From positions 471,001 through 535,000 of the forward strand of contig NZ_CP114035.2 of assembly GCF_026898135.2 (NCBI RefSeq): a stretch of DNA of 64,000 nucleotides. Direction: 5' to 3'. Source of the DNA: Pseudomonas fortuita (GTDB taxonomy: Bacteria; Pseudomonadota; Gammaproteobacteria; Pseudomonadales; Pseudomonadaceae). Position 1 is the stretch's first letter; each line of letters begins with the position of its first letter. Shown one piece after another: positions 1 to 64,000 of this stretch. The notes below the pieces were generated by a model. That model had not been told where the DNA came from. It made no database searches and saw only the letters and a list, made by a program, of their open reading frames with translations. The position numbers and the translations under genes are program-made.

Positions 1-1118
1 TGCAGGCACCACTCGTCGTTCTGCTCCAGCAGCATCGCGCCTACCAGACGCGTAATGGCCGGATCGTTGGGGAAAATCCCCACGACGTCGGTGCGGCGTT
101 TGATTTCAGCGTTGAGCCGCTCAAGCGGGTTGGTGCTGTGCAACTGCTGTCGATGAGCCTTGGGAAACGCCATGTGCGCCAGCACTTCATCCTCGCAACC
201 ATCCATGAGCGCCGCGATCTTGGGGTATTTTTCGCGTAGCTGATCTGCGACCAAACGCCATTGCTGATGGCATTCGGCACGGCTGTCCTGGGCGAAGACC
301 GTGCGCAGTAGAGCCGCCACCATGGTGCGCTGACCTTTGCCGACGTGGGCCATGGCATTACGCATGAAATGCACACGGCAGCGCTGCCAGGTCGCATTGA
401 AGACCTTGGATACAGCTGCTTTCAGGCCTTCGTGGGCGTCGGAGATGACCAGCTTCACGCCCCGCAAGCCACGTCGCATGAGGCTGCGCAGGAAGTCTGT
501 CCAGAACGGCTCAGCCTCTGACGGCCCAACCCGCATGCCCAGGACTTCGCGGCCACCGTCGGTGTTCACGGCCACGGCGATTATTACGGCGACCGAGACG
601 ATGCGTCCGGCCTCCCGCACTTTGACGTAGGTGGCATCGATCCAGAGATAGGGCCAGTCGCCCTCAAGCGGGCGGTCAAGGAAGGCGTGAACGCGCTCAT
701 CGATCTCACCGGCTAGCCGTGAGACCTGGCTTTTAGAGATACCGGTCATGCCCATGGCCTTGACCAGCTCGTCCACCGAACGCGTTGAAACGCCTTGGAT
801 GTAGGCCTCCTGGATGACTGCCGCCATGGCTTTCTCAGCGGTGCGTCGAGGTTCAAGGAAACCAGGGAAATAGCTGCCTTGGCGCAGCTTGGGAATCTTA
901 AGGTCGACGTCGCCTGCGCGGGTTTGCCAAAGACGATCGCGGTAGCCATTACGGCTATTTGTCCGGTCTGGGCTTTTGACATCGAAGCCCGCGCCGCACA
1001 GGCCTTCGACGTCGAACTCCATCATGCGCTGGGCAACGAACTGGATCATTTGCTTGAGCAGATCAGCGTCTGCCCCTTTCTCAACCAACTCGGTCAATGC
1101 GATAGTGGGCTTGGTCAT
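1..1118 (-). CDS. IS256-family (mutator-type) transposase, C-terminus outside window
   Basis: A DDE transposase that catalyses cut-and-paste or copy-out movement of its IS. 372 codons are open from the ATG at 1118 to the window edge; family members are about 400 residues, so little is missing. The likely catalytic acids are D161 in WIDATY, D227 in VISDAHEGL and E333 in NPLERLN, in the usual IS256 order and spacing. The short basic stretch after E333 (KRRTD) is also typical. No frameshift or stop interrupts the visible part, so the enzyme may be functional. The start codon lies inside one arm of an inverted repeat, which could limit translation of read-through transcripts. Confidence 0.92.
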
Positions 1119-1235
1119 CGTGGTTTCTCTGGTGAGTGTTTGGTCTTCGCAAACTCAACGTTAGCCAAGAACCACGATGACCATCCTCTTTGGCCCGCAG
1201 GGCACCTTCGGCTGGTTCAGTTACACCACTTCCCG
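1..1235 (-). mobile_element. IS256-family insertion sequence, right-hand part only
   Basis: The element consists of the transposase gene plus about 115 bp upstream of it. The left end lies outside the window, so terminal repeats cannot be matched. The outer end is probably near 1213-1235, where unrelated island sequence begins, but this boundary is inferred. A 13-bp inverted repeat (1113-1125 and 1170-1182) brackets the start of the transposase gene. Confidence 0.7.
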
Positions 1236-1380
1236 GGACACGATCCGGCTTGGATCCTGTCCGATGGTCGCAAGCTTGCCGGCGCTGCGCGTCGTCCGCC
1301 CATAGTAGACAACACAGTCAACTTGGTTGTTGACGACCCACCTATGAACTTCAGAACGCATCATCGATTTAAGCTCAGTC
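1236..1380. other. island sequence without a recognisable gene
   Basis: This is the space between the probable IS end and the Toprim remnant. A short minus-strand frame of about 47 codons (start near 1363) ends with a stop inside the IS end. It has no recognisable motif or convincing ribosome binding site. I regard it as debris. Confidence 0.4.
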
Positions 1381-1617
1381 GTGGCGAACAAGGGTGATAA
1401 GGCCGCTCTCCGCAACGGTATGCGGTACGCTGGCAAGGGCTGGGAGCCCAAGGGCCAGGCCTACGAGAAAGACGACCAGGTATTCATCGTCGAAGGGATT
1501 TTCCACGCCATCGCGCTTTGGCTGGCAGGCTAAAAGTCGATCGCGACCATCAGCTGCATCAACTTCCTCTGGGAATTCATCGAGGCCAACAAGGGTAAAC
1601 TGGCTGCGCCAGACTGA
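1381..1617 (+). pseudogene. Toprim-domain protein remnant (island primase-like)
   Basis: Reading the frame that starts at 1381 gives a Toprim-like core: VFIVEG followed by a hydrophobic helix, then ATISC and EANKGK, as in the large Toprim proteins of Pseudomonas islands and prophages. The frame is broken by TAA at 1531-1533, continues with recognisable homologous sequence, and stops again with TGA at 1615-1617. The N-terminal primase part and the second acidic motif are absent. It is a dead fragment; identification rests on motif memory only. Confidence 0.6.
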
Positions 1618-1972
1618 CGGCAAGATCCAGTACAAGGCGATTGAGCGCGAGGTGGAGGCCCTGGAGAACCGCGAGCAGTACGAGGGCCACACCGCGACCT
1701 TGGATGACCATTCGACCGAGTCGGTGGGCGGGGTGAAGAAGATCGAGGCGTTGGAGGCACTCAAGCTGCTGACCGGTGGATCCGCGAGTATCGCGGCTAT
1801 TGATGACCTGCACCAGGCCACGGGCCGCGACTTGAACCTGGTAGTCGGGCAGAAGCTGAGCGCGACGATCGGCGGCGACCTGCAGGAGCGTATCGAGCGG
1901 CTGCGTGCGAGTGTGGTCGGTAAGAGTCAGCGCCTGCTGGCACCGAAAACCTGGCTGGGCTCGGAAGGGGTG
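1604..1972 (+). pseudogene. phage-like structural protein fragment
   Basis: Starting at the junction with the Toprim remnant (about 1604), a different frame stays open for roughly 120 codons. The protein sequence is soluble and charged, with an Ala/Leu-rich middle and a segment GGDLQERIERL followed by APKTWLGSEGV. I associate this with phage or tailocin structural proteins of Pseudomonas but cannot name the family with certainty. It has no start codon of its own, and after codon GTG at 1970 it runs into sequence belonging to another broken gene on the other strand. It is probably the 3'-truncated middle of a longer gene. Confidence 0.35.
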
Positions 1973-2118
1973 CCCGAAAGGGGATTTAACCTGACCACAT
2001 CAGCAAGGTGCCCAGGGCTGAAGTAGGCGCATGGCCAGGGTGGCATGACCAAGTACTCGCTGCAGCGTGAGGATGTCTCCACCATTGCGCATGTAGTGAC
2101 TAGCGAAGCCCACCAAAG
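1970..2118 (-). pseudogene. tyrosine recombinase C-terminal scrap, frameshifted
   Basis: The minus strand from about 2107 reads FASHYMRNGG, then LTLQRVLGH and ATLAM, the classic C-terminal catalytic patch of phage-type integrases (HxxR region lost, GH motif kept). A one-base frameshift near 2026 moves the rest, which continues as YFSPGHLADVVRLNP, typical of the residues following the catalytic tyrosine block. The N-terminal two thirds are missing. It is distinct from the intact integrase at 4227-5318, so it marks a second integration or deletion event in this element. Confidence 0.7.
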
Positions 2119-2339
2119 CGGCCTTGGTCAGCGTTGAGTTTTACGATCTGCGCTAAGTACTGGGAGTCTAGAGTGCTTGTAATCTCATAGCCGAGGCTCA
2201 GGCGCCGCAGGTACTAACCGACCGGCAGGCTCGCCTCGGATGCGTTTTCTTTAATGGTTAGCTCCTCACTCGGCAATACCGGCACACGTAAATGCTTTCC
2301 GTGTTTAAGTGTATCTCTCTCAGTTTCATTGCGGTTCAT
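2100..2339 (-). pseudogene. traJ: TraJ/MobC-like relaxosome protein, amber-interrupted and truncated
   Basis: ATG at 2339 is preceded by GAGAGG with 7-nt spacing. The product begins as a small basic protein with HLRVPVLPSEE, resembling the ribbon-helix-helix TraJ/MobC family that binds the oriT inverted repeat. TAG at 2214-2216 stops it after 41 residues. In the same frame the homology continues past the stop (YLRRLSLGYEI, then LNADQGRFGGL), matching the central and distal part of IncP TraJ. The frame then ends at 2100-2102, where integrase debris takes over. IncP TraJ is about 123 residues, so the last third is lost. It is non-functional unless the amber codon is suppressed. Confidence 0.7.
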
Positions 2340-2642
2340 GGTCTGACCTCTCTTTGGTGTTCACAGCGTCGCGGTAGCGACTGCCTCGCAGAGCAAGACA
2401 GCATTGAGCGCCGAAGGCGCGAATACGTGAGAGTGAAATTAGATAGCCGACTTGTCGGTTAGCTAACTTCACCTGTCTTGCCCTGAGTATTCGTGTTGCT
2501 GGCATGTCTGTCAGCAGTGATCTCGAGTAAACGATAGGGTTGCTATAGCGTTCAGTTATGAGCTGGTCGCTGAAACAACGGCAGTGATCGGATATTGAAC
2601 GCTAGGGCAACGATTGTTCGGTCAAGCAACGGTGCGGGATGT
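2340..2642. other. intergenic oriT-containing region
   Basis: About 300 bp without a gene between the TraJ-like remnant and the TraK-like gene. It contains the oriT structure and, nearer TraK, a further 16-bp inverted repeat with two mismatches (2539-2554 and 2596-2611). In IncP plasmids TraK coats a stretch next to the nick site; the second repeat may be part of such a region, which is inference. Confidence 0.5.
2393..2481 (+). other. oriT: putative IncP/MOBP-type origin of transfer (oriT)
   Basis: A 19-bp imperfect inverted repeat (2433-2451 and 2454-2472, three mismatches) ends in CTTCAC. It is followed after exactly 8 nt by a site resembling the RP4 nick region: TTCACCTGTCTTG then CCC, against RP4 TTCACCTATCCTG then CCC. 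The predicted nick lies between 2480 and 2481. A second nested pair GCAAGACAG (2393-2401) / CTGTCTTGC (2473-2481) encloses the structure, and a small hairpin GCGCC-GAA-GGCGC sits at 2408-2420. The flanking TraJ-like pseudogene and TraK-like gene support the call. Confidence 0.7.
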
Positions 2643-2885
2643 TTATTGATCACCGCAGTGCACGGGTAGCAACGTGTTGGCGTAGCGACGAAACGCTTGA
2701 TAGCCAAAGCTGATAGATCCCTCATCATGCAAAGTCGTCCATATCCTTAACAAAGACCAACCACCTTGAATCGCCTGTAGAATATCCTCACGTAGCAGGA
2801 TGAAATTAGCTAGGTTTGTAGCAGGGCTTGTGGGCGGATAGGTTGCAGCTACTCGCTCCGCGATCCGTACAGTAAGTGGCTTCAT
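2643..2885 (-). CDS. TraK-like oriT-binding protein
   Basis: An 80-residue protein. The second half (ILLREDIL, then GWSLLRIWTTLHDEG and FGYQAFRRY) follows the pattern of IncP TraK and related small proteins, in which the DNA-binding part ends with an aromatic-rich helix. TraK wraps DNA next to the nick site and helps relaxosome assembly. The ATG at 2885 has GAGG five nucleotides upstream. It lies 17 bp after the winged-helix gene on the same strand, so they are probably co-transcribed. No relaxase gene accompanies it here, so it could only work with one supplied in trans. Confidence 0.6.
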   Translation of the reverse strand: MKPLTVRIAERVAATYPPTSPATNLANFILLREDILQAIQGGWSLLRIWTTLHDEGSISFGYQAFRRYANTLLPVHCGDQ

Positions 2886-2902
2886 ATCAACCTCTTGGAC
2901 GA

Positions 2903-3796
2903 CTATGATTCAGAGCTAGGGTCTGGCCGCTCAATTGTCAAAACTTGAACTGGTGATAAGCCAGAGCTAGACTTGTTTATCTTTAACTTCTTTAAATATT
3001 CCTTTCCTACGGTAGACCGACTCTCATTCTTGACAGTTGAGGGGCTTTCTTTCGGACTTGCTGTCGGGGTTTTGGGGAGCGCGGTATCGGCACTCGCTGA
3101 CTCCCATGCAGATGATTGATCCTTGAAGTTGTAACTGCCATCTCGGTAGCGCTTGATCACTCCGTGGAACCACCTGATCGCTGTGGTTTTGATTGATCCT
3201 GCTTTGATGGCAGCTGACAGCTCGTTCAGCATCCGCTGCTGGTCAACGGGCGCAACCTGCGCAAGCGCCTTGAAAATCTGGCTCCTGGTTTCCGCGGAGA
3301 CCAATGCCGTCAACCGCAGCGGAGGATCCCCGACCGTCGGGGCTGGGGCGGGCGACGTAGTAGTATTTTCATTTTTTGGTTTTATTGTTTGTTTAGTATT
3401 TATATGTGCTCGTTTGTCCGGGTGCGGCTGCACCGTCTTCGGTTTATCCACGTTTGGGTTTTCGCAATATGGTGCAGAGTCGGCCTTTTCAGCCGGTTCG
3501 TCAGAGATATGCCACACCGTTTTTGCGAACCGACCTCGTGAGTCGTGGGTGCGCTCGATGCTCAAATAGCCTGCTGTCTCAAGCTCCTGCAGTCCGCTCC
3601 TGGTTGCGGCTGCGCCAGTACCATTTTTCTTGGATAGCGATTCCATTGTCAGATATGGATAGCCTGGGGGTAGGGACAGCAATTTCACCAATAGTCCTAA
3701 CGATTTCCAACTCAGGTTTTGGTCACTTATTACATCGTTAGGGATAATTGTGAAATGACTGGACACCTTCCTTTTTACAATTAGGGATATAGACAT
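2903..3796 (-). CDS. winged-helix island replication/regulatory protein
   Basis: A 297-residue protein of unknown exact role. Residues about 10-95 look like the winged-helix N-terminal domain seen in plasmid and island replication proteins (KSLGLLVKLLSLP, then TRSGLQELETAGYLSIER). A long Pro/Thr/Ser-rich linker follows (about 100-160), then a helical second domain (about 165-215) and a charged, disordered tail. Together with the AlpA-like gene 5 bp upstream and the TraK-like gene downstream it forms a small island operon. GC content is visibly lower than in the core genome. It could be a replication initiator accessory or a transcriptional regulator. Confidence 0.55.
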   Translation of the reverse strand: MSISLIVKRKVSSHFTIIPNDVISDQNLSWKSLGLLVKLLSLPPGYPYLTMESLSKKNGTGAAATRSGLQELETAGYLSIERTHDSRGRFAKTVWHISDEPAEKADSAPYCENPNVDKPKTVQPHPDKRAHINTKQTIKPKNENTTTSPAPAPTVGDPPLRLTALVSAETRSQIFKALAQVAPVDQQRMLNELSAAIKAGSIKTTAIRWFHGVIKRYRDGSYNFKDQSSAWESASADTALPKTPTASPKESPSTVKNESRSTVGKEYLKKLKINKSSSGLSPVQVLTIERPDPSSES

Positions 3797-3801
3797 CTTC
3801 G

Positions 3802-4020
3802 TCAGCCCTGCTCGAGAACCTTGGCTACATCTGCGGTTCTAAAGTAAATCCTTCTGCCAATTCTGACCTTGCAAGGAAGAAATTTTCTCGATACTTCATT
3901 GTCGCCACTCAGGCTGATTCTCAGGCCGTCCTTGCTTCTATGTAGTACCTCTGCAAGCTGCTCAAGGGACAAAAGTGGAGCCCCAGAGAATAAGTCACGT
4001 ATGTATTCTTCCGTGGTCAT
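3802..4020 (-). CDS. AlpA/excisionase-like small DNA-binding protein
   Basis: A 72-residue protein with an N-terminal helix-turn-helix-like segment (SLEQLAEVLHRS) and a C-terminal basic strand-helix (IGRRIYFRTADVAKVL) typical of small MerR/AlpA-like excisionases and island regulators. The start ATG at 4020 has a strong ribosome binding site GGAGG with 8-nt spacing. The gene heads a minus-strand operon continuing into the winged-helix and TraK-like genes. Four copies of a TTTAGCTAAAC-type repeat lie just upstream, toward the integrase gene, and are candidate binding sites. Function is inferred from size, fold pattern and position. Confidence 0.6.
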   Translation of the reverse strand: MTTEEYIRDLFSGAPLLSLEQLAEVLHRSKDGLRISLSGDNEVSRKFLPCKVRIGRRIYFRTADVAKVLEQG

Positions 4021-4111
4021 GTTAGGTGTCCTCCGCTTAATTTCGGATATCCTATGACACTTAATGCTATTTTTAAAAGGCTTTTTTCAAACTCTGCTTG
4101 ACATTGGAAAA

Positions 4112-4255
4112 GTTTAGCTATAGTGCTCCGTGGTTATTTAGTTAAACTTCTTCCAGAGTTGTGATTTTTTAGCGGCTAAAATTCAGTTTCCGCTTGAGAG
4201 TCACGACTAAATAACTAGGACTTTAGCTAAACTGCCTTTGGAGGTTTAGCTAAAC
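4112..4255. repeat. cluster of TTTAGYTAAAC palindromic repeats
   Basis: Copies at 4112-4120 (partial, GTTTAGCTA), 4137-4147 (TTTAGTTAAAC), 4222-4232 (TTTAGCTAAAC) and 4244-4255 (GTTTAGCTAAAC, a perfect palindrome). The last two overlap the 3' end of the integrase gene; the integrase stop codon is inside one of them. They may be operators or arm-type sites for the AlpA-like protein or the integrase. Confidence 0.55.
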
Positions 4256-5318
4256 TTTTCTTTCTTTTTGACATGCTATCTAGCCGGGCAACTAAATCCT
4301 CTGAGCGTAAGTGCGTATATCTCTTCAACATTTGCATTGATTTATGGCCGCTGATGCTCGATACCTCTTGGTCGGAGAGACCGCCCTCCACAAGGCGGCT
4401 TACCGCCTCATGTCTCAAGTCGTGAAATCTGAAGTCGGATAGCTGTAGCTTCTTGACCAGTAGTCCCCAGATTTTTGTGAACGCGTAGGGGCGACGTTTC
4501 CCGTCCTTCCCAGGTTCACCAAAAAACACCAGGTTGCAGTCGCTAGGGCGAGCGGGGTTTATCATCGCGGCTTTGAAAAGCGTAGTCGCTCGCTTGCTCA
4601 GTGGAACAGTTCGTTGACCATCATTTTTCGTGTCAACGAGTCTTACGATGCGTCGCTCTGTATCCACCTGAGGTCTGCGTAGCGACGCGATTTCACCTGA
4701 GCGCATACCAGTTTCCAGAGCGATGCCAACGATCCACCCAAGCATTGGATTGCTATGCCGATTCACCTCTGCGAACAGCCGACGTTCCTCATCCGGCGAG
4801 AGCCTACGATTGCGACCCTCTCCGGGGCTTGGCTTGCGTATATTCAACACGGGGTTAAACGTCAGGCCCAGCCCCCATTCCTGGATCGCGACCGTGAAAA
4901 CGTGGCTCAGTAGAGCCAGCTCCAGGCGAACGGTGTTGTTGCTGGTCGTGCCTGCGCGGCCCGGCTCGTTAAGGCGCTTGTCGCGATAGTTGGCAATGGT
5001 GTCAGCGGAAAGGGCTGCGAGAGAATACTTGCCCAGATGCTCCGTTAGCTTTTTAGCCTTGGAGATCTCACCGCGTTGAGTCGTAGGCTTCTTTGTAGGT
5101 GTAATGTCGGTCAGGTAGCGCTTGAGCGCTATTTCCAGCGTCATGCGCTCTGAGCCGCTGCGCTGGATGTACACACCGCGCACCATCTCGTCTTCGGTGC
5201 GTCGTGACCAATCCTCGGCGTCGCGTTTGGTGCGGAAGGTTTTGGCGTTGGTCGGCCATCCGGTCTTGCGGATGACGGCCTTCCAGGTGCCGGCAGGGGT
5301 TTTGACGATTGTAGCCAT
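4227..5318 (-). CDS. tyrosine-type site-specific integrase
   Basis: Catalyses integration and excision of the island at the adjacent tRNA gene. 363 residues: an N-terminal arm-binding domain (1-60), a SAM-like core-binding domain (about 60-150) and a catalytic domain with R206 (GMRSGEI), K231, H299 and R302 (FHDLRHEA), H325 (SGHKS) and nucleophile Y334 (KRYTHL), so all active-site residues are present. The start at 5318 was chosen over an upstream in-frame codon because GGAG lies 8 nt before it and family members begin with MATI-like sequence. The gene reads away from the tRNA 3' end, the usual arrangement. It appears intact although its element is decayed. Confidence 0.92.
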   Translation of the reverse strand: MATIVKTPAGTWKAVIRKTGWPTNAKTFRTKRDAEDWSRRTEDEMVRGVYIQRSGSERMTLEIALKRYLTDITPTKKPTTQRGEISKAKKLTEHLGKYSLAALSADTIANYRDKRLNEPGRAGTTSNNTVRLELALLSHVFTVAIQEWGLGLTFNPVLNIRKPSPGEGRNRRLSPDEERRLFAEVNRHSNPMLGWIVGIALETGMRSGEIASLRRPQVDTERRIVRLVDTKNDGQRTVPLSKRATTLFKAAMINPARPSDCNLVFFGEPGKDGKRRPYAFTKIWGLLVKKLQLSDFRFHDLRHEAVSRLVEGGLSDQEVSSISGHKSMQMLKRYTHLRSEDLVARLDSMSKRKKSLAKPPKAV

Positions 5319-5352
5319 CTGAAGGACTCCAAAGGCGTGCAAGCGAAGCCGC

Positions 5353-5381
5353 ACTGTACCTAATTTGTACCTTTAGACCAA
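5353..5381 (-). promoter_or_regulatory. probable integrase promoter
   Basis: On the minus strand TTGGTC (5376-5381) is followed after 17 bp by TACAGT (5353-5358), about 35 bp upstream of the integrase start. Short direct repeats of GTACC surround the -10 and could be regulatory. Confidence 0.45.
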
Positions 5382-5416
5382 AGGACTGTATCTGAGGTGG
5401 TTCCGCCAATAACACG

Positions 5417-5439
5417 AAAGCCGCGCTATGCGCGGCTTT
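5417..5439 (-). terminator. hairpin downstream of the tRNA gene
   Basis: AAAGCCGCGC (5417-5426) and GCGCGGCTTT (5430-5439) form a perfect 10-bp stem with a 3-nt loop, 5 bp beyond the CCA end of the tRNA. It fits a tRNA transcript terminator and lies between the tRNA and the integrase. Confidence 0.75.
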
Positions 5440-5444
5440 GAATA

Positions 5445-5465
5445 TGGTGGGCCCACACGGACTCG
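5445..5465. other. probable attachment site (att) in the tRNA 3' end
   Basis: The integrase gene lies directly beyond the 3' end of the tRNA gene, and tyrosine integrases of this kind commonly use the tRNA 3' end as core site. I searched the island side of the window for a repeat of this sequence and found none, so the other end is outside the window or lost. Confidence 0.45.
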
Positions 5466-5521
5466 AACCGTGGACCAAAGGATTATGAGTCCTCTGCTCT
5501 AACCAACTGAGCTATAGGCCC
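5445..5521 (-). tRNA. tRNA with CAU anticodon (Ile2 or elongator Met)
   Basis: A 77-nt cloverleaf with encoded CCA: acceptor stem GGGCCTA / TGGGCCC, D-loop AGCTCAGTTGGTTAGAGC, anticodon loop CTCATAA with anticodon CAT, and T-arm GGTTCGAGTCC. The CAU anticodon fits either tRNA-Ile2, whose C34 is modified to lysidine to read AUA, or elongator Met. The general look, with G1-C72, resembles E. coli ileX, but sequence alone does not settle it. Its 3' end faces the integrase and is the likely attachment site of the island. Confidence 0.95.
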
Positions 5522-5537
5522 TCAGTAAGTGGCCGGA

Positions 5538-8500
5538 TTATAACGGGGGTTTCGCACCTGTGCCATCTGAAAGATCCGATAGTGCTATGCGAAGAAACGC
5601 TGTGGCGAACTCCTCGGGCGGCAGTGGCAGGCTGACGATGTAGCCTTGGATCTGCTCGCAGCCCTCGGCCGCCAGGAAGCGTTGCTGGGCCTGGTTTTCC
5701 ACACCTTCGGCAATGATGGTCAGTTGCATGCTGCGGCCCAGGGCAATGATTGCACGGGCGATGGCGGCATCGTGCGGGTCGTCGGGCAGGCCGCGGATGA
5801 ACGACTTGTCGATCTTCAGAATGTCCAGCGGCAGGCGCTTGAGATAGCTCAGCGATGAATAGCCGGTGCCAAAGTCGTCGATGGCCAGTTGCACGCCCAG
5901 TTTTTTCAACTGGTACAGCACGGCCAGGGCCTCTTCAGCCTGGCTCATGATGAAGTTTTCGGTGATCTCCAGCTGCAAGTCACCTGCCTTGAGTTGGTGA
6001 TGCTTGAGCAACTGTTCGATGCGCCGTGCCAGGTGCGGCTGGCGTAGCTGGGCGCCCGCGAGGTTGATCGACAAGGGGCCGAAGGGTTCGTAGTGCTGCT
6101 TCCAGGCCTGCATCTGCTGGCAGGCCTGTTCCAATACCCAGTCGCCGAGCTGGAGGATGGTGCCGTTCTCCTCCGCCAGGTGGATGAAGTGCTCCGGGGG
6201 CACTTCACCAAAGGTCGGGTGGCTCCAGCGGATCAGCGCCTCGGCGCCGACCAGGCTCTGGGTCTTGAGGCTGAGCTTGGGCTGGAAGCACAGGCTCATT
6301 TCGTTGCGTTCGACGGCACGGCGCAGTTCGTGTTCCAGAGCAATGCGTTCGCTGGCCTGGGCGGTGAGGTCGCGGGTGTAGGCTTCGACGCGGTTGCGGC
6401 CCTTGGCTTTGGAGCGGTACATGGCAGCATCGGCGTTGCGGATCAGTGTGGCAACGTCGCTGCCATCCTGTGGATAAAGGCTGATGCCGATGCTGGCGCT
6501 GGTGAAAAACTCATGCTCACCGGCCTGGAACGGTGCGATGAAGCAGGCCAGCAGCTTGTTGGCGATGGTACTGGCGTCACTGGGCTTGTGCAGGCCGGGC
6601 AGCAGGATGATGAACTCGTCGCCGCCCAGGCGGGCCACGGTGTCGACGTCACGCACCTGCTCCTTCAGGCGCTGGGCAATGCCCTTGAGCAGCAAGTCGC
6701 CGACCGGGTGGCCAAGGCTATCGTTGATGTGCTTGAAGCGGTCGAGGTCGAGGAACAGCACCGCACCTTGGCGGTTGGACACCTGCGCGCAGGTGAGCAC
6801 GGCCTGCAGGCGGTTCTCGAACAAGGCACGGTTGGGCAGGCCGGTCAGCGGGTCGTGGTGGGCCTGGTAGTCGAGCTTGGCCTGGGCATGCTTGAGGCTG
6901 GAAATGTCGGCGAACACAGCCACGAAGTGAGTGATCTCGCGGTCGCTGTTGCGCACGGCGCTGATGGTCAGCCAGCCGGGGTACAGTTCGCCGTTCTTGC
7001 GCTTGTTGTAGATCTCGCCTTGCCAGTGACCCTCGGCGGTAAGCTGGTGCCACATGGCGGCATAGAAGGCGCTGTCGTGCTGGCCGGAGGCAAGCAGGCG
7101 CGGGGTCTGGCCGAGGGCTTCGATTTCGCTGTAGCCGGTGATTTCGCTGAAGGCACGGTTGACGGCACTGATGCGCTGGTCGATGTCGGTGATCAGCACG
7201 CCTTCGGCAGTGTTCTCGAACACGGTGGCGGCCAGTTGCAGTTTTTCCTGCATCAGGTGGCGCTCGGTGATGTCGCGGGCGATGGTCAGCATGCAGTCGA
7301 CGCCGGCAATCGGCAGGGGCCTGGCGGACAGCTCGCACAGGCGGACCTGCCCGTCGCTGCGGCGGATGTGGCAGGTGAAGTCACGCACGAAACCGTCGCG
7401 GTTGAGCTGGTCGACCAGGCGTTTGCGTTCGTTGAGGTCGACCCAGATACCCAGGTCCAGCGAGGTCTGGTCGATAGTCGGGTTCAGGTCATAGCCAGTC
7501 AGACGGCAGAAGCCTTCGTTCACCTCAAGCAGCAAACCGTCGCTCTGGCGCGACAGCAGCAGGCCGTCGGGCGAGGCGTGGAAGGCCTTGGCGAACTTTT
7601 CTTCTGAAGTTTGCAGCTGCTGCTGGGTCTCCTTGAGCTGGCTGATGTCGCGAACTGCCACAACCAGCGCGGGGGTGCCGTCCAGTTCGAAGGTTTCGGC
7701 CGAAGTCAGGCCGGTGAAGAGTTGGCCATTACTGCGGCGAAAGCTCATCTCAAGGTTGCGGATGCCACCTTGGTGCAGGCGCTCAAGCAGCGGCGGGCCG
7801 GAGCCTTCGACGCCCCACAGGTTCAGGTCGGTGGCGCTGCGGCCAAGCACCTGGTCCGGGTTCAGGCCAATCTGCTCTTCGAAGGCTTCGTTCACCTCCA
7901 GCAGGCAGCCGTCGCTGTGGCGGGCAATCAGTAGAATGTCGGGGCACTGCTGGAACACCGAGGCAAACTTTTGCTCGGAAAGACGCAGGGCGTCCTCGGT
8001 GCGCTTGGTTTCGCTGATGTCGATCATCAGCCCGCGCATCACCGGCTGGTGCCCGTGTTCGATCATGCTGACAATGTTGCGTATCCACAATGGCTGACCG
8101 TCGGCCCGTATCACCCGATAGTCCAGGCTGTGGTCGCGTCCGGCTGCGGTTTCGCTGTCGCAGTATGCCTGCGCCCAGAGCGCGTCCTCCGGGTGCAGGA
8201 TGCTGCGCCAGAAGCCCGGTTTGAGCCAGTCGCCAAGCGGGTAACCCAGCAAGTCTTCGGCGTGCGGTGAGACATAGCTGTAGGTGAAGTCGTTGGCGTC
8301 GGCTTCCCAGGCGATGGCTGACAGGCTCTCGACCAGGCCGCGGTAGTGGTACTCACTGCTGCGCAGCTCCTGCTCCAGGGCGATACGCCGGGAAATTTCC
8401 GAGCTGAGGCGGCGGTTGATACGGATGACCACGGCCAGAACGGCCATCAGCAAAAGGACTGTTGGCAAGCCATATACCAGCAGGTCGGACCAGAACATCC

Positions 8501-9281
8501 GTTGGTCGACCACGTTACCCACCCAGCGCTGCTGGATCTGGCTGACTTCGCCGCTGCTCATGTCAGCCATGACTTTGTCCAGAATGCCCACCAGCACTTT
8601 GTTGTCACGTGGTGCGGCCATGGCCAGCTGATAGCGGTAGGGCGTTTCACCACTGACGTAGAGGCCGTCGAGCTTGAGCTGTCGCAGGCTCCAGATGCTT
8701 GACGCCAGGTCGCCGACCACCGCGTCCACTTGATCGGTAGCCAAGGCCTGCAGTGTGGAGCTGACATTGGGCAGCGCCACCAGGTTGAGGTCGGGGTGAT
8801 GGGTACGCAGCAGTTCGTGCGGGGCGTAATTTTCGACTACGGCAATCTTCAGGCCATACAGGTCGTCCAGTTTGCGCGGTTGGACACCGCCTTTGTGGGC
8901 GAGGATGACGATCGGGAAGTCGAGGTACGGACGGGTGAAGGCCAGGTAGCCTTGGCGTTCGGGCGTGGACATGATGCCTGGCAGCAGGTCGATGCGGTTA
9001 TCCCGTGCCTGCGCCAGTACCTCGGTCCAGCTGCTGGGCTCGACCGGTTTGAGCGTCACGCCCAGGCGTTGCTGGATCGCAGCGATGTAATCGGCGGCCA
9101 ATCCCTGGTACCGGCCCTCCTGGTCGCGAAACTCGAACGGTGGCCAAGAGGCGTCTACACCCAGGCTCAGCTGCGGGTGGGCAGCCAACCAGGCTTTTTC
9201 CTCGTCTGTCAGGGTCAGGGCGCCGGCCGTCGTGTTCCACAGAATCAGGAGCAGCAACAGAATGGCCGGCATAAGTGGCAT
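5538..9281 (-). CDS. rmcA: periplasmic-sensor PAS-GGDEF-EAL c-di-GMP protein (RmcA type)
   Basis: An inner-membrane protein of 1247 residues that makes or degrades cyclic di-GMP. Order: signal/anchor (1-21), a periplasmic type-3 solute-binding domain (about 25-260), a transmembrane helix (about 268-290), about four PAS domains (300-800), GGDEF (RLGGDEF near 885) and EAL (EALIRW near 1015, plus DDFGTGYSS). Both signature motifs are intact, and an inhibitory RxxD (RDVD) lies five residues before GGDEF. Length, order and position next to rpoD match P. aeruginosa RmcA (PA0575), a redox-responsive c-di-GMP enzyme with net phosphodiesterase activity. The start at 9281 has GAGG 5 nt upstream. Confidence 0.88.
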   Translation of the reverse strand: MPLMPAILLLLLILWNTTAGALTLTDEEKAWLAAHPQLSLGVDASWPPFEFRDQEGRYQGLAADYIAAIQQRLGVTLKPVEPSSWTEVLAQARDNRIDLLPGIMSTPERQGYLAFTRPYLDFPIVILAHKGGVQPRKLDDLYGLKIAVVENYAPHELLRTHHPDLNLVALPNVSSTLQALATDQVDAVVGDLASSIWSLRQLKLDGLYVSGETPYRYQLAMAAPRDNKVLVGILDKVMADMSSGEVSQIQQRWVGNVVDQRMFWSDLLVYGLPTVLLLMAVLAVVIRINRRLSSEISRRIALEQELRSSEYHYRGLVESLSAIAWEADANDFTYSYVSPHAEDLLGYPLGDWLKPGFWRSILHPEDALWAQAYCDSETAAGRDHSLDYRVIRADGQPLWIRNIVSMIEHGHQPVMRGLMIDISETKRTEDALRLSEQKFASVFQQCPDILLIARHSDGCLLEVNEAFEEQIGLNPDQVLGRSATDLNLWGVEGSGPPLLERLHQGGIRNLEMSFRRSNGQLFTGLTSAETFELDGTPALVVAVRDISQLKETQQQLQTSEEKFAKAFHASPDGLLLSRQSDGLLLEVNEGFCRLTGYDLNPTIDQTSLDLGIWVDLNERKRLVDQLNRDGFVRDFTCHIRRSDGQVRLCELSARPLPIAGVDCMLTIARDITERHLMQEKLQLAATVFENTAEGVLITDIDQRISAVNRAFSEITGYSEIEALGQTPRLLASGQHDSAFYAAMWHQLTAEGHWQGEIYNKRKNGELYPGWLTISAVRNSDREITHFVAVFADISSLKHAQAKLDYQAHHDPLTGLPNRALFENRLQAVLTCAQVSNRQGAVLFLDLDRFKHINDSLGHPVGDLLLKGIAQRLKEQVRDVDTVARLGGDEFIILLPGLHKPSDASTIANKLLACFIAPFQAGEHEFFTSASIGISLYPQDGSDVATLIRNADAAMYRSKAKGRNRVEAYTRDLTAQASERIALEHELRRAVERNEMSLCFQPKLSLKTQSLVGAEALIRWSHPTFGEVPPEHFIHLAEENGTILQLGDWVLEQACQQMQAWKQHYEPFGPLSINLAGAQLRQPHLARRIEQLLKHHQLKAGDLQLEITENFIMSQAEEALAVLYQLKKLGVQLAIDDFGTGYSSLSYLKRLPLDILKIDKSFIRGLPDDPHDAAIARAIIALGRSMQLTIIAEGVENQAQQRFLAAEGCEQIQGYIVSLPLPPEEFATAFLRIALSDLSDGTGAKPPL

Positions 9282-9355
9282 AGCAGCCTCGCATTCTTGG
9301 GGTCTGACGTCGAGTGTAGACGGGCATTGCGCAAGCGTGGGGTAAGCGAGATACG

Positions 9356-9448
9356 TGTAGGTGCAGCCTTGTGCTGCGAAAGGGCCGGTATGGGCGGAGG
9401 TGTTCGGTGACCCGGATGGCCTCTTCGCAGCACAAGGCTGCTTCTACA
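9356..9448. repeat. REP-like inverted repeat between rmcA and rpoD
   Basis: Two 25-bp arms (9356-9380 and 9424-9448) are inverted copies with two mismatches, containing GCAGCCTTGTGCTGCGAA. The class differs from the other REP pairs in this window. It separates the rpoD terminator from the rmcA start. Confidence 0.75.
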
Positions 9449-9480
9449 GGGACCGCGAGTGCTTCAAAAGGCAGAAAAGA

Positions 9481-9506
9481 AAAACCCCGGCCTGGGCCGG
9501 GGTTTT
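9481..9506 (-). terminator. rpoD intrinsic terminator
   Basis: AAAACCCCGGCC (9481-9492) and GGCCGGGGTTTT (9495-9506) form a perfect 12-bp stem, followed on the minus strand by a T-rich run. It begins a few bases after the rpoD stop codon. Confidence 0.9.
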
Positions 9507-9510
9507 GTCA

Positions 9511-11361
<1,851 letters not shown>

Positions 11362-11428
11362 AACACCCTATCCACTGAAGGTCTTGGCGGGCAAAAAACA
11401 AGCCGAGGATTATACCCGAGCATGGGCC

Positions 11429-13414
11429 TCACGCGCCAGATGAGGTCGGCGTTTGTGCGGGAACTTTCCGGCTCAGCAAGGCGAGGAGCTGGGTTTTTTC
11501 CTCGCTGGTCAATTCACTTTGACGTGATTTCCTGAGCAGTTGTTCCAGGCTGCGCTCGCGTTGGCGGGCGGACAAGCTAGTTATAGTGTCGAAAAACTGT
11601 TGTTCAAGGTTGTCGGCCACGATCAGCCATTCCTTTTCCGCCAGGGCCCGCAGCAGGCGGCCCTGTTCGGTGCCATGCCAACGTGCAATCAGCTGCATTG
11701 AGCTTAGCCCAGGATTTTTCTGTGCGGCTTCGATCAATGCCACCAACAGCTGGCTGTACAGGTGTTCTTCGTCGGCAAAGTGGCTGGCATCTTCGACCTT
11801 TCCGGCCAGCAACGGGTGGTGCAGCAGGGTGCGCAGGGCCGCCAGGGTAGGTGGTTCGACCGGTGCTGGCACGCGCGGTGGCGCTTCGTCACGTTGCTGC
11901 CAGGGCTTGCCGCCCTTGCGGTTCTTGTCCCAGGGTTTGTCGCTCCACTGCTTTTTACCGCCGCCCTTGTTCGGCTTCCATGCCGGTTCCTGCTGAGCGG
12001 GGGCGAAGTCGTGCTGCGGCGGCATGTCGCCGAAATCAGGGGTGTAGCTGGCCATGGCATCGTAGTCGTAGCCAGGGTCGTAGTCCGGCACGCTACTGGC
12101 TGGCGGAGCTTGTTGCGCCAGTTGCTCGACCTGTTGTGGGTCCAGGCCGGTGATTTCTTTCAGGCGGTTGCGCATCAGTTGGCGCAGGTTGGCCCCGGGG
12201 ATCTTTTCGATCAACGGTGCGGCCAGGGTCGCCATGTGCGCCTTGCCTTCCAGTGATCGCGGGTCGGCTTCAGCGCCCAGTTGCTCGAAGAAGTAATCGG
12301 CCAGCGGCTGGGCGTGCTGGTTGATGCGGGCCTTGAAGGCATCGGTGCCTTCGGCACGCACCAGGCTGTCTGGGTCTTCGCCCTCGGGCAGGAACAGAAA
12401 GCGCGCGCGGCGGCCGTCCTGCAGGTTCGACAGGGTTGACTCCAACGCACGCCAGGCGGCCTTGCGCCCGGCCTGGTCGCCGTCGAAGCAGAACAGCACG
12501 CTGGGCACTACCCGGAACAAACGCTTGAGGTGCTCTTCGCTGGTGGCGGTGCCAAGGGTGGCCACGGCGTTGCGCAGGCCCTGCTGAGCCAGCGCGATGA
12601 CGTCCATGTAGCCCTCGACGACGATGATTTCGTCGAGGTTGCGGTTGTGCTTGCGCGCCTCGTACAGCCCGTACAGTTCCTGGCCCTTGTGGAACACCGG
12701 GGTTTCCGGGGAGTTCAGGTACTTGGGTTTGTCGTCGCCCAGTACCCGGCCGCCGAAGGCGATGATGCGCCCGCGGCTATCACGGATGGGGAACATTACC
12801 CGGTCGCGGAAGCGGTCGTAGCGCTTGCCGCTTTCGGCGTTCTCGATCAGCAGGCCGGCATCGATCATCACCTTTTGCTGCAGGGTGTCGGCCCCCAGGT
12901 GCTTGAGCAGGTTGTCCCAGCCGGGCGGGGCGAAACCCAGGCAGAAATCGCGGGCGATCTCTCCGGACAGGCCGCGGCCTTTGAGGTAGTCCACTGCGGC
13001 CTTGCGGGTCGGGTGGCTGCGCAGGGCCTGGCGATAGAACTCCGAGGCGGCGTCCAGCAGCGGGTACAGTGGCGAGTCGGTTGGCTGGCGAGGCTTCTGG
13101 TCGCGGCGCCCTTGCTCGCGGGGCACTTCCATGCCTGCGGCGCGGGCCAGTTCTTCGACAGCCTGGGGGAAGTCCAGGTTGTCGTGGTCCATGACGAAGC
13201 CCAGGGCGTTGCCGCCGGCGCCGCAGCCGAAGCAGTAGTAGAACTGCTTGTCGGGGCTGACCGTGAAGGAAGGGGTCTTCTCCTTGTGGAACGGGCAGCA
13301 GGCGGAGTAGTTTTTGCCGGTTTTTTTCAGCTGGACGCGCGAACTCACCACGTCGACGATGTCGAGGCGGTTGATCAGGTCGTCAATGAAGCTCTGGGGA
13401 ATCAGCCCGGCCAT
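11429..13414 (-). CDS. dnaG: DNA primase
   Basis: Makes RNA primers at the replication fork. 661 residues from the ATG at 13414: N-terminal CHC2 zinc finger (C40, H43, C61, C64), the catalytic core, and a Toprim domain (VVEGYMDVIAL and FCFDGDQAG). A Gly/Lys/Pro-rich disordered stretch (about 430-510) leads to the C-terminal helicase-interaction domain. I preferred the second in-frame start because the upstream one at 13435 lacks a Shine-Dalgarno and adds seven residues not expected in the family. Middle gene of the macromolecular synthesis operon. Confidence 0.97.
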   Translation of the reverse strand: MAGLIPQSFIDDLINRLDIVDVVSSRVQLKKTGKNYSACCPFHKEKTPSFTVSPDKQFYYCFGCGAGGNALGFVMDHDNLDFPQAVEELARAAGMEVPREQGRRDQKPRQPTDSPLYPLLDAASEFYRQALRSHPTRKAAVDYLKGRGLSGEIARDFCLGFAPPGWDNLLKHLGADTLQQKVMIDAGLLIENAESGKRYDRFRDRVMFPIRDSRGRIIAFGGRVLGDDKPKYLNSPETPVFHKGQELYGLYEARKHNRNLDEIIVVEGYMDVIALAQQGLRNAVATLGTATSEEHLKRLFRVVPSVLFCFDGDQAGRKAAWRALESTLSNLQDGRRARFLFLPEGEDPDSLVRAEGTDAFKARINQHAQPLADYFFEQLGAEADPRSLEGKAHMATLAAPLIEKIPGANLRQLMRNRLKEITGLDPQQVEQLAQQAPPASSVPDYDPGYDYDAMASYTPDFGDMPPQHDFAPAQQEPAWKPNKGGGKKQWSDKPWDKNRKGGKPWQQRDEAPPRVPAPVEPPTLAALRTLLHHPLLAGKVEDASHFADEEHLYSQLLVALIEAAQKNPGLSSMQLIARWHGTEQGRLLRALAEKEWLIVADNLEQQFFDTITSLSARQRERSLEQLLRKSRQSELTSEEKTQLLALLSRKVPAQTPTSSGA

Positions 13415-13628
13415 GGCAGTCTCGTCATCTGGCAACTGGCAAGTCTAATCGCTCACGCGCCGAATAGGGCGAGTGCTGATTGGGGAAGTGTGAGGGAGTG
13501 TGCGCTCGTCGCCAGCCCCTAAGGGCCCGTCAGTCGGACGTGCACGTCTGGTCATACAACAAGAAAGACCAGCTCTGACGTTTCAGGCAGGTTGCCCCGT
13601 ATGCAGTTCGCATGAGCTTGTGCAGGGC

Positions 13629-13687
13629 CTTGAGCTAGCTGCTCAAGTTTGAAGCGACCGCTGCCATCGCCCGGTGGTTAACCGGGC
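13629..13687 (-). promoter_or_regulatory. two hairpins between rpsU and dnaG
   Basis: CTTGAGC-TAGCT-GCTCAAG (13629-13647) and GCCCGGT-GGTTA-ACCGGGC (13669-13687) form stems downstream of rpsU. Operons of this type often have an attenuating terminator or processing site here that keeps dnaG expression lower than rpsU; no U-run follows, so processing or partial termination is inferred. The rest of 13415-13717 shows no gene. Confidence 0.5.
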
Positions 13688-13717
13688 AGGGCAGAAGCTT
13701 TGCGTAGAACGCCTGTA

Positions 13718-13933
13718 TTAGTACAGACGAACGGCGCGGCGCTGTTCGCGCTGAACTTTCTTGGCGTGACGCTTAACAGCAGCAGCTGCTTTGCGCTTAC
13801 GCTCTGCGGTCGGCTTCTCGTAAAACTCGCGGCTACGAACTTCAGCCAGTACACCGGCTTTTTCGCAGGAGCGCTTGAAACGACGCAGAGCTACGTCGAA
13901 GGGTTCGTTCTCTTTAACTTTGACGGCTGGCAT
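13718..13933 (-). CDS. rpsU: 30S ribosomal protein bS21
   Basis: A 71-residue, highly basic protein of the small subunit that assists translation initiation. The sequence [20 protein letters not shown] and the Arg/Lys-rich C-terminus are diagnostic. It is the first gene of the rpsU-dnaG-rpoD operon and is divergent from tsaD; promoters for both directions must lie in the 204-bp gap 13934-14137. Confidence 0.98.
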
Positions 13934-14137
13934 CCAGGGCTACCTTAATTCATTACCGGGGTAGACGTGCTCCTGGCAAAACAAAGGTGTGCTGGAGAAC
14001 GTCGGTTTTCAAGGGTTGCGGATGTTAACCCTTAGCAAGCCGGAATGCAAAGCCTCTGATCGAAAACCGCTGGTCGGCGTCCGACACGGGGACTATCATG
14101 CGCGCCTTCGAATTCAGCCCCCACAAGGGACGAGCCC
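13934..14137. promoter_or_regulatory. divergent rpsU / tsaD promoter region
   Basis: The gap between two divergent genes. On the plus strand TATCAT (14093-14098) about 40 bp before tsaD is a fair -10 box; no clear -35 precedes it. For rpsU no box stands out by eye. Confidence 0.35.
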
Positions 14138-15163
14138 ATGCTAGTACTGGGATTGGAAACATCTTGCGACGAAACTGGCGTCGCATTATACGACAGCGAG
14201 CGCGGCCTGCTGGCCGACGCACTGTTCAGCCAGATTGACCTGCACCGCGTGTTTGGCGGTGTGGTGCCCGAACTGGCCTCGCGTGACCACGTAAAGCGCA
14301 TGTTGCCGCTTATCCGCCAGGTGCTGGAGGAGGCGGGTTGCGTCGCCACCGAGATCGACGCCATCGCCTACACCGCGGGTCCTGGCCTGGTCGGGGCATT
14401 GCTGGTGGGCGCCTCGTGCGCCCAGGCGCTGGCCTTTGCGTGGGACATTCCGGCGATTGGCGTGCACCACATGGAAGGCCACTTGCTGGCGCCCATGCTG
14501 GAACAAAACCCACCTGAGTTTCCGTTCGTCGCTTTGTTGGTTTCGGGCGGCCACACCCAGCTGGTACGCGTCGATGGCATCGGCCAGTACGAGCTGCTGG
14601 GCGAGAGCCTGGACGATGCCGCCGGCGAAGCGTTCGACAAGACCGCCAAGCTGATCGGCCTTAACTACCCCGGCGGCCCGGAAATCGCGCGCCTGGCCGA
14701 GCAGGGCGTACCTGGGCGCTTCGTGTTCCCGCGGCCGATGACTGACCGCCCGGGGCTGGAATTCAGCTTCAGCGGCCTCAAGACCTTTGCCCTCAACACC
14801 TGGCAGCAATGCAAGAATGCTGGCGACGACAGTGAGCAAACCCGTTGCGACCTGTCCCTGGCATTCCAGCAGGCGGTGGTGGAGACTTTGACCATCAAGT
14901 GCAAGCGGGCGCTCAAGCAGACTGGCCTCAAACGCCTGGTCATCGCGGGTGGCGTGAGTGCCAACAAGGCCTTGCGTGCGTCGCTCGAGGACATGCTCGG
15001 CAGCATCAAGGGCAACGTGTACTACGCGCGCCCGCAGTTCTGTACCGACAACGGCGCGATGATCGCTTACGCCGGTTGCCAGCGCCTGCTGGCCGGGCAG
15101 CAGCAGGACCTGGCGATCAGCGTGCAGGCACGCTGGCCGATGGAGCAGTTACCGCCGCTGTAG
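14138..15163 (+). CDS. tsaD: tRNA N6-threonylcarbamoyladenosine transferase TsaD
   Basis: Transfers the threonylcarbamoyl group to A37 of ANN-decoding tRNAs, with TsaB and TsaE. 341 residues with the Kae1 signatures: [11 protein letters not shown] at the start, the metal-binding HHMEGH near residues 110-115, SGGHTQL, and [10 protein letters not shown]. The start at 14138 has AGGGA 7 nt upstream. It is convergent with plsY, 17 bp apart. Confidence 0.98.
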
Positions 15164-15180
15164 TGTTTGATGGCGAACGA

Positions 15181-15750
15181 TCAGAAGTGCCGTTCGCGCC
15201 CCGCGAACAGGTCGCGCAGGTTTTTGCGGTGGCGCCATACGATCAACACGGTCAGCACGGTGATCGGCAGCAAGGCTTCGGGCTCGCGCCAGGCCAGCAA
15301 TGGCAAGGTCAATGGCGTGGCAATCAGCGCCGCCAGCGAGCTGGTACGGGTGAGGTAGAAGGTCAGCAGCCAGGCGCCGATCGCTAGCAGCGCGGCCGGA
15401 AAATACAGGCCCATGAGCATGCCGGCAGCCGTCGCCACGCCCTTGCCGCCCTGGAAACGGAAGTACAGGGGGAACAGGTGGCCCAGTACCGCGCATACGC
15501 CCACCCAGGCCTGCGCGTGCAGGTCCAGCCCGGCAAGGCGGGCGAGCAATACCGGCAAAAGGCCCTTGCACAGGTCGCCAAGCAGGGTCAGGATCGCCAT
15601 TTTGCGGCCCGCCAGGCGTAGCATGTTGGTGGCGCCGGCATTGCCTGAGCCGCTGGAACGCGGGTCCGGGCTGCCCGAAAGGCGGCTGAGGAGAATGGCG
15701 AAGGACAGCGAGCCGAGCAGGTAGGCGAGCAACGCCAGTAACCAAAACAT
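15181..15750 (-). CDS. plsY: glycerol-3-phosphate acyltransferase PlsY
   Basis: An inner-membrane enzyme that transfers acyl groups from acyl-phosphate to glycerol-3-phosphate to give lysophosphatidic acid. 189 residues, mostly hydrophobic with about five membrane segments. The conserved loops are present: [11 protein letters not shown] near residues 34-45, and [12 protein letters not shown] near 100. It is divergent from folB with a gap of only 74 bp. Confidence 0.96.
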
Positions 15751-15824
15751 GCTAACTATTCCGGGCGAGGACGCCCTGATTCTAACGGCGCCAGTCGCCC
15801 TTGTCGTGCTGTGGAGAGAAGTGC

Positions 15825-16181
15825 TTGGACAGAGTGTTCATCGAAGGCCTGGAAGTCGATACCGTCATCGGTGCCTATGACTGGGAGCGGGATATTCGCC
15901 AGTGCTTGCGCCTGGACCTGAGCTTTGCCTGGGACAACCGCCCGGCCGCAGCGGGTGATGAGCTGAGCCTGGCGCTGGACTATGCCAGTGTGTCGGCGCG
16001 CATCCAGGCGTTTGCCGAGCAGGCGCGTTTCGAGTTGGTGGAAACCTTTGCCGAGCGCCTGGTGGCAACGCTCATGGAAGAATTCCATATCCCTTGGGTG
16101 CGGCTGAAGCTGACCAAGCCGGGTGCGGTACCAGCGGCCCGTGGCGGTGTTGGCGTGGAGATCGAGCGCGGATGTCTCTGA
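15825..16181 (+). CDS. folB: dihydroneopterin aldolase
   Basis: Folate synthesis: converts 7,8-dihydroneopterin to 6-hydroxymethyl-dihydropterin. 118 residues with [18 protein letters not shown] at the start and [16 protein letters not shown] sequence at the end, as in the family. The start is the unusual TTG at 15825, chosen because GGAGAG lies 7 nt upstream and no ATG or GTG gives a family-like N-terminus; the upstream TTG at 15801 has no binding site. It overlaps folK by 10 bp. Confidence 0.93.
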
Positions 16182-16681
16182 GCACGGTTTACCTGGGCCT
16201 TGGCAGCAACATCGACCGTGAGGCGCATTTGTGCGCCGGGCTCGATGCGTTGACGGGCATCCTCACAGACATGCGCTGCTCGCCGGTGTTCGAAAGCCAG
16301 GCGGTGGGGATCAAGAGCGGGCCGTTCATCAATTTCGTGGTGACCGGGCAAACCGCGCTGCCGCTGATCGAACTGGACCGTCGATTGAAGTTCATCGAGG
16401 CCGAGAATGGCCGTTACGCGCCGGACCGCAAAGGGCTGCCGCTGGATATCGACGTGCTGATGTATGACGATCTGCACGGCACGTTTGATGGGCTGGTGTT
16501 GCCTCGGGCCGAGATCCTGAAGAACGCTTTTGTGCTGTGGCCGCTGTCGTTACTGGCCCCTCAGCTGATGCATCCGGGCGCGGGCAAGACCATGGCCCGG
16601 TTGTGGCAAGAGGCACAGATTGACCAGGTACTGGCCCCGGTCGCCTTCGAGTGGCGCGGTTTGCAGCTGACCCCCGCTTAA
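16172..16681 (+). CDS. folK: HPPK, 6-hydroxymethyl-dihydropterin pyrophosphokinase
   Basis: The next step after FolB in folate synthesis, activating the pterin with ATP. 169 residues from the ATG at 16172: VYLGLGSNIDRE at the start, and the HPPK signature DRKGLPLDIDVLMYDD near residues 87-102. The first 10 bp overlap the end of folB, so the two are translationally coupled. A perfect hairpin follows the gene. Confidence 0.97.
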   Translation: MSLSTVYLGLGSNIDREAHLCAGLDALTGILTDMRCSPVFESQAVGIKSGPFINFVVTGQTALPLIELDRRLKFIEAENGRYAPDRKGLPLDIDVLMYDDLHGTFDGLVLPRAEILKNAFVLWPLSLLAPQLMHPGAGKTMARLWQEAQIDQVLAPVAFEWRGLQLTPA

Positions 16682-16689
16682 GCCAGTTT

Positions 16690-16723
16690 CGGCCCTTTCG
16701 CGGCTAAAGCCGCGAAAGGGCCG
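16690..16723. terminator. bidirectional terminator between folK and cca
   Basis: A perfect 15-bp stem (16690-16704 and 16709-16723) with loop TAAA between two convergent genes. Confidence 0.85.
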
Positions 16724-16729
16724 GGAAGG

Positions 16730-17836
16730 TCAGACGAGTTGGTAAGCCTCAAGCGCTTTCAGCCGCTCGGCTTTGAGCGCTTCGCCCAGGGCCTGGCCAG
16801 TCAGCCCGGCCTGTACCAGTGGTTTCACATCCACCGCTCGCGCCGCCGCTGCTGCGCCTCGCAGGTAATCGGCCTGTGGATAACCTTGCTCGCCATCGCC
16901 CAGCGCCGCCATCTCGCAGACCACCACAAAGTCCTCGAACCGCTGCGGCCTCCTGTAAACATCGAACTTCTGCAACAGTTCCAGCAGTGCCGTGGCAGGC
17001 AGCTCCAGCGCCTGATTCGCCTGCGCCAGGCATTCGCCTGTCAGCAGGGCCAGTTCCTGGCACTCACGCGGTGCCTTCAGACGCTGGTTGACGGCTTTTA
17101 TCGAGGCCGGTGCCAGCCCGCGCAACAGGCAGGCCCAGCGCACGTGCAGGGGCTGTTCATGCGCTGCTGCCTGCTCCAGCGCCGCCAAGGCCTGTGCATC
17201 GTCAACAAGCTCAGGCAGCATGGCCGGCAGGGCGTCGCAATCGCGCAGCACCTGGAAGAAAACCTGGGGTTTTGCCTCCATCAGCGCCCGCTCGATCTCC
17301 TTCCAGCTGCGCTCGGCAGTCAGCGCCTGCAGTTCGCCAGAGGCACTGATCTGGCGCATCAGTGCAAGCGTTTCTTCGGCAACCCGGAAACCCAGCGGTG
17401 CATACCGGGCAGCAAAGCGCGCAACGCGCAGAACGCGCAAGGGATCTTCGGCGAATGCCGGAGAAACGTGGCGTAAAATTCGATTTTCCAGATCGTCTTT
17501 GCCATGGTGGGGGTCGTACACCGTCCCCGCTTCGTCCTCGGCCATCGCGTTGATGGTCAAATCACGGCGGATCAGGTCTTCTTCCAGGGTGACGTCAGGG
17601 CTGGCGTGAAAAGTGAACCCGCCATAACCGCGCCCGCTCTTGCGCTCGGTACGGGCCAGGGCATATTCCTCGCCGGTTTTCGGGTGCAGGAATACCGGAA
17701 AGTCTGCGCCTACCGGCCTATAGCCTTTGGCGTGCATTTCTTCGACGGTGGCGCCTACCACCAGCCAGTCGATATCGCTGACGGGGCGGCCGAGCAGGCG
17801 GTCGCGCACGGCGCCGCCGACTTTGTAGATGTGCAT
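16730..17836 (-). CDS. cca: CCA-adding enzyme (tRNA nucleotidyltransferase)
   Basis: Adds or repairs the 3' CCA of tRNAs. 368 residues: [14 protein letters not shown] nucleotidyltransferase start, the metal-binding DID in [18 protein letters not shown], and the CCA-binding neck and body. It lacks the C-terminal HD phosphohydrolase domain found in the E. coli enzyme (412 aa), a known short form. The ATG at 17836 sits 6 nt after GGAGAG; a TTG two codons upstream is less likely. Confidence 0.96.
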
Positions 17837-17847
17837 GTGCAACTCTC

Positions 17848-17883
17848 CATAACGGCCGACAGGATAACCCGTCGGCCGTTATG
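17848..17883 (-). terminator. terminator after spoVR
   Basis: A perfect 13-bp stem (17848-17860 and 17871-17883) with a 10-nt loop, between the spoVR stop and the cca start. Confidence 0.75.
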
Positions 17884-17891
17884 GCGGTGCA

Positions 17892-19460
17892 CTAGAGATG
17901 GTGAATGACTGCCAGGTCCATGCGCCCGTAGTCCGCACTTTCGCCATGCTCGCCACGGGGTGGCATGTGGTGGGTTTTCATCACTTGCTCGCCCTGCACG
18001 GTCTCCAGGTGGATATCGAAGCCCCACAGGCGATGCAGGTGCTTGAGCACTTCCTCGGTAGAGTCGCCCAGCGGTTTGCGGTTGTGTTGCTGGTGGCGCA
18101 GGGTCAGCGAGCGGTCACCGCGACGGTCGACGCTCCAGATCTGCACGTTCGGTTCACGGTTGCCCAGGTTGTACTGCGCGGCCAGCAGCTCACGAATCAC
18201 CCGATAGCCGGCTTCATCGTGAATGGCTGGCACCAGCAGGTCGTCGCGCTGGTCGTCATCAAGGATGCTGAACAGCTTGAGGTCGCGCATCACCTTGGGT
18301 GACAGGTACTGCAGGATGAAGCTCTCGTCCTTGAAACTGCTCATGGCGAACTTGATGGTAGATAGCCAATCACTGCCTGCAATGTCGGGGAACCAGTGGC
18401 GATCTTCATCGGTCGGGTTCTCGCACATGCGGCGGATGTCGGTGTACATCGCAAAGCCCAGCGCGTAGGGGTTGATGCCGCTGTAATAGGGGCTGTCGAA
18501 GCCGGGCTGGAACACCACGCTGGTGTGCGACTGCAAGAACTCCATCATGAAGCCTTCGGTGATCAGCCCTTCGTCGTACAGGTCGTTCATCAGCGTGTAG
18601 TGCCAGAAGGTTGCCCAACCTTCGTTCATTACCTGGGTCTGGCGCTGCGGGTAGAAGTACTGGGCGATCTTGCGCACGATGCGCACCACCTCACGCTGCC
18701 AGGGTTCGAGTAGCGGGGCGTTCTTCTCGATGAAATAGAGGATGTTTTCCTGTGGTTCGGCGGGGAAGCGCGCATCATCGCGTTCATTACCCCGCTCGGC
18801 GCTTTTCGGGATGGTGCGCCACAGGTCGTTGATCTGGCGCTGCAGGTGCTCCTCGCGTTCTTTCTGTCGGCGCCGTTCCTCTTCTGCGGAGATAGGGTAG
18901 GGCCGCTTGTAGCGGTCCACGCCATAGTTCATCAGGGCATGGCAGGAGTCGATCAGGTCTTCCACAGCGTCGATGCCGTGGCGCTCTTCGCACTGGGCGA
19001 TGTACTGCTTGGCAAACACCAGGTAGTCGATGATCGAGCTGGCGTCGGTCCAGGTGCGGAACAGGTAGTTGCCTTTGAAAAAGCTGTTGTGGCCGTAGCA
19101 GGCGTGGGCAATCACCAGTGCCTGCATGCACATGGTGTTTTCTTCCATCAGGTACGCGATGCACGGGTCGGAGTTGATCACGATCTCGTAGGCGAGGCCC
19201 ATCTGGCCTCGGCTGTAGGACTTCTCTGTGCTGAGGAACTGCTTGCCGTAGGACCAGTGGTGGTAACCCAGCGGCATCCCGACCGAGGCATAGGCGTCCA
19301 TCATCTGCTCGGCCGTGATGACCTCGATCTGGTTGGGGTAAGTGTCCAGGGCGTAACGTTCGGCCAGGCGGCTGATTTCCCGGTCGTAGGTCTGGATCAG
19401 CTCGAACGTCCACTCGGACCCGGTGGAAATGGGTTGGCGTCTCTGTGCTCTGGCGGTCAT
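17892..19460 (-). CDS. SpoVR family protein (YcgB)
   Basis: 522 residues, the size of the conserved SpoVR/YcgB proteins. The family is named after a Bacillus spore-cortex protein, but its biochemical role in Gram-negatives is unknown. Recognisable blocks are [33 protein letters not shown] and [14 protein letters not shown]; His/Glu-rich patches resemble a metal site. It overlaps yeaH by 4 bp (ATGA), and with yeaH and prkA forms a trio that in other Gamma-proteobacteria is induced in stationary phase and nitrogen stress. Confidence 0.93.
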
Positions 19461-20731
19461 GTGGCTAACCTGCGCTGAAAGAGTTCACGGAAGACCGGGT
19501 AGATGTCGCCGGCCGATACCAACTGCTGCTGGGCGAACGTGTCGGGGAATGCTTCGCCGATGCGCTCGTATTCATACCACAGCGCCTGGTGCTCACGGGG
19601 AGTGATCTCGACGTAAGTGTAGTACTGCACGTGCGGCATGATCTGCTTGGAGAGGATGTCGCGGCAGATTGGCGAGTCGTCATTCCAGTTGTCGCCGTCC
19701 GACGCTTGGGCGGCGTAGATGTTCCAGTCGCTGGCCGGGTAGCGTTCGGCCATGATCTCCTGCATCAGCTTGAGCGCGCTGGAGACGATGGTGCCGCCGG
19801 TTTCCCGTGAGTAGAAGAACTCTTCCTCGTCGACTTCCCGGGCGCTGGTGTGGTGGCGGATGAACACCACTTCGATGCGGTCGTAGTTACGCTTGAGGAA
19901 CAGGTACAGGAGGATGAAGAAGCGCTTGGCGATGTCCTTGGTGGCCTGGGTCATGGAGCCGGAGACGTCCATCAGGCAGAACATCACCGCCTTGGAACTG
20001 GGGTTGGGCTGCTTGACCAGCAGGTTGTATTTGAGATCGAAGGTGTCGAGGAAGGGCAGGCGGTTAATGCGTGCCTTCAGGCGCTCGATTTCCTGTTCGA
20101 TTTCCTGGATATCGGTGAAGTTGTCCGGCTCCTCGACCCGCAGGCGGTCGAGTTCCTTTTGTGCTTCGCGCAACAGTGCGCGGCTGCTGCCGGTCAGGGC
20201 AATACGCCGGGCATGCGCCGAGCGCAGGGTGCGCACGATGTTGATGCGTGACGGATTGCCCTCGTTGGCTATACCTGCGCGTACGGTCTTGAAGGTGTCG
20301 GTGCCGGTCAGGTGACGTTTGACCAGGTTGGGCAGTTCGAGATCCTCGAACATGAACTCGAGAAACTCTTCCTGGGTGATCTGGAAGACGAAGTCATCCA
20401 TGCCGTCGCCGGAGTTGCCCGCCTTGCCGCGGCCGCCGCCACCCCCGCCGCCACCTTGGGGCCTGGGGATATGTTCGCCGGCAGTGAATTCCTTGTTGCC
20501 GGGGTGCACAACGGTCTGTTTACCCCCACGACCGTGGTGGAGCACGGGTTCGTCGATGTCGCGGCCCGGAATGCTGATCTGCTCGCCATGTTCCATGTCC
20601 ATGATGGAACGGCGGCTTACCGCCTCTTCGACGGCTTTCTTGATGTGTTCACGGTACCGCCGCAGGAAGCGCTGGCGGTTGACCGTGCTCTTGTTCTTGC
20701 CGTTCAGGCGTCGGTCTATAACGTAGCTCAT
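19457..20731 (-). CDS. yeaH: YeaH family protein, DUF444 with von Willebrand A fold
   Basis: 424 residues. An N-terminal basic region ([20 protein letters not shown]) leads to a Gly-rich linker (about 95-120) and a C-terminal VWA-like domain carrying a MIDAS-type DVSGSM motif. It is thought to work with the PrkA kinase, since the genes are nearly always paired. The ATG at 20731 has GGAGGG immediately upstream; the open frame extends further back, but that part is repeat sequence. The last four bases overlap spoVR. Confidence 0.93.
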
Positions 20732-20739
20732 GGTCCCTC

Positions 20740-20872
20740 CGGTGACTGGATGCAGCTGCAAGCCACGAGCTTCAAGCTGCAAGAAAGAGCAGCCACCGCG
20801 GCTGCAAGCTGTGGCGTAGACAGAAGCGCCGACGCCGGGCAGCTTGCAGCTTGCGGCTAGAAGCTTGCCGCT
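20740..20872. repeat. CAAGCTGCAAGC-type repetitive sequence between prkA and yeaH
   Basis: The 141-bp gap is dominated by degenerate units of GCTGCAAGC, GCTTCAAGC and inverted GCTTGCAGC. The left part (20754-20782) and right part (20840-20872) are roughly inverted and could fold into a long hairpin between two genes that are otherwise in one operon. Confidence 0.6.
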
Positions 20873-22795
20873 TTATTGCGATTTCCTGACCCGCAGGTAC
20901 CATTCCGACAGCAGGCGAACCTGTTTGTCGGTGTAGCCACGCTCCACCATGCGCGTGACGAAGTCGTTGTGTTTCTGTTGGTCTTCCTTGCTGGCCTTGG
21001 CGTTGAAGCTGATGACCGGCAGCAGGTCTTCGGTGTTGGAGAACATTTTCTTCTCGATCACCACCCGCAGCTTTTCATAGCTCAGCCAGCTCGGGTTCTT
21101 CCCGTTGTTGTTGGCACGGGCACGCAGCACGAAGTTGACGATTTCGTTGCGGAAATCTTTCGGGTTGCTGATACCGGCCGGTTTCTCGATCTTCTCCAGC
21201 TCTTCGTTGAGGGCGATGCGGTTGAGGATTTCGCCGGTCTCCGGATCGCGGTACTCCTGGTCCTGGATCCAGAAGTCGGCGTACAGCACGTAGCGGTCGA
21301 AAATGTTCTGGCCGTATTCGCTGTAGGACTCCAGGTAGGCGGTCTGGATTTCCTTGCCGATAAATTCGATATAGCGCGGTGCCAGGTACTCCTTCAGGTA
21401 GCGCAGGTAGCGTTCGCGCACTTCGGCAGGGAACTGTTCCTGTTCGATCTGCTGTTCAAGCACATACAGCAGGTGAACCGGGTTGGCCGCAATTTCGTGT
21501 GGGTCGAAGTTGAAGACTTTGGAAAGGATCTTGAAGGCGAAGCGGGTCGACAGGCCGTTCATGCCCTCGTCGACGCCTGCCGAGTCCCGGTACTCCTGGA
21601 TCGACTTGGCCTTGGGGTCGGTGTCCTTGAGGTTCTCGCCGTCGTAGACGCGCATCTTCGAGTAGATGTTGGAGTTCTCTGGCTCCTTGAGGCGCGAAAG
21701 TACCGTGAACTGGGCGAGCATCTTGAGGGTGTCTGGCGCGCAGTGGGCCTTGGCCAGCGAGCTGTTGATCAGCAACTTGTCGTAGATCTTGATCTCATCG
21801 CTGACGCGCAGGCAGTACGGCACCTTGACGATGTAGATCCGGTCGATGAACGCCTCGTTGTTCTTGTTGTTGCGGAAGGTGTGCCACTCCGATTCGTTGG
21901 AGTGGGCCAACAGGATGCCGGTGTACGGAATGGCACCCAGCCCCTCGGTACTGTTGTAGTTACCTTCCTGGGTGGCCGTGAGCAGTGGGTGCAGGACCTT
22001 GATCGGGGCCTTGAACATCTCGACGAATTCCATCAGGCCCTGGTTGGCCCGGCACAGCGCGCCCGAATAGCTGTAGGCATCGGCGTCGTTCTGCGGGAAT
22101 TCCTCAAGCTTGCGAATATCGACCTTGCCGACCAGGGCGGAAATGTCCTGGTTGTTCTCGTCGCCCGGCTCGGTCTTGGCGATGGCGATCTGGTTGAGGA
22201 TCGACGGGTACAGCTTGACCACTTTGAACTTGCTGATGTCGCCGCCGAACTCCTGCAGGCGTTTGGTGGCCCAGGGCGACATGATGGTGTTCAGGTAGCG
22301 CCGCGAGATGCCGTACTCTTCCTCGAGGATGGCCCCGTCTTCGGTAGCGTTGAACAGCCCCAGGGGCGACTCGAATACCGGCGAGCCCTTGATGGCATAG
22401 AACGGTACCTTTTCCATCAGCTGCTTGAGTTTTTCGGCCAGCGACGATTTACCGCCGCCCACCGGGCCCAGCAGATAGAGGATTTGTTTCTTTTCTTCCA
22501 GGCCTTGGGCGGCGTGGCGGAAATAAGACACGATCTGGTCGATGCACTCTTCCATGCCATGGAAGTCGGCAAAGGCCGGATAGCGGCGGATAACCTTGTT
22601 GGAGAAGATGCGCGACAGCCTGGAGTTGGTAGAGGTGTCGATCAGCTCTGGCTCACCGATGGCCAGCAACAGCCGTTCGGCCGCCGATGCGTAGGCACTG
22701 CGATCCTCTTTGCACAGCTCGAGGTACTCCTGCAGCGAGAGTTCTTCCTGGCGCGTGGACTCGAAACGTTGTTGGAAGTGGCTAAAAATACTCAT
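20873..22795 (-). CDS. prkA: PrkA family serine protein kinase / AAA protein (YeaG)
   Basis: 640 residues. The N-terminal AAA-type ATPase domain has Walker A LGPVGGGKSSL near residue 110, and the C-terminal PrkA kinase-like domain includes VRLLSEWYLRVRKSQ at the end. The ATG at 22795 has GAGG about 6 nt upstream. It heads the prkA-yeaH-spoVR group, all minus strand. In enteric bacteria the YeaG kinase affects adaptation to sustained nitrogen starvation; the substrate in Pseudomonas is not known to me. Confidence 0.95.
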   Translation of the reverse strand: MSIFSHFQQRFESTRQEELSLQEYLELCKEDRSAYASAAERLLLAIGEPELIDTSTNSRLSRIFSNKVIRRYPAFADFHGMEECIDQIVSYFRHAAQGLEEKKQILYLLGPVGGGKSSLAEKLKQLMEKVPFYAIKGSPVFESPLGLFNATEDGAILEEEYGISRRYLNTIMSPWATKRLQEFGGDISKFKVVKLYPSILNQIAIAKTEPGDENNQDISALVGKVDIRKLEEFPQNDADAYSYSGALCRANQGLMEFVEMFKAPIKVLHPLLTATQEGNYNSTEGLGAIPYTGILLAHSNESEWHTFRNNKNNEAFIDRIYIVKVPYCLRVSDEIKIYDKLLINSSLAKAHCAPDTLKMLAQFTVLSRLKEPENSNIYSKMRVYDGENLKDTDPKAKSIQEYRDSAGVDEGMNGLSTRFAFKILSKVFNFDPHEIAANPVHLLYVLEQQIEQEQFPAEVRERYLRYLKEYLAPRYIEFIGKEIQTAYLESYSEYGQNIFDRYVLYADFWIQDQEYRDPETGEILNRIALNEELEKIEKPAGISNPKDFRNEIVNFVLRARANNNGKNPSWLSYEKLRVVIEKKMFSNTEDLLPVISFNAKASKEDQQKHNDFVTRMVERGYTDKQVRLLSEWYLRVRKSQ

Positions 22796-23079
22796 GACGT
22801 CACCTCGCTCGATACGTGGAGACGACGCCGGATCAGTCAGCTGATGCTGGCATGCAACCGGTTTTGCCGGCTGCTGTATACCCCCCAGAACACCCTGTAA
22901 CGCTACCGATGACCCGCACGCCGGTGTACCGGCTCTCCCCTTTTTCTGGATGGCCTGCGCTTAAGAATAGTTGGTTATCGGCAAGTTCAAGGGGGAGGGG
23001 CGGAGAAGTTGCGAACTACCGTTCGTCAGATAAGCCGCAAGCCCGCACAGGGCGCGGGCTGCAGTAGAAATGAAAATTT
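22796..23079. other. intergenic region upstream of prkA, with glpE hairpin
   Basis: 284 bp without a gene. At its right end AGCCCGC (23040-23046) and GCGGGCT (23054-23060) can form a short stem downstream of glpE, a weak terminator candidate. No convincing promoter box for prkA was found by eye. Confidence 0.4.
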
Positions 23080-23412
23080 TTATTCGGCGGTGCCTTGGGC
23101 GGTCTCGGCCGGGTAGGTGGCGCGCCACAGTTCAAAGCCGCCGTCCACGCTGTACACGTCGGAAAAGCCCTGGCCGACCAGGTAGGCGGCAGCGCTCTGG
23201 CTGGAATTGCCGTGATAGCAGACCACCAGGGTAGGTGCATCGAGGTCGGCGTTGCGGATGAAATCGGCAACCGAATGGTTATCCAGGTGCCGGGCACCGG
23301 TGATATGACCGGCGGCGAAGGCTTGGGAGTCGCGAATGTCGACGACGACCGCACCTTCTTGCTTGCGAAGCTCCAAGGCCTGCTCGGGAGGGATGCGCTT
23401 GAATTCGCTCAT
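23080..23412 (-). CDS. glpE: thiosulfate sulfurtransferase GlpE
   Basis: A single-domain rhodanese of 110 residues transferring sulfur from thiosulfate to cyanide or another acceptor. Active-site C65 lies in VVCYHGNSS, the short loop typical of Glp[17 protein letters not shown] is the preceding rhodanese signature. It starts 5 bp after apaH ends, with AAGGA upstream, and is the last gene of the lptD-to-glpE run. Confidence 0.93.
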
Positions 23413-23417
23413 GGGTA

Positions 23418-24293
23418 CTACTTCCTTCGGGTGTGGTCGTTGAGTGTAGTGGGTTGTGCCGGCTGGCGCAGGGTGCCGTCGTCGGCGCAGTCACAACGGT
23501 GGTATTCGCCGCTGTCGACGTTGTACAAGGTCATGGCGCCGCCCCACACGCAGCCGGTGTCCAGGGCGATGACGCCTGGCTCGTTGACCCGGCCTTCGAG
23601 GGCAGCCCAGTGGCCGAAAATGATCTTCACATGCCGCGAGCGGCGGTCCTTGTGGGCAAACCAGGGCTTGTAGCCCTTGGGCGCGGTGCCCAGGCCTTCC
23701 TTGCTCTTGAGGTCAAGTTTCCCCTCGGCGGTGCAGAAGCGCATGCGCGTGAAGTAATTGGTAATGACCCGCAGGCGTTCGATGCCGGAGAGGTTCTTGC
23801 TCCACTTGTTCGGCTCGTTGCCGTACATGCCGTCGAGGTATAGCTTCAGGCGGCCGTCGTCGCGCAATACTTCTTCCACCTCAGCCGCAAGACCAAGGGC
23901 CTGGCCGAGCGTCCACTGCGGCGGGATGCCGGCGTGCGACATGGCGATACCCCTTGCCTCGTCGTAATGCAGCAGTTTTTGCTGGCGCAGCCAGTGGAAC
24001 AGCTGGTCGGCATCCGGTGCTTCGATGATCTCGCGCAGCGTGTCGCTTTTCTTCAGGCGCTCGACGTTGTACCAGGCGGCCAGCAGGTGCAGGTCATGGT
24101 TGCCGAGCACGCACACCAGCGACTGGCGTATCGAATACAGAAAACGCAGGGTTTCCAGTGATTCGGGGCCGCGGTTGACCAGGTCACCGACCAGCCACAG
24201 GCGGTCAACGGCCGGGTTGAAACTGACACGTTCCAGCAGGCACTTGAGGGGCTGCAGGCAGCCCTGCAGATCACCGACGGCGTAGGTTGCCAT
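23418..24293 (-). CDS. apaH: diadenosine tetraphosphatase ApaH
   Basis: Hydrolyses Ap4A symmetrically to two ADP, and in E. coli also removes Np4 caps from RNA. 291 residues with the phosphoesterase motifs [14 protein letters not shown] and GNHDLHLL in the first 70 residues, and SHAGIPP near 135. The start codon shares one base with the apaG stop (TGATG), so the two are tightly coupled. Confidence 0.97.
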
Positions 24294-24673
24294 CAGTGCA
24301 GCGCCCCGGGCACTGCGAGGCGGAAGGGGGCGATCTCGGCGTCGAAGCGCTTACCGTCTTCGGCGAACATCTGATAACTGCCTTGCATGGTGCCCACCCG
24401 GGTGGTGATCACCGCACCGCTGCTGTAAGTATGGCTCTGGCCCGGGTCGATGTTGGGCTGTTGGCCCACCACGCCTGAACCCCGTACTTCCTCGACCTCG
24501 CCGTCACCATTGGTGATCAGCCAGTGGCGTGACAGCAGCTTGGCTTTCAGCGAGCCTTTGTTCTGGACGGTGATGGTGTAGGCGAAAGCGAAACGACTGT
24601 TTTCCGGGTCGGATTGTTCTTTCAGGTAGCGAGTCACGACGTTGACGTCGATTTGATAGCGGGGGTCGGACAT
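24293..24673 (-). CDS. apaG: ApaG (Co2+/Mg2+ efflux-associated, FN3-like fold)
   Basis: 126 residues from the ATG at 24673. An all-beta protein with [11 protein letters not shown] and [20 protein letters not shown], and the central [12 protein letters not shown]. The biochemical function is not settled; it has been linked to divalent-cation resistance. Upstream in-frame codons were rejected because the family begins close to this Met. It overlaps apaH by one base. Confidence 0.95.
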
Positions 24674-24769
24674 GCAAGGGCCTTGGGCGAGCTGACGCAA
24701 TAATGCAGTCTAGGCCATTGGGAGGGGGGAGGGCCAGCGGTGTGGGGCTTGTGGTCTTTGTTGTCAGCG

Positions 24770-24867
24770 CCGGCCTCTTCGCGGGAGAACCCGCTCCCAC
24801 AGGAATTGCACAGTATTCGAAGGCTGTGGCGTACCTGTGGGAGCGGGTTTACCCGCGAAGAGGCCGG
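24770..24867. repeat. REP inverted pair (GCGGGTAAACCCGC class)
   Basis: Arms 24770-24803 and 24834-24867 (34 bp, two mismatches) lie tail to tail between rsmA and apaG. This is the common P. putida REP class with CCGGCCTCTTCGCGGG at one end and CTCCCACAGG at the other. Confidence 0.9.
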
Positions 24868-24878
24868 TACAAGCGATA

Positions 24879-25679
24879 TCAGGCTTGCTGATCAGCCAAC
24901 TGGTCAGCCAGGCGCACAAAGGCCGCCAGGTCCAGCTGTTCGGGACGCAAGCTGCCATCCACGCCGGCTGCCTCGATGGCCGCGCTGTCGAGCAGGCCTT
25001 TGAGGGTGTTGCGCAGTGTCTTGCGACGCTGGTTGAACGCTTCGCGAACGACGCGCTCCAGCAGCAGGTGGTCCTTGGCCGGGAACGGCAGCACCTCGTG
25101 CGGCACCAGGCGCACGATGGCCGAGTCCACTTTTGGCGGCGGGTTGAAGGCACCAGGGCCCACGTTGAACAGGTGCTCGACGCGGCAGTGGTACTGCACC
25201 ATGATCGACAAGCGCCCCCAGTCACCACCGCCTGGGCCTGCGGCCATGCGCTCGACCACTTCCTTTTGCAGCATGAAGTGCATGTCGCGGATCAGCCCGG
25301 CATGGCTGAGCAGGTGGAAGATCAGTGGGGTGGAAATGTTGTAGGGCAGGTTGCCTACCACCTTGAGGCTGCGCGGCGGTACGCCCAACTGGTTGAAGTC
25401 GAACTTCAGGGCGTCGCCCTGGTGCAGGCGGAAGTTAGTGCGGCCAGCGAACTTGTGCTGCAGGATCGGCACCAGGTCCTTGTCCAGCTCCACCACGTCC
25501 AGTTGTGCACCGCTGCCCAGCAGGCCTTCGGTCAGGGCGCCCTGGCCTGGGCCGATTTCCAGCAGGTGTTCGCCAGCCTTGGCATTGATGGCACGCAGGA
25601 TGCGGTCGATGATGCCGGCGTCGTGCAGGAAGTTCTGGCCGAAGCGCTTGCGCGCCCGGTGTTGGTATTGCTCGTTCAT
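24879..25679 (-). CDS. rsmA: 16S rRNA dimethyladenosine transferase
   Basis: KsgA: dimethylates A1518 and A1519 of 16S rRNA as a late 30S assembly checkpoint. 266 residues with [11 protein letters not shown], the SAM-binding [13 protein letters not shown] and the catalytic NLPYNIS. The ATG at 25679 overlaps the pdxA stop by 4 bp. A REP pair lies immediately downstream. Confidence 0.97.
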
Positions 25680-26665
25680 GGTCGGTTCTCGGCCATCTGG
25701 TAGGCGGTTTCCAGCGCGACGCGCAGGCTGCCGGTGTCGACGTTGCCGGTGCCGGCGAGGTCCAGGGCGGTGCCGTGGTCGACCGACGTACGGATGATCG
25801 GCAGGCCCAGGGTCACGTTGACTGCAGCGCCGAAGCCTTTGTACTTGAGTACAGGCAGGCCTTGGTCGTGGTACATCGCCAGCACCGCGTCGCAGTGCTC
25901 CAGATATTTGGGGGTAAACAGGGTATCGGCCGGCAGCGGCCCGCGCAGGTCCATGCCTTCGGTGCGCAGGCGGGCCAGGGTCGGCTCGATGATGTCGATT
26001 TCCTCGCGGCCCAGGTGGCCGCCCTCGCCCGCGTGCGGGTTAAGGCCACATACCAGTATGCGCGGGTTGGCAATGCCGAACTTGTCGCGCATGTCGGCAT
26101 GCAGGATACGGGTTACACGTTCGACGCGCTCGGCAGTGATGGCGTCGGCAATATCACGCAGCGGCAGGTGGGTGGTCACCAGGGCCACGCGCAGGCCGCG
26201 GGTGGCCAGCATCATTACCACCTGCGCGGTGTGGGTCAGCTCGGCAAGGAATTCGGTATGCCCTGAGAAGGCAATACCGCTTTCGTTTATCACGCCCTTG
26301 TGCACAGGGGCGGTGATCATCCCGGCAAAATGCCCATCCAGGCAGCCTTGCCCGGCGCGGGACAGGGTTTCCAGCACGAACGCCGCGTTGGCTTTGTCGA
26401 GCTGGCCTGGCACCACCGGGGCGGCGAGAGGGGTATCCCACACGTACAGGCTGCCCGCCGGTGCCGGTCGGTCGGGCCATTGACCCGGGACGACTGGCAG
26501 CAGGCTGACAGCCAGCCCCAGCTGCGTGGCCCGCTCGGCGAGCAGGTCACGGCTGGTGATGGCGATCAGGGGGTGGGGCTGGGCGTCTGCGGCAAGCAGC
26601 AGGCATAGGTCAGGGCCTATGCCGGCCGGCTCGCCGGGGGTGACGGCGAAGCGCAGGGGCTTCAC
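25676..26665 (-). CDS. pdxA: 4-hydroxythreonine-4-phosphate dehydrogenase
   Basis: Pyridoxal phosphate synthesis, supplying the substrate for PdxJ. 329 residues with [12 protein letters not shown] at the start, the metal ligand histidines in SGHTEFL and [12 protein letters not shown], and [12 protein letters not shown] near the end. It overlaps surA and rsmA by 4 bp each. Confidence 0.97.
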
Positions 26666-27987
26666 TGGGCGGCCTGGTCAGCGCCAGGCAGCTTGATTTC
26701 AACGTAGGCTTCGTCGCGAATCTGGCGCAGCCAGGTTTGCAGCTCTTCGTCGTACTTGCGGTTGCGCAGGACGCTCTGGGCCTGTTGCTCACGTGCCTGT
26801 TCGGTGCTGTCGGTGGCGCGGCGGCCCAGCACTTCCAGAACGTGCCAGCCGTACTGGGTCTTGAACGGTTTGGTGACCACGCCTTGCTGGGCGTTGGCCA
26901 TCTGTTCGCGGAATTCCGGTACCAGGCTGTTCGGGTCTACCCAGTTGAGGTCGCCGCCGTTGAGCGCCGAACCCGGGTCTTCCGAGAAGCTTTTCGCCAG
27001 CTCGCCGAAGTCTTCGCCGTTCTTGATGCGGTCGTACAGGCGCTCGGCCAGTTGCTCGGTGGCCGCTTCGCTGCGGATTTCGCTTGGCTTGATCAGGATG
27101 TGGCGTACATGCACTTCGTCACGCAGCACGTTCTCGCTCCCGCCGCGCTTCTCCTCGAGCTTGAGGATGATGAAGCCGTTAGGGATGCGAATAGGCTGGG
27201 TAATTTCACCGACCGGCATGCTGCTGAGCATCTTGGCGAAGTCGGGTGGCAGCTGGCCGGCTTTACGCCAGCCCATCTCGCCGCCTTCCAGGGCGTTTTC
27301 GCTGGCGGAGTTGGCAATCGCCATCTGGCCGAAGTCGGCGCCCTGGCGCAGCTGCTGGTACACGTCACCCACCTTGCGCGCTGCCTTCTGGATATCATCC
27401 GAGCTGGCGGCTTCCGGGGTCGGGATGAGGATGTTGGCCAGGCGGTACTCTTCCGACATCTGCATCTTGCCCATGTCGGAATTGAGGAAGTTTTTCACTT
27501 CCTGCTCCGACACCTGAATGCGTTCGGCCACACGGCGCTGACGCACGCGGCTGATGATCATCTCGCGCTTGACCTGCTCGCGAGCGTCATCGAACGACAG
27601 GCCGTCACGGGCCAGGGCGGCGCGGAACTGGTCCAGCGACATGCCATTGCGCTGGGCAATGGTGCTGATGGCCTGGTTCAGCTCTTCGTCGGTAATGCGG
27701 ATGCCAGAGCGCTCGCCGATCTGCAGCTGCAGGTTTTCGACGATCAGGCGTTCCAGTACCTGCTGTTCAAGAGCGCTGGTCGGCGGCACGCCGCCGCCGC
27801 GCTTGGCGATGGTTTGCTGTACCTCATGGACGCGTTGGTCCAGCTGGCTTTGCATGACCACGTCGTTGTCGACGATGGCCACCACGCGATCAAGAGGTTG
27901 TACCGCGGCATGCACCGCGCCACTCAGCAAAGCGGCGCCCAGCAACACTGGGCGCAGACGATCAATAAGCTTGGTCTTCACGTTCAC
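26662..27987 (-). CDS. surA: periplasmic chaperone and peptidyl-prolyl isomerase SurA
   Basis: Escorts outer-membrane proteins across the periplasm. About 440 residues: signal peptide (cleavage likely after AVHA), the N-terminal chaperone domain, and two parvulin domains (about 175-280 and 290-390). The start is not ATG: GTG at 27987 follows AAGG by 5 nt, and a second GTG at 27981 would give 439 residues. The start lies inside the end of lptD (26-bp overlap), which fits co-expression with its major client. Confidence 0.95.
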
Positions 27988-30769
27988 GGTAACCTTGAAT
28001 GCCTTGGTCGAGGAAAGATTCGACCTTGTTGCCCACTACGCCACCGAGGCCTTTCAGAACGATCTGAAGGAAGATGCCGTGGTCGCCTTTTTCGTTCTGC
28101 GGAAGCGCCTGGCTGAAGTCGTCGTAATCGATCCAGTAACGGTTGATCAGGCGCAGCTTCCAGCAGCAGTTGTCGTACTCGAAACCACCCATGGCTTCCA
28201 GGGTGCGGTTGCGGTTGTAGTCATGCTGCCAGCGGGCGATGACGCTCCACTGCGGAACGATCGGCCAGATGACCGAGAAGTCATGCTGCTGGATCTTGTA
28301 GTAGTCCTTGATGTAGTTCGGATCGCCCGGGGTGCCGTAGTCACCGCCACCCACTTTCCAGGTACCTGTGGTCGAGTCGAAGGCAATGGTGTCATTACGG
28401 TAGCGATAGCCGAGGTTGACCACCTTGTTCGGGTTGTCTTCAGGCTGGTAGTGGAACATCGCGCTGCCCGAGCGGGTGCTGCGGCTGTCCGGGTCCCAGT
28501 TGAAGTCCGAATTGAAGCGCCAGTCGCGGTTGAAGTAGTAGTTGTACACCAGTGCATACGGCGACACGTCAGACTGCGAATCTTTGCGGGTGCGGTAGTC
28601 GATCCCAGGCAACTGGACCTTGCGGTCCTTGAAGTAGTAAGCCTGGCCAATGCTGAAGTTCTGGCGCTCGAAGCCGTTGTCTTCGATCCAGCGGGTGGTC
28701 ACACCCAGCGACAGCTTGTTCTCGTCGCCGATGCGGTCGGTGCCACTGAAGCGGTTGTCCCGGAACAGCGAGTCGTAGCTGAACAGGGTTTCGCCCGTAT
28801 CGAACAGCGGAATGTCCTTCTGGTCCTTGTACGGGACGTTGAGGTAGTACAGGCGCGGCTCGAGGGTCTGCTTGTAATTGGTACCGAACAGCGACGTGTT
28901 GCGGTCGAAGTACAGTCCGCTGTCCACGCTAAAGATCGGTACATCGCGATTCACGGAGCTGTCATAGCTGCCGTAGGCGCTTGGGTTCGCGTTCTGCAAG
29001 GCGATTGCATCTGCTTTGCCTTTGCTGTCCAGGTCGAGGTCGTACTGGGTATAGGCATACTTCAGCTTGGGTGTGATGAAACCGTAGCTGGCTGTCATCG
29101 GGTAGCTGATGGACGGCGCGACGTTCAGACGTGTTCCGTTGGCACGTTCAATACCCTGGATGTTTTCGTCAAGCCGGCGACCGGCTGCCCCGGCAGAGAA
29201 ATCCGGGTTGCCATCTTTGTCTCGAACGAAGTCATTCTTCAAGTCACGTTCGAAGCGTGCCGCCTCGGTTTCATAAGCAAAGTTCAACCCACCCGGCTGA
29301 TAGGGCAGTACACCATTGAAGGTAATCTGCGGCAGGCGATCATAAGGCGTGATCTGCGAAATGGTCGCCGCCTCGTAGGCGTGCACGTTCAACCGCGCGG
29401 TGTAGCTGTCGCCGCGGTAGGTCAACGCACCTTGCTGGTCAAGGAAGTCCTTGCTTTCAACGCCGATCTGGTCGGATTCCAGGTCCTGGAAGTAGAACGG
29501 GTCGCTGATGTCGGTGTAGTTCACCTCGGTCATCAGGCGCTCGTCCAAACCGCCTTTGTGCTGCCAGTTGACCATCCAGCGCTGTTCTTTGTAGTCAGTC
29601 TGGTCTTTGCGGTCGTCGTCTTTGTCGTTCAGGTAGGCGCCGCCGAACTGGCCTTCGCTCGAAGGTGTCAGGTAGCGGAACTCGCCTTCCATCAGCAAGC
29701 CGCGTTTGGTCATGTAACGCGGGTACAACGTGGCGTCGTAGTTAGGCGCCAGGTTGAAATAGTACGGCGTGACCAGCATGAAGCCGGTGTCGCTGCTGCT
29801 GCTGAACGATGGCGGCAAGAAGCCGGACTGGCGACGGTCGTCGATCGGGAAGTAGATGTACGGTGTATAGAACACCGGGAAATCCTTGACCCGCAGCGTA
29901 ACGTTGGTCGCGGTACCGAAACCGGTGGCCGGGTTCAGGGTGATGTTGTTGCCCTTCAGCTGCCAGGCGTTGCTGCCCGGTTCGCAGGTGGTGTACGTAC
30001 CGTCCTTGAGGCGGATGATGGCGTTTTCACCACGCTTGGCATACAGCGCACTGCCGCGGATGTGCGACTTGTGCATCACGTATTCGGCGTTGTCGACCTG
30101 GGCTTCGCCGGTGTCGAGCTGGATCTGTGCCTGGTCACCGACCACCAGCGAACCGTTGTCACGAATCTTGACGTTACCCTTGAGCTCGCCACGGTTTTCG
30201 GTCTGGTAGAGGTTTGCCTCGTCGGCTTCGGCCTGCATGCTGCCCTGGCGCATCACCACGTCACCGGCGAGGGTAGCAATCTGCTGCTCCTGCTGGTACT
30301 TGGACACCTTGGCGTTGATGTAGGTCGGCGACTCGTCCTTCGGCGTGGTATCAGCCATGCCCGGGCGGGTTGGCTCGACATACGCGCCACCGCAGTACGG
30401 GCCGGTTTCGGCCAGCTGCGCGGCGGTGAGCTTTTCACGCGGTACCCAGTCCAGGTGGCTGTAGTCTTCGCTGCGCGACTTCAGGCCGCGGCCTTTGGCC
30501 TCGGTGACCAGCATCGGCCGGTCTGCGGTGTCGGCTTCGCTCGCGGCTTCTGTGCCGGAGCTGACGGCCGCACCCTCGTGCACCGGGCGCGGTGGCAGGT
30601 TGTTGACTGGCGCTTTGGGCTTGCAGTCCCAACCACCGGAGGCGGACACTTGGCAGTCGAATTGTTCGGCTGCCACTGCATATGAGGTGGCCAGAGGTTG
30701 CAGGGCCAGCAGACCGCCGGTTACCAGCAACGGAAACTTTCTACGAAACGCGGGGGATTTCAATGCCAT
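27962..30769 (-). CDS. lptD: LPS-assembly protein LptD
   Basis: An outer-membrane beta-barrel that, with LptE, inserts lipopolysaccharide into the outer leaflet. 935 residues from the ATG at 30769: signal peptide (to about 33), an N-terminal jellyroll (OstA) domain around 150-290 that meets LptA, and the large C-terminal barrel. Two cysteines near residue 40 and further ones in CEPGSN and NCCWKLR could form the interdomain disulfides needed for function. The open frame continues upstream of 30769, but that part is not family-like. First gene of the lptD-surA-pdxA-rsmA-apaGH-glpE operon. Confidence 0.97.
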
Positions 30770-30899
30770 CTTATTAGTCCGGGCTTCCTGCGTGCCATCT
30801 GCCCGCGTGTGGGGCCGCACGCCTCTCGATGGTCTGAAAAAGATGCTGGATAATAAAGCATGACCCGCTTGACGGCTAGGGCCGTCGGAGACCCTTGTA
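30770..30899. promoter_or_regulatory. divergent lptD / amgK promoter region
   Basis: 130 bp between divergent genes. GATAATAAAGCAT around 30850-30862 offers overlapping -10-like boxes on both strands (GATAAT plus, TATTAT minus). The -35 boxes are poor, so exact promoters are not assigned. Confidence 0.4.
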
Positions 30900-32587
<1,688 letters not shown>

Positions 32588-32588
32588 C

Positions 32589-33356
32589 ATGTGGTGGCCA
32601 GGCACGGTGATTGGAATGGGTGCCGGTTTTGCTGTTGCCAGCATTCCGGGGGCCTTGCTCGGGGGGCTGTTAGGGCAAGCCATGGACCGCCGCCTGCGCT
32701 TGCAAGGCTGGGAAGACATGCGCGAACGCCTGGGCGGTCGCTCGGCGTTGCGCGACGACGAGCTGCTGTTCGTGATGCTCGGGCGCCTGGCCAAGTGCGA
32801 TGGCCGGGTGGTCGAGCAGCATATCCGGCAGGCGCGCCAAGAAATGGTGCGCCTGGACCTGGCCGAAGCGGCCCGGCTACGCGCGATAGCCGCGTTCAAT
32901 CGCGGCAAGGCAGGCAAGGACCGGCTGGGCAGCCATTTGCGCCGCATTCGCCAGCAGCCGCATGCGGCTGAAGGCACCCTGCGTGCGTGTTGGCGCATGG
33001 TCTGGGCCGACGGCAAGATGGGCAACAAGGAACGTGAGTTGCTGCTGGATTGGGGGCAGAAGCTGGGCCTCAGCCGGCGCCAGGTGCAGGCGATGTCGCT
33101 GGAGTACGAGCCGCGCAAGGTAGCCGGAACGGAAGGGGTAGCCATGACCTATGCCGCAGCGTTGCGCTTGCTGGCAGTTGAGGCGGACACGGATGTGGAC
33201 AAGGTCAAGCAGGCGTATCGCCGGCTGGTCAGCCGGCATCACCCGGACAAGCTGGCGGGTACCGGTGCCAGCGAGGTGCAGGTGCGTGAGGCGACCGAGC
33301 GTACCCGTGAGTTGCATCAGGCCTACGCCATGATCCGTAAGCGCCGGGGCCTGTGA
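32589..33356 (+). CDS. djlA: DjlA-type membrane-anchored J-domain protein
   Basis: 255 residues: an N-terminal Gly-rich membrane segment (about 3-27), a TerB-like helical domain (about 55-170) and a C-terminal J domain with HHPDKLAG that should stimulate DnaK. The ATG at 32589 begins one base after the murU stop codon; an upstream in-frame TTG inside murU was rejected. Membrane-anchored DnaK co-chaperones of this type are linked to envelope stress. Confidence 0.93.
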   Translation: MWWPGTVIGMGAGFAVASIPGALLGGLLGQAMDRRLRLQGWEDMRERLGGRSALRDDELLFVMLGRLAKCDGRVVEQHIRQARQEMVRLDLAEAARLRAIAAFNRGKAGKDRLGSHLRRIRQQPHAAEGTLRACWRMVWADGKMGNKERELLLDWGQKLGLSRRQVQAMSLEYEPRKVAGTEGVAMTYAAALRLLAVEADTDVDKVKQAYRRLVSRHHPDKLAGTGASEVQVREATERTRELHQAYAMIRKRRGL

Positions 33357-33375
33357 AAATGGGGCCGCTGTGCGG

Positions 33376-33463
33376 CCCATCGCGACACAAGGCCGCTCCC
33401 ACAAGTTCGCGCAAAGCCCGAGGGGGCGCAGTACTTGTGGGAACGGCCTTGTGTCGCGATGGG
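33376..33463. repeat. REP-like inverted pair (CGCGACACAAGGCC class)
   Basis: Arms 33376-33405 and 33434-33463 (30 bp, one mismatch) between convergent djlA and the DUF3530 gene. The core CGCGACACAAGGCCGCTCCC differs from the other classes here, and it probably also serves as a transcript end. Confidence 0.85.
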
Positions 33464-33490
33464 GGTGCACGGCACCCCATCGGTTTCAGC

Positions 33491-34486
33491 TCAACCCTGC
33501 GGGCTCATCCACCCCCGCACCCGGCGGAACAACTGCTCCTGTTCCGCAGCCTTGTTCCCCGGCATGGCAATCAACGACAACTGCCGGTACTGGCTGTCCT
33601 TCTGCCGCTTGCTGGCTTGCAGACGCTGCGCGGCCGCGTTGCGGTCGCTGCTGCGGGTGACGTAATAGATATCGGCCGTCGGCACCTTCAAGGTCGGCGC
33701 CAGGCTTTCCAGGTCATGCTCAACCCGCGCCGGTGTCTGTGCGGCCACCATCACCAGTTTTTGTACCTGGGGTGGCTGCTTCTCACTCAGATAGCGGGCC
33801 GCCCAATACGCACCGCTACCATGGCCGATCAGCACGATGCTGCGAGCGTTGTGTTGCTGGGCGTACGCCACGGCGGCATCCAGGCGGGCGAAGATACGCT
33901 CGGCATCTGCAGGGTCCGCCTGCTCGCTGGCCTGTTCGGCGTCAGTGCTTTCTGCCGCATCGGCATCGGCCGCCGTGGCCTGGGCGACGTTGGCATTGGC
34001 ATCGGCCGGCACGTCCTTGGCCGGGGCGCTTTCGCCTTGGTCTTTCGCAGGCTCGGCAGGCGGGGTGGCCTCGACCCGCGCTTGCGGGCTGTCGGCGAGC
34101 AGGTCGGGCAGGCTGACGCTCAGGCTGTGCCAGCCGACATCAGGGAATTTCTGCCGCAGCGGGCCGACCGCATTGGGCCAGTCGGCGGTCTCGCCTGCAC
34201 CTGGGATGATGATGACGGCCCCTTGCGGGTCGTTGTCGTTAGCCGGTTTCCACAGGGCCAGAAAGCTGTCGGCACCGGCCTGCAGGGTCTGCTGCTCAGC
34301 CTTTGGCACCAGCCGCTCCAGCGCCTGGGCATCTTCCTGGCTGCGCTCCAGCAGGGGCGGGCGCGGGGCTTCGGCGGCTGGAGCCTCGGTGGTAGTGGTT
34401 TTTTCGGCATCGGCGGCCAAGGCGCCGAGTGGAAGGATCGAGGCCAGGCAGCACATTGCCAGCGTCGTGCGATAAAGTGTGGACAT
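33491..34486 (-). CDS. secreted DUF3530 alpha/beta-hydrolase-like protein
   Basis: 331 residues with a signal peptide (cleavage near ALAA, residue 25). The second half has a hydrolase-type nucleophile elbow, IGHGSG, within SIVLIGHGSGAYWAARYL, and an IIIPGAGE oxyanion-like strand earlier. Between them is an Ala/Asp-rich, low-complexity insert (about 140-190). The DUF3530 family is common in Pseudomonas and unassigned. It is convergent with djlA and divergent from agtS. Confidence 0.85.
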   Translation of the reverse strand: MSTLYRTTLAMCCLASILPLGALAADAEKTTTTEAPAAEAPRPPLLERSQEDAQALERLVPKAEQQTLQAGADSFLALWKPANDNDPQGAVIIIPGAGETADWPNAVGPLRQKFPDVGWHSLSVSLPDLLADSPQARVEATPPAEPAKDQGESAPAKDVPADANANVAQATAADADAAESTDAEQASEQADPADAERIFARLDAAVAYAQQHNARSIVLIGHGSGAYWAARYLSEKQPPQVQKLVMVAAQTPARVEHDLESLAPTLKVPTADIYYVTRSSDRNAAAQRLQASKRQKDSQYRQLSLIAMPGNKAAEQEQLFRRVRGWMSPQG

Positions 34487-34581
34487 GAGTCAACCCAGGG
34501 CCAGAATGATACCGGCAGCCTAATAGTATTTGCCCGTGACGGCCATGCTGCATGGCCGCCTTTGCCAAGACGAGCGTTTAG

Positions 34582-36969
34582 ATGAAGCGAGTACGTCGCC
34601 TGTTGGTTATCGGCTGCTTGTGGCTGCCCTTGATTGCATTGGCCAGGCCCGAGGCGGTGCCCACCGTTACGCTGGAGCCTGCGCAGCAGCAGTGGCTGGA
34701 TGCGCACCGCAACGTGCGCGTCGGCCTGGTGCTGCAGGCACCCTACGCCCAGTTCGACCGGCGCCTGCAGCAACTGTACGGGGCCAACGTAGAACTGGTG
34801 AACAGCCTGGCGCAGGCACTGCACCTGGACCTCACCTGGCGCAACTTCAACGACCAGGCCAGCCTTGAACACGCCCTGCAGAGCGGTGAAATCGACTTCG
34901 CCCCTGGCCTTACCCAGACGCCGGCCAGCCTGCGCCTATGGTTGTTCAGCGACCCGTACATGCGCGTGCCGCAGCTGGTGGTGGGGCCGCGCACCGGCGC
35001 CATGGCGGTGGAGCTGGAAAAGCTTGAAGCCGAGCAGCGGGTGGCCGTGCGCATGCCAAGCCAGCTGGCCGATTACCTGCGCGGCAACTACAGCAACCTC
35101 AACCTGCAGGGGGTGCCCAACGAGCGCGAGGCCTTGCAACTGGTGGTGGGTGGCCAGGCCAGTTTTGCGGTGCTGGATGAAGCCCAGCTCAGCCGCTTGT
35201 CGCGCGAGAGTGAGTTCAGTGAGCTGGCGGTAGTCGGCGATATCGGCCTGCCGCAGCTGCTGCGCATCGGCTCGCGACGCGACTGGCCGCTGCTGGCCGA
35301 TGTGCTCGAACGTGGCCTGCAGGCGCTGCCGGCGAAAGAGCTGGAGCAGCTGCACCAACGTTGGCTACAGCCGAAATACCCACGCCTGAGTGAGTCGCCG
35401 GGCTTCTGGCAGAACCTGGCGTTGCTGTTCGGTTTGTTGCTGTTGTGTGCCTTGGCCACCTTGGTGTGGCAACGCCGGCAGCAGCGCCAGCTGGAGCGCA
35501 GCCTGCTGGCCACGCGGGAAAGCCTGGCGGAGCGACAGGTGCGTGAAGAGGCCTTGCGCCTGAGCCAGTTCGCCATCGACCAGAGCACGGTGGGCATCCT
35601 CTGGGTCAACTGGGACAGCCACGTACGCTACGCCAACCATGCCGCCGAGCGCATGCTGGGTTATGGCGACGGCGAGCTGCTGGAGCGGCCGCTGAGCGCC
35701 TTTGAGCCAAGCCTGACCATGGACCGTTGGCTGGAGTTGTGGAAAGGCGCTCGCACGGGGGAGGGCGGTGTCGGCCAGTTCGAGGCGCAGTGCCGGCGGG
35801 CCGACCACAGCCTGTTGCCGGTCGAGCTGTCCCTGAGCTTTCTGCGCTTTCGTGATTCCGAATATCTGGTGGTCTACCTTGCCGATGTCACCGAGCGCCA
35901 CCGCGCCCTGGCGGCACTGCGAGAAAGCGAGGCGCGGCTCAAGGGCATTGCCGGCAACGTGCCGGGGCTGGTGTTTCGCCTGGAGCGTGACCCGGCCGAG
36001 GGCGAGCTGGAATTCCCCTACATCAGTGAGGGCAGCGAGGCGCTGGTGGGGTATGCGCCGGCCGAGATCCAGCACCCACAGATGGGCCTGCGCAACCTGG
36101 TTCACCCCGAAGACCGCGCCGATTACCACCGCGTCCAGGACCTGGCCTTGGCCAGCGACCAGGACTGGTCCTGGCAGGGGCGCATCCTGACTCGCCAGGG
36201 TGAACAACGCTGGGCGGACATCAAGGCCAGTACCCGGCGACTGGCCAACGGCCAGGTGGTATGGGACGGTGTGGTATGGGACATCACTCAGGGCAAACGG
36301 GCAGAACTGGCACTGGCCCGTTCCCAGGAACAGTTGCGCGAGCTGTCGGCCCACCTGGAAAGCGTGCGCGAGGAAGAAAAAGCCCGCATCGCCCGGGAAG
36401 TGCATGACGAGCTGGGGCAGATGCTGACTGTGCTCAAGCTGGAGGTGTCGATGTGCGAGCTGGCGTTTGCCGAGTTGGACGCCGGCCTGAATGAGCGCCT
36501 GGCAAGCATGAAGCGCTTGATCGCCCAGCTGTTCCAGCTGGTACGTGATGTTGCCACTGCCTTGCGTCCGCCGATCCTCGACGCCGGCATTGCTTCGGCC
36601 ATCGAATGGCAGGCACGGCGCTTCGAAGCCCGCACGCAGATACCCTGCCTGGTACAAGTGCCGGATAATCTGCCAGCATTGAGCGATGCCAAGGCCACCG
36701 GCCTGTTTCGTATCCTGCAGGAGGCGCTGACGAACGTGATGCGTCACGCTCAGGCGCACAGCGTGGAGATCGAACTGGTGCGTGAAGAGGGGCGGCTGCG
36801 TATGACGGTCAGCGATGATGGCAGAGGCTTTTGCCGCGAGCAGACCCGGCCCACTTCATTTGGCCTGGTGGGTGTTCGCGAGCGGGTGCTGATGCTGGGG
36901 GGCAGCATGGTGCTGGACAGTGAACCAGGCGAAGGCACCAGCCTGAGTGTGGCCATTCCGTTGGAGTAG
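34582..36969 (+). CDS. agtS: AgtS-type sensor histidine kinase
   Basis: 795 residues: signal peptide, a periplasmic type-3 solute-binding domain (about 40-260), a transmembrane helix (about 275-295), two PAS domains (about 325-445 and 455-570), HisKA_3 with H608 in AREVHDELGQ, and an HATPase domain (EALTNVMRHAQ and DDGRGF). Domain order and position between djlA and the ABC transporter match P. aeruginosa AgtS (PA0600), which controls uptake of 4-aminobutyrate and 5-aminovalerate. The ligand in this strain is inferred. The partner regulator starts 10 bp downstream. Confidence 0.88.
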   Translation: MKRVRRLLVIGCLWLPLIALARPEAVPTVTLEPAQQQWLDAHRNVRVGLVLQAPYAQFDRRLQQLYGANVELVNSLAQALHLDLTWRNFNDQASLEHALQSGEIDFAPGLTQTPASLRLWLFSDPYMRVPQLVVGPRTGAMAVELEKLEAEQRVAVRMPSQLADYLRGNYSNLNLQGVPNEREALQLVVGGQASFAVLDEAQLSRLSRESEFSELAVVGDIGLPQLLRIGSRRDWPLLADVLERGLQALPAKELEQLHQRWLQPKYPRLSESPGFWQNLALLFGLLLLCALATLVWQRRQQRQLERSLLATRESLAERQVREEALRLSQFAIDQSTVGILWVNWDSHVRYANHAAERMLGYGDGELLERPLSAFEPSLTMDRWLELWKGARTGEGGVGQFEAQCRRADHSLLPVELSLSFLRFRDSEYLVVYLADVTERHRALAALRESEARLKGIAGNVPGLVFRLERDPAEGELEFPYISEGSEALVGYAPAEIQHPQMGLRNLVHPEDRADYHRVQDLALASDQDWSWQGRILTRQGEQRWADIKASTRRLANGQVVWDGVVWDITQGKRAELALARSQEQLRELSAHLESVREEEKARIAREVHDELGQMLTVLKLEVSMCELAFAELDAGLNERLASMKRLIAQLFQLVRDVATALRPPILDAGIASAIEWQARRFEARTQIPCLVQVPDNLPALSDAKATGLFRILQEALTNVMRHAQAHSVEIELVREEGRLRMTVSDDGRGFCREQTRPTSFGLVGVRERVLMLGGSMVLDSEPGEGTSLSVAIPLE

Positions 36970-36979
36970 GAGAGCAATC

Positions 36980-37609
36980 GTGATTCGAGTACTGGTGGCC
37001 GAAGACCACACCATTGTCCGTGAAGGCATCAAGCAGTTGATTGGCCTGGCCAAGGACATGCAGGTGGTAGGGGAGGCCGGGAATGGCGAGCAACTGCTCG
37101 AAACCCTGCGCTACACACCGTGCGAGGTGGTGCTGCTGGATATCTCGATGCCAGGTGTGAACGGCCTGGAGGCGATCCCGCGGATCCGTGCATTGCACGA
37201 TGCCCCGGCAATCCTGATGCTGTCGATGCACGACGAGGCCCAGATGGCGGCGCGGGCGCTTAAAGCCGGTGCAGCGGGCTATGCCACCAAGGACAGTGAC
37301 CCGGCGCTGCTACTGACTGCAATTCGCCGGGTAGCGGGGGGTGGGCGTTACATCGACCCGTCGCTGGCCGACCGCATGGTGTTCGAAGTGGGCCTGACCG
37401 AGTCCCGACCATTGCACACGCTGTTGTCGGAGCGGGAGTTCTCGGTGTTCGAGCGCCTGGCCCAAGGGGCCAACGTCAACGACATTGCCCAGCAGCTGGC
37501 GCTGTCGAGCAAGACCATCAGCACCCACAAGGCGCGCTTGATGCAAAAGCTGAAAGTGAACTCGCTGGCGGAGTTGGTGAAGTACGCCATGGAACACAAG
37601 CTGGTCTGA
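36980..37609 (+). CDS. agtR: AgtR-type response regulator, NarL/FixJ family
   Basis: 209 residues: a receiver domain with phosphorylation site D54 (LLDISMPG), and a LuxR-type helix-turn-helix (DIAQQLALSSKTISTHKARL). The start is GTG at 36980, with GGAGAG 5 nt upstream; the open frame continues upstream only by overlapping agtS. In P. aeruginosa AgtR (PA0601) activates agtABCD and also responds to N-acetylglucosamine. A palindrome ahead of agtA is a candidate binding site. Confidence 0.9.
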   Translation: MIRVLVAEDHTIVREGIKQLIGLAKDMQVVGEAGNGEQLLETLRYTPCEVVLLDISMPGVNGLEAIPRIRALHDAPAILMLSMHDEAQMAARALKAGAAGYATKDSDPALLLTAIRRVAGGGRYIDPSLADRMVFEVGLTESRPLHTLLSEREFSVFERLAQGANVNDIAQQLALSSKTISTHKARLMQKLKVNSLAELVKYAMEHKLV

Positions 37610-37645
37610 TTGCGACATCCCCGTGCCCGAAGCTTGCCGAACCCT

Positions 37646-37735
37646 CCGTGGGAGCGGGCATGCCCGCGAAAGGGCCTGGCCTGCTGATCTCTATGGCTGA
37701 GCCGGCCTCTTCGCGAGCATGCCCGCTCCCACAGG
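37646..37735. repeat. REP inverted pair after agtR
   Basis: Arms 37646-37680 and 37701-37735 are inverted copies of the CTCCCACAGG / CGCGGGCATG REP class with a few mismatches. It separates agtSR from agtABCD. Confidence 0.85.
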
Positions 37736-37776
37736 TTTAGTGGTTGGCTCGCAAGGGCATTCCAATCCCGCCATCT

Positions 37777-37796
37777 TTGTAGGGCAATCCCTACAA
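37777..37796. promoter_or_regulatory. perfect palindrome upstream of agtA, candidate AgtR operator
   Basis: TTGTAGGG-CAAT-CCCTACAA, eight-base arms with a four-base centre, 109 bp before the agtA start. Its length and symmetry suit a dimeric LuxR/NarL-type regulator. A shorter palindrome CATCCGGATG follows 11 bp later. Confidence 0.5.
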
Positions 37797-37904
37797 CAAA
37801 TCTTCCATCCGGATGATGGCATTCTCTCAGTGCCCCCGATTTCCGGGCGCTTGCGCCTCTTCTACGCTTTGGCCTACGCAGTCATCCAACAAGAAGGTGC
37901 AGGC

Positions 37905-39029
37905 ATGAGCGAGGCGAAGTCGAACGCTGCAACCAGCGAAACGCTGGTCAGCTTCCGTGGTGTGCAGAAGAGCTACGACGGCGAGTCGCTGATCGTCAAA
38001 GACCTCAACCTGGACATCCGCAAGGGCGAGTTCCTCACCCTGCTTGGCCCGTCCGGCTCCGGCAAGACCACCAGCCTTATGATGCTGGCCGGCTTCGAAA
38101 CCCCTACCGCCGGTGAAATCCAGCTGGCCGGGCGCTCGATCAACAACGTGCCGCCGCACAAGCGCGACATCGGCATGGTGTTCCAGAACTACGCGCTGTT
38201 CCCGCACATGACCGTGGCCGAGAACCTGGCCTTTCCGCTGACCGTACGCAACCTGAGCAAGACCGACGTCAGCGAGCGGGTCAAACGCGTGCTGAACATG
38301 GTCCAGCTTGATGCTTTCGCCAAGCGCTACCCCGGCCAGCTTTCCGGTGGCCAGCAGCAGCGGGTGGCCTTGGCCCGTGCGCTGGTGTTCGAGCCGCAAC
38401 TGGTGCTGATGGACGAACCGCTCGGCGCGTTGGACAAGCAACTGCGTGAACACATGCAGATGGAGATCAAGCACATCCACCAGCGCCTCGGTGTGACCGT
38501 GGTGTACGTGACCCACGATCAGGGCGAAGCGCTGACCATGTCCGACCGCGTGGCGGTGTTCCACCAGGGCGAGATCCAGCAGATCGCCGACCCGCGCACG
38601 CTGTACGAAGAACCCTGCAATACCTTCGTTGCAAACTTCATCGGCGAGAACAACCGCATCAACGGCACCCTGCTGGCCAGCGATGGCAAGCGCTGCCAGG
38701 TGCAGCTGCCGCGTGGCGAGCGGGTCGAGGCGCTGGCGGTGAACGTCGGCCAGGCCGGCGAGCCGGTCACCCTGTCGATCCGCCCGGAGCGTGTGCGCCT
38801 GAATGGCCACAGCGAGAGCTGCGTCAACCGCTTCTCTGGCCGGGTGGCCGAATTCATTTACCTGGGCGACCACGTGCGGGTGCGTCTGGAAGTTTGCGGC
38901 AAGGCCGATTTCTTCGTGAAACAGCCGATTGCCGAGCTCGACCCGGCCCTGGCCGTGGGCGATGTGGTACCGCTGGGCTGGGAGGTGGAGCACGCCCGCG
39001 CGCTCGATCCGATTGCCGAAGCCCATTGA
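37905..39029 (+). CDS. agtA: ABC transporter ATPase, amino-acid/polyamine type (AgtA)
   Basis: Energises import with AgtBCD. 374 residues: Walker [10 protein letters not shown] near 60, Q-loop, the ABC signature [15 protein letters not shown], Walker [13 protein letters not shown] and an H-loop, plus a C-terminal TOBE-like domain (about 290-370) as in PotA. The start ATG at 37905 has AAGAAGG upstream; a longer open frame upstream crosses the REP pair and palindrome and was rejected. Confidence 0.93.
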
Positions 39030-39069
39030 TGGATTGCTTCACCAACCCTGTACTGTGGAGAGAATAAGA

Positions 39070-40104
39070 ATGCGCAAGCAGTTGAAATTGACCGCCCTGG
39101 CCCTGGGGCTGTTCGCCGCTGGCCAGGCCATGGCCGCAGACCTTACCGTGATCTCGTTCGGAGGCGCCAACAAGGCCGCCCAGGTCAAAGCGTTCTACGA
39201 GCCATGGGAGAAGGCGGGTAACGGCAAGATCGTCGCCGGTGAATACAACGGCGAAATGGCCAAGGTCAAGGCCATGGTCGACACCAAGAGCGTGTCGTGG
39301 AACCTGGTAGAGGTTGAGTCGCCAGAGCTGGCGCGCGGTTGCGATGAGGGCATGTTCGAAGAGCTCGACCCCGCCCTGTTCGGCAACGAGGCCGATTATG
39401 TACCGGGTGCCATCCAGCCTTGCGGCGTTGGCTTCTTCGTCTGGTCCACGGTCATGGCCTACAACGCCGACAAACTCAAGACCGCACCTACCAGTTGGGC
39501 CGATTTCTGGGACACCAAGCAGTTCCCAGGTAAGCGTGGCCTGCGCAAGGGCGCCAAATACACGATGGAATTCGCATTGATGGCCGATGGCGTTGCGCCC
39601 AAGGACGTCTACAAAGTGCTGGCGACCAAGGAAGGCCAAGACCGCGCGTTCAAGAAGCTCGATGAACTCAAGCCCAGCATCCAGTGGTGGGAAGCTGGCG
39701 CACAGCCACCGCAGTTCCTGGCTTCAGGCGACGTGGTCATGAGCTCTGCCTACAACGGCCGTATTGCCGCTGTGCAGAAAGAGAGCAACCTCAAGGTGGT
39801 GTGGAACGGCGGCATCTACGACTTTGACGCATGGGCAATTCCTAAAGGTGCCAAAAACGTCGAAGAGGCGAAGAAATTCATCGCCTACAGCGTCAAGCCC
39901 GAGCAGCAGAAGATCTACTCCGAGAACATCGCCTATGGCCCGGCCAATTCCAAGGCCGTGAGCCTGCTGTCGGACGAGGTGAAGAAGGACATGCCGACCA
40001 CGCCTGAAAACATCGCCAATCAGGTGCAGATCGACGTGGCCTTCTGGGCCGACAACAGCGAGCAGCTGGAGCAACGCTTCAACGCCTGGGCGGCGAAGAA
40101 GTAA
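39070..40104 (+). CDS. agtB: periplasmic solute-binding protein (AgtB)
   Basis: 344 residues with a clear signal peptide (cleavage near AMAA, residue 23) and a spermidine/putrescine-type binding fold. In P. aeruginosa the equivalent system carries 5-aminovalerate and 4-aminobutyrate. The ATG at 39070 is preceded by GGAGAG. A REP pair follows the gene inside the operon and may stabilise this message relative to the permeases. Confidence 0.92.
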   Translation: MRKQLKLTALALGLFAAGQAMAADLTVISFGGANKAAQVKAFYEPWEKAGNGKIVAGEYNGEMAKVKAMVDTKSVSWNLVEVESPELARGCDEGMFEELDPALFGNEADYVPGAIQPCGVGFFVWSTVMAYNADKLKTAPTSWADFWDTKQFPGKRGLRKGAKYTMEFALMADGVAPKDVYKVLATKEGQDRAFKKLDELKPSIQWWEAGAQPPQFLASGDVVMSSAYNGRIAAVQKESNLKVVWNGGIYDFDAWAIPKGAKNVEEAKKFIAYSVKPEQQKIYSENIAYGPANSKAVSLLSDEVKKDMPTTPENIANQVQIDVAFWADNSEQLEQRFNAWAAKK

Positions 40105-40130
40105 CAAACCGCAAAGCAGGGCCGCCATGC

Positions 40131-40265
40131 GGCCCATCGCCGGCAAGCCAGCTCCCACAGGGAACGTGTAATCCCCCAAGCCGGTGCAGTGCCTGTAAGG
40201 GACAGGGATCAGAAGTCTTGAAGCCGGTGCAGTTCCTGTGGGCGCTGGCTTGCCGGCGATGGGCT
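40131..40265. repeat. REP inverted pair between agtB and agtC
   Basis: Arms 40131-40161 and 40235-40265 (31 bp, two mismatches) of the CATCGCCGGCAAGCCAGC class. Between them the phrase AAGCCGGTGCAG occurs twice as a direct repeat. It lies inside the operon, not at its end. Confidence 0.9.
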
Positions 40266-40306
40266 GCACAGCAGCCCCATTTTCAGTTCGTATCGCGGAG
40301 TTCGCC

Positions 40307-41554
40307 ATGGCCATTGCAGTGCCCCTCAACGAAGGCGCAGGTCCAAGTCTCAAGCAGCGCCTGAAACACGCCGAGCGGGTCAACCGCTGGAAGGCGCAGG
40401 CGTTGATCGCGCCGCTGGCGCTGTTTCTTCTGCTGGTGTTCCTGGTGCCGATTGCGGCGCTGCTGTACAAGAGTGTCGGCAACCCGGAAGTGGTGGGCGG
40501 CCTGCCACGCACGGTAGACATCATCACCCAGTGGGATGGCAAGAGCCTGCCGGGCGAGGATGTGTACAAGGCGCTGAGCCAGGACCTGGCCGAGTCGCGC
40601 AAGAACCAGACCCTTGGCGACCTGTCCAAACGCTTGAACATGGAACTGGCCGGCTACCGCAGCTTGTTGACCAAGACAGCCCGGGCACTGCCATTCAAGG
40701 CAGAACCTGCCTCTTATAAAGACGCTTTGCAGGCCGTCGACGAACGTTGGGGCGACCCGGCCTATTGGCAGGCGATACGCCGCAACACCAGTACCGTGAC
40801 CTCCTTCTACCTGCTGGCTTCGGTGGACCATCGCATCGACGACCTGGGCGAGCTGGCCAAGGCCACCCCGGACCAGGCCATTTACCTGGATATCTTTGCC
40901 CGCACCCTGTGGATGGGTGTGGTGATTACCGCCATCTGCCTGGTGCTGGCTTACCCGCTGGCCTACCTCCTGGCCAACCTGCCGACCCGGCAAAGCAACC
41001 TGCTGATGATTCTGGTGCTGCTGCCCTTCTGGACCTCGATCCTGGTGCGGGTGGCGGCGTGGATCGTGCTGTTGCAATCGGGTGGCCTGATCAACAGTGC
41101 ACTGATGGCCATGGGCATCATCGATCAGCCGCTGGAACTGGTGTTCAACCGCACCGGTGTGTACATCTCCATGGTGCACATTCTGCTGCCATTCATGATC
41201 CTGCCGCTGTACAGCGTGATGAAGGGCATTTCGCCGAGCTACATGCGTGCCGCGATCTCGCTGGGCTGCCACCCGTTCGCCAGCTTCTGGCGGGTGTACT
41301 TCCCGCAGACCTATGCCGGTGTTGGCGCGGGTTGCCTGCTGGTGTTCATCCTGGCAATCGGCTACTACATCACCCCGGCGCTGCTGGGTAGCCCGAACGA
41401 CCAGATGGTCAGCTACTTCGTTGCCTTCTACACCAACACCAGCATCAACTGGGGCATGGCCACCGCACTGGGCGGGCTGTTGCTGCTGGCTACCGTGCTG
41501 TTGTACCTGATCTATAGCTGGCTGGTCGGCGCCAGCCGCCTGCGCCTGAGCTGA
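40307..41554 (+). CDS. agtC: ABC transporter permease (AgtC)
   Basis: An inner-membrane permease of 415 residues. It has an N-terminal membrane helix (about 25-55), an unusually long periplasmic insertion (about 60-190), then a cluster of five or so helices with the inner-membrane permease loop that contacts the ATPase (SLGCHPFASFWRVYFP). The long insertion is larger than in PotB. The start at 40307 has GGAG 6 nt before it; upstream codons fall within the REP pair. Confidence 0.92.
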   Translation: MAIAVPLNEGAGPSLKQRLKHAERVNRWKAQALIAPLALFLLLVFLVPIAALLYKSVGNPEVVGGLPRTVDIITQWDGKSLPGEDVYKALSQDLAESRKNQTLGDLSKRLNMELAGYRSLLTKTARALPFKAEPASYKDALQAVDERWGDPAYWQAIRRNTSTVTSFYLLASVDHRIDDLGELAKATPDQAIYLDIFARTLWMGVVITAICLVLAYPLAYLLANLPTRQSNLLMILVLLPFWTSILVRVAAWIVLLQSGGLINSALMAMGIIDQPLELVFNRTGVYISMVHILLPFMILPLYSVMKGISPSYMRAAISLGCHPFASFWRVYFPQTYAGVGAGCLLVFILAIGYYITPALLGSPNDQMVSYFVAFYTNTSINWGMATALGGLLLLATVLLYLIYSWLVGASRLRLS

Positions 41555-41565
41555 GGAGCCTTGTC

Positions 41566-42393
41566 ATGCTGAGCCCATACATGTCGCCCGTGGAGCGGGT
41601 CTGGTTCTACAGCCTGCGCATTCTTTGCGGTCTGATCCTGCTGTTCCTCATCTTGCCAGTGCTGGTGATCGTGCCGCTGTCGTTCAACAGTGGCAGCTTC
41701 CTGGTGTACCCGCTGCAGGGCTTTTCGCTGCAGTGGTACCAGGACTTCTTCGGCTCGGCCGAGTGGATGCGGGCGCTGAAGAACAGCATCATCGTCGCCC
41801 CGGCGGCCACGGTCTTGGCCATGGTGTTCGGCACCCTGGCAGCCATTGGCCTGACCCGTGGTGATTTTCCCGGCAAGTCGCTGGTGATGGCGCTGGTGAT
41901 TTCACCGATGGTGGTGCCGGTGGTGATCATCGGTGTGGCCAGCTACCTGTTCTTCGCCCCGCTGGGCATGGGCAACAGCTTTACCTCGCTGATTCTGGTG
42001 CATGCGGTGCTGGGTGTGCCGTTTGTCATCATTACCGTGTCGGCAACCTTGCAGGGTTTCAACTACAACCTGGTGCGGGCGGCTGCCAGCCTGGGTGCGT
42101 CGCCGCTGTTGACCTTCCGCCGCGTGACCTTGCCGCTGATTGCACCCGGGGTGATCTCAGGGGCGCTGTTCGCCTTTGCGACGTCGTTTGACGAGGTGGT
42201 GGTGACGCTGTTCCTGGCCGGGCCGGAGCAGGCAACCCTGCCGAGGCAGATGTTCAGTGGTATCCGCGAAAACCTGAGCCCGACCATTGCTGCGGCGGCG
42301 ACCTTGCTGATTGCTTTCTCGGTGGTGTTGCTGCTGACCCTGGAGTGGTTGCGTGGGCGCAGCGAGAAGCTGAGAACCCAGCAGCCGGCCTGA
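41566..42393 (+). CDS. agtD: ABC transporter permease (AgtD)
   Basis: An inner-membrane permease of 275 residues with about six helices, PotC-like. The coupling motif is AAASLGASPLLTFRRVTLP near 170. The ATG at 41566 follows GAGGAG by 7 nt and lies 11 bp after agtC. Last gene of the operon; a perfect 33-bp inverted REP pair follows. Confidence 0.93.
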   Translation: MLSPYMSPVERVWFYSLRILCGLILLFLILPVLVIVPLSFNSGSFLVYPLQGFSLQWYQDFFGSAEWMRALKNSIIVAPAATVLAMVFGTLAAIGLTRGDFPGKSLVMALVISPMVVPVVIIGVASYLFFAPLGMGNSFTSLILVHAVLGVPFVIITVSATLQGFNYNLVRAAASLGASPLLTFRRVTLPLIAPGVISGALFAFATSFDEVVVTLFLAGPEQATLPRQMFSGIRENLSPTIAAAATLLIAFSVVLLLTLEWLRGRSEKLRTQQPA

Positions 42394-42409
42394 TTTTCAG
42401 GCGTCTGCG

Positions 42410-42519
42410 CTGGCCTCATCGCCGGCAAGCCAGCTCCCACAGAGATCTCTACAGGACCCTGCATCTCATAAGGCCTGTGGAGAACCCTGTGGGAGCTGGC
42501 TTGCCGGCGATGAGGCCAG
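42410..42519. repeat. perfect REP inverted pair after agtD
   Basis: Arms 42410-42442 and 42487-42519 are perfect 33-bp inverted copies of the CATCGCCGGCAAGCCAGC class with a 44-nt spacer. The same class is found inside the agt operon. Confidence 0.92.
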
Positions 42520-42633
42520 CTCAGGCAGTGCAAGGCTCTTGGGTATCGGTCGGGATCATGTGATACCAATCAGCCCTCATCCGTTCGCCTGGGTTACAAT
42601 GCGCGCCACCGTGATTCTGCCAACAGGTGCGCC

Positions 42634-43308
42634 ATGCAGCCCTACGCTATTGCCCCCTCCATCCTCTCTGCCGATTTCGCCCGCCTGGGTGAAGACGTCG
42701 ACAAGGTATTGGCTGCGGGTGCCGACATCGTCCACTTCGATGTCATGGACAACCACTACGTTCCCAACCTGACCATTGGCCCGATGGTCTGCACCGCCCT
42801 GCGCAAGTACGGTGTTACCGCACCGATCGACGTGCACCTGATGGTCAGCCCGGTCGACCGCATCATCGGCGACTTCATCGAAGCCGGCGCCACTTACATC
42901 ACGTTTCACCCGGAAGCCACGCAGCACATCGACCGTTCGTTGCAACTGATCAAGGACGGCGGTTGCAAGGCCGGCCTCGTGTTCAACCCGGCCACCAGCC
43001 TGGATGCCCTGAAGTACGTGATGGACAAGATCGACATGGTGCTGCTGATGAGCGTCAACCCAGGCTTTGGCGGGCAGAAGTTCATCCCTGGCACCCTCGA
43101 CAAGCTGCGCGAGGCGCGTGCGCTGATCGACGCCAGCGGCCGTGATATCCGCCTGGAAATCGACGGTGGCGTCAACGTCAATAACATCCGCGAAATCGCT
43201 GCCGCTGGCGCTGACACCTTCGTGGCCGGTTCGGCGATCTTCAACGCCCCGGACTACCAGGAAGTCATCGCCAAGATGCGCGCCGAACTGGCTCAGGCCC
43301 GCCCATGA
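42634..43308 (+). CDS. rpe: ribulose-phosphate 3-epimerase
   Basis: Interconverts ribulose-5-P and xylulose-5-P in the pentose-phosphate pathway. 224 residues: [15 protein letters not shown] at the start, [13 protein letters not shown], the catalytic-site VDVHLM-like stretch, and [12 protein letters not shown]. Its stop overlaps gph by 4 bp. A TACAAT box (42595-42600) about 35 bp upstream may be its -10. Confidence 0.97.
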
Positions 43309-44123
43309 GTGGCTTCGAGCAGCTGTTCCCGGGGACGCTGCCCAGGCTGGTGATGTTCGATCTGGACGGTACCCTGATCGATTCCGTGCCAGACCTGGCT
43401 GCCGCCGTGGACCGCATGCTGCTCGAACTGGGGCGCCCGCCCGCAGGCCTTGAGGCAGTCCGCCACTGGGTCGGCAACGGCGCCCAGGTGCTGGTGCGCC
43501 GGGCGCTTGCAGGTGGCATCGACCACGCCGCGGTGGACGATGCGCTGGCCGACCAGGCGCTGGCGCTGTTCATGGACGCTTATGCTGAAAGCCACGAGCT
43601 GACGGTGGTCTATCCCGGTGTGCAGGACACCCTGCGCTGGCTGCGCAAACAGGGCGTGGAAATGGCGCTGATCACCAACAAGCCCGAGCGCTTCGTCGGC
43701 CCGCTGCTGGACCAGATGAAAATCGGCCGCTACTTCCGCTGGATCATTGGCGGCGACACCCTGCCGCAGAAAAAGCCCGACCCGGCGGCTTTGCTCTTCG
43801 TCATGCAGATGGCCAGCGTTACCCCGCAGCAGTCGCTGTTTGTCGGCGATTCGCGCAGCGACGTGCTGGCGGCCAAGGCGGCTGGCGTGCAGTGCGTAGG
43901 GCTGACCTATGGCTACAACCATGGCCGGCCGATCCAGGACGAATCTCCCAACCTGGTGATCGACGACCTGCGCGCACTGCTGCCCGGTTGCGCAGACCCG
44001 GCCACTGGGATAACGTTGGCCAACCTTCAAGCCTCACAAGACAGAGAGCCCACCGTGGTGGTTACTGGCAAATTCTGGATGAAAGTCATCAAGGCCCTGG
44101 CCCGTTGGCGTTGGCGCGCCTGA
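43305..44123 (+). CDS. gph: phosphoglycolate phosphatase, C-terminus doubling as trpE leader
   Basis: A HAD-type phosphatase that removes 2-phosphoglycolate. 272 residues: [15 protein letters not shown] near the start, VFPG-like cap region, NKPERF and [15 protein letters not shown]. The hydrolase fold is complete by about residue 235. The remaining tail ends with the 14 residues that also make up the trpE leader peptide, in the same frame and sharing the same stop codon. Ribosomes finishing gph therefore translate the leader. Confidence 0.95.
44079..44123 (+). CDS. trpL: trpE leader peptide, in frame with the end of gph
   Basis: ATG at 44079 opens [14 protein letters not shown], 14 codons with two Trp codons (TGG) close together, ending at TGA 44121-44123, 69 bp before trpE. 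A GCCGGC-GCGT-GCCGGC hairpin (44133-44148) follows. The codons GCCCGTTGGCGTTGGCGCGCC recur almost exactly ahead of trpG. Attenuation of trpE and trpGDC has been reported for P. putida; this recall was not checked. Confidence 0.75.
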   Translation: MKVIKALARWRWRA

Positions 44124-44192
44124 CTTCAGCCTGCCGGCGCGTGCCGGCCCGTCCGTTTGCCTGACCTATTGCTGCTTGCCACGAGGCTACTC
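44124..44192 (+). promoter_or_regulatory. trpE leader attenuator region
   Basis: GCCGGC (44133-44138) pairs with GCCGGC (44143-44148), followed by CCGTCCGTTTGCCT. The GTTTGCCT phrase is shared with the trpG leader. A U-rich terminator tail is short, so the exact stop point of transcription is uncertain. Confidence 0.55.
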
Positions 44193-45674
44193 ATGAACCG
44201 CGAAGAATTCCTGCGCCTGGCCGCTGCCGGCTACAACCGCATTCCACTGGCCTGCGAAACCCTGGCCGACTTCGACACGCCGCTGTCGATCTACCTGAAA
44301 CTGGCTGACCAGCCCAACTCGTACCTGCTCGAATCGGTGCAAGGCGGCGAGAAGTGGGGCCGCTACTCGATGATCGGCCTGCCATCGCGCACGGTGATGC
44401 GGGTGCACGGCTATCACGTCAGTATCCTGCAGGATGGCGTCGAGGTGGAAAGCCATGATGTCGAAGACCCGCTGGCCTTTGTCGAAAGTTTCAAGGACCG
44501 TTACAAGGTCGCTGACATCCCTGGTCTGCCGCGCTTCAACGGCGGCCTGGTCGGCTACTTTGGCTATGATTGTGTGCGTTACGTGGAAAAGCGCCTTGGC
44601 GCCAGCCCCAACCCAGACCCGTTGGGCGTGCCGGATATCCTGCTGATGGTGTCCGATGCGGTGGTGGTGTTCGACAACCTGGCAGGCAAGATGCACGCGA
44701 TTGTGCTGGTCGACCCGGCTGAAGATCAGGCCTTTGAACAGGGCCAGGCACGCCTGCAAGGCCTGCTGGAAACGCTGCGCCAGCCGATCACCCCGCGCCG
44801 AGGCCTGGACCTGAGTGGCCCGCAGGCCGCCGAGCCGGAATTCCGCTCCAGCTATACCCGCGACGACTACGAGAACGCGGTCGGCCGTATCAAGGAGTAC
44901 ATCCTGGCCGGCGACTGCATGCAGGTGGTGCCGTCGCAACGCATGTCGATCGACTTCAAGGCTGCGCCCATCGACCTGTATCGTGCGCTGCGCTGCTTCA
45001 ACCCGACGCCGTACATGTACTTCTTCAACTTCGGCGACTTCCATGTGGTCGGCAGCTCGCCCGAGGTGCTGGTGCGGGTCGAGGACAACCTGGTCACCGT
45101 GCGCCCGATTGCCGGTACCCGCCCGCGTGGCGCGACTGAAGAAGCCGACCGCGCGCTGGAAGACGACCTGCTGTCGGACGACAAGGAAATCGCCGAACAC
45201 CTGATGCTGATCGACCTGGGCCGCAACGACGTTGGCCGTGTGTCCTCGACCGGCAGCGTGCGCCTGACCGAGAAGATGGTCATCGAGCGTTACTCCAACG
45301 TGATGCACATTGTCTCCAACGTCACCGGCCAGCTGCGTGAAGGGCTGACGGCGATGGATGCGCTGCGGGCGATCCTGCCGGCTGGCACCCTGTCGGGTGC
45401 GCCGAAGATCCGTGCAATGGAAATCATCGACGAACTGGAGCCGGTCAAACGTGGGGTCTACGGTGGTGCAGTCGGCTATTTTGCCTGGAACGGCAACATG
45501 GATACCGCGATCGCCATCCGTACTGCCGTGATCAAGGACGGTGAACTGCATGTGCAGGCCGGTGGTGGCATCGTTGCCGACTCGGTGCCGGCGCTGGAGT
45601 GGGAAGAAACCATCAACAAGCGCCGGGCGATGTTCCGTGCCGTGGCGCTTGCAGAGCAGACGTTGGCTAAATAA
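44193..45674 (+). CDS. trpE: anthranilate synthase component I
   Basis: Turns chorismate into anthranilate using ammonia delivered by TrpG. 493 residues with the feedback-site motif [15 protein letters not shown] near 40-55, and the catalytic chorismate-binding domain: [24 protein letters not shown], and [15 protein letters not shown]. The ATG at 44193 has GAGG 6 nt upstream. It stands apart from trpGDC, the Pseudomonas arrangement, and has its own leader peptide. Confidence 0.97.
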
Positions 45675-45680
45675 ACAGAT

Positions 45681-45701
45681 TGGGGCTGCCAAGCAGCCCC
45701 A
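45681..45701. terminator. convergent terminator between trpE and estP
   Basis: GGGGCTGC (45682-45689) and GCAGCCCC (45693-45700) form a stem with loop CAA, extended by one T-A pair. Confidence 0.75.
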
Positions 45702-45706
45702 TCAAT

Positions 45707-47596
45707 TCAGAAGTCCACGCTCACCCCCAGGCTCACCCCCTGCTGCGTCAATTCATCACTCTTGCGCCAGTTGTAGTTCCCGCGCAAATGCACCCCTGCG
45801 ACCACTTCATGGCTCACCCCCAGGCTCGCACGGGTCAGGTCGCTGTGCGGCGTATAACCGGCCAGGGTGAAGTCATTGGCGGGCAAGCTGGTCAGGTGCA
45901 TGGTCACATCCTGCTGGTCATCCTCGAACTCATGCTCCTGCGCCACCTCGGCGAACAGCCGGGTACCTGGCAGCACCTGCACGCTGCCCAGCAACCCCAG
46001 GCCCAAGCGGCGTGACGTGCGTTCCTGGTCATCGAAGCCCAGTGCTGTCGAGCGCCCGCTCTTCTCGTTGTACCCATCCACTTTCACGCGCGCATAGTCG
46101 GCACTGATGAATGGCGCCAGCTGCCAATTGCTGCTGTCTGCCGCCAGGTTGTAGCCCAGCCGCCCGGACATCGCCCAGGCCTCGCCGTCGGTGTCGCCCT
46201 TTTCGCTGCGCTCGTTCACGCCAAGGGCGAAGGTGCGCTTGAGGTCGCTGTAGTCCAGATGCCCGGCGGTCAGCGCAGCATCGGCCCACCAGCGGTCCTG
46301 GCGGTATTGGGCGAAGGCGCTGGCCAAGTAGCTGTTCAGTTTGTAGTCCGAATCATTGGCGCCGGCCTCCAGCTTTTGCCGGTACGCGCCGCCGGCCAGG
46401 CCCAGGCGCCAGGCGTCGTTCAACCGGTAGCTGCCGCCCAGTGTCAGGTTATAGCCGCGGCCATCGCCGCTGGCCGCGCTGTGCTGGCCGTCGAAGTCCA
46501 GGTCCTGGGCACCGGTGGCGACGAAGGCCTGCCATTGGCCAACTGCTTGCCAGGGTGTCTGCCATTGGTTGCGCAGCTCATCCTGATGGGCGCGCAGGCT
46601 GGCATGTGCCATTTCGGGGAGCAGGGTAAGCTCCCAGGGGGCGGAGATGATCGAATAGGCGTAGTCGGCAATCAGTTGCTGGCCGGCGATGGTCGGGTGC
46701 ACCGAGTCGTTGAACAGCAGTTTAGTCGGGTCCGGGGTTGTGCCATTGATACCGTACACCGGGTTTTCCACGCAGCTGTTGCCGCTGTAGCAGGTGCCGA
46801 CCAGGTTCTGGTCGCTGGCCAGGCCGAACTGGTTGGGGCTGGCCAGTGCCTCGCTCAGCAGCACAGGGATGTTCAGCGGGATGATCTCGGCATCGATCTG
46901 CCGCAGTTGGCTGAGCAGCGACTGGTTGAATGCGCCAGACAGCAGTGACAGCGGGTTTTGTTGCGGGGTGCCGCTGAAGTTGGGCGTTTGGCCGAGGTCG
47001 GGCAGCAGCCAGACCATGATGTAGCGGGCGCCACCTTGTTGCAGTGCCTGGGCGCTGGCCGCAAGGCGGGCGCCGGCGGCCACGGCGTCGGCCGGGCTGT
47101 TTACCAGGCCTTGGAGGAAGTCGTTGCCGCCGCCCGTCACGTAGTAAAGCGCGTTGGGGTCGGCACGCAGGCCGTTGGCCAGGTAGCCCGCCTTTTCACG
47201 CAGCACCAGGCCGGCGCCGGGGTTTCCTGGCGGGATGACGGTCTCGGAAGTTGTCGTGATCGAATCCAGGATCTGCTGGGTGGTATAGCCACCGACAGCC
47301 CAGTTGTTGCCATCGGGCCGGATGCCTGTCGATGTCGACGGGTTCAGGTCATCGGGTGCAACGCCCAGTCGGCCACCGAGGATCATCGGTGACACCGGGG
47401 CAAAGTTACCGTCGGCATCGCGGTTGGTAAACCGGGCGCCTGGGGTACCGCCAGTCAAATCGGGAAATTGCCCGGCGTCGGCGAGGCTGTCGCCAAACAC
47501 GATCAGCGTGGAATAAGGTGAGGGACCTGCGAATACCTGGCTGCAGGCCAGGGCCAATGAAGCGAGGGTAAAGCGCATTAACGGGGCTTTTCGCAT
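45707..47596 (-). CDS. estP: autotransporter GDSL esterase
   Basis: An outer-membrane esterase displayed on the cell surface. 629 residues: signal peptide (to about 23), a GDSL catalytic domain with S37 in FGDSLAD, GGNDFL, and the D297-H300 pair in DSVHPT, a helical linker (about 335-360), and a C-terminal 12-strand autotransporter barrel ending in Phe. The architecture matches EstA of P. aeruginosa and EstP of P. putida. It is inserted between trpE and trpGDC. Confidence 0.95.
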
Positions 47597-47964
47597 CAGG
47601 GAACATCCTTTTCTTTGTTTTTATCAAGGACTGCCTGATCGACCTTAGCAAATCGCAGTGCATCCCTCCCAAGTCCATTCGTTTCCCCGTGTTTGCAGGC
47701 ATATTGCGCCCGCCGCCCCGGTAGGCTACTGTGCCGGAACGTATGAGCGAGACCTATCCTGTGTTGATCGTCAGTAAACTCTTGATGCGCGTAATCAAGG
47801 CCCACGCCCGTTGGCGTTGGCGCGCCTGACTTTATCCCCTGCCGGCCCGCCCGGCTCGCCCCCGTTTGCCTTCTTCTTTACTGCCCTGTGTGGCGAAGCC
47901 GTGCCTGTGGCGGTGGCAAGAAGGTTCGAATTCTGAAGTCAGTAAATTCAAGAGGTTTAACACC
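47597..47964 (+). promoter_or_regulatory. intergenic region upstream of trpG with leader and attenuator
   Basis: 368 bp between divergent estP and trpG. It contains the trpG leader peptide (47785-47829), a GCCGG-CCCGC-CCGGC hairpin (47841-47855), a run CCGTTTGCCTTCTTCTTT, and an alternative pairing of CCTTCTT (47869-47875) with AAGAAGG (47918-47924). No promoter was assigned with confidence. Confidence 0.55.
47785..47829 (+). CDS. trpGDC leader peptide
   Basis: ATG at 47785 opens MRVIKAHARWRWRA, 14 codons with two Trp codons and a TGA stop. It is nearly identical in sequence, length and stop context to the leader at 44079-44123. Here it is a free-standing ORF, 135 bp before trpG. The hairpins that follow suit transcription attenuation coupled to Trp-tRNA supply. 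Confidence 0.75.
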   Translation: MRVIKAHARWRWRA

Positions 47965-48558
47965 ATGTTACTGATGATCGACAATTACGACTCATTCACT
48001 TACAACGTCGTCCAGTACCTTGGCGAGCTGGGTGCCGAGGTCAAGGTCATTCGCAATGACGAAATGACCATTGCCCAGATTGAAGCCCTCAACCCCGAGC
48101 GGATCGTGGTATCCCCAGGTCCTTGCACGCCGAGCGAGGCGGGTGTGTCCATCGAGGCCATCCTGCATTTTGCTGGCAAGCTGCCGATTCTGGGCGTGTG
48201 CCTGGGGCATCAGTCCATCGGCCAGGCCTTTGGCGGTGACGTGGTGCGCGCCCGCCAGGTGATGCACGGCAAGACCAGCCCCGTACACCACCGCGACCTG
48301 GGCGTGTTCACCGGCCTCAACAACCCGCTGACCGTTACCCGCTACCACTCGCTGGTGGTCAAGCGCGAAACCTTGCCCGATTGCCTGGAAGTGACTGCCT
48401 GGACCGCCCATGAAGACGGCTCGGTGGACGAAATCATGGGCCTTCGCCACAAAACCCTGAATATCGAAGGGGTGCAGTTCCACCCCGAGTCGATCCTGAC
48501 CGAGCAGGGCCACGAGCTGTTCGCCAACTTTCTCCAGCAGACCGGCGGCCGCCGCTAA
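47965..48558 (+). CDS. trpG: anthranilate synthase component II (glutaminase)
   Basis: A class-I glutamine amidotransferase supplying ammonia to TrpE. 197 residues: [25 protein letters not shown], the nucleophile Cys in [10 protein letters not shown] (near 80) and the catalytic FHPESILTE. The ATG at 47965 has AGAGG upstream. A longer open frame begins in the leader region and was rejected. First gene of trpGDC. Confidence 0.97.
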
Positions 48559-48567
48559 GGATCGAAC

Positions 48568-49617
48568 ATGGATATCAAGAGCGCATTGAGCCGTATCGTC
48601 GGCCACCTGGACCTGTCTACCGAAGAAATGCGCGATGTCATGCGCCAGATCATGACCGGCCAGTGCAGCGAGGCGCAGATCGGCGCCTTTCTGATGGGCA
48701 TGCGCATGAAGAGTGAAAGCATCGACGAAATCGTCGGCGCGGTGTCGGTGATGCGTGAGCTGGCCGACAAGGTTGAGCTGAAAAGCCTGGATGGCGTGGT
48801 CGATATCGTCGGCACCGGCGGTGATGGCGCCAATATATTCAACGTGTCCACCGCGTCGTCGTTCGTCCTGGCGGCGGCGGGCTGTACTGTTGCCAAGCAT
48901 GGTAACCGCGCGGTTTCCGGCAAGAGCGGCAGTGCCGACCTGCTGGAAGCTGCCGGCATCTATCTTAACCTGACGCCAACCCAGGTGGCTCGCTGCATTG
49001 ACAGCCTGGGCATCGGCTTCATGTTCGCGCAAAGCCATCACTCGGCCATGAAGCATGCCGCCGGTCCGCGTCGTGAGCTGGGGTTGCGTACCCTGTTCAA
49101 CATGCTCGGCCCGCTTACGAATCCGGCCGGAGTGAAGCATCAGGTGGTTGGCGTTTTCGCCCAGACCCTGTGCCGCCCGTTGGCCGAGGTGCTGCAACGC
49201 CTGGGTAGCAAGCATGTGCTGGTGGTGCATTCGAAGGACGGCCTGGATGAGTTCAGCCTGGCTGCCCCCACCTTTGTTGCCGAACTGAAGAACGACACAA
49301 TTACTGAATACTGGGTCGAACCGGAAGACCTCGGCATGAAAAGCCAGAGCTTGCATGGCCTTGCCGTCGAAAACCCACAGGCTTCGCTGGAGCTGATTCG
49401 CGATGCTCTGGGCCGTCGCAAGACCGAAAACGGCCAGAAGGCTGCGGAGATGATCGTGCTCAATGCGGGCGCGGCACTGTATGCCGCCGATCATGCGATG
49501 AGCCTGGCTCAAGGTGTGGAACTGGCCCACGACGTACTGCACACCGGGCTGGCCTGGGAGAAGCTGCAGGAACTGGGTGCCTTTACTGCAGTATTCAAGG
49601 TGGAGAACGAAGCATGA
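48568..49617 (+). CDS. trpD: anthranilate phosphoribosyltransferase
   Basis: Joins anthranilate and PRPP. 349 residues with the PRPP-binding [15 protein letters not shown] near 82, [18 protein letters not shown], and [19 protein letters not shown]. The ATG is 9 bp after trpG with AAGGA upstream; the stop overlaps trpC by 4 bp. Confidence 0.97.
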
Positions 49618-50447
49618 GTGTGCCGACGGTGCTGGAAAGGATCATTGCCCGCAAGTTCCAGGAAGTGGCCGAGCGCAGCGCGCGCGTCAGCCTCGCCGAG
49701 CTGGAAGGCCTGGCCAAGGCCGCCGATGCCCCGCGTGGTTTCGCCAACGCGCTGATCGAACAGGCCAGGCGCAAGCAGCCAGCGGTGATCGCCGAGATCA
49801 AGAAGGCTTCGCCGAGCAAGGGCGTGATCCGCGAGCACTTCGTGCCGGCGGAAATCGCTGTCAGCTACGAGAAGGGCGGTGCTACCTGCCTGTCGGTGCT
49901 GACCGATGTCGATTACTTCCAGGGTGCCGATGAGTACCTGCAGCAGGCCCGCGCGGCAGTTTCGCTGCCGGTGATCCGCAAAGACTTCATGGTCGACCCT
50001 TACCAGATCGTCGAAGCCCGGGCCTTGGGCGCGGATTGCGTGCTGCTGATCGTCTCGGCACTGGATGACGTGAAGATGGCCGAGCTGGCCGCGACTGCAA
50101 AAGACGTCGGCCTGGACGTGCTGGTGGAAGTGCACGATGGCGATGAGCTGGAGCGCGCGTTGAAAACCCTGGATACGCCGCTGGTGGGGGTGAATAACCG
50201 CAACCTGCACACCTTCGAGGTCAGCCTGGAAACCACCCTTGACCTGCTGCCGCGCATTCCGCGTGATCGCCTGGCGATTACCGAGAGCGGTATTCTCAAC
50301 CGGGCCGATGTCGAGCTGATGGCAATCAACGAGGTTTACTCGTTCCTGGTGGGCGAAGCGTTCATGCGCGCCGAGCAGCCTGGGCTGGAGTTGCAGCGGT
50401 TGTTCTTCCCGGAACAGGTGAAGAAGACTGTTCAGCATCTTGACTGA
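49614..50447 (+). CDS. trpC: indole-3-glycerol-phosphate synthase
   Basis: Closes the indole ring in tryptophan synthesis. 277 residues, monofunctional (no fused TrpF). Motifs: [14 protein letters not shown] near 60, [10 protein letters not shown], and [12 protein letters not shown], then [10 protein letters not shown]. Coupled to trpD by a 4-bp overlap and followed by a terminator. Confidence 0.97.
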
Positions 50448-50454
50448 TCAAATG

Positions 50455-50480
50455 AAGCCGGCTTTTTTGCCGGCTTTTTT
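50455..50480 (+). terminator. trpGDC intrinsic terminator
   Basis: AAGCCGGC (50455-50462) pairs with GCCGGCTT (50469-50476), followed by a run of T to 50480. Confidence 0.9.
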
Positions 50481-50491
50481 GTATGCCTGCC

Positions 50492-50570
50492 AGGGCCGCT
50501 TCGCGGGTAAACCCGCGCCTACAGTGGGTGTGCTCCCTTTGTAGGAGCGGGCTAGCCCGCGAAGAGGCCA
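50492..50570. repeat. REP inverted pair
   Basis: Arms 50492-50524 and 50540-50570 are inverted copies of the CGCGGGTAAACCCGC class with several differences (one arm reads GGCTAGCC). It lies 26 bp before the next gene. Confidence 0.85.
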
Positions 50571-50596
50571 TCAAAAACAACATCAAAGGTGGATCA

Positions 50597-51301
50597 ATGA
50601 CCGATCAACCCCTGGCCCTGACCGTCGAACAAGGCCTGCACACCGAACAGGAACTGCTGGCCGCCGTTTGCCGCGGCGAACGCGAAAACGGTGTGCTGTT
50701 CTGGCGACCCACCGACCATGCGCTGGTCATGCCCCGGCGCATGAGCCGTCTGGAAAACTTCGAGGCCGCCTGTGCGGAGCTGGCGATTGCCGGCTGGCCG
50801 GTGCTGCTGCGCGAGACTGGCGGTGAGCCGGTGCCTCAGTCCCATTCCACTGTCAACGTTGCCCTGGTCTACGTTGCCCCGCGCAGCGAAGGTGATCACG
50901 GCCGTATCGAAAGCGCCTACGAGCGCCTGTGCCTGCCGCTGTGCGAGGTACTGCGCGAGTGGGGCGGGGTGGCGTCGGTGGGGGAGATAGACGGGGCGTT
51001 CTGCGATGGTCGCTACAACGTCAACCTCAATGGCCGCAAGCTGGTGGGCACCGCCCAGCGCTGGCGCCAGGGCCTGGGCGGCAAGCGCCCGGTGGTACTG
51101 GTACACGGTGCGTTGCTGCTGGACAACGAGCGGGAGTCGATGGTGGCAGCGGTCAACCGCTTTAATGAGTGCTGCGAGCTTGAGCAACGCTGCCGCGCTG
51201 ATGCACATATCGCCTTGCATGAAGTGGCGCCCGCAGCACCCTGGTTTGAGCGCTTGTCGCAGGCCTACGCCAAGGTGCTTGCAGACCTGCCCAGGGACTA
51301 G
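50597..51301 (+). CDS. lipoate-protein-ligase A-like protein
   Basis: A BPL/LplA/LipB-fold protein of 234 residues. Catalytic-type lysine K148 lies in [12 protein letters not shown], and [15 protein letters not shown] is the adjacent strand. It is shorter than E. coli LplA (about 338 aa) and lacks its C-terminal domain, so it may be a lipoyl/octanoyl amidotransferase or a ligase working with a separate accessory unit. The ATG at 50597 has AGGTGG just upstream. Its stop codon overlaps that of crp on the other strand. Confidence 0.82.
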
Positions 51302-51942
51302 CGGGTACCGTAGACCACCATGGTCTTGCCTTTGACCTGAACCAGGCTGCGTTCCTCAAGGTCCTTGAGGACGCGGCCGACCATTTCCCTGGAACAACCG
51401 ACGATTCGGCCGATTTCCTGACGGGTGATCTTGATCTGCATGCCGTCGGGGTGGGTCATGGCGTCGGGTTGTTTACACAATTCCAGCAGGCAACGGGCAA
51501 CCCGGCCGGTGACGTCGAAAAACGCCAGGTCACCGACCTTGCGTGTGGTGTTGCGCAGGCGCTGGGCCATCTGGCCGCCCAGGGCATAGAGGATTTCCGG
51601 GTCTTGGCGCGCCAGTTCGCGAAACTTGTCGTAGCTGATTTCCGCCACTTCGCACTCGGTCTTGGCTCGCACCCAGGCACTGCGCTGCTGTTCGCCGTCA
51701 ACCGGTTCGAACAGCCCGAGCTCGCCGAAGAAATCGCCATTGTTGAGATAGGCAATAATCATTTCGCGGCCATCCTCGTCTTCGATGAGGATGGTCACCG
51801 AGCCCTTGATTATGAATGACAGTGTCTCGGCGCGGTCGCCGGCGCAGATGATGTTGCTTTTGGCGGTGTAGCGGCGGCGCTGGCAGTGTACCAACAGTTT
51901 GTCGATGTTCTTGATCTTGGCGGGTAGGGCGGAGGCAACCAT
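51298..51942 (-). CDS. crp: cAMP receptor protein, Vfr/Crp type
   Basis: A global regulator binding cyclic AMP. 214 residues, the same length as P. aeruginosa Vfr: cyclic-nucleotide domain with [28 protein letters not shown] and [17 protein letters not shown], then the helix-turn-helix [21 protein letters not shown]. The start at 51942 was chosen by the AGGA 7 nt upstream and family length; an open frame reaches 52005. In P. putida Crp is reported to act little in carbon catabolite control. Confidence 0.96.
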
Positions 51943-52132
51943 CACGAAATCCTGTTCGATACGCCGCATAGGCTTTTTATAAGGTTGTCTGGCGGCGAGC
52001 GCCATTCATTTGGCGCCAGCTTATCAGACGTCTCCGGATGTTTCGGTATTAAACCGATACGTCTCGTGCTTTTCGCACGGCCTTACAAGGTCTAAGCTGA
52101 CACCCTTTTCCGAATATCAGGAGTCCGGGTAG
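51943..52132. promoter_or_regulatory. divergent crp / OsmC upstream region
   Basis: 190 bp with a TTATAAAAAG box on the minus strand (about 51969-51982), a plausible crp -10. A hairpin GTGC-TTTTC-GCAC lies on the OsmC side. No clear Crp operator (TGTGA-N6-TCACA) was seen. Confidence 0.35.
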
Positions 52133-52555
52133 ATGAAGGCACGTATCCAGTGGGCCGGTGAGGCCATGTTCCTCGGCGAATCGGGGAGTGGCCATGTCGT
52201 CGTGATGGACGGCCCGCCTGAGGCCGGCGGCCGCAACCTGGGTGTGCGCCCGATGGAAATGTTGCTGTTGGGCCTGGGTGGCTGCAGCAGCTTTGACGTG
52301 GTGAGCATTCTGAAGAAATCGCGCCAAGCGGTAGAAAGCTGCGAGGCGTTCCTGGAAGCCGAGCGTGCCAGCGAAGATCCGAAGGTGTTTACCAAGATTC
52401 ACATGAACTTTGTGGTGAAAGGGCGTGGGCTGAAAGAAGCGCAGGTCAAGCGGGCAGTGGAGCTGTCGGCAGAGAAGTACTGCTCGGCTTCGATCATGCT
52501 CGAACGCGCGGGGGTTGAGATTACCCACGGGTATGAAATCGTAGAGCTCGGTTAA
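52133..52555 (+). CDS. OsmC family redox protein
   Basis: 140 residues with the paired cysteines C51 (LGGCSSFDV) and C117 (AEKYCSAS) of the OsmC/Ohr fold, thiol peroxidases acting on organic hydroperoxides; the exact substrate is not known. The ATG at 52133 has AGGAG 9 nt upstream. It is divergent from crp and convergent with the DUF2157 gene. Confidence 0.9.
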   Translation: MKARIQWAGEAMFLGESGSGHVVVMDGPPEAGGRNLGVRPMEMLLLGLGGCSSFDVVSILKKSRQAVESCEAFLEAERASEDPKVFTKIHMNFVVKGRGLKEAQVKRAVELSAEKYCSASIMLERAGVEITHGYEIVELG

Positions 52556-52568
52556 CGCAACGTTGTTG

Positions 52569-52587
52569 GGGGCCGCAAAGCGGCCCC
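52569..52587. terminator. convergent terminator OsmC / DUF2157 gene
   Basis: GGGGCCGC (52569-52576) and GCGGCCCC (52580-52587) with loop AAA. Confidence 0.75.
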
Positions 52588-52594
52588 GGCACTA

Positions 52595-53635
52595 TCAGCT
52601 CCGAAGTGCGGGCAGTGCAGCTTGCACCCACCGTGGCAACCATCCCCGCATCACTTGGCTCAACCGCTCCCGCCGCTTCTGGTAAACCAGCCCCAGCCAG
52701 ATAACCGCCAGCCCGATCAAGGTCACCACCACCGGGAACAGCAGCGATTCGGCAAATACCTCGTACGACAGGTACCCCAGGTAAGCCGCCACGCCCAGTG
52801 CACCAAACACCATGAACACCGGCCGGCGCAGCAGCACGGCCATGCCCATCAGCGCTATGTTGGTCAGGCAGTACATGGCCTTGCCCAACTCACTGCCGCT
52901 GTCCAGCAGCGTCAAGCCGCCCCAGAATGCCGCCAGCCCGGCCAAGTAGCCCCAACGGGCGTAGTCTTCTTGCGTGCGGCCGTCTATCAACAGGCACACC
53001 ACCAGCAAGCCCAACCCGAACCACAGCGAAACTTCGCGGCGCTGCTCCCAACTGAACGGCGAGCCGAAGAACCATTCGCTCAGGTCCATCGACATGAACC
53101 ACAGGGCCACGGCTATAGGCATGACGACGAACGGGTAGGGGATCAGCCTCAGCATCAGCAAACCGGCAAGCACTGTGGCCGCTTCCATCGCCAGCCAGCC
53201 GCCCTGCACGTAGGTGTAGTACTGGTGATACTCGGCTTGCGCGTCGTCCAGTGGCCACCAGCCTGCCAGGCGCTCAATGGCAAACACCGCCAGTGGCACG
53301 ATACTGACCGCTACCGCCGCCAGTACCCCGGCAGCAACGGGCTGGGCGCGGCGCTGCAGGTTGAGGGCGGACAAGGTGATCAGCAGGATATAGAGGCTGG
53401 CGATGATCAATAGCGCGCCGTCACCAATGCTCATCCAGGCTTCGGTGAGCAACCAGCCCATGGCTGCCATGATCAGCATGGCGCCGAAGTAGAACGCAAC
53501 ATGGGCCAGCTGAAAGCTGCCACGTGCCGCCGGTTGCTGGCGCAGGAATGCCAACAGGCTTTGGTCCTGGCCCGGCTGGAGAATCCCGGCCTGCACGGCA
53601 CGCGCCAGGTCCTTGGCGTCGAAACGGTCCGTCAT
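52595..53635 (-). CDS. DUF2157 membrane protein
   Basis: 346 residues: a cytoplasmic N-terminus (about 45 aa, charged), then about nine or ten hydrophobic helices from residue 45 to 325 and a short basic C-terminus. The DUF2157 family is uncharacterised. It starts 10 bp after coq7 on the same strand and is probably co-transcribed with it. Confidence 0.75.
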   Translation of the reverse strand: MTDRFDAKDLARAVQAGILQPGQDQSLLAFLRQQPAARGSFQLAHVAFYFGAMLIMAAMGWLLTEAWMSIGDGALLIIASLYILLITLSALNLQRRAQPVAAGVLAAVAVSIVPLAVFAIERLAGWWPLDDAQAEYHQYYTYVQGGWLAMEAATVLAGLLMLRLIPYPFVVMPIAVALWFMSMDLSEWFFGSPFSWEQRREVSLWFGLGLLVVCLLIDGRTQEDYARWGYLAGLAAFWGGLTLLDSGSELGKAMYCLTNIALMGMAVLLRRPVFMVFGALGVAAYLGYLSYEVFAESLLFPVVVTLIGLAVIWLGLVYQKRRERLSQVMRGWLPRWVQAALPALRS

Positions 53636-53645
53636 GGCGATGCCT

Positions 53646-54293
53646 TCAGATGCGGTAGGTGCTCTTGGTCATGACCTTGGCCAGCAAGCTCATGCCAAAG
53701 CGGACAGGGGCCGGGAAGCGATAACCACCGGCTTCCAGGGCGGACTCGGCGTGCTGCTCTTCGTCGATGCGCATCTGTTCGAGAATGGCCCGGGACTTTT
53801 CGTCTTCGTGCGGGATCTGCTCCAGGTGCTCGTCGAGGTGCTTGCACACCTGGTGCTCGGTGGCGGCGACGAAGCCCAGGCTGACCTTGTCGCTGACCAG
53901 GCCGGCAAGTGCGCCGATGCCGAACGACATGCCGTAGAACAAGGGGTTGAGCACGCTTGGGTGGCTGTTCAACTGGCGAATGCGCTGTTCGCACCAGGCC
54001 AGGTGGTCCACCTCTTCCTCGGCGGCATGCTCCATGGCCTTGCGTACTTCGGGCAGCTTGGCGGTCAGGGCTTGGCCCTGGTACAGCGCCTGGGCGCACA
54101 CTTCACCGGTGTGGTTGATACGCATCAGCCCGGCGATGTGGCGGGTCTGCTGCTCGTCCAGGTCGACGTCCGGCTGGACAATGGCCGGCGATGGCCGGGC
54201 GGGTTGGCCGCTGAAGGGCAGCAAGGTGCGCATGGCGGTATCGGCCTGCAGCAACAAGCGGTCGAGCGGCGAGTAGTGACGTTCGGTAGCCAT
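53646..54293 (-). CDS. coq7: ubiquinone hydroxylase Coq7
   Basis: A di-iron monooxygenase hydroxylating demethoxyubiquinone at C6 (the late step of Q9 synthesis in Pseudomonas). 215 residues with the carboxylate-histidine ligands: [12 protein letters not shown] near 78, [10 protein letters not shown] near 115, ATEHQVCKH and [10 protein letters not shown] near 190. The ATG at 54293 has GGAGG upstream; five further in-frame codons were discarded. Pseudomonas uses Coq7 in place of UbiF. Confidence 0.95.
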
Positions 54294-54358
54294 CGGGCAC
54301 CTCCGCAAGAATGTGCCCGACAGTTTACCGCAATAGCGGCGGGGTCGCTTGCCGTGGA

Positions 54359-54697
54359 TCAGCCCGGTGGCCAGTTCATCTGGCGCTGGCCCAGCACGTG
54401 CATATGGATGTGGTAGACAGTCTGGCCGCCCTTCGGGTTGCAGTTCATGACCACGCGGAAACCTTCCTCGCAGCCCTGCTCGACAGCCAGGCGCTGGGCG
54501 GTGAACAGGATGTGGCCCGCCAGGGCCTTGTCTTCTTCGGTCAGGTCATTGAGCGTGCGGATGTGTTTTTTCGGGATGACCAGAAAATGTACCGGTGCCG
54601 CGGGTGCAATGTCCTTGAAGGCCAGGACCTGGTCGTCTTCGTAGATGATATCCGCCGGGATTTCCCGGTTGATGATTTTGAGGAATAGATCGTCCAC
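54359..54697 (-). CDS. HIT-family nucleotide hydrolase (HinT-like)
   Basis: 112 residues with the histidine triad H96-I-H98-M-H100 and the family start [18 protein letters not shown]. HinT-type enzymes hydrolyse adenosine 5'-phosphoramidates. It lies 65 bp upstream of coq7 on the same strand. Confidence 0.92.
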
Positions 54698-54760
54698 AGC
54701 ACTTGCTCCATGGTGAGGGTCGGGCCGAGTGTACTCAGCCGAGCGCCGCTCGCCCAGTGG

Positions 54761-55543
54761 CTATTCCATGCCGGCCGGGCAATAGCGGCGGTGGATGGCG
54801 CCGGCCAGTTTGCACACCAGCCAGCGCGGCAGCAGGCGCGGGGCCAATGCCAGCCAGCGGTTGCGTCGGCCTGGCATGATCAGCGCACGGTTCTTGTCCA
54901 GTGCACGCACGGTATACAGCGCTACTTCTTCGGGGCTGAGGCAGCGGGGTTTGCCATCGAGCCGCGCAATGCGCCGGCGCGAGGAGCGTACAGGGCCTGG
55001 GCACAATACCGAGACCTTGATACCGGTACGCTTGAGTTCTTCGCGCAGGGCCTGGGAAAAACTCAGCACGTACGCCTTGCTGGCGGCATAGGCCGCCATC
55101 CACGGGCCGGGTGCCACCCCGGCAAGGCCAGCGACGTTGAGGATCTGGCCGCCACCCTGCACGGCCATCAGGTTGCCGATGGCGTGGCACAGGCGGCTCA
55201 GGGCCAGAACGTTGACCTCCAGCAGATCCTGCTCGTCGGCCCACTCATGGGCCAGGAACGGCCCGTAGGTACGCAAGCCGGCACAGTTGACCAGCAGGTC
55301 GATACGCCGTTCGCCTTCTTCCAGTTCCAGTACGAAGCCAGAAAGGCGCAGCGGCTGGCTGAGGTCGCAGGCGCGGAACAGCACCTCGACACCAAAGCGT
55401 TGAGTCAACTCAAGGGCCACGGGTTCCAGCGTTTCCCGCTGACGTGCCACCAGGATCAGGTTGCGCCCGCGCCGTGCCAGCGCTTCCGCCAGGGCCAGGC
55501 CCAAGCCGCTGGAAGCACCAGTGATCATGGCGTAACGGGTCAT
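54761..55543 (-). CDS. short-chain dehydrogenase/reductase
   Basis: 260 residues: nucleotide-binding TGASSGLGLALAEALARRG (GxxxGxG), NCAG-like NLLVNCAG, and an active-site YAASKAYV (YxxxK). The C-terminus carries a hydrophobic stretch followed by a basic segment (LAPRLLPRWLVCKL). The ATG at 55543 has GGAG 6 nt before it, and the same GGAGCCTTGC context is found before the next gene upstream. The substrate is unknown. Confidence 0.9.
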   Translation of the reverse strand: MTRYAMITGASSGLGLALAEALARRGRNLILVARQRETLEPVALELTQRFGVEVLFRACDLSQPLRLSGFVLELEEGERRIDLLVNCAGLRTYGPFLAHEWADEQDLLEVNVLALSRLCHAIGNLMAVQGGGQILNVAGLAGVAPGPWMAAYAASKAYVLSFSQALREELKRTGIKVSVLCPGPVRSSRRRIARLDGKPRCLSPEEVALYTVRALDKNRALIMPGRRNRWLALAPRLLPRWLVCKLAGAIHRRYCPAGME

Positions 55544-55610
55544 GCAAGGCTCCTGGGGGCGAAAGAGGGCGCCTAGTGTACAGCTTGGCCGGGTAAGGTG
55601 TTGCGTTTTG

Positions 55611-56567
55611 CTACAAGGTGCGGGCGCGCAGAATCTGGCAGCGATCCAGGGCTTCCCGGTACTCACTGTGGAGCCGTTCGATCAATGCACTGGCGCTGGG
55701 CAGATCATGGATTTCGCCGACACCCTGGCCCGCCGACCATACGGTCTTCCAGGCCTTCGCTTCGTCGTCGATAGGTTTGAGCTTGCCTTGCTCGTGGCTG
55801 CCCTTGAGGGCGTTCATGTCGTAGCCAGCCTGCTCCAGGCTTGAACGCAGGAAGCTGGCAGGTATGCCGGACACTGCCGGGGTGTGAATGATGTCGGCGG
55901 CGTGGGCAGCGAGTAGCATCTGCTTGTAGGCATCCTGGGCCTGGCTTTCTGCGGTGGCGATGAAGCGCGTACCCATGTAGGCCAGGTCGGCGCCCAGCAA
56001 TTGTGCGGCGAGGATTTCGTGGCCATGGTTGAGGCAGCCGGCCAGCAGCAGGGTCTTGTCGAAGAACTGGCGAATCTCTGCGGCCAGGGCGAAAGGGCTC
56101 CAGGTGCCTGCATGCCCGCCCGCGCCGGCAGCCACGGCGATCAAGCCATCGGCACCCGCTTGCGCGGCCTTCTCGGCATGGCGGCGAGTGGTGACATCGT
56201 GGAACACCAGGCCGCCGTAGCCATGCACGGCATCGACCACTTCCTTGACCGCCCCCAGGCTGGTGATGACGATCGGCACGCGATGCTCCACGCACAAAGC
56301 CAGGTCGGCCTGCAGGCGTGGGTTGGTCGGATGGACGATCAGGTTGACCGCATAGGGGGCTGGCGCCTCCAATAGCGCCAGGCCTGCCTCGATTTCCTCC
56401 AGCCAGGCCTTGAAGCCGGCGCTGTCGCGCTGGTTCAGGGCCGGGAAACTACCCACTACGCCGCTGGCGCAGCACGCCAGTACCAGTTTGGGGTTGGAGA
56501 TCAAGAACATCGGCGCTGCGACAACAGGCAGGCGCAGGCGTTGTTCGAGCGAGGCAGGTAGCGACAT
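55611..56567 (-). CDS. nitronate monooxygenase-like flavoprotein
   Basis: 318 residues, a TIM-barrel FMN protein of the 2-nitropropane dioxygenase family that oxidises nitronates. Motifs: VVAAPMFLISNPKLV at the start, GADGLIAVAAGAGGHAG near 140-156, and GADLAYMGTRFIAT near 200. Start ATG 56567 with GGAG upstream. Confidence 0.9.
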   Translation of the reverse strand: MSLPASLEQRLRLPVVAAPMFLISNPKLVLACCASGVVGSFPALNQRDSAGFKAWLEEIEAGLALLEAPAPYAVNLIVHPTNPRLQADLALCVEHRVPIVITSLGAVKEVVDAVHGYGGLVFHDVTTRRHAEKAAQAGADGLIAVAAGAGGHAGTWSPFALAAEIRQFFDKTLLLAGCLNHGHEILAAQLLGADLAYMGTRFIATAESQAQDAYKQMLLAAHAADIIHTPAVSGIPASFLRSSLEQAGYDMNALKGSHEQGKLKPIDDEAKAWKTVWSAGQGVGEIHDLPSASALIERLHSEYREALDRCQILRARTL

Positions 56568-56595
56568 GGCAAGGCTCCTTGAGCGGGTGGCTATG

Positions 56596-57021
56596 TCAGA
56601 ACGGTTTGACCACCACCAGAATTACGATGCCCAGCAGGAACAGCACGGGCACTTCGTTGAACCAGCGATAGTAGACGTGGCTGCGGGTGTTGTTGCCGCT
56701 GGCGAAGCGTTTGCGTTGGGCACCGCACATGTGATGGTAGCCGGTCAGCAGGATGACCAGGGTCAACTTGGCATGCAGCCAGCCCTGGCTCAGCCAGCCG
56801 GGCGTGAGATAGAGCATCCATGCGCCGAACACGTAGGTGGCGATCATCGCCGGGTTCATGATGCCCCGGTACAGCTTGCGTTCCATGGTCACGAAGCGTT
56901 CCTGGCTGATGCTGTCCTGGCTCTGGGCGTGGTAGACGAACAGCCGCGGCAGGTAGAACAGGCCGGCGAACCAGCAGACCACGCTGACGATATGCAGCGC
57001 TTTGATCCATAGGTAAAGCAT
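56596..57021 (-). CDS. hemJ: protoporphyrinogen IX oxidase HemJ
   Basis: A small membrane enzyme (141 residues, four helices) of haem synthesis, the form used by many Proteobacteria. His and Trp residues in WIKALHIVSVVCWFAGLFYLPR and the conserved GYHHMCG-containing segment are family features. The ATG at 57021 has AAGGA about 9 nt upstream. It is divergent from argC. Confidence 0.9.
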   Translation of the reverse strand: MLYLWIKALHIVSVVCWFAGLFYLPRLFVYHAQSQDSISQERFVTMERKLYRGIMNPAMIATYVFGAWMLYLTPGWLSQGWLHAKLTLVILLTGYHHMCGAQRKRFASGNNTRSHVYYRWFNEVPVLFLLGIVILVVVKPF

Positions 57022-57093
57022 GGACGGAGTTCCTTCAGGTATTCACGGTCGTCAGATAGTAGTGGTCAAGCGCCCTAAGGGTCACCCGAAGAG

Positions 57094-57122
57094 TTGTTAC
57101 AGGCGCTTCACGCCCCTATCAT
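57094..57122 (+). promoter_or_regulatory. argC promoter
   Basis: TTGTTA (57094-57099), 17-bp spacer, TATCAT (57117-57122), 42 bp before argC. A good sigma70-type match. Confidence 0.6.
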
Positions 57123-57163
57123 CGTGCGCTTTCCAGACGGCTCGTTGATAAGGGGCAAGCGTT

Positions 57164-58198
57164 ATGATCAAGGTCGGTATCGTCGGCGGCACGGGTTACA
57201 CCGGCGTCGAACTGTTGCGTCTGCTGGCACAGCATCCACAGGCCGAAGTGACGGTCATCACTTCGCGCTCCGAGGCGGGCGTGGCGGTGGCGGACATGTA
57301 CCCGAACCTGCGCGGCCACTATGACGGGCTGGCGTTCAGCGTGCCGGACAGCAAGGCGCTGGCTGCCTGTGATGTGGTGTTCTTCGCTACCCCGCACGGT
57401 GTTGCCCATGCTTTGGCCGGTGAACTGCTGGCGGCCGGCACCAAGGTGATCGACCTCTCGGCCGACTTCCGCCTGCAGGATGCCACCGAGTGGGGCAAGT
57501 GGTATGGTCAGCCGCACGGTGCGCCAGAGCTGCTCAAGGACGCCGTGTATGGCCTGCCTGAAGTCAACCGCGAGAAGATTCGCCAGGCGCGCCTGATCGC
57601 CGTACCGGGTTGCTACCCTACCGCCACCCAGCTGGGCTTCCTGCCGCTGCTGGAGGCGGGCCTGGCCGACCCGTCGCGCCTGATTGCCGACTGCAAGTCG
57701 GGTGTCAGCGGTGCCGGTCGTGGTGCGGCAGTGGGTTCGCTGTTCTGCGAGGCCGGCGAAAGCATGAAGGCCTATGCGGTCAAGGGCCATCGTCACCTGC
57801 CGGAAATCAGCCAGGGCCTGCGCCTGGCTGCTGGCAAGGACATCGGCCTGACCTTCGTGCCGCACCTGACGCCAATGATCCGTGGCATCCACGCCACCCT
57901 GTACGCGAATGTTGTCGACACCTCGGTCGACCTGCAGGCGCTGTTCGAGAAGCGCTACGCCGACGAACCGTTCGTCGATGTGATGCCAGCTGGCAGCCAC
58001 CCGGAAACCCGCAGTGTGCGCGGCGCCAACGTCTGCCGCATTGCCGTTCATCGTCCGCAGGGTGGTGACTTGGTGGTGGTGCTGTCGGTGATCGACAACC
58101 TGGTCAAGGGAGCCTCCGGCCAGGCGGTACAGAACCTGAACATCCTGTTCGGCCTGGATGAGCGGATGGGCCTGTCCCACGCAGGCTTGCTACCGTAA
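57164..58198 (+). CDS. argC: N-acetyl-gamma-glutamyl-phosphate reductase
   Basis: The third step of arginine synthesis. 344 residues with the NADP-binding [18 protein letters not shown], the catalytic C150 in [12 protein letters not shown], and GVSGAGRGA. Followed by a clear terminator. Confidence 0.97.
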
Positions 58199-58212
58199 GC
58201 GAACTGCGATCG

Positions 58213-58239
58213 AAATGGCCCGCCTTGCGCGGGCCATTT
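58213..58239 (+). terminator. argC terminator
   Basis: AAATGGCCCGC (58213-58223) and GCGGGCCATTT (58229-58239) with loop CTTGC, followed by TTGT. Confidence 0.8.
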
Positions 58240-58268
58240 TGTCAGTCGCGACTAAAGCCGCACAATTC

Positions 58269-58298
58269 TTGACCAATTTTCTCGGGAAAGCGGATAAT
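58269..58298 (+). promoter_or_regulatory. erpA promoter
   Basis: TTGACC (58269-58274), 18-bp spacer, GATAAT (58293-58298), 47 bp before erpA. No clear IscR motif was seen. Confidence 0.55.
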
Positions 58299-58344
58299 GC
58301 GCGTCATCGAGTTTTAAGGCGGCAACTGCGCCGGGAGAGTCAAC

Positions 58345-58695
58345 ATGAGCGTCGAAACCTTCACCCCTACCGGTCTGGAATTCACCCATGGGGCGGCCCA
58401 GAAAGTGAAGAACCTGGTCAATGAGGAAGGCAATGAACGTCTGAAACTGCGGGTGTTCGTGACCGGTGGCGGCTGCTCGGGCTTCCAGTACGGTTTCACT
58501 TTCGATGAAGATGTGGCCGAAGATGACACCATCGTCGAGCGCGAAGGCGTGTCGCTGGTGGTCGACCCGATGAGCTTCCAGTATCTGGCTGGCGCTGAGG
58601 TGGACTATCAGGAAGGCCTGGAGGGGTCGCGCTTTGTGATCAAGAACCCGAACGCTGCCACTACGTGCGGTTGCGGGTCCTCGTTCTCGATCTGA
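58345..58695 (+). CDS. erpA: iron-sulfur cluster insertion protein ErpA
   Basis: An A-type carrier delivering Fe-S clusters to apoproteins. 116 residues with the three cluster cysteines C44 (GGGCSGFQ), C108 and C110 (TTCGCGSSF). Start ATG 58345 with GGGAGAG upstream. Confidence 0.96.
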
Positions 58696-58709
58696 GATCT
58701 CGCTCTACG

Positions 58710-58737
58710 AAAACGCCGCGCAATTGCGCGGCGTTTT
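58710..58737. terminator. palindromic terminator between erpA and anmK
   Basis: A perfect 28-bp palindrome centred on AATT (arms AAAACGCCGCGC / GCGCGGCGTTTT), serving both converging genes. Confidence 0.85.
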
Positions 58738-58754
58738 GCTTTCTGGTGTAGCAG

Positions 58755-61272
<2,518 letters not shown>

Positions 61273-61484
61273 GGGTAAGGTGACTTTGAAAAAGTGAAAT
61301 GGAAAAGATGAATGACATGATGAAGATGAAATAACTGTATAAAATATAACCAAATCCATTTTCACGCAAGGGCGCGTAGACGCCGCAAGCCCGTGCCCGG
61401 GTCACATTCCTTTGCGAAACTTGTATTTGACGGCCGATCTTGTATGGTTGGCTCCCCCTGAATCTGAGCCTTGCGGGTTTGTCT

Positions 61485-62684
61485 ATGAAGTCGGTTGAAG
61501 AGCAGCTGGCGCTTATAAAGCGCGGCGCGGAAGAAGTACTGGTCGAGTCGGAACTGGTAGAGAAGCTCAAGCGCGGCCAGCCTCTGCGCATCAAGGCCGG
61601 CTTTGACCCGACTGCGCCTGACCTGCACCTGGGTCACACGGTGCTGATCAACAAGCTGCGTCAGTTCCAGGAGCTGGGCCATCAAGTCATCTTCCTGATC
61701 GGTGACTTCACCGGCATGATCGGTGACCCCAGCGGCAAGAGCGCCACGCGCCCACCGCTGACCCGTGAGCAAGTGCTGGACAACGCCGAGACCTATAAGC
61801 AGCAGGTGTTCAAGATTCTCGACCCGGCCAAGACCGAGGTCGCGTTCAACTCCACCTGGATGGACAAGCTGACCCCGGCCGACTTCATTCGCCTGGCGTC
61901 GCAGTACACCGTGGCGCGCATGCTTGAGCGCGATGACTTCGACAAGCGTTACACCACCAACCAGCCGATCGCTATTCACGAGTTCCTCTACCCCCTGGTG
62001 CAGGGCTATGACTCGGTGGCGCTGAAGGCGGACGTCGAGCTGGGTGGTACCGATCAGAAGTTCAACCTGCTGATGGGGCGCGAGCTGCAACGCGCCTATG
62101 GTCAGGAAGCGCAGAACATCGTGACCATGCCGTTGCTCGAAGGCCTCGACGGTGTGAAGAAAATGTCCAAGTCGCTGGGCAACTATGTAGGTATTCAGGA
62201 AGCGCCGGGGGTGATGTACAGCAAGCTGGTATCTATCCCGGATACTTTGATGTGGCGTTACTTCGAGCTGCTGAGCTTCCGTTCGATGGAAGAGATCGAG
62301 CAGTTCCGTGCCGATGTCGCCAAGGGTGCCAACCCGCGCGACATCAAGATCAAGCTGGCCGAAGAGATCGTTGCGCGTTTCCATGGTGAGGAGGCAGCGG
62401 CCAACGCTCACCGTGGTGCTGGTAACCGCATGAAAGAAGGTGAGTTGCCGGAAGACCTGCCGGAAGTCGAAGTGGTTGCAGCGGAAAACTTGCCGATTGC
62501 TGCCGTGCTGAACCGGGCTGGCCTGGTAAAGAACTCGGCTCAGGCGCGGGACCTGCTGAGTGGCGGCGCTGTTAAAGTCGACGGTGCGGCCGTGGATCGT
62601 GACTTCGTGTTTGCGCTGGGCGCGACCCATGTGTGCCAAGCGGGCAAGAAGTCGTTTGCACGGGTTACCCTCAAGGCTGAGTGA
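61485..62684 (+). CDS. tyrS: tyrosyl-tRNA synthetase
   Basis: 399 residues: class I with H48-L-G-H51 (HIGH) in [12 protein letters not shown], and KMSKS at 226-230, followed by a C-terminal S4 RNA-binding domain (about 340-399). The short N-terminus and the [12 protein letters not shown] signature mark the TyrRS-Z type found in Pseudomonas. The start at 61485 was preferred over upstream TTG frames. A strong terminator follows. Confidence 0.96.
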
Positions 62685-62708
62685 GCGATTGCAGGTGTAG
62701 CTATATAG

Positions 62709-62738
62709 AAGCGGGGAGGCCGAAAGGCCTCCCCGCTT
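62709..62738 (+). terminator. tyrS terminator
   Basis: A perfect 13-bp stem (62709-62721 and 62726-62738) with a GAAA tetraloop, followed by a T-rich run. Confidence 0.92.
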
Positions 62739-62884
62739 TGTTTTTTTGGGTGTTCGCCTTGGGGTCTTCAGCGGCTGCAAGATCGGGGGCGCTTGATCTC
62801 ATAGGCGCTGAATGTGTTGTGGCGGACATCTGGTGGCCTTCATAGGGTCTTTCCCCTCATATTTCGATTTCTTGAAATTAAGGG

Positions 62885-62912
62885 TTGACGCCCTTCTGAA
62901 TCCCCTTATAAT
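62885..62912 (+). promoter_or_regulatory. rrn promoter 1
   Basis: TTGACG (62885-62890), 16-bp spacer, TATAAT (62907-62912), GC-rich discriminator GCGCCCC. Confidence 0.75.
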
Positions 62913-63028
62913 GCGCCCCACTTCCAGCGACATCGGAACGACAAACTCCTTGAGATTCAATGAGTTAGGTAGTTAAGGTGGCGTTGAAAGGGCTGCGATC
63001 GAATGATCGCAAGCGGTTGAAATGGTGG

Positions 63029-63056
63029 TTGACAGCGCTTCTAAACGCTGTATGAT
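63029..63056 (+). promoter_or_regulatory. rrn promoter 2
   Basis: TTGACA (63029-63034), 16-bp spacer, TATGAT (63051-63056), discriminator TCGCCTCCC. Confidence 0.8.
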
Positions 63057-63138
63057 TCGCCTCCCGCTACGAGAGATCGCAGCGAGCCAAGTGTTTGAAG
63101 CTAAACGAGTTTCTCGCAAAAAACTTCAAAATAAACGC

Positions 63139-63166
63139 TTGACAGGCTCTGAGGAAAGCGTAGAAT
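63139..63166 (+). promoter_or_regulatory. rrn promoter 3
   Basis: TTGACA (63139-63144), 16-bp spacer, TAGAAT (63161-63166), discriminator GCGCGCCTC. Confidence 0.75.
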
Positions 63167-63364
63167 GCGCGCCTCGGTTGAGACGAAAAGCTCTTAACCA
63201 AACGCTCTTTAACAAATCGAATCAAGCAATTCGTGTGGGTGCTTGTGAGTATGGACTGATAGTCAAAAAGATTATCAGCATCACAAGTGACCATGCGAGA
63301 AATCACATAGTCATTTGAGATTGCTGAGCCAAGTTTAGGGTTTCTTAAAAACCCAAGCAGTATT
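63167..63364 (+). promoter_or_regulatory. rrn leader with boxA
   Basis: The spacer between the last promoter and 16S rRNA contains GCTCTTTAACAA (about 63203-63214), the conserved boxA of antitermination for rRNA transcripts. The surrounding leader is AT-rich and no protein gene is present in 62739-63364. Confidence 0.75.

Positions 63365-64000
<636 letters not shown>

Follow-up and report, generated by a model that had tools for sequence, protein, structure and literature searches.

An IncP/MOBP-type oriT in a relaxase-less tRNA-Met island of Pseudomonas fortuita that probably hitchhikes on conjugative plasmids

Introduction

What does an origin of transfer (oriT) do in a chromosomal island that has no relaxase to act on it? 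Such a locus lies in the 64,000-nucleotide stretch of Pseudomonas fortuita DNA that was analysed here as a whole (hereafter, the window). The original prediction, made from the letters of the sequence, had placed an IncP/MOBP-like oriT in a decayed island without any relaxase, between a TraK-like gene and a TraJ-like pseudogene, and had likened it closely to the oriT of RP4.

Elements of this kind are known, since relaxase-less islands, the oriT of GIsul2 and the iOriT class have already been published. Islands lacking a relaxase are covered in the available text of PMC5704250, together with GIsul2, which has TrbJ/TrbK/TrbL, and an IncP island that encodes its own relaxase; relaxase-less oriT-bearing elements were named iOriT in PMC11389934 (available in part). 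GIsul2 (Tn6591) has an integrase and replication genes but no relaxase, is proposed to use IncP plasmids and has guaA as its target (excerpts of PMC5704250); its backbone includes int and oriT (excerpts of PMC8239412).

Results

The site is an oriT of the IncP/MOBP type

The following features were located at the site.

2385..2485, + strand: IncP/MOBP-type oriT core (blastn to plasmid oriTs, RF01760, 31 invariant columns in 23 sequences)
2382-2483, strand opposite to the oriT core: match to Rfam traJ-II (RF01760), 93.5 bits with a gathering score of 40
2433..2472, no strand: 19-bp inverted repeat, arms 2433-2451 and 2454-2472 (covariation)
2480..2481, + strand: predicted nick TCTTG/CCC (alignment with plasmid oriTs; exact position by RP4 analogy)
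2389-2401 and 2473-2485, no strand: arms of an outer inverted repeat, 13 nt, 92% complementary (weaker covariation)

A blastn search with 2385-2500 against 72,556 plasmid records matched 258 of them (239 at ≥80% query coverage), and 238 of the 258 are typed conjugative. The best match, to a MOBP plasmid of Yersinia massiliensis (E 1e-24, 86.3%), sits between traJ and traK, beside traI. When the 101-nt site was aligned with eight oriTs, each from a plasmid or contig that bears TraI, the scores (47.0-73.3) stood 11.7-18.5 s.d. above those of 500 dinucleotide shuffles, the top shuffle reaching 20.6. The alignment with known MOBP-class oriTs proposed as a check is thus well above background and, together with the Rfam match and the covarying repeat, bears out the assignment: by its sequence, the site is a real oriT of the IncP/MOBP type.

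The details of the predicted architecture were recovered as well. The two inverted repeats are nested, and the right inner arm, which stops at 2472, is separated by 8 nt from the predicted nick at 2480/2481; the exact cleavage position is one that we take over from RP4 by analogy. The ~19-bp inverted repeat, the 8-nt gap and a nick region of the form TCYTG/CC, which characterise the class, are therefore all present. The nick region recurs as a mirror image in the left arm of the outer repeat, and the core also includes a small GCGCC hairpin. By analogy with RP4 (PMC6206304, available in part), the right arm would be the TraJ-type site; the same source states that this arm sets TraJ specificity, and its figure legends already show two nested repeats in the RP4 oriT.

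Elsewhere in the genome, two one-mismatch matches to the nick motif were rejected as further oriT copies, being chance matches within a duplicated coding gene. By eye, this gene looks like one for glucose-6-phosphate isomerase.

We then aligned 23 oriTs from islands, plasmids and four Caballeronia loci, and found 31 invariant columns, including most of the nick region. In the inner structure of 24 pairs, 93.4% of the cells pair, both sides change in 12/24 pairs (shuffled mean 5.7) and none of 500 shuffles reaches the observed covariation score, with the proviso that related sequences can beat shuffles even without structure. As the structure was drawn from the window's own sequence, a slide control favours it by construction. 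The outer repeat is less distinctive: 69.4% of the cells pair, and its both-side changes in 3/13 pairs were matched by 204 of the 500 shuffles.

Two side observations concern the repeats. The mirror of the nick region lies ~80 nt upstream of it, and across the 23 oriTs its core covaries with the nick region at two positions. Between the oriT and the TraK-like gene, 2500-2640 holds several direct and inverted repeats (for example 2539-2554/2596-2611) that could be putative binding sites of the TraK-like protein.

As the RF01760 match lies on the traJ strand, covaries strongly and belongs to a family that a table in PMC2864571 (available in part) rates as certainly RNA and cis-regulatory, the conserved structure could instead be an mRNA leader that regulates traJ. 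We consider this very unlikely. The structure is kept, at 96.9, 94.7 and 109.7 bits, in G285 and G081 (related islands described below) and in L066 (an element carried by an E. coli plasmid), none of which showed a traJ next to it, and our covariance model R1 also recovers it without traJ in G270, although some of these cases could reflect a traJ lost only recently. Moreover, traJ-II of RK2/RP4 corresponds to the RP4 oriT according to the text available from PMC6206304. A leader as the sole function is therefore disfavoured, since the structure persists where no traJ was found; the leader and oriT roles could coexist.

The oriT lies in a tRNA-Met island with no recognised relaxase

The oriT is flanked by a TraK-like gene and a traJ pseudogene, as had been predicted.

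2106..2339, - strand: traJ pseudogene (NikA/TraJ-like), one in-frame stop, 3' end lost
2643..2885, - strand: short TraK-like gene, 80 aa, DUF5338 (PF17273, E 2.3e-13)

In tblastn, the pseudogene is 55% identical to plasmid TraJ over residues 10-78 of 118. The TraK-like protein has 44.7% identity to TraK of the Yersinia plasmid; its gene points towards the oriT, whereas traK points away from it in the seven TraI-bearing plasmids whose annotation was inspected.

These genes belong to an island of 9.65 kb inserted in tRNA-Met, with direct repeats at both ends; ~4.1 kb of it precedes the window start.

5445..5490, - strand: att core, 3' part of tRNA-Met, 45/46 bases identical to the second copy
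G000:C1:466898-466943, outside the window: second att copy, 92% over 76 with the extended repeat
4227..5318, - strand: tyrosine integrase (PF00589, E 2e-29), ORF open from 5354; the same family lies by tRNA-Met in relatives
3802..4020, - strand: AlpA/Xis-like small helix-turn-helix protein (HTH_17, E 2e-5, just under the curated cut-off)
2903..3796, - strand: replication-type protein, role inferred from weak HTH_36 and weak STY4528-family matches, both below cut-off
1375..2100, no strand: debris between the insertion sequence and traJ, with a weak DUF2345-like phage fragment (E 0.0019, below cut-off)
3..1118, - strand: Mutator-family (IS256-type) transposase (PF00872, E 3e-125), running off the window start

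Inward from the tRNA, the order is integrase, AlpA-like gene, replication-type gene, TraK-like gene, oriT, traJ remnant and debris, followed by the transposase, a 190-aa ORF, lmuA and lmuB. The AlpA/Xis-like protein is a candidate excisionase. The cargo is a Lamassu locus of lmuA and lmuB, in which lmuB consists of two in-frame pieces split by one stop (L013:15987-17786). As side observations, a 92% relative occurs in another oriT-bearing locus (G302), and primase-like and integrase-like fragments can be made out by eye in the debris.

The predicted lack of a relaxase held: no PF03432 (MOBP) match was found in the 6.31-Mb single-contig genome, a search confined to that class, and none of the 10 of 13 island ORFs scanned against Pfam encodes a relaxase, the other three being ≤77 aa. 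The island likewise showed neither a coupling protein nor a mating pore. It thus shows an integrase with bounding att repeats and an oriT without a PF03432 relaxase, as in relaxase-less integrative mobilizable elements of the iOriT/MGI type. The description of the island as decayed was right in part: traJ and lmuB are broken and an insertion sequence has entered, but int, alpA-like, rep and traK are open. A query of the joined flanks, representing the empty site, matched 38/38 genomes through its tRNA part; the flank past the repeat aligned too briefly because the 76-bp repeat includes the following terminator.

Related tRNA-Met islands share the relaxase-less layout

Blastn of the oriT over 398 Pseudomonas genomes gave matches in 15, the window's included. 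In six others (G117, G285, G081, G343, G353 and G255), the oriT occurs with the same integrase family at tRNA-Met. Five of the six islands are closed by a 46-bp repeat and measure 5.6-19.6 kb; that of G117 runs off its contig. The order int-alpA-rep-traK-oriT without a TraI match is shared by G117, G285, G081, G343 and G353, and TraK is present in all six. G353 and G255 have an intact TraJ; that of G343 is frame-shifted, that of G117 is truncated, and none was found in G285 or G081, so that just two of the seven tRNA-Met islands have an intact traJ. The integrase match has an internal stop in G117 and G081. The genes trbJ and trbL are found in G343 and G255, and G353 has a relic of trbL.

None of the six relatives gave a TraI-like match (G117 being read to its contig end) and none has PF03432 beside the oriT, the only matches, in the genomes of G285 and G255, lying on another contig or >1 Mb away. 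As this state is common to the six, the missing relaxase is probably not a product of decay, and it looks to be the norm of the tRNA-Met island family, as in GIsul2. We also noticed that G343 contains two different IncP-type oriT loci, on contigs C12 and C1 (L047, L135), both with TraJ, TrbJ and TrbL and no TraI found.

All five bounded islands whose cargo was inspected (the window's and the four below) contain matches to defence families.

G285: ScaI-type restriction enzyme and methyltransferase
G081: methyl-directed restriction enzyme
G343: PD-Lambda-5-type or type II methyltransferase and AAA ATPase
G353: Hachiman-type HamB and HamA (a weak PADLOC match that exceeds the Pfam cut-off)

The oriT core is probably under constraint and the islands have moved between species

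We compared the window island with five of its relatives (percent identity for the 99-nt oriT core, the DNA between traK and oriT, the traJ-side DNA of up to 45 nt, and int, in that order).

G117: 99.0, 85.1, 95.6, 96.9
G285: 99.0, 85.1, 88.9, 96.9
G081: 87.9, 73.8, 74.4, 93.4
G343: 91.9, 66.2, 71.1, 79.1
G353: 89.9, 62.6, 86.4, 77.0

The core is kept better than the traK-side DNA in all five comparisons, while the traJ side differs less clearly from it. It is also more identical than the integrase in four of the five, falling below it in G081. Since a noncoding oriT is in most pairs at least as well conserved as the integrase and the DNA next to it diverges, the core is, judging from these alignments, probably under selective constraint.

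Island and host genes are discordant. G285 differs from the window's genome at rpoD (88.6%) and dnaG (79.9%, part of the gene), yet int is 96.9% and alpA 98.6% identical; G081, a nearer host (rpoD 94.7%), has a more distant island (int 93.4%, rep 80.7%). The islands have therefore moved between species. Such movement alone is not proof of conjugation, as an island of 10 kb spread by transduction would leave the same picture.

These comparisons also bear on whether the island is only the dead remnant of an IncP-like conjugative plasmid or ICE, immobile and stripped of relaxase and pore by decay. The traJ pseudogene, the split lmuB, the insertion sequence and the phage debris fit such an end, as do the lost or broken traJ of G117, G285, G081 and G343 and the integrase stops of G117 and G081. 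A remnant would hardly account for the open int, alpA-like, rep and traK genes, a relaxase-less layout common to the relatives, an intact traJ in the relaxase-less G353 and G255, an oriT core better kept than the traK-side DNA in every comparison, and the island/host discordance. We therefore regard it as unlikely.

Some sister islands with the same integrase family have components of a different conjugation system

The integrase family was found in 43 of the 398 genomes (E ≤ 1e-60), and an IncP-type oriT in the same island in just seven, among them all six genomes, the window's included, with integrase identity ≥89%. We thus rejected a general link between the oriT and this integrase family. 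In ten sister islands (integrase identity 79-85%), R1 found no oriT (best E 0.12). By tblastn, six of the ten (L181-L184, L187 and L188) contain an EexN-type lipoprotein, VirB6 and a MobC/NikA-like protein, with VirB5 in two of these (L187, L188); none of these proteins was found in L185, L186, L189 and L190. The proteins tested against libraries scored above cut-off for VirB6 (3/3, TrbL/VirB6), VirB5 (2/2) and the lipoprotein (1/1, EexN). All four small proteins match MobC and NikA-like models, one being above, one at and two below the MobC cut-off. No relaxase was seen among the sister-island ORFs tested, the islands having been read in part.

The 36 of 43 genomes with a related integrase and no oriT in that island, and the small size of the island, would suit a passenger oriT on an element that moves otherwise, by phage packaging or chromosome capture. 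This reading is quite unlikely in our view: the oriT is selectively conserved, relatives have TraK, TraJ, TrbJ or TrbL beside it, six of the ten sister islands have components of a different conjugation system in its place, and no phage packaging gene was recognised in the window island in a non-systematic look.

A tentative reading, which we hold at somewhat under an even chance, is that the islands with this tRNA-Met integrase are plasmid satellites with defence genes that exchange a whole helper-adaptation cassette, comprising a relaxosome accessory protein, oriT, pore parts and an exclusion lipoprotein. Its versions might be an IncP one (TraJ/TraK, oriT, TrbJ, lipoprotein, TrbL) and one with the EexN-type, VirB6 and MobC/NikA-like proteins. 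The genes of the sister islands support such swapping, though they do not prove it. If it occurs, a swap would change the helper plasmid while leaving the integration site the same.

In Pseudomonas, oriT loci without a recognised TraI outnumber those with one

The covariance model R1, built from the 23 oriTs, was run at E ≤ 1e-4 against the 398 Pseudomonas genomes, one per species. It matched 38 genomes at 41 distinct loci (three same-place second-strand matches were dropped), 12 of which either went into R1 or equal one of its rows and so match by construction. To score markers, we used profiles made from the genes of named plasmids and of islands, covering ~10 kb on each side for most loci, with longer scored stretches in five merged cases and shorter ones at contig ends, which limits the relaxase check at several loci.

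TraI was present at four of the 41 loci (G054, G134, G284 and G344). At 30 loci, at least one of TraJ, TraK, TrbJ and TrbL was found and no TraI in the flank; 23 of these have both TrbJ and TrbL. The remaining seven (G154, G106:C72, G292:C183, G116, G388, G266 and G058; R1 ≤41.7 bits) have none of the Tra/Trb markers and were left out of the island count; three of the 30 counted loci (G010, G249, G226) score as low as these. For the 30 loci (29 genomes), the 20 kb on either side of the oriT on its contig are free of PF03432 matches, and 17 of the 29 genomes have none at the thresholds used. In all eight loci inspected, a small ORF stands between trbJ and trbL; it is lipoprotein-like by eye, and the one checked against NCBIfam gave no match. 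In 369 genomes of the window's class, seven match R1, the window's included; of the eight other loci in this sample, three have TraI, and that of G720 ends at the contig end just past traJ.

Ten of the 30 relaxase-less Pseudomonas loci (L110, L115, L116, L122, L127, L129, L130, L132, L134 and G270) also contain the guaA 3' end, which Pfam identified in one of them, and all ten have TrbJ and TrbL. L139, from another family, grouped with them. Eight cargo proteins, chosen by eye from three guaA-type loci, were compared with a defence library, and all three loci gave matches.

Cargo of the guaA-type loci: SIR2-HerA; Lamassu and a type IIG enzyme; Gabija

The expected helper is probably nearer to pAcX50c than to RP4

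We compared candidate helpers over 27 nt, the right arm plus the predicted nick (2456-2482). The Azotobacter plasmid pAcX50c (typed conjugative, MOBP) is identical at 27/27 positions, the IncP-1gamma plasmid QKH54 and the Yersinia plasmid at 26/27, and the IncP plasmid pJP4 at 23/27, the RP4 sequence itself lying outside the comparison. A Cycloclasticus plasmid and the four Caballeronia loci, whose arm we take to resemble that of RP4, agree at 20-21/27. The match therefore disfavours RP4 as the expected helper. Of the RP4 parallel originally drawn, the IncP/MOBP type stands; on these sequences, RP4 is probably not the nearest model for the window's oriT. According to parts of PMC6206304, the RP4 machinery failed to mobilize plasmids whose nick resembles that of RP4 but whose arm differs.

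QKH54, pAcX50c and the 57-kb Y. massiliensis plasmid are like the window in the sequence of the oriT and its place beside traJ. Unlike the window island, they have TraI, TraG and other transfer genes of their own, and their traK has the opposite orientation, pointing away from the oriT.

As a side observation, pAcX50b (13.9 kb, from the same Azotobacter strain and typed non-mobilizable) also matches at 27/27; by appearance, it forms a natural hitchhiker/helper pair with pAcX50c (the two plasmids being L043 and L070).

Discussion

The site is, as we read the sequence evidence, probably the transfer origin of a relaxase-less integrative mobilizable island in tRNA-Met, a hitchhiker of the iOriT/MGI type. 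We infer mobilization from the discordance of island and host genes together with the oriT match. Points against this are the decay in the window copy and its relatives, and the presence of the oriT in just seven of the 43 genomes with the integrase.

The best reading is that the window island is the tRNA-Met counterpart of GIsul2. Both have an integrase, a replication gene and an oriT, and no relaxase. GIsul2 differs in lying in guaA and in its RepA, RepC and sul2 cargo; the window island lies in tRNA-Met with another rep, TraK and a traJ remnant and defence cargo, and neither guaA integration nor trbJ, trbK and trbL were found in it. Another oriT relative is L066 on the E. coli plasmid pHUSEC411like (81% over 80 bp, 24/27 over arm and nick). 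It has TrbJ-TrbK-TrbL, with no TraJ or TraI in the stretch inspected, and we take it as GIsul2-like by gene order, its record not bearing that name.

The IncP island of Brucella suis and Burkholderia glumae (PMC5704250, in part) resembles the window family in being integrated and in its IncP-type TraJ, TraK, TrbJ and TrbL; it differs in lying in guaA and in having its own MobP relaxase, a class for which the window's genome gave no PF03432 match. SGI1 is helper-dependent and brings pore subunits, its TraG disabling the helper's entry exclusion (PMC5704250, available text), and it has its own mobilization module, MpsA/MpsB (PMC9299015, available in part). Helper-dependence, as proposed here, is alike in the two, and TrbJ and TrbL are brought along by many of the window island's relatives. 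The helpers of SGI1 are of the IncA/C group and its mobilization module is MpsA/MpsB, and the window copy is without pore genes. Among the matches listed in a literature search that did not extend to subscription papers or preprints, and so gives weak evidence of absence, there was no tRNA-Met Pseudomonas island with an IncP oriT. As far as our searches show, the novelty lies in the tRNA-Met lineage with its IncP-type oriT, which is selectively kept, in the defence genes it carries and in an apparent swapping of helper cassettes.

Transfer could proceed as follows. When a conjugative plasmid of the IncP-like MOBP group enters the cell, the island would excise, and the plasmid's TraI, with its TraJ, would nick at 2480/2481; as traJ is broken in the window copy, TraJ must come from the helper. 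A single strand, headed by the TraK-like gene, rep and int, would then exit by way of the plasmid's T4SS and reintegrate at the tRNA-Met of the recipient. TrbJ and TrbL, with the small lipoprotein-like ORF between them, would perhaps remodel the helper pore and evade entry exclusion as SGI1 does; the window copy has either lost these genes or never had them.

Many genomic islands look immobile, having no relaxase. A short noncoding oriT ties the present ones to an IncP-1gamma-like MOBP helper group, which makes their spread testable. In the Pseudomonas sample, oriT loci where no TraI was found outnumber TraI-bearing ones by 30 to 4, a count in which draft genomes may under-represent plasmids. 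The layout suggests a rule for hitchhikers: carry an exclusion lipoprotein of one's own and the adjoining pore parts. Our results suggest that relaxase-less oriT islands ride visiting plasmids and bring anti-phage genes along and, as the cargo seen is anti-phage defence, broad-host-range plasmids may in this way distribute immunity between species.
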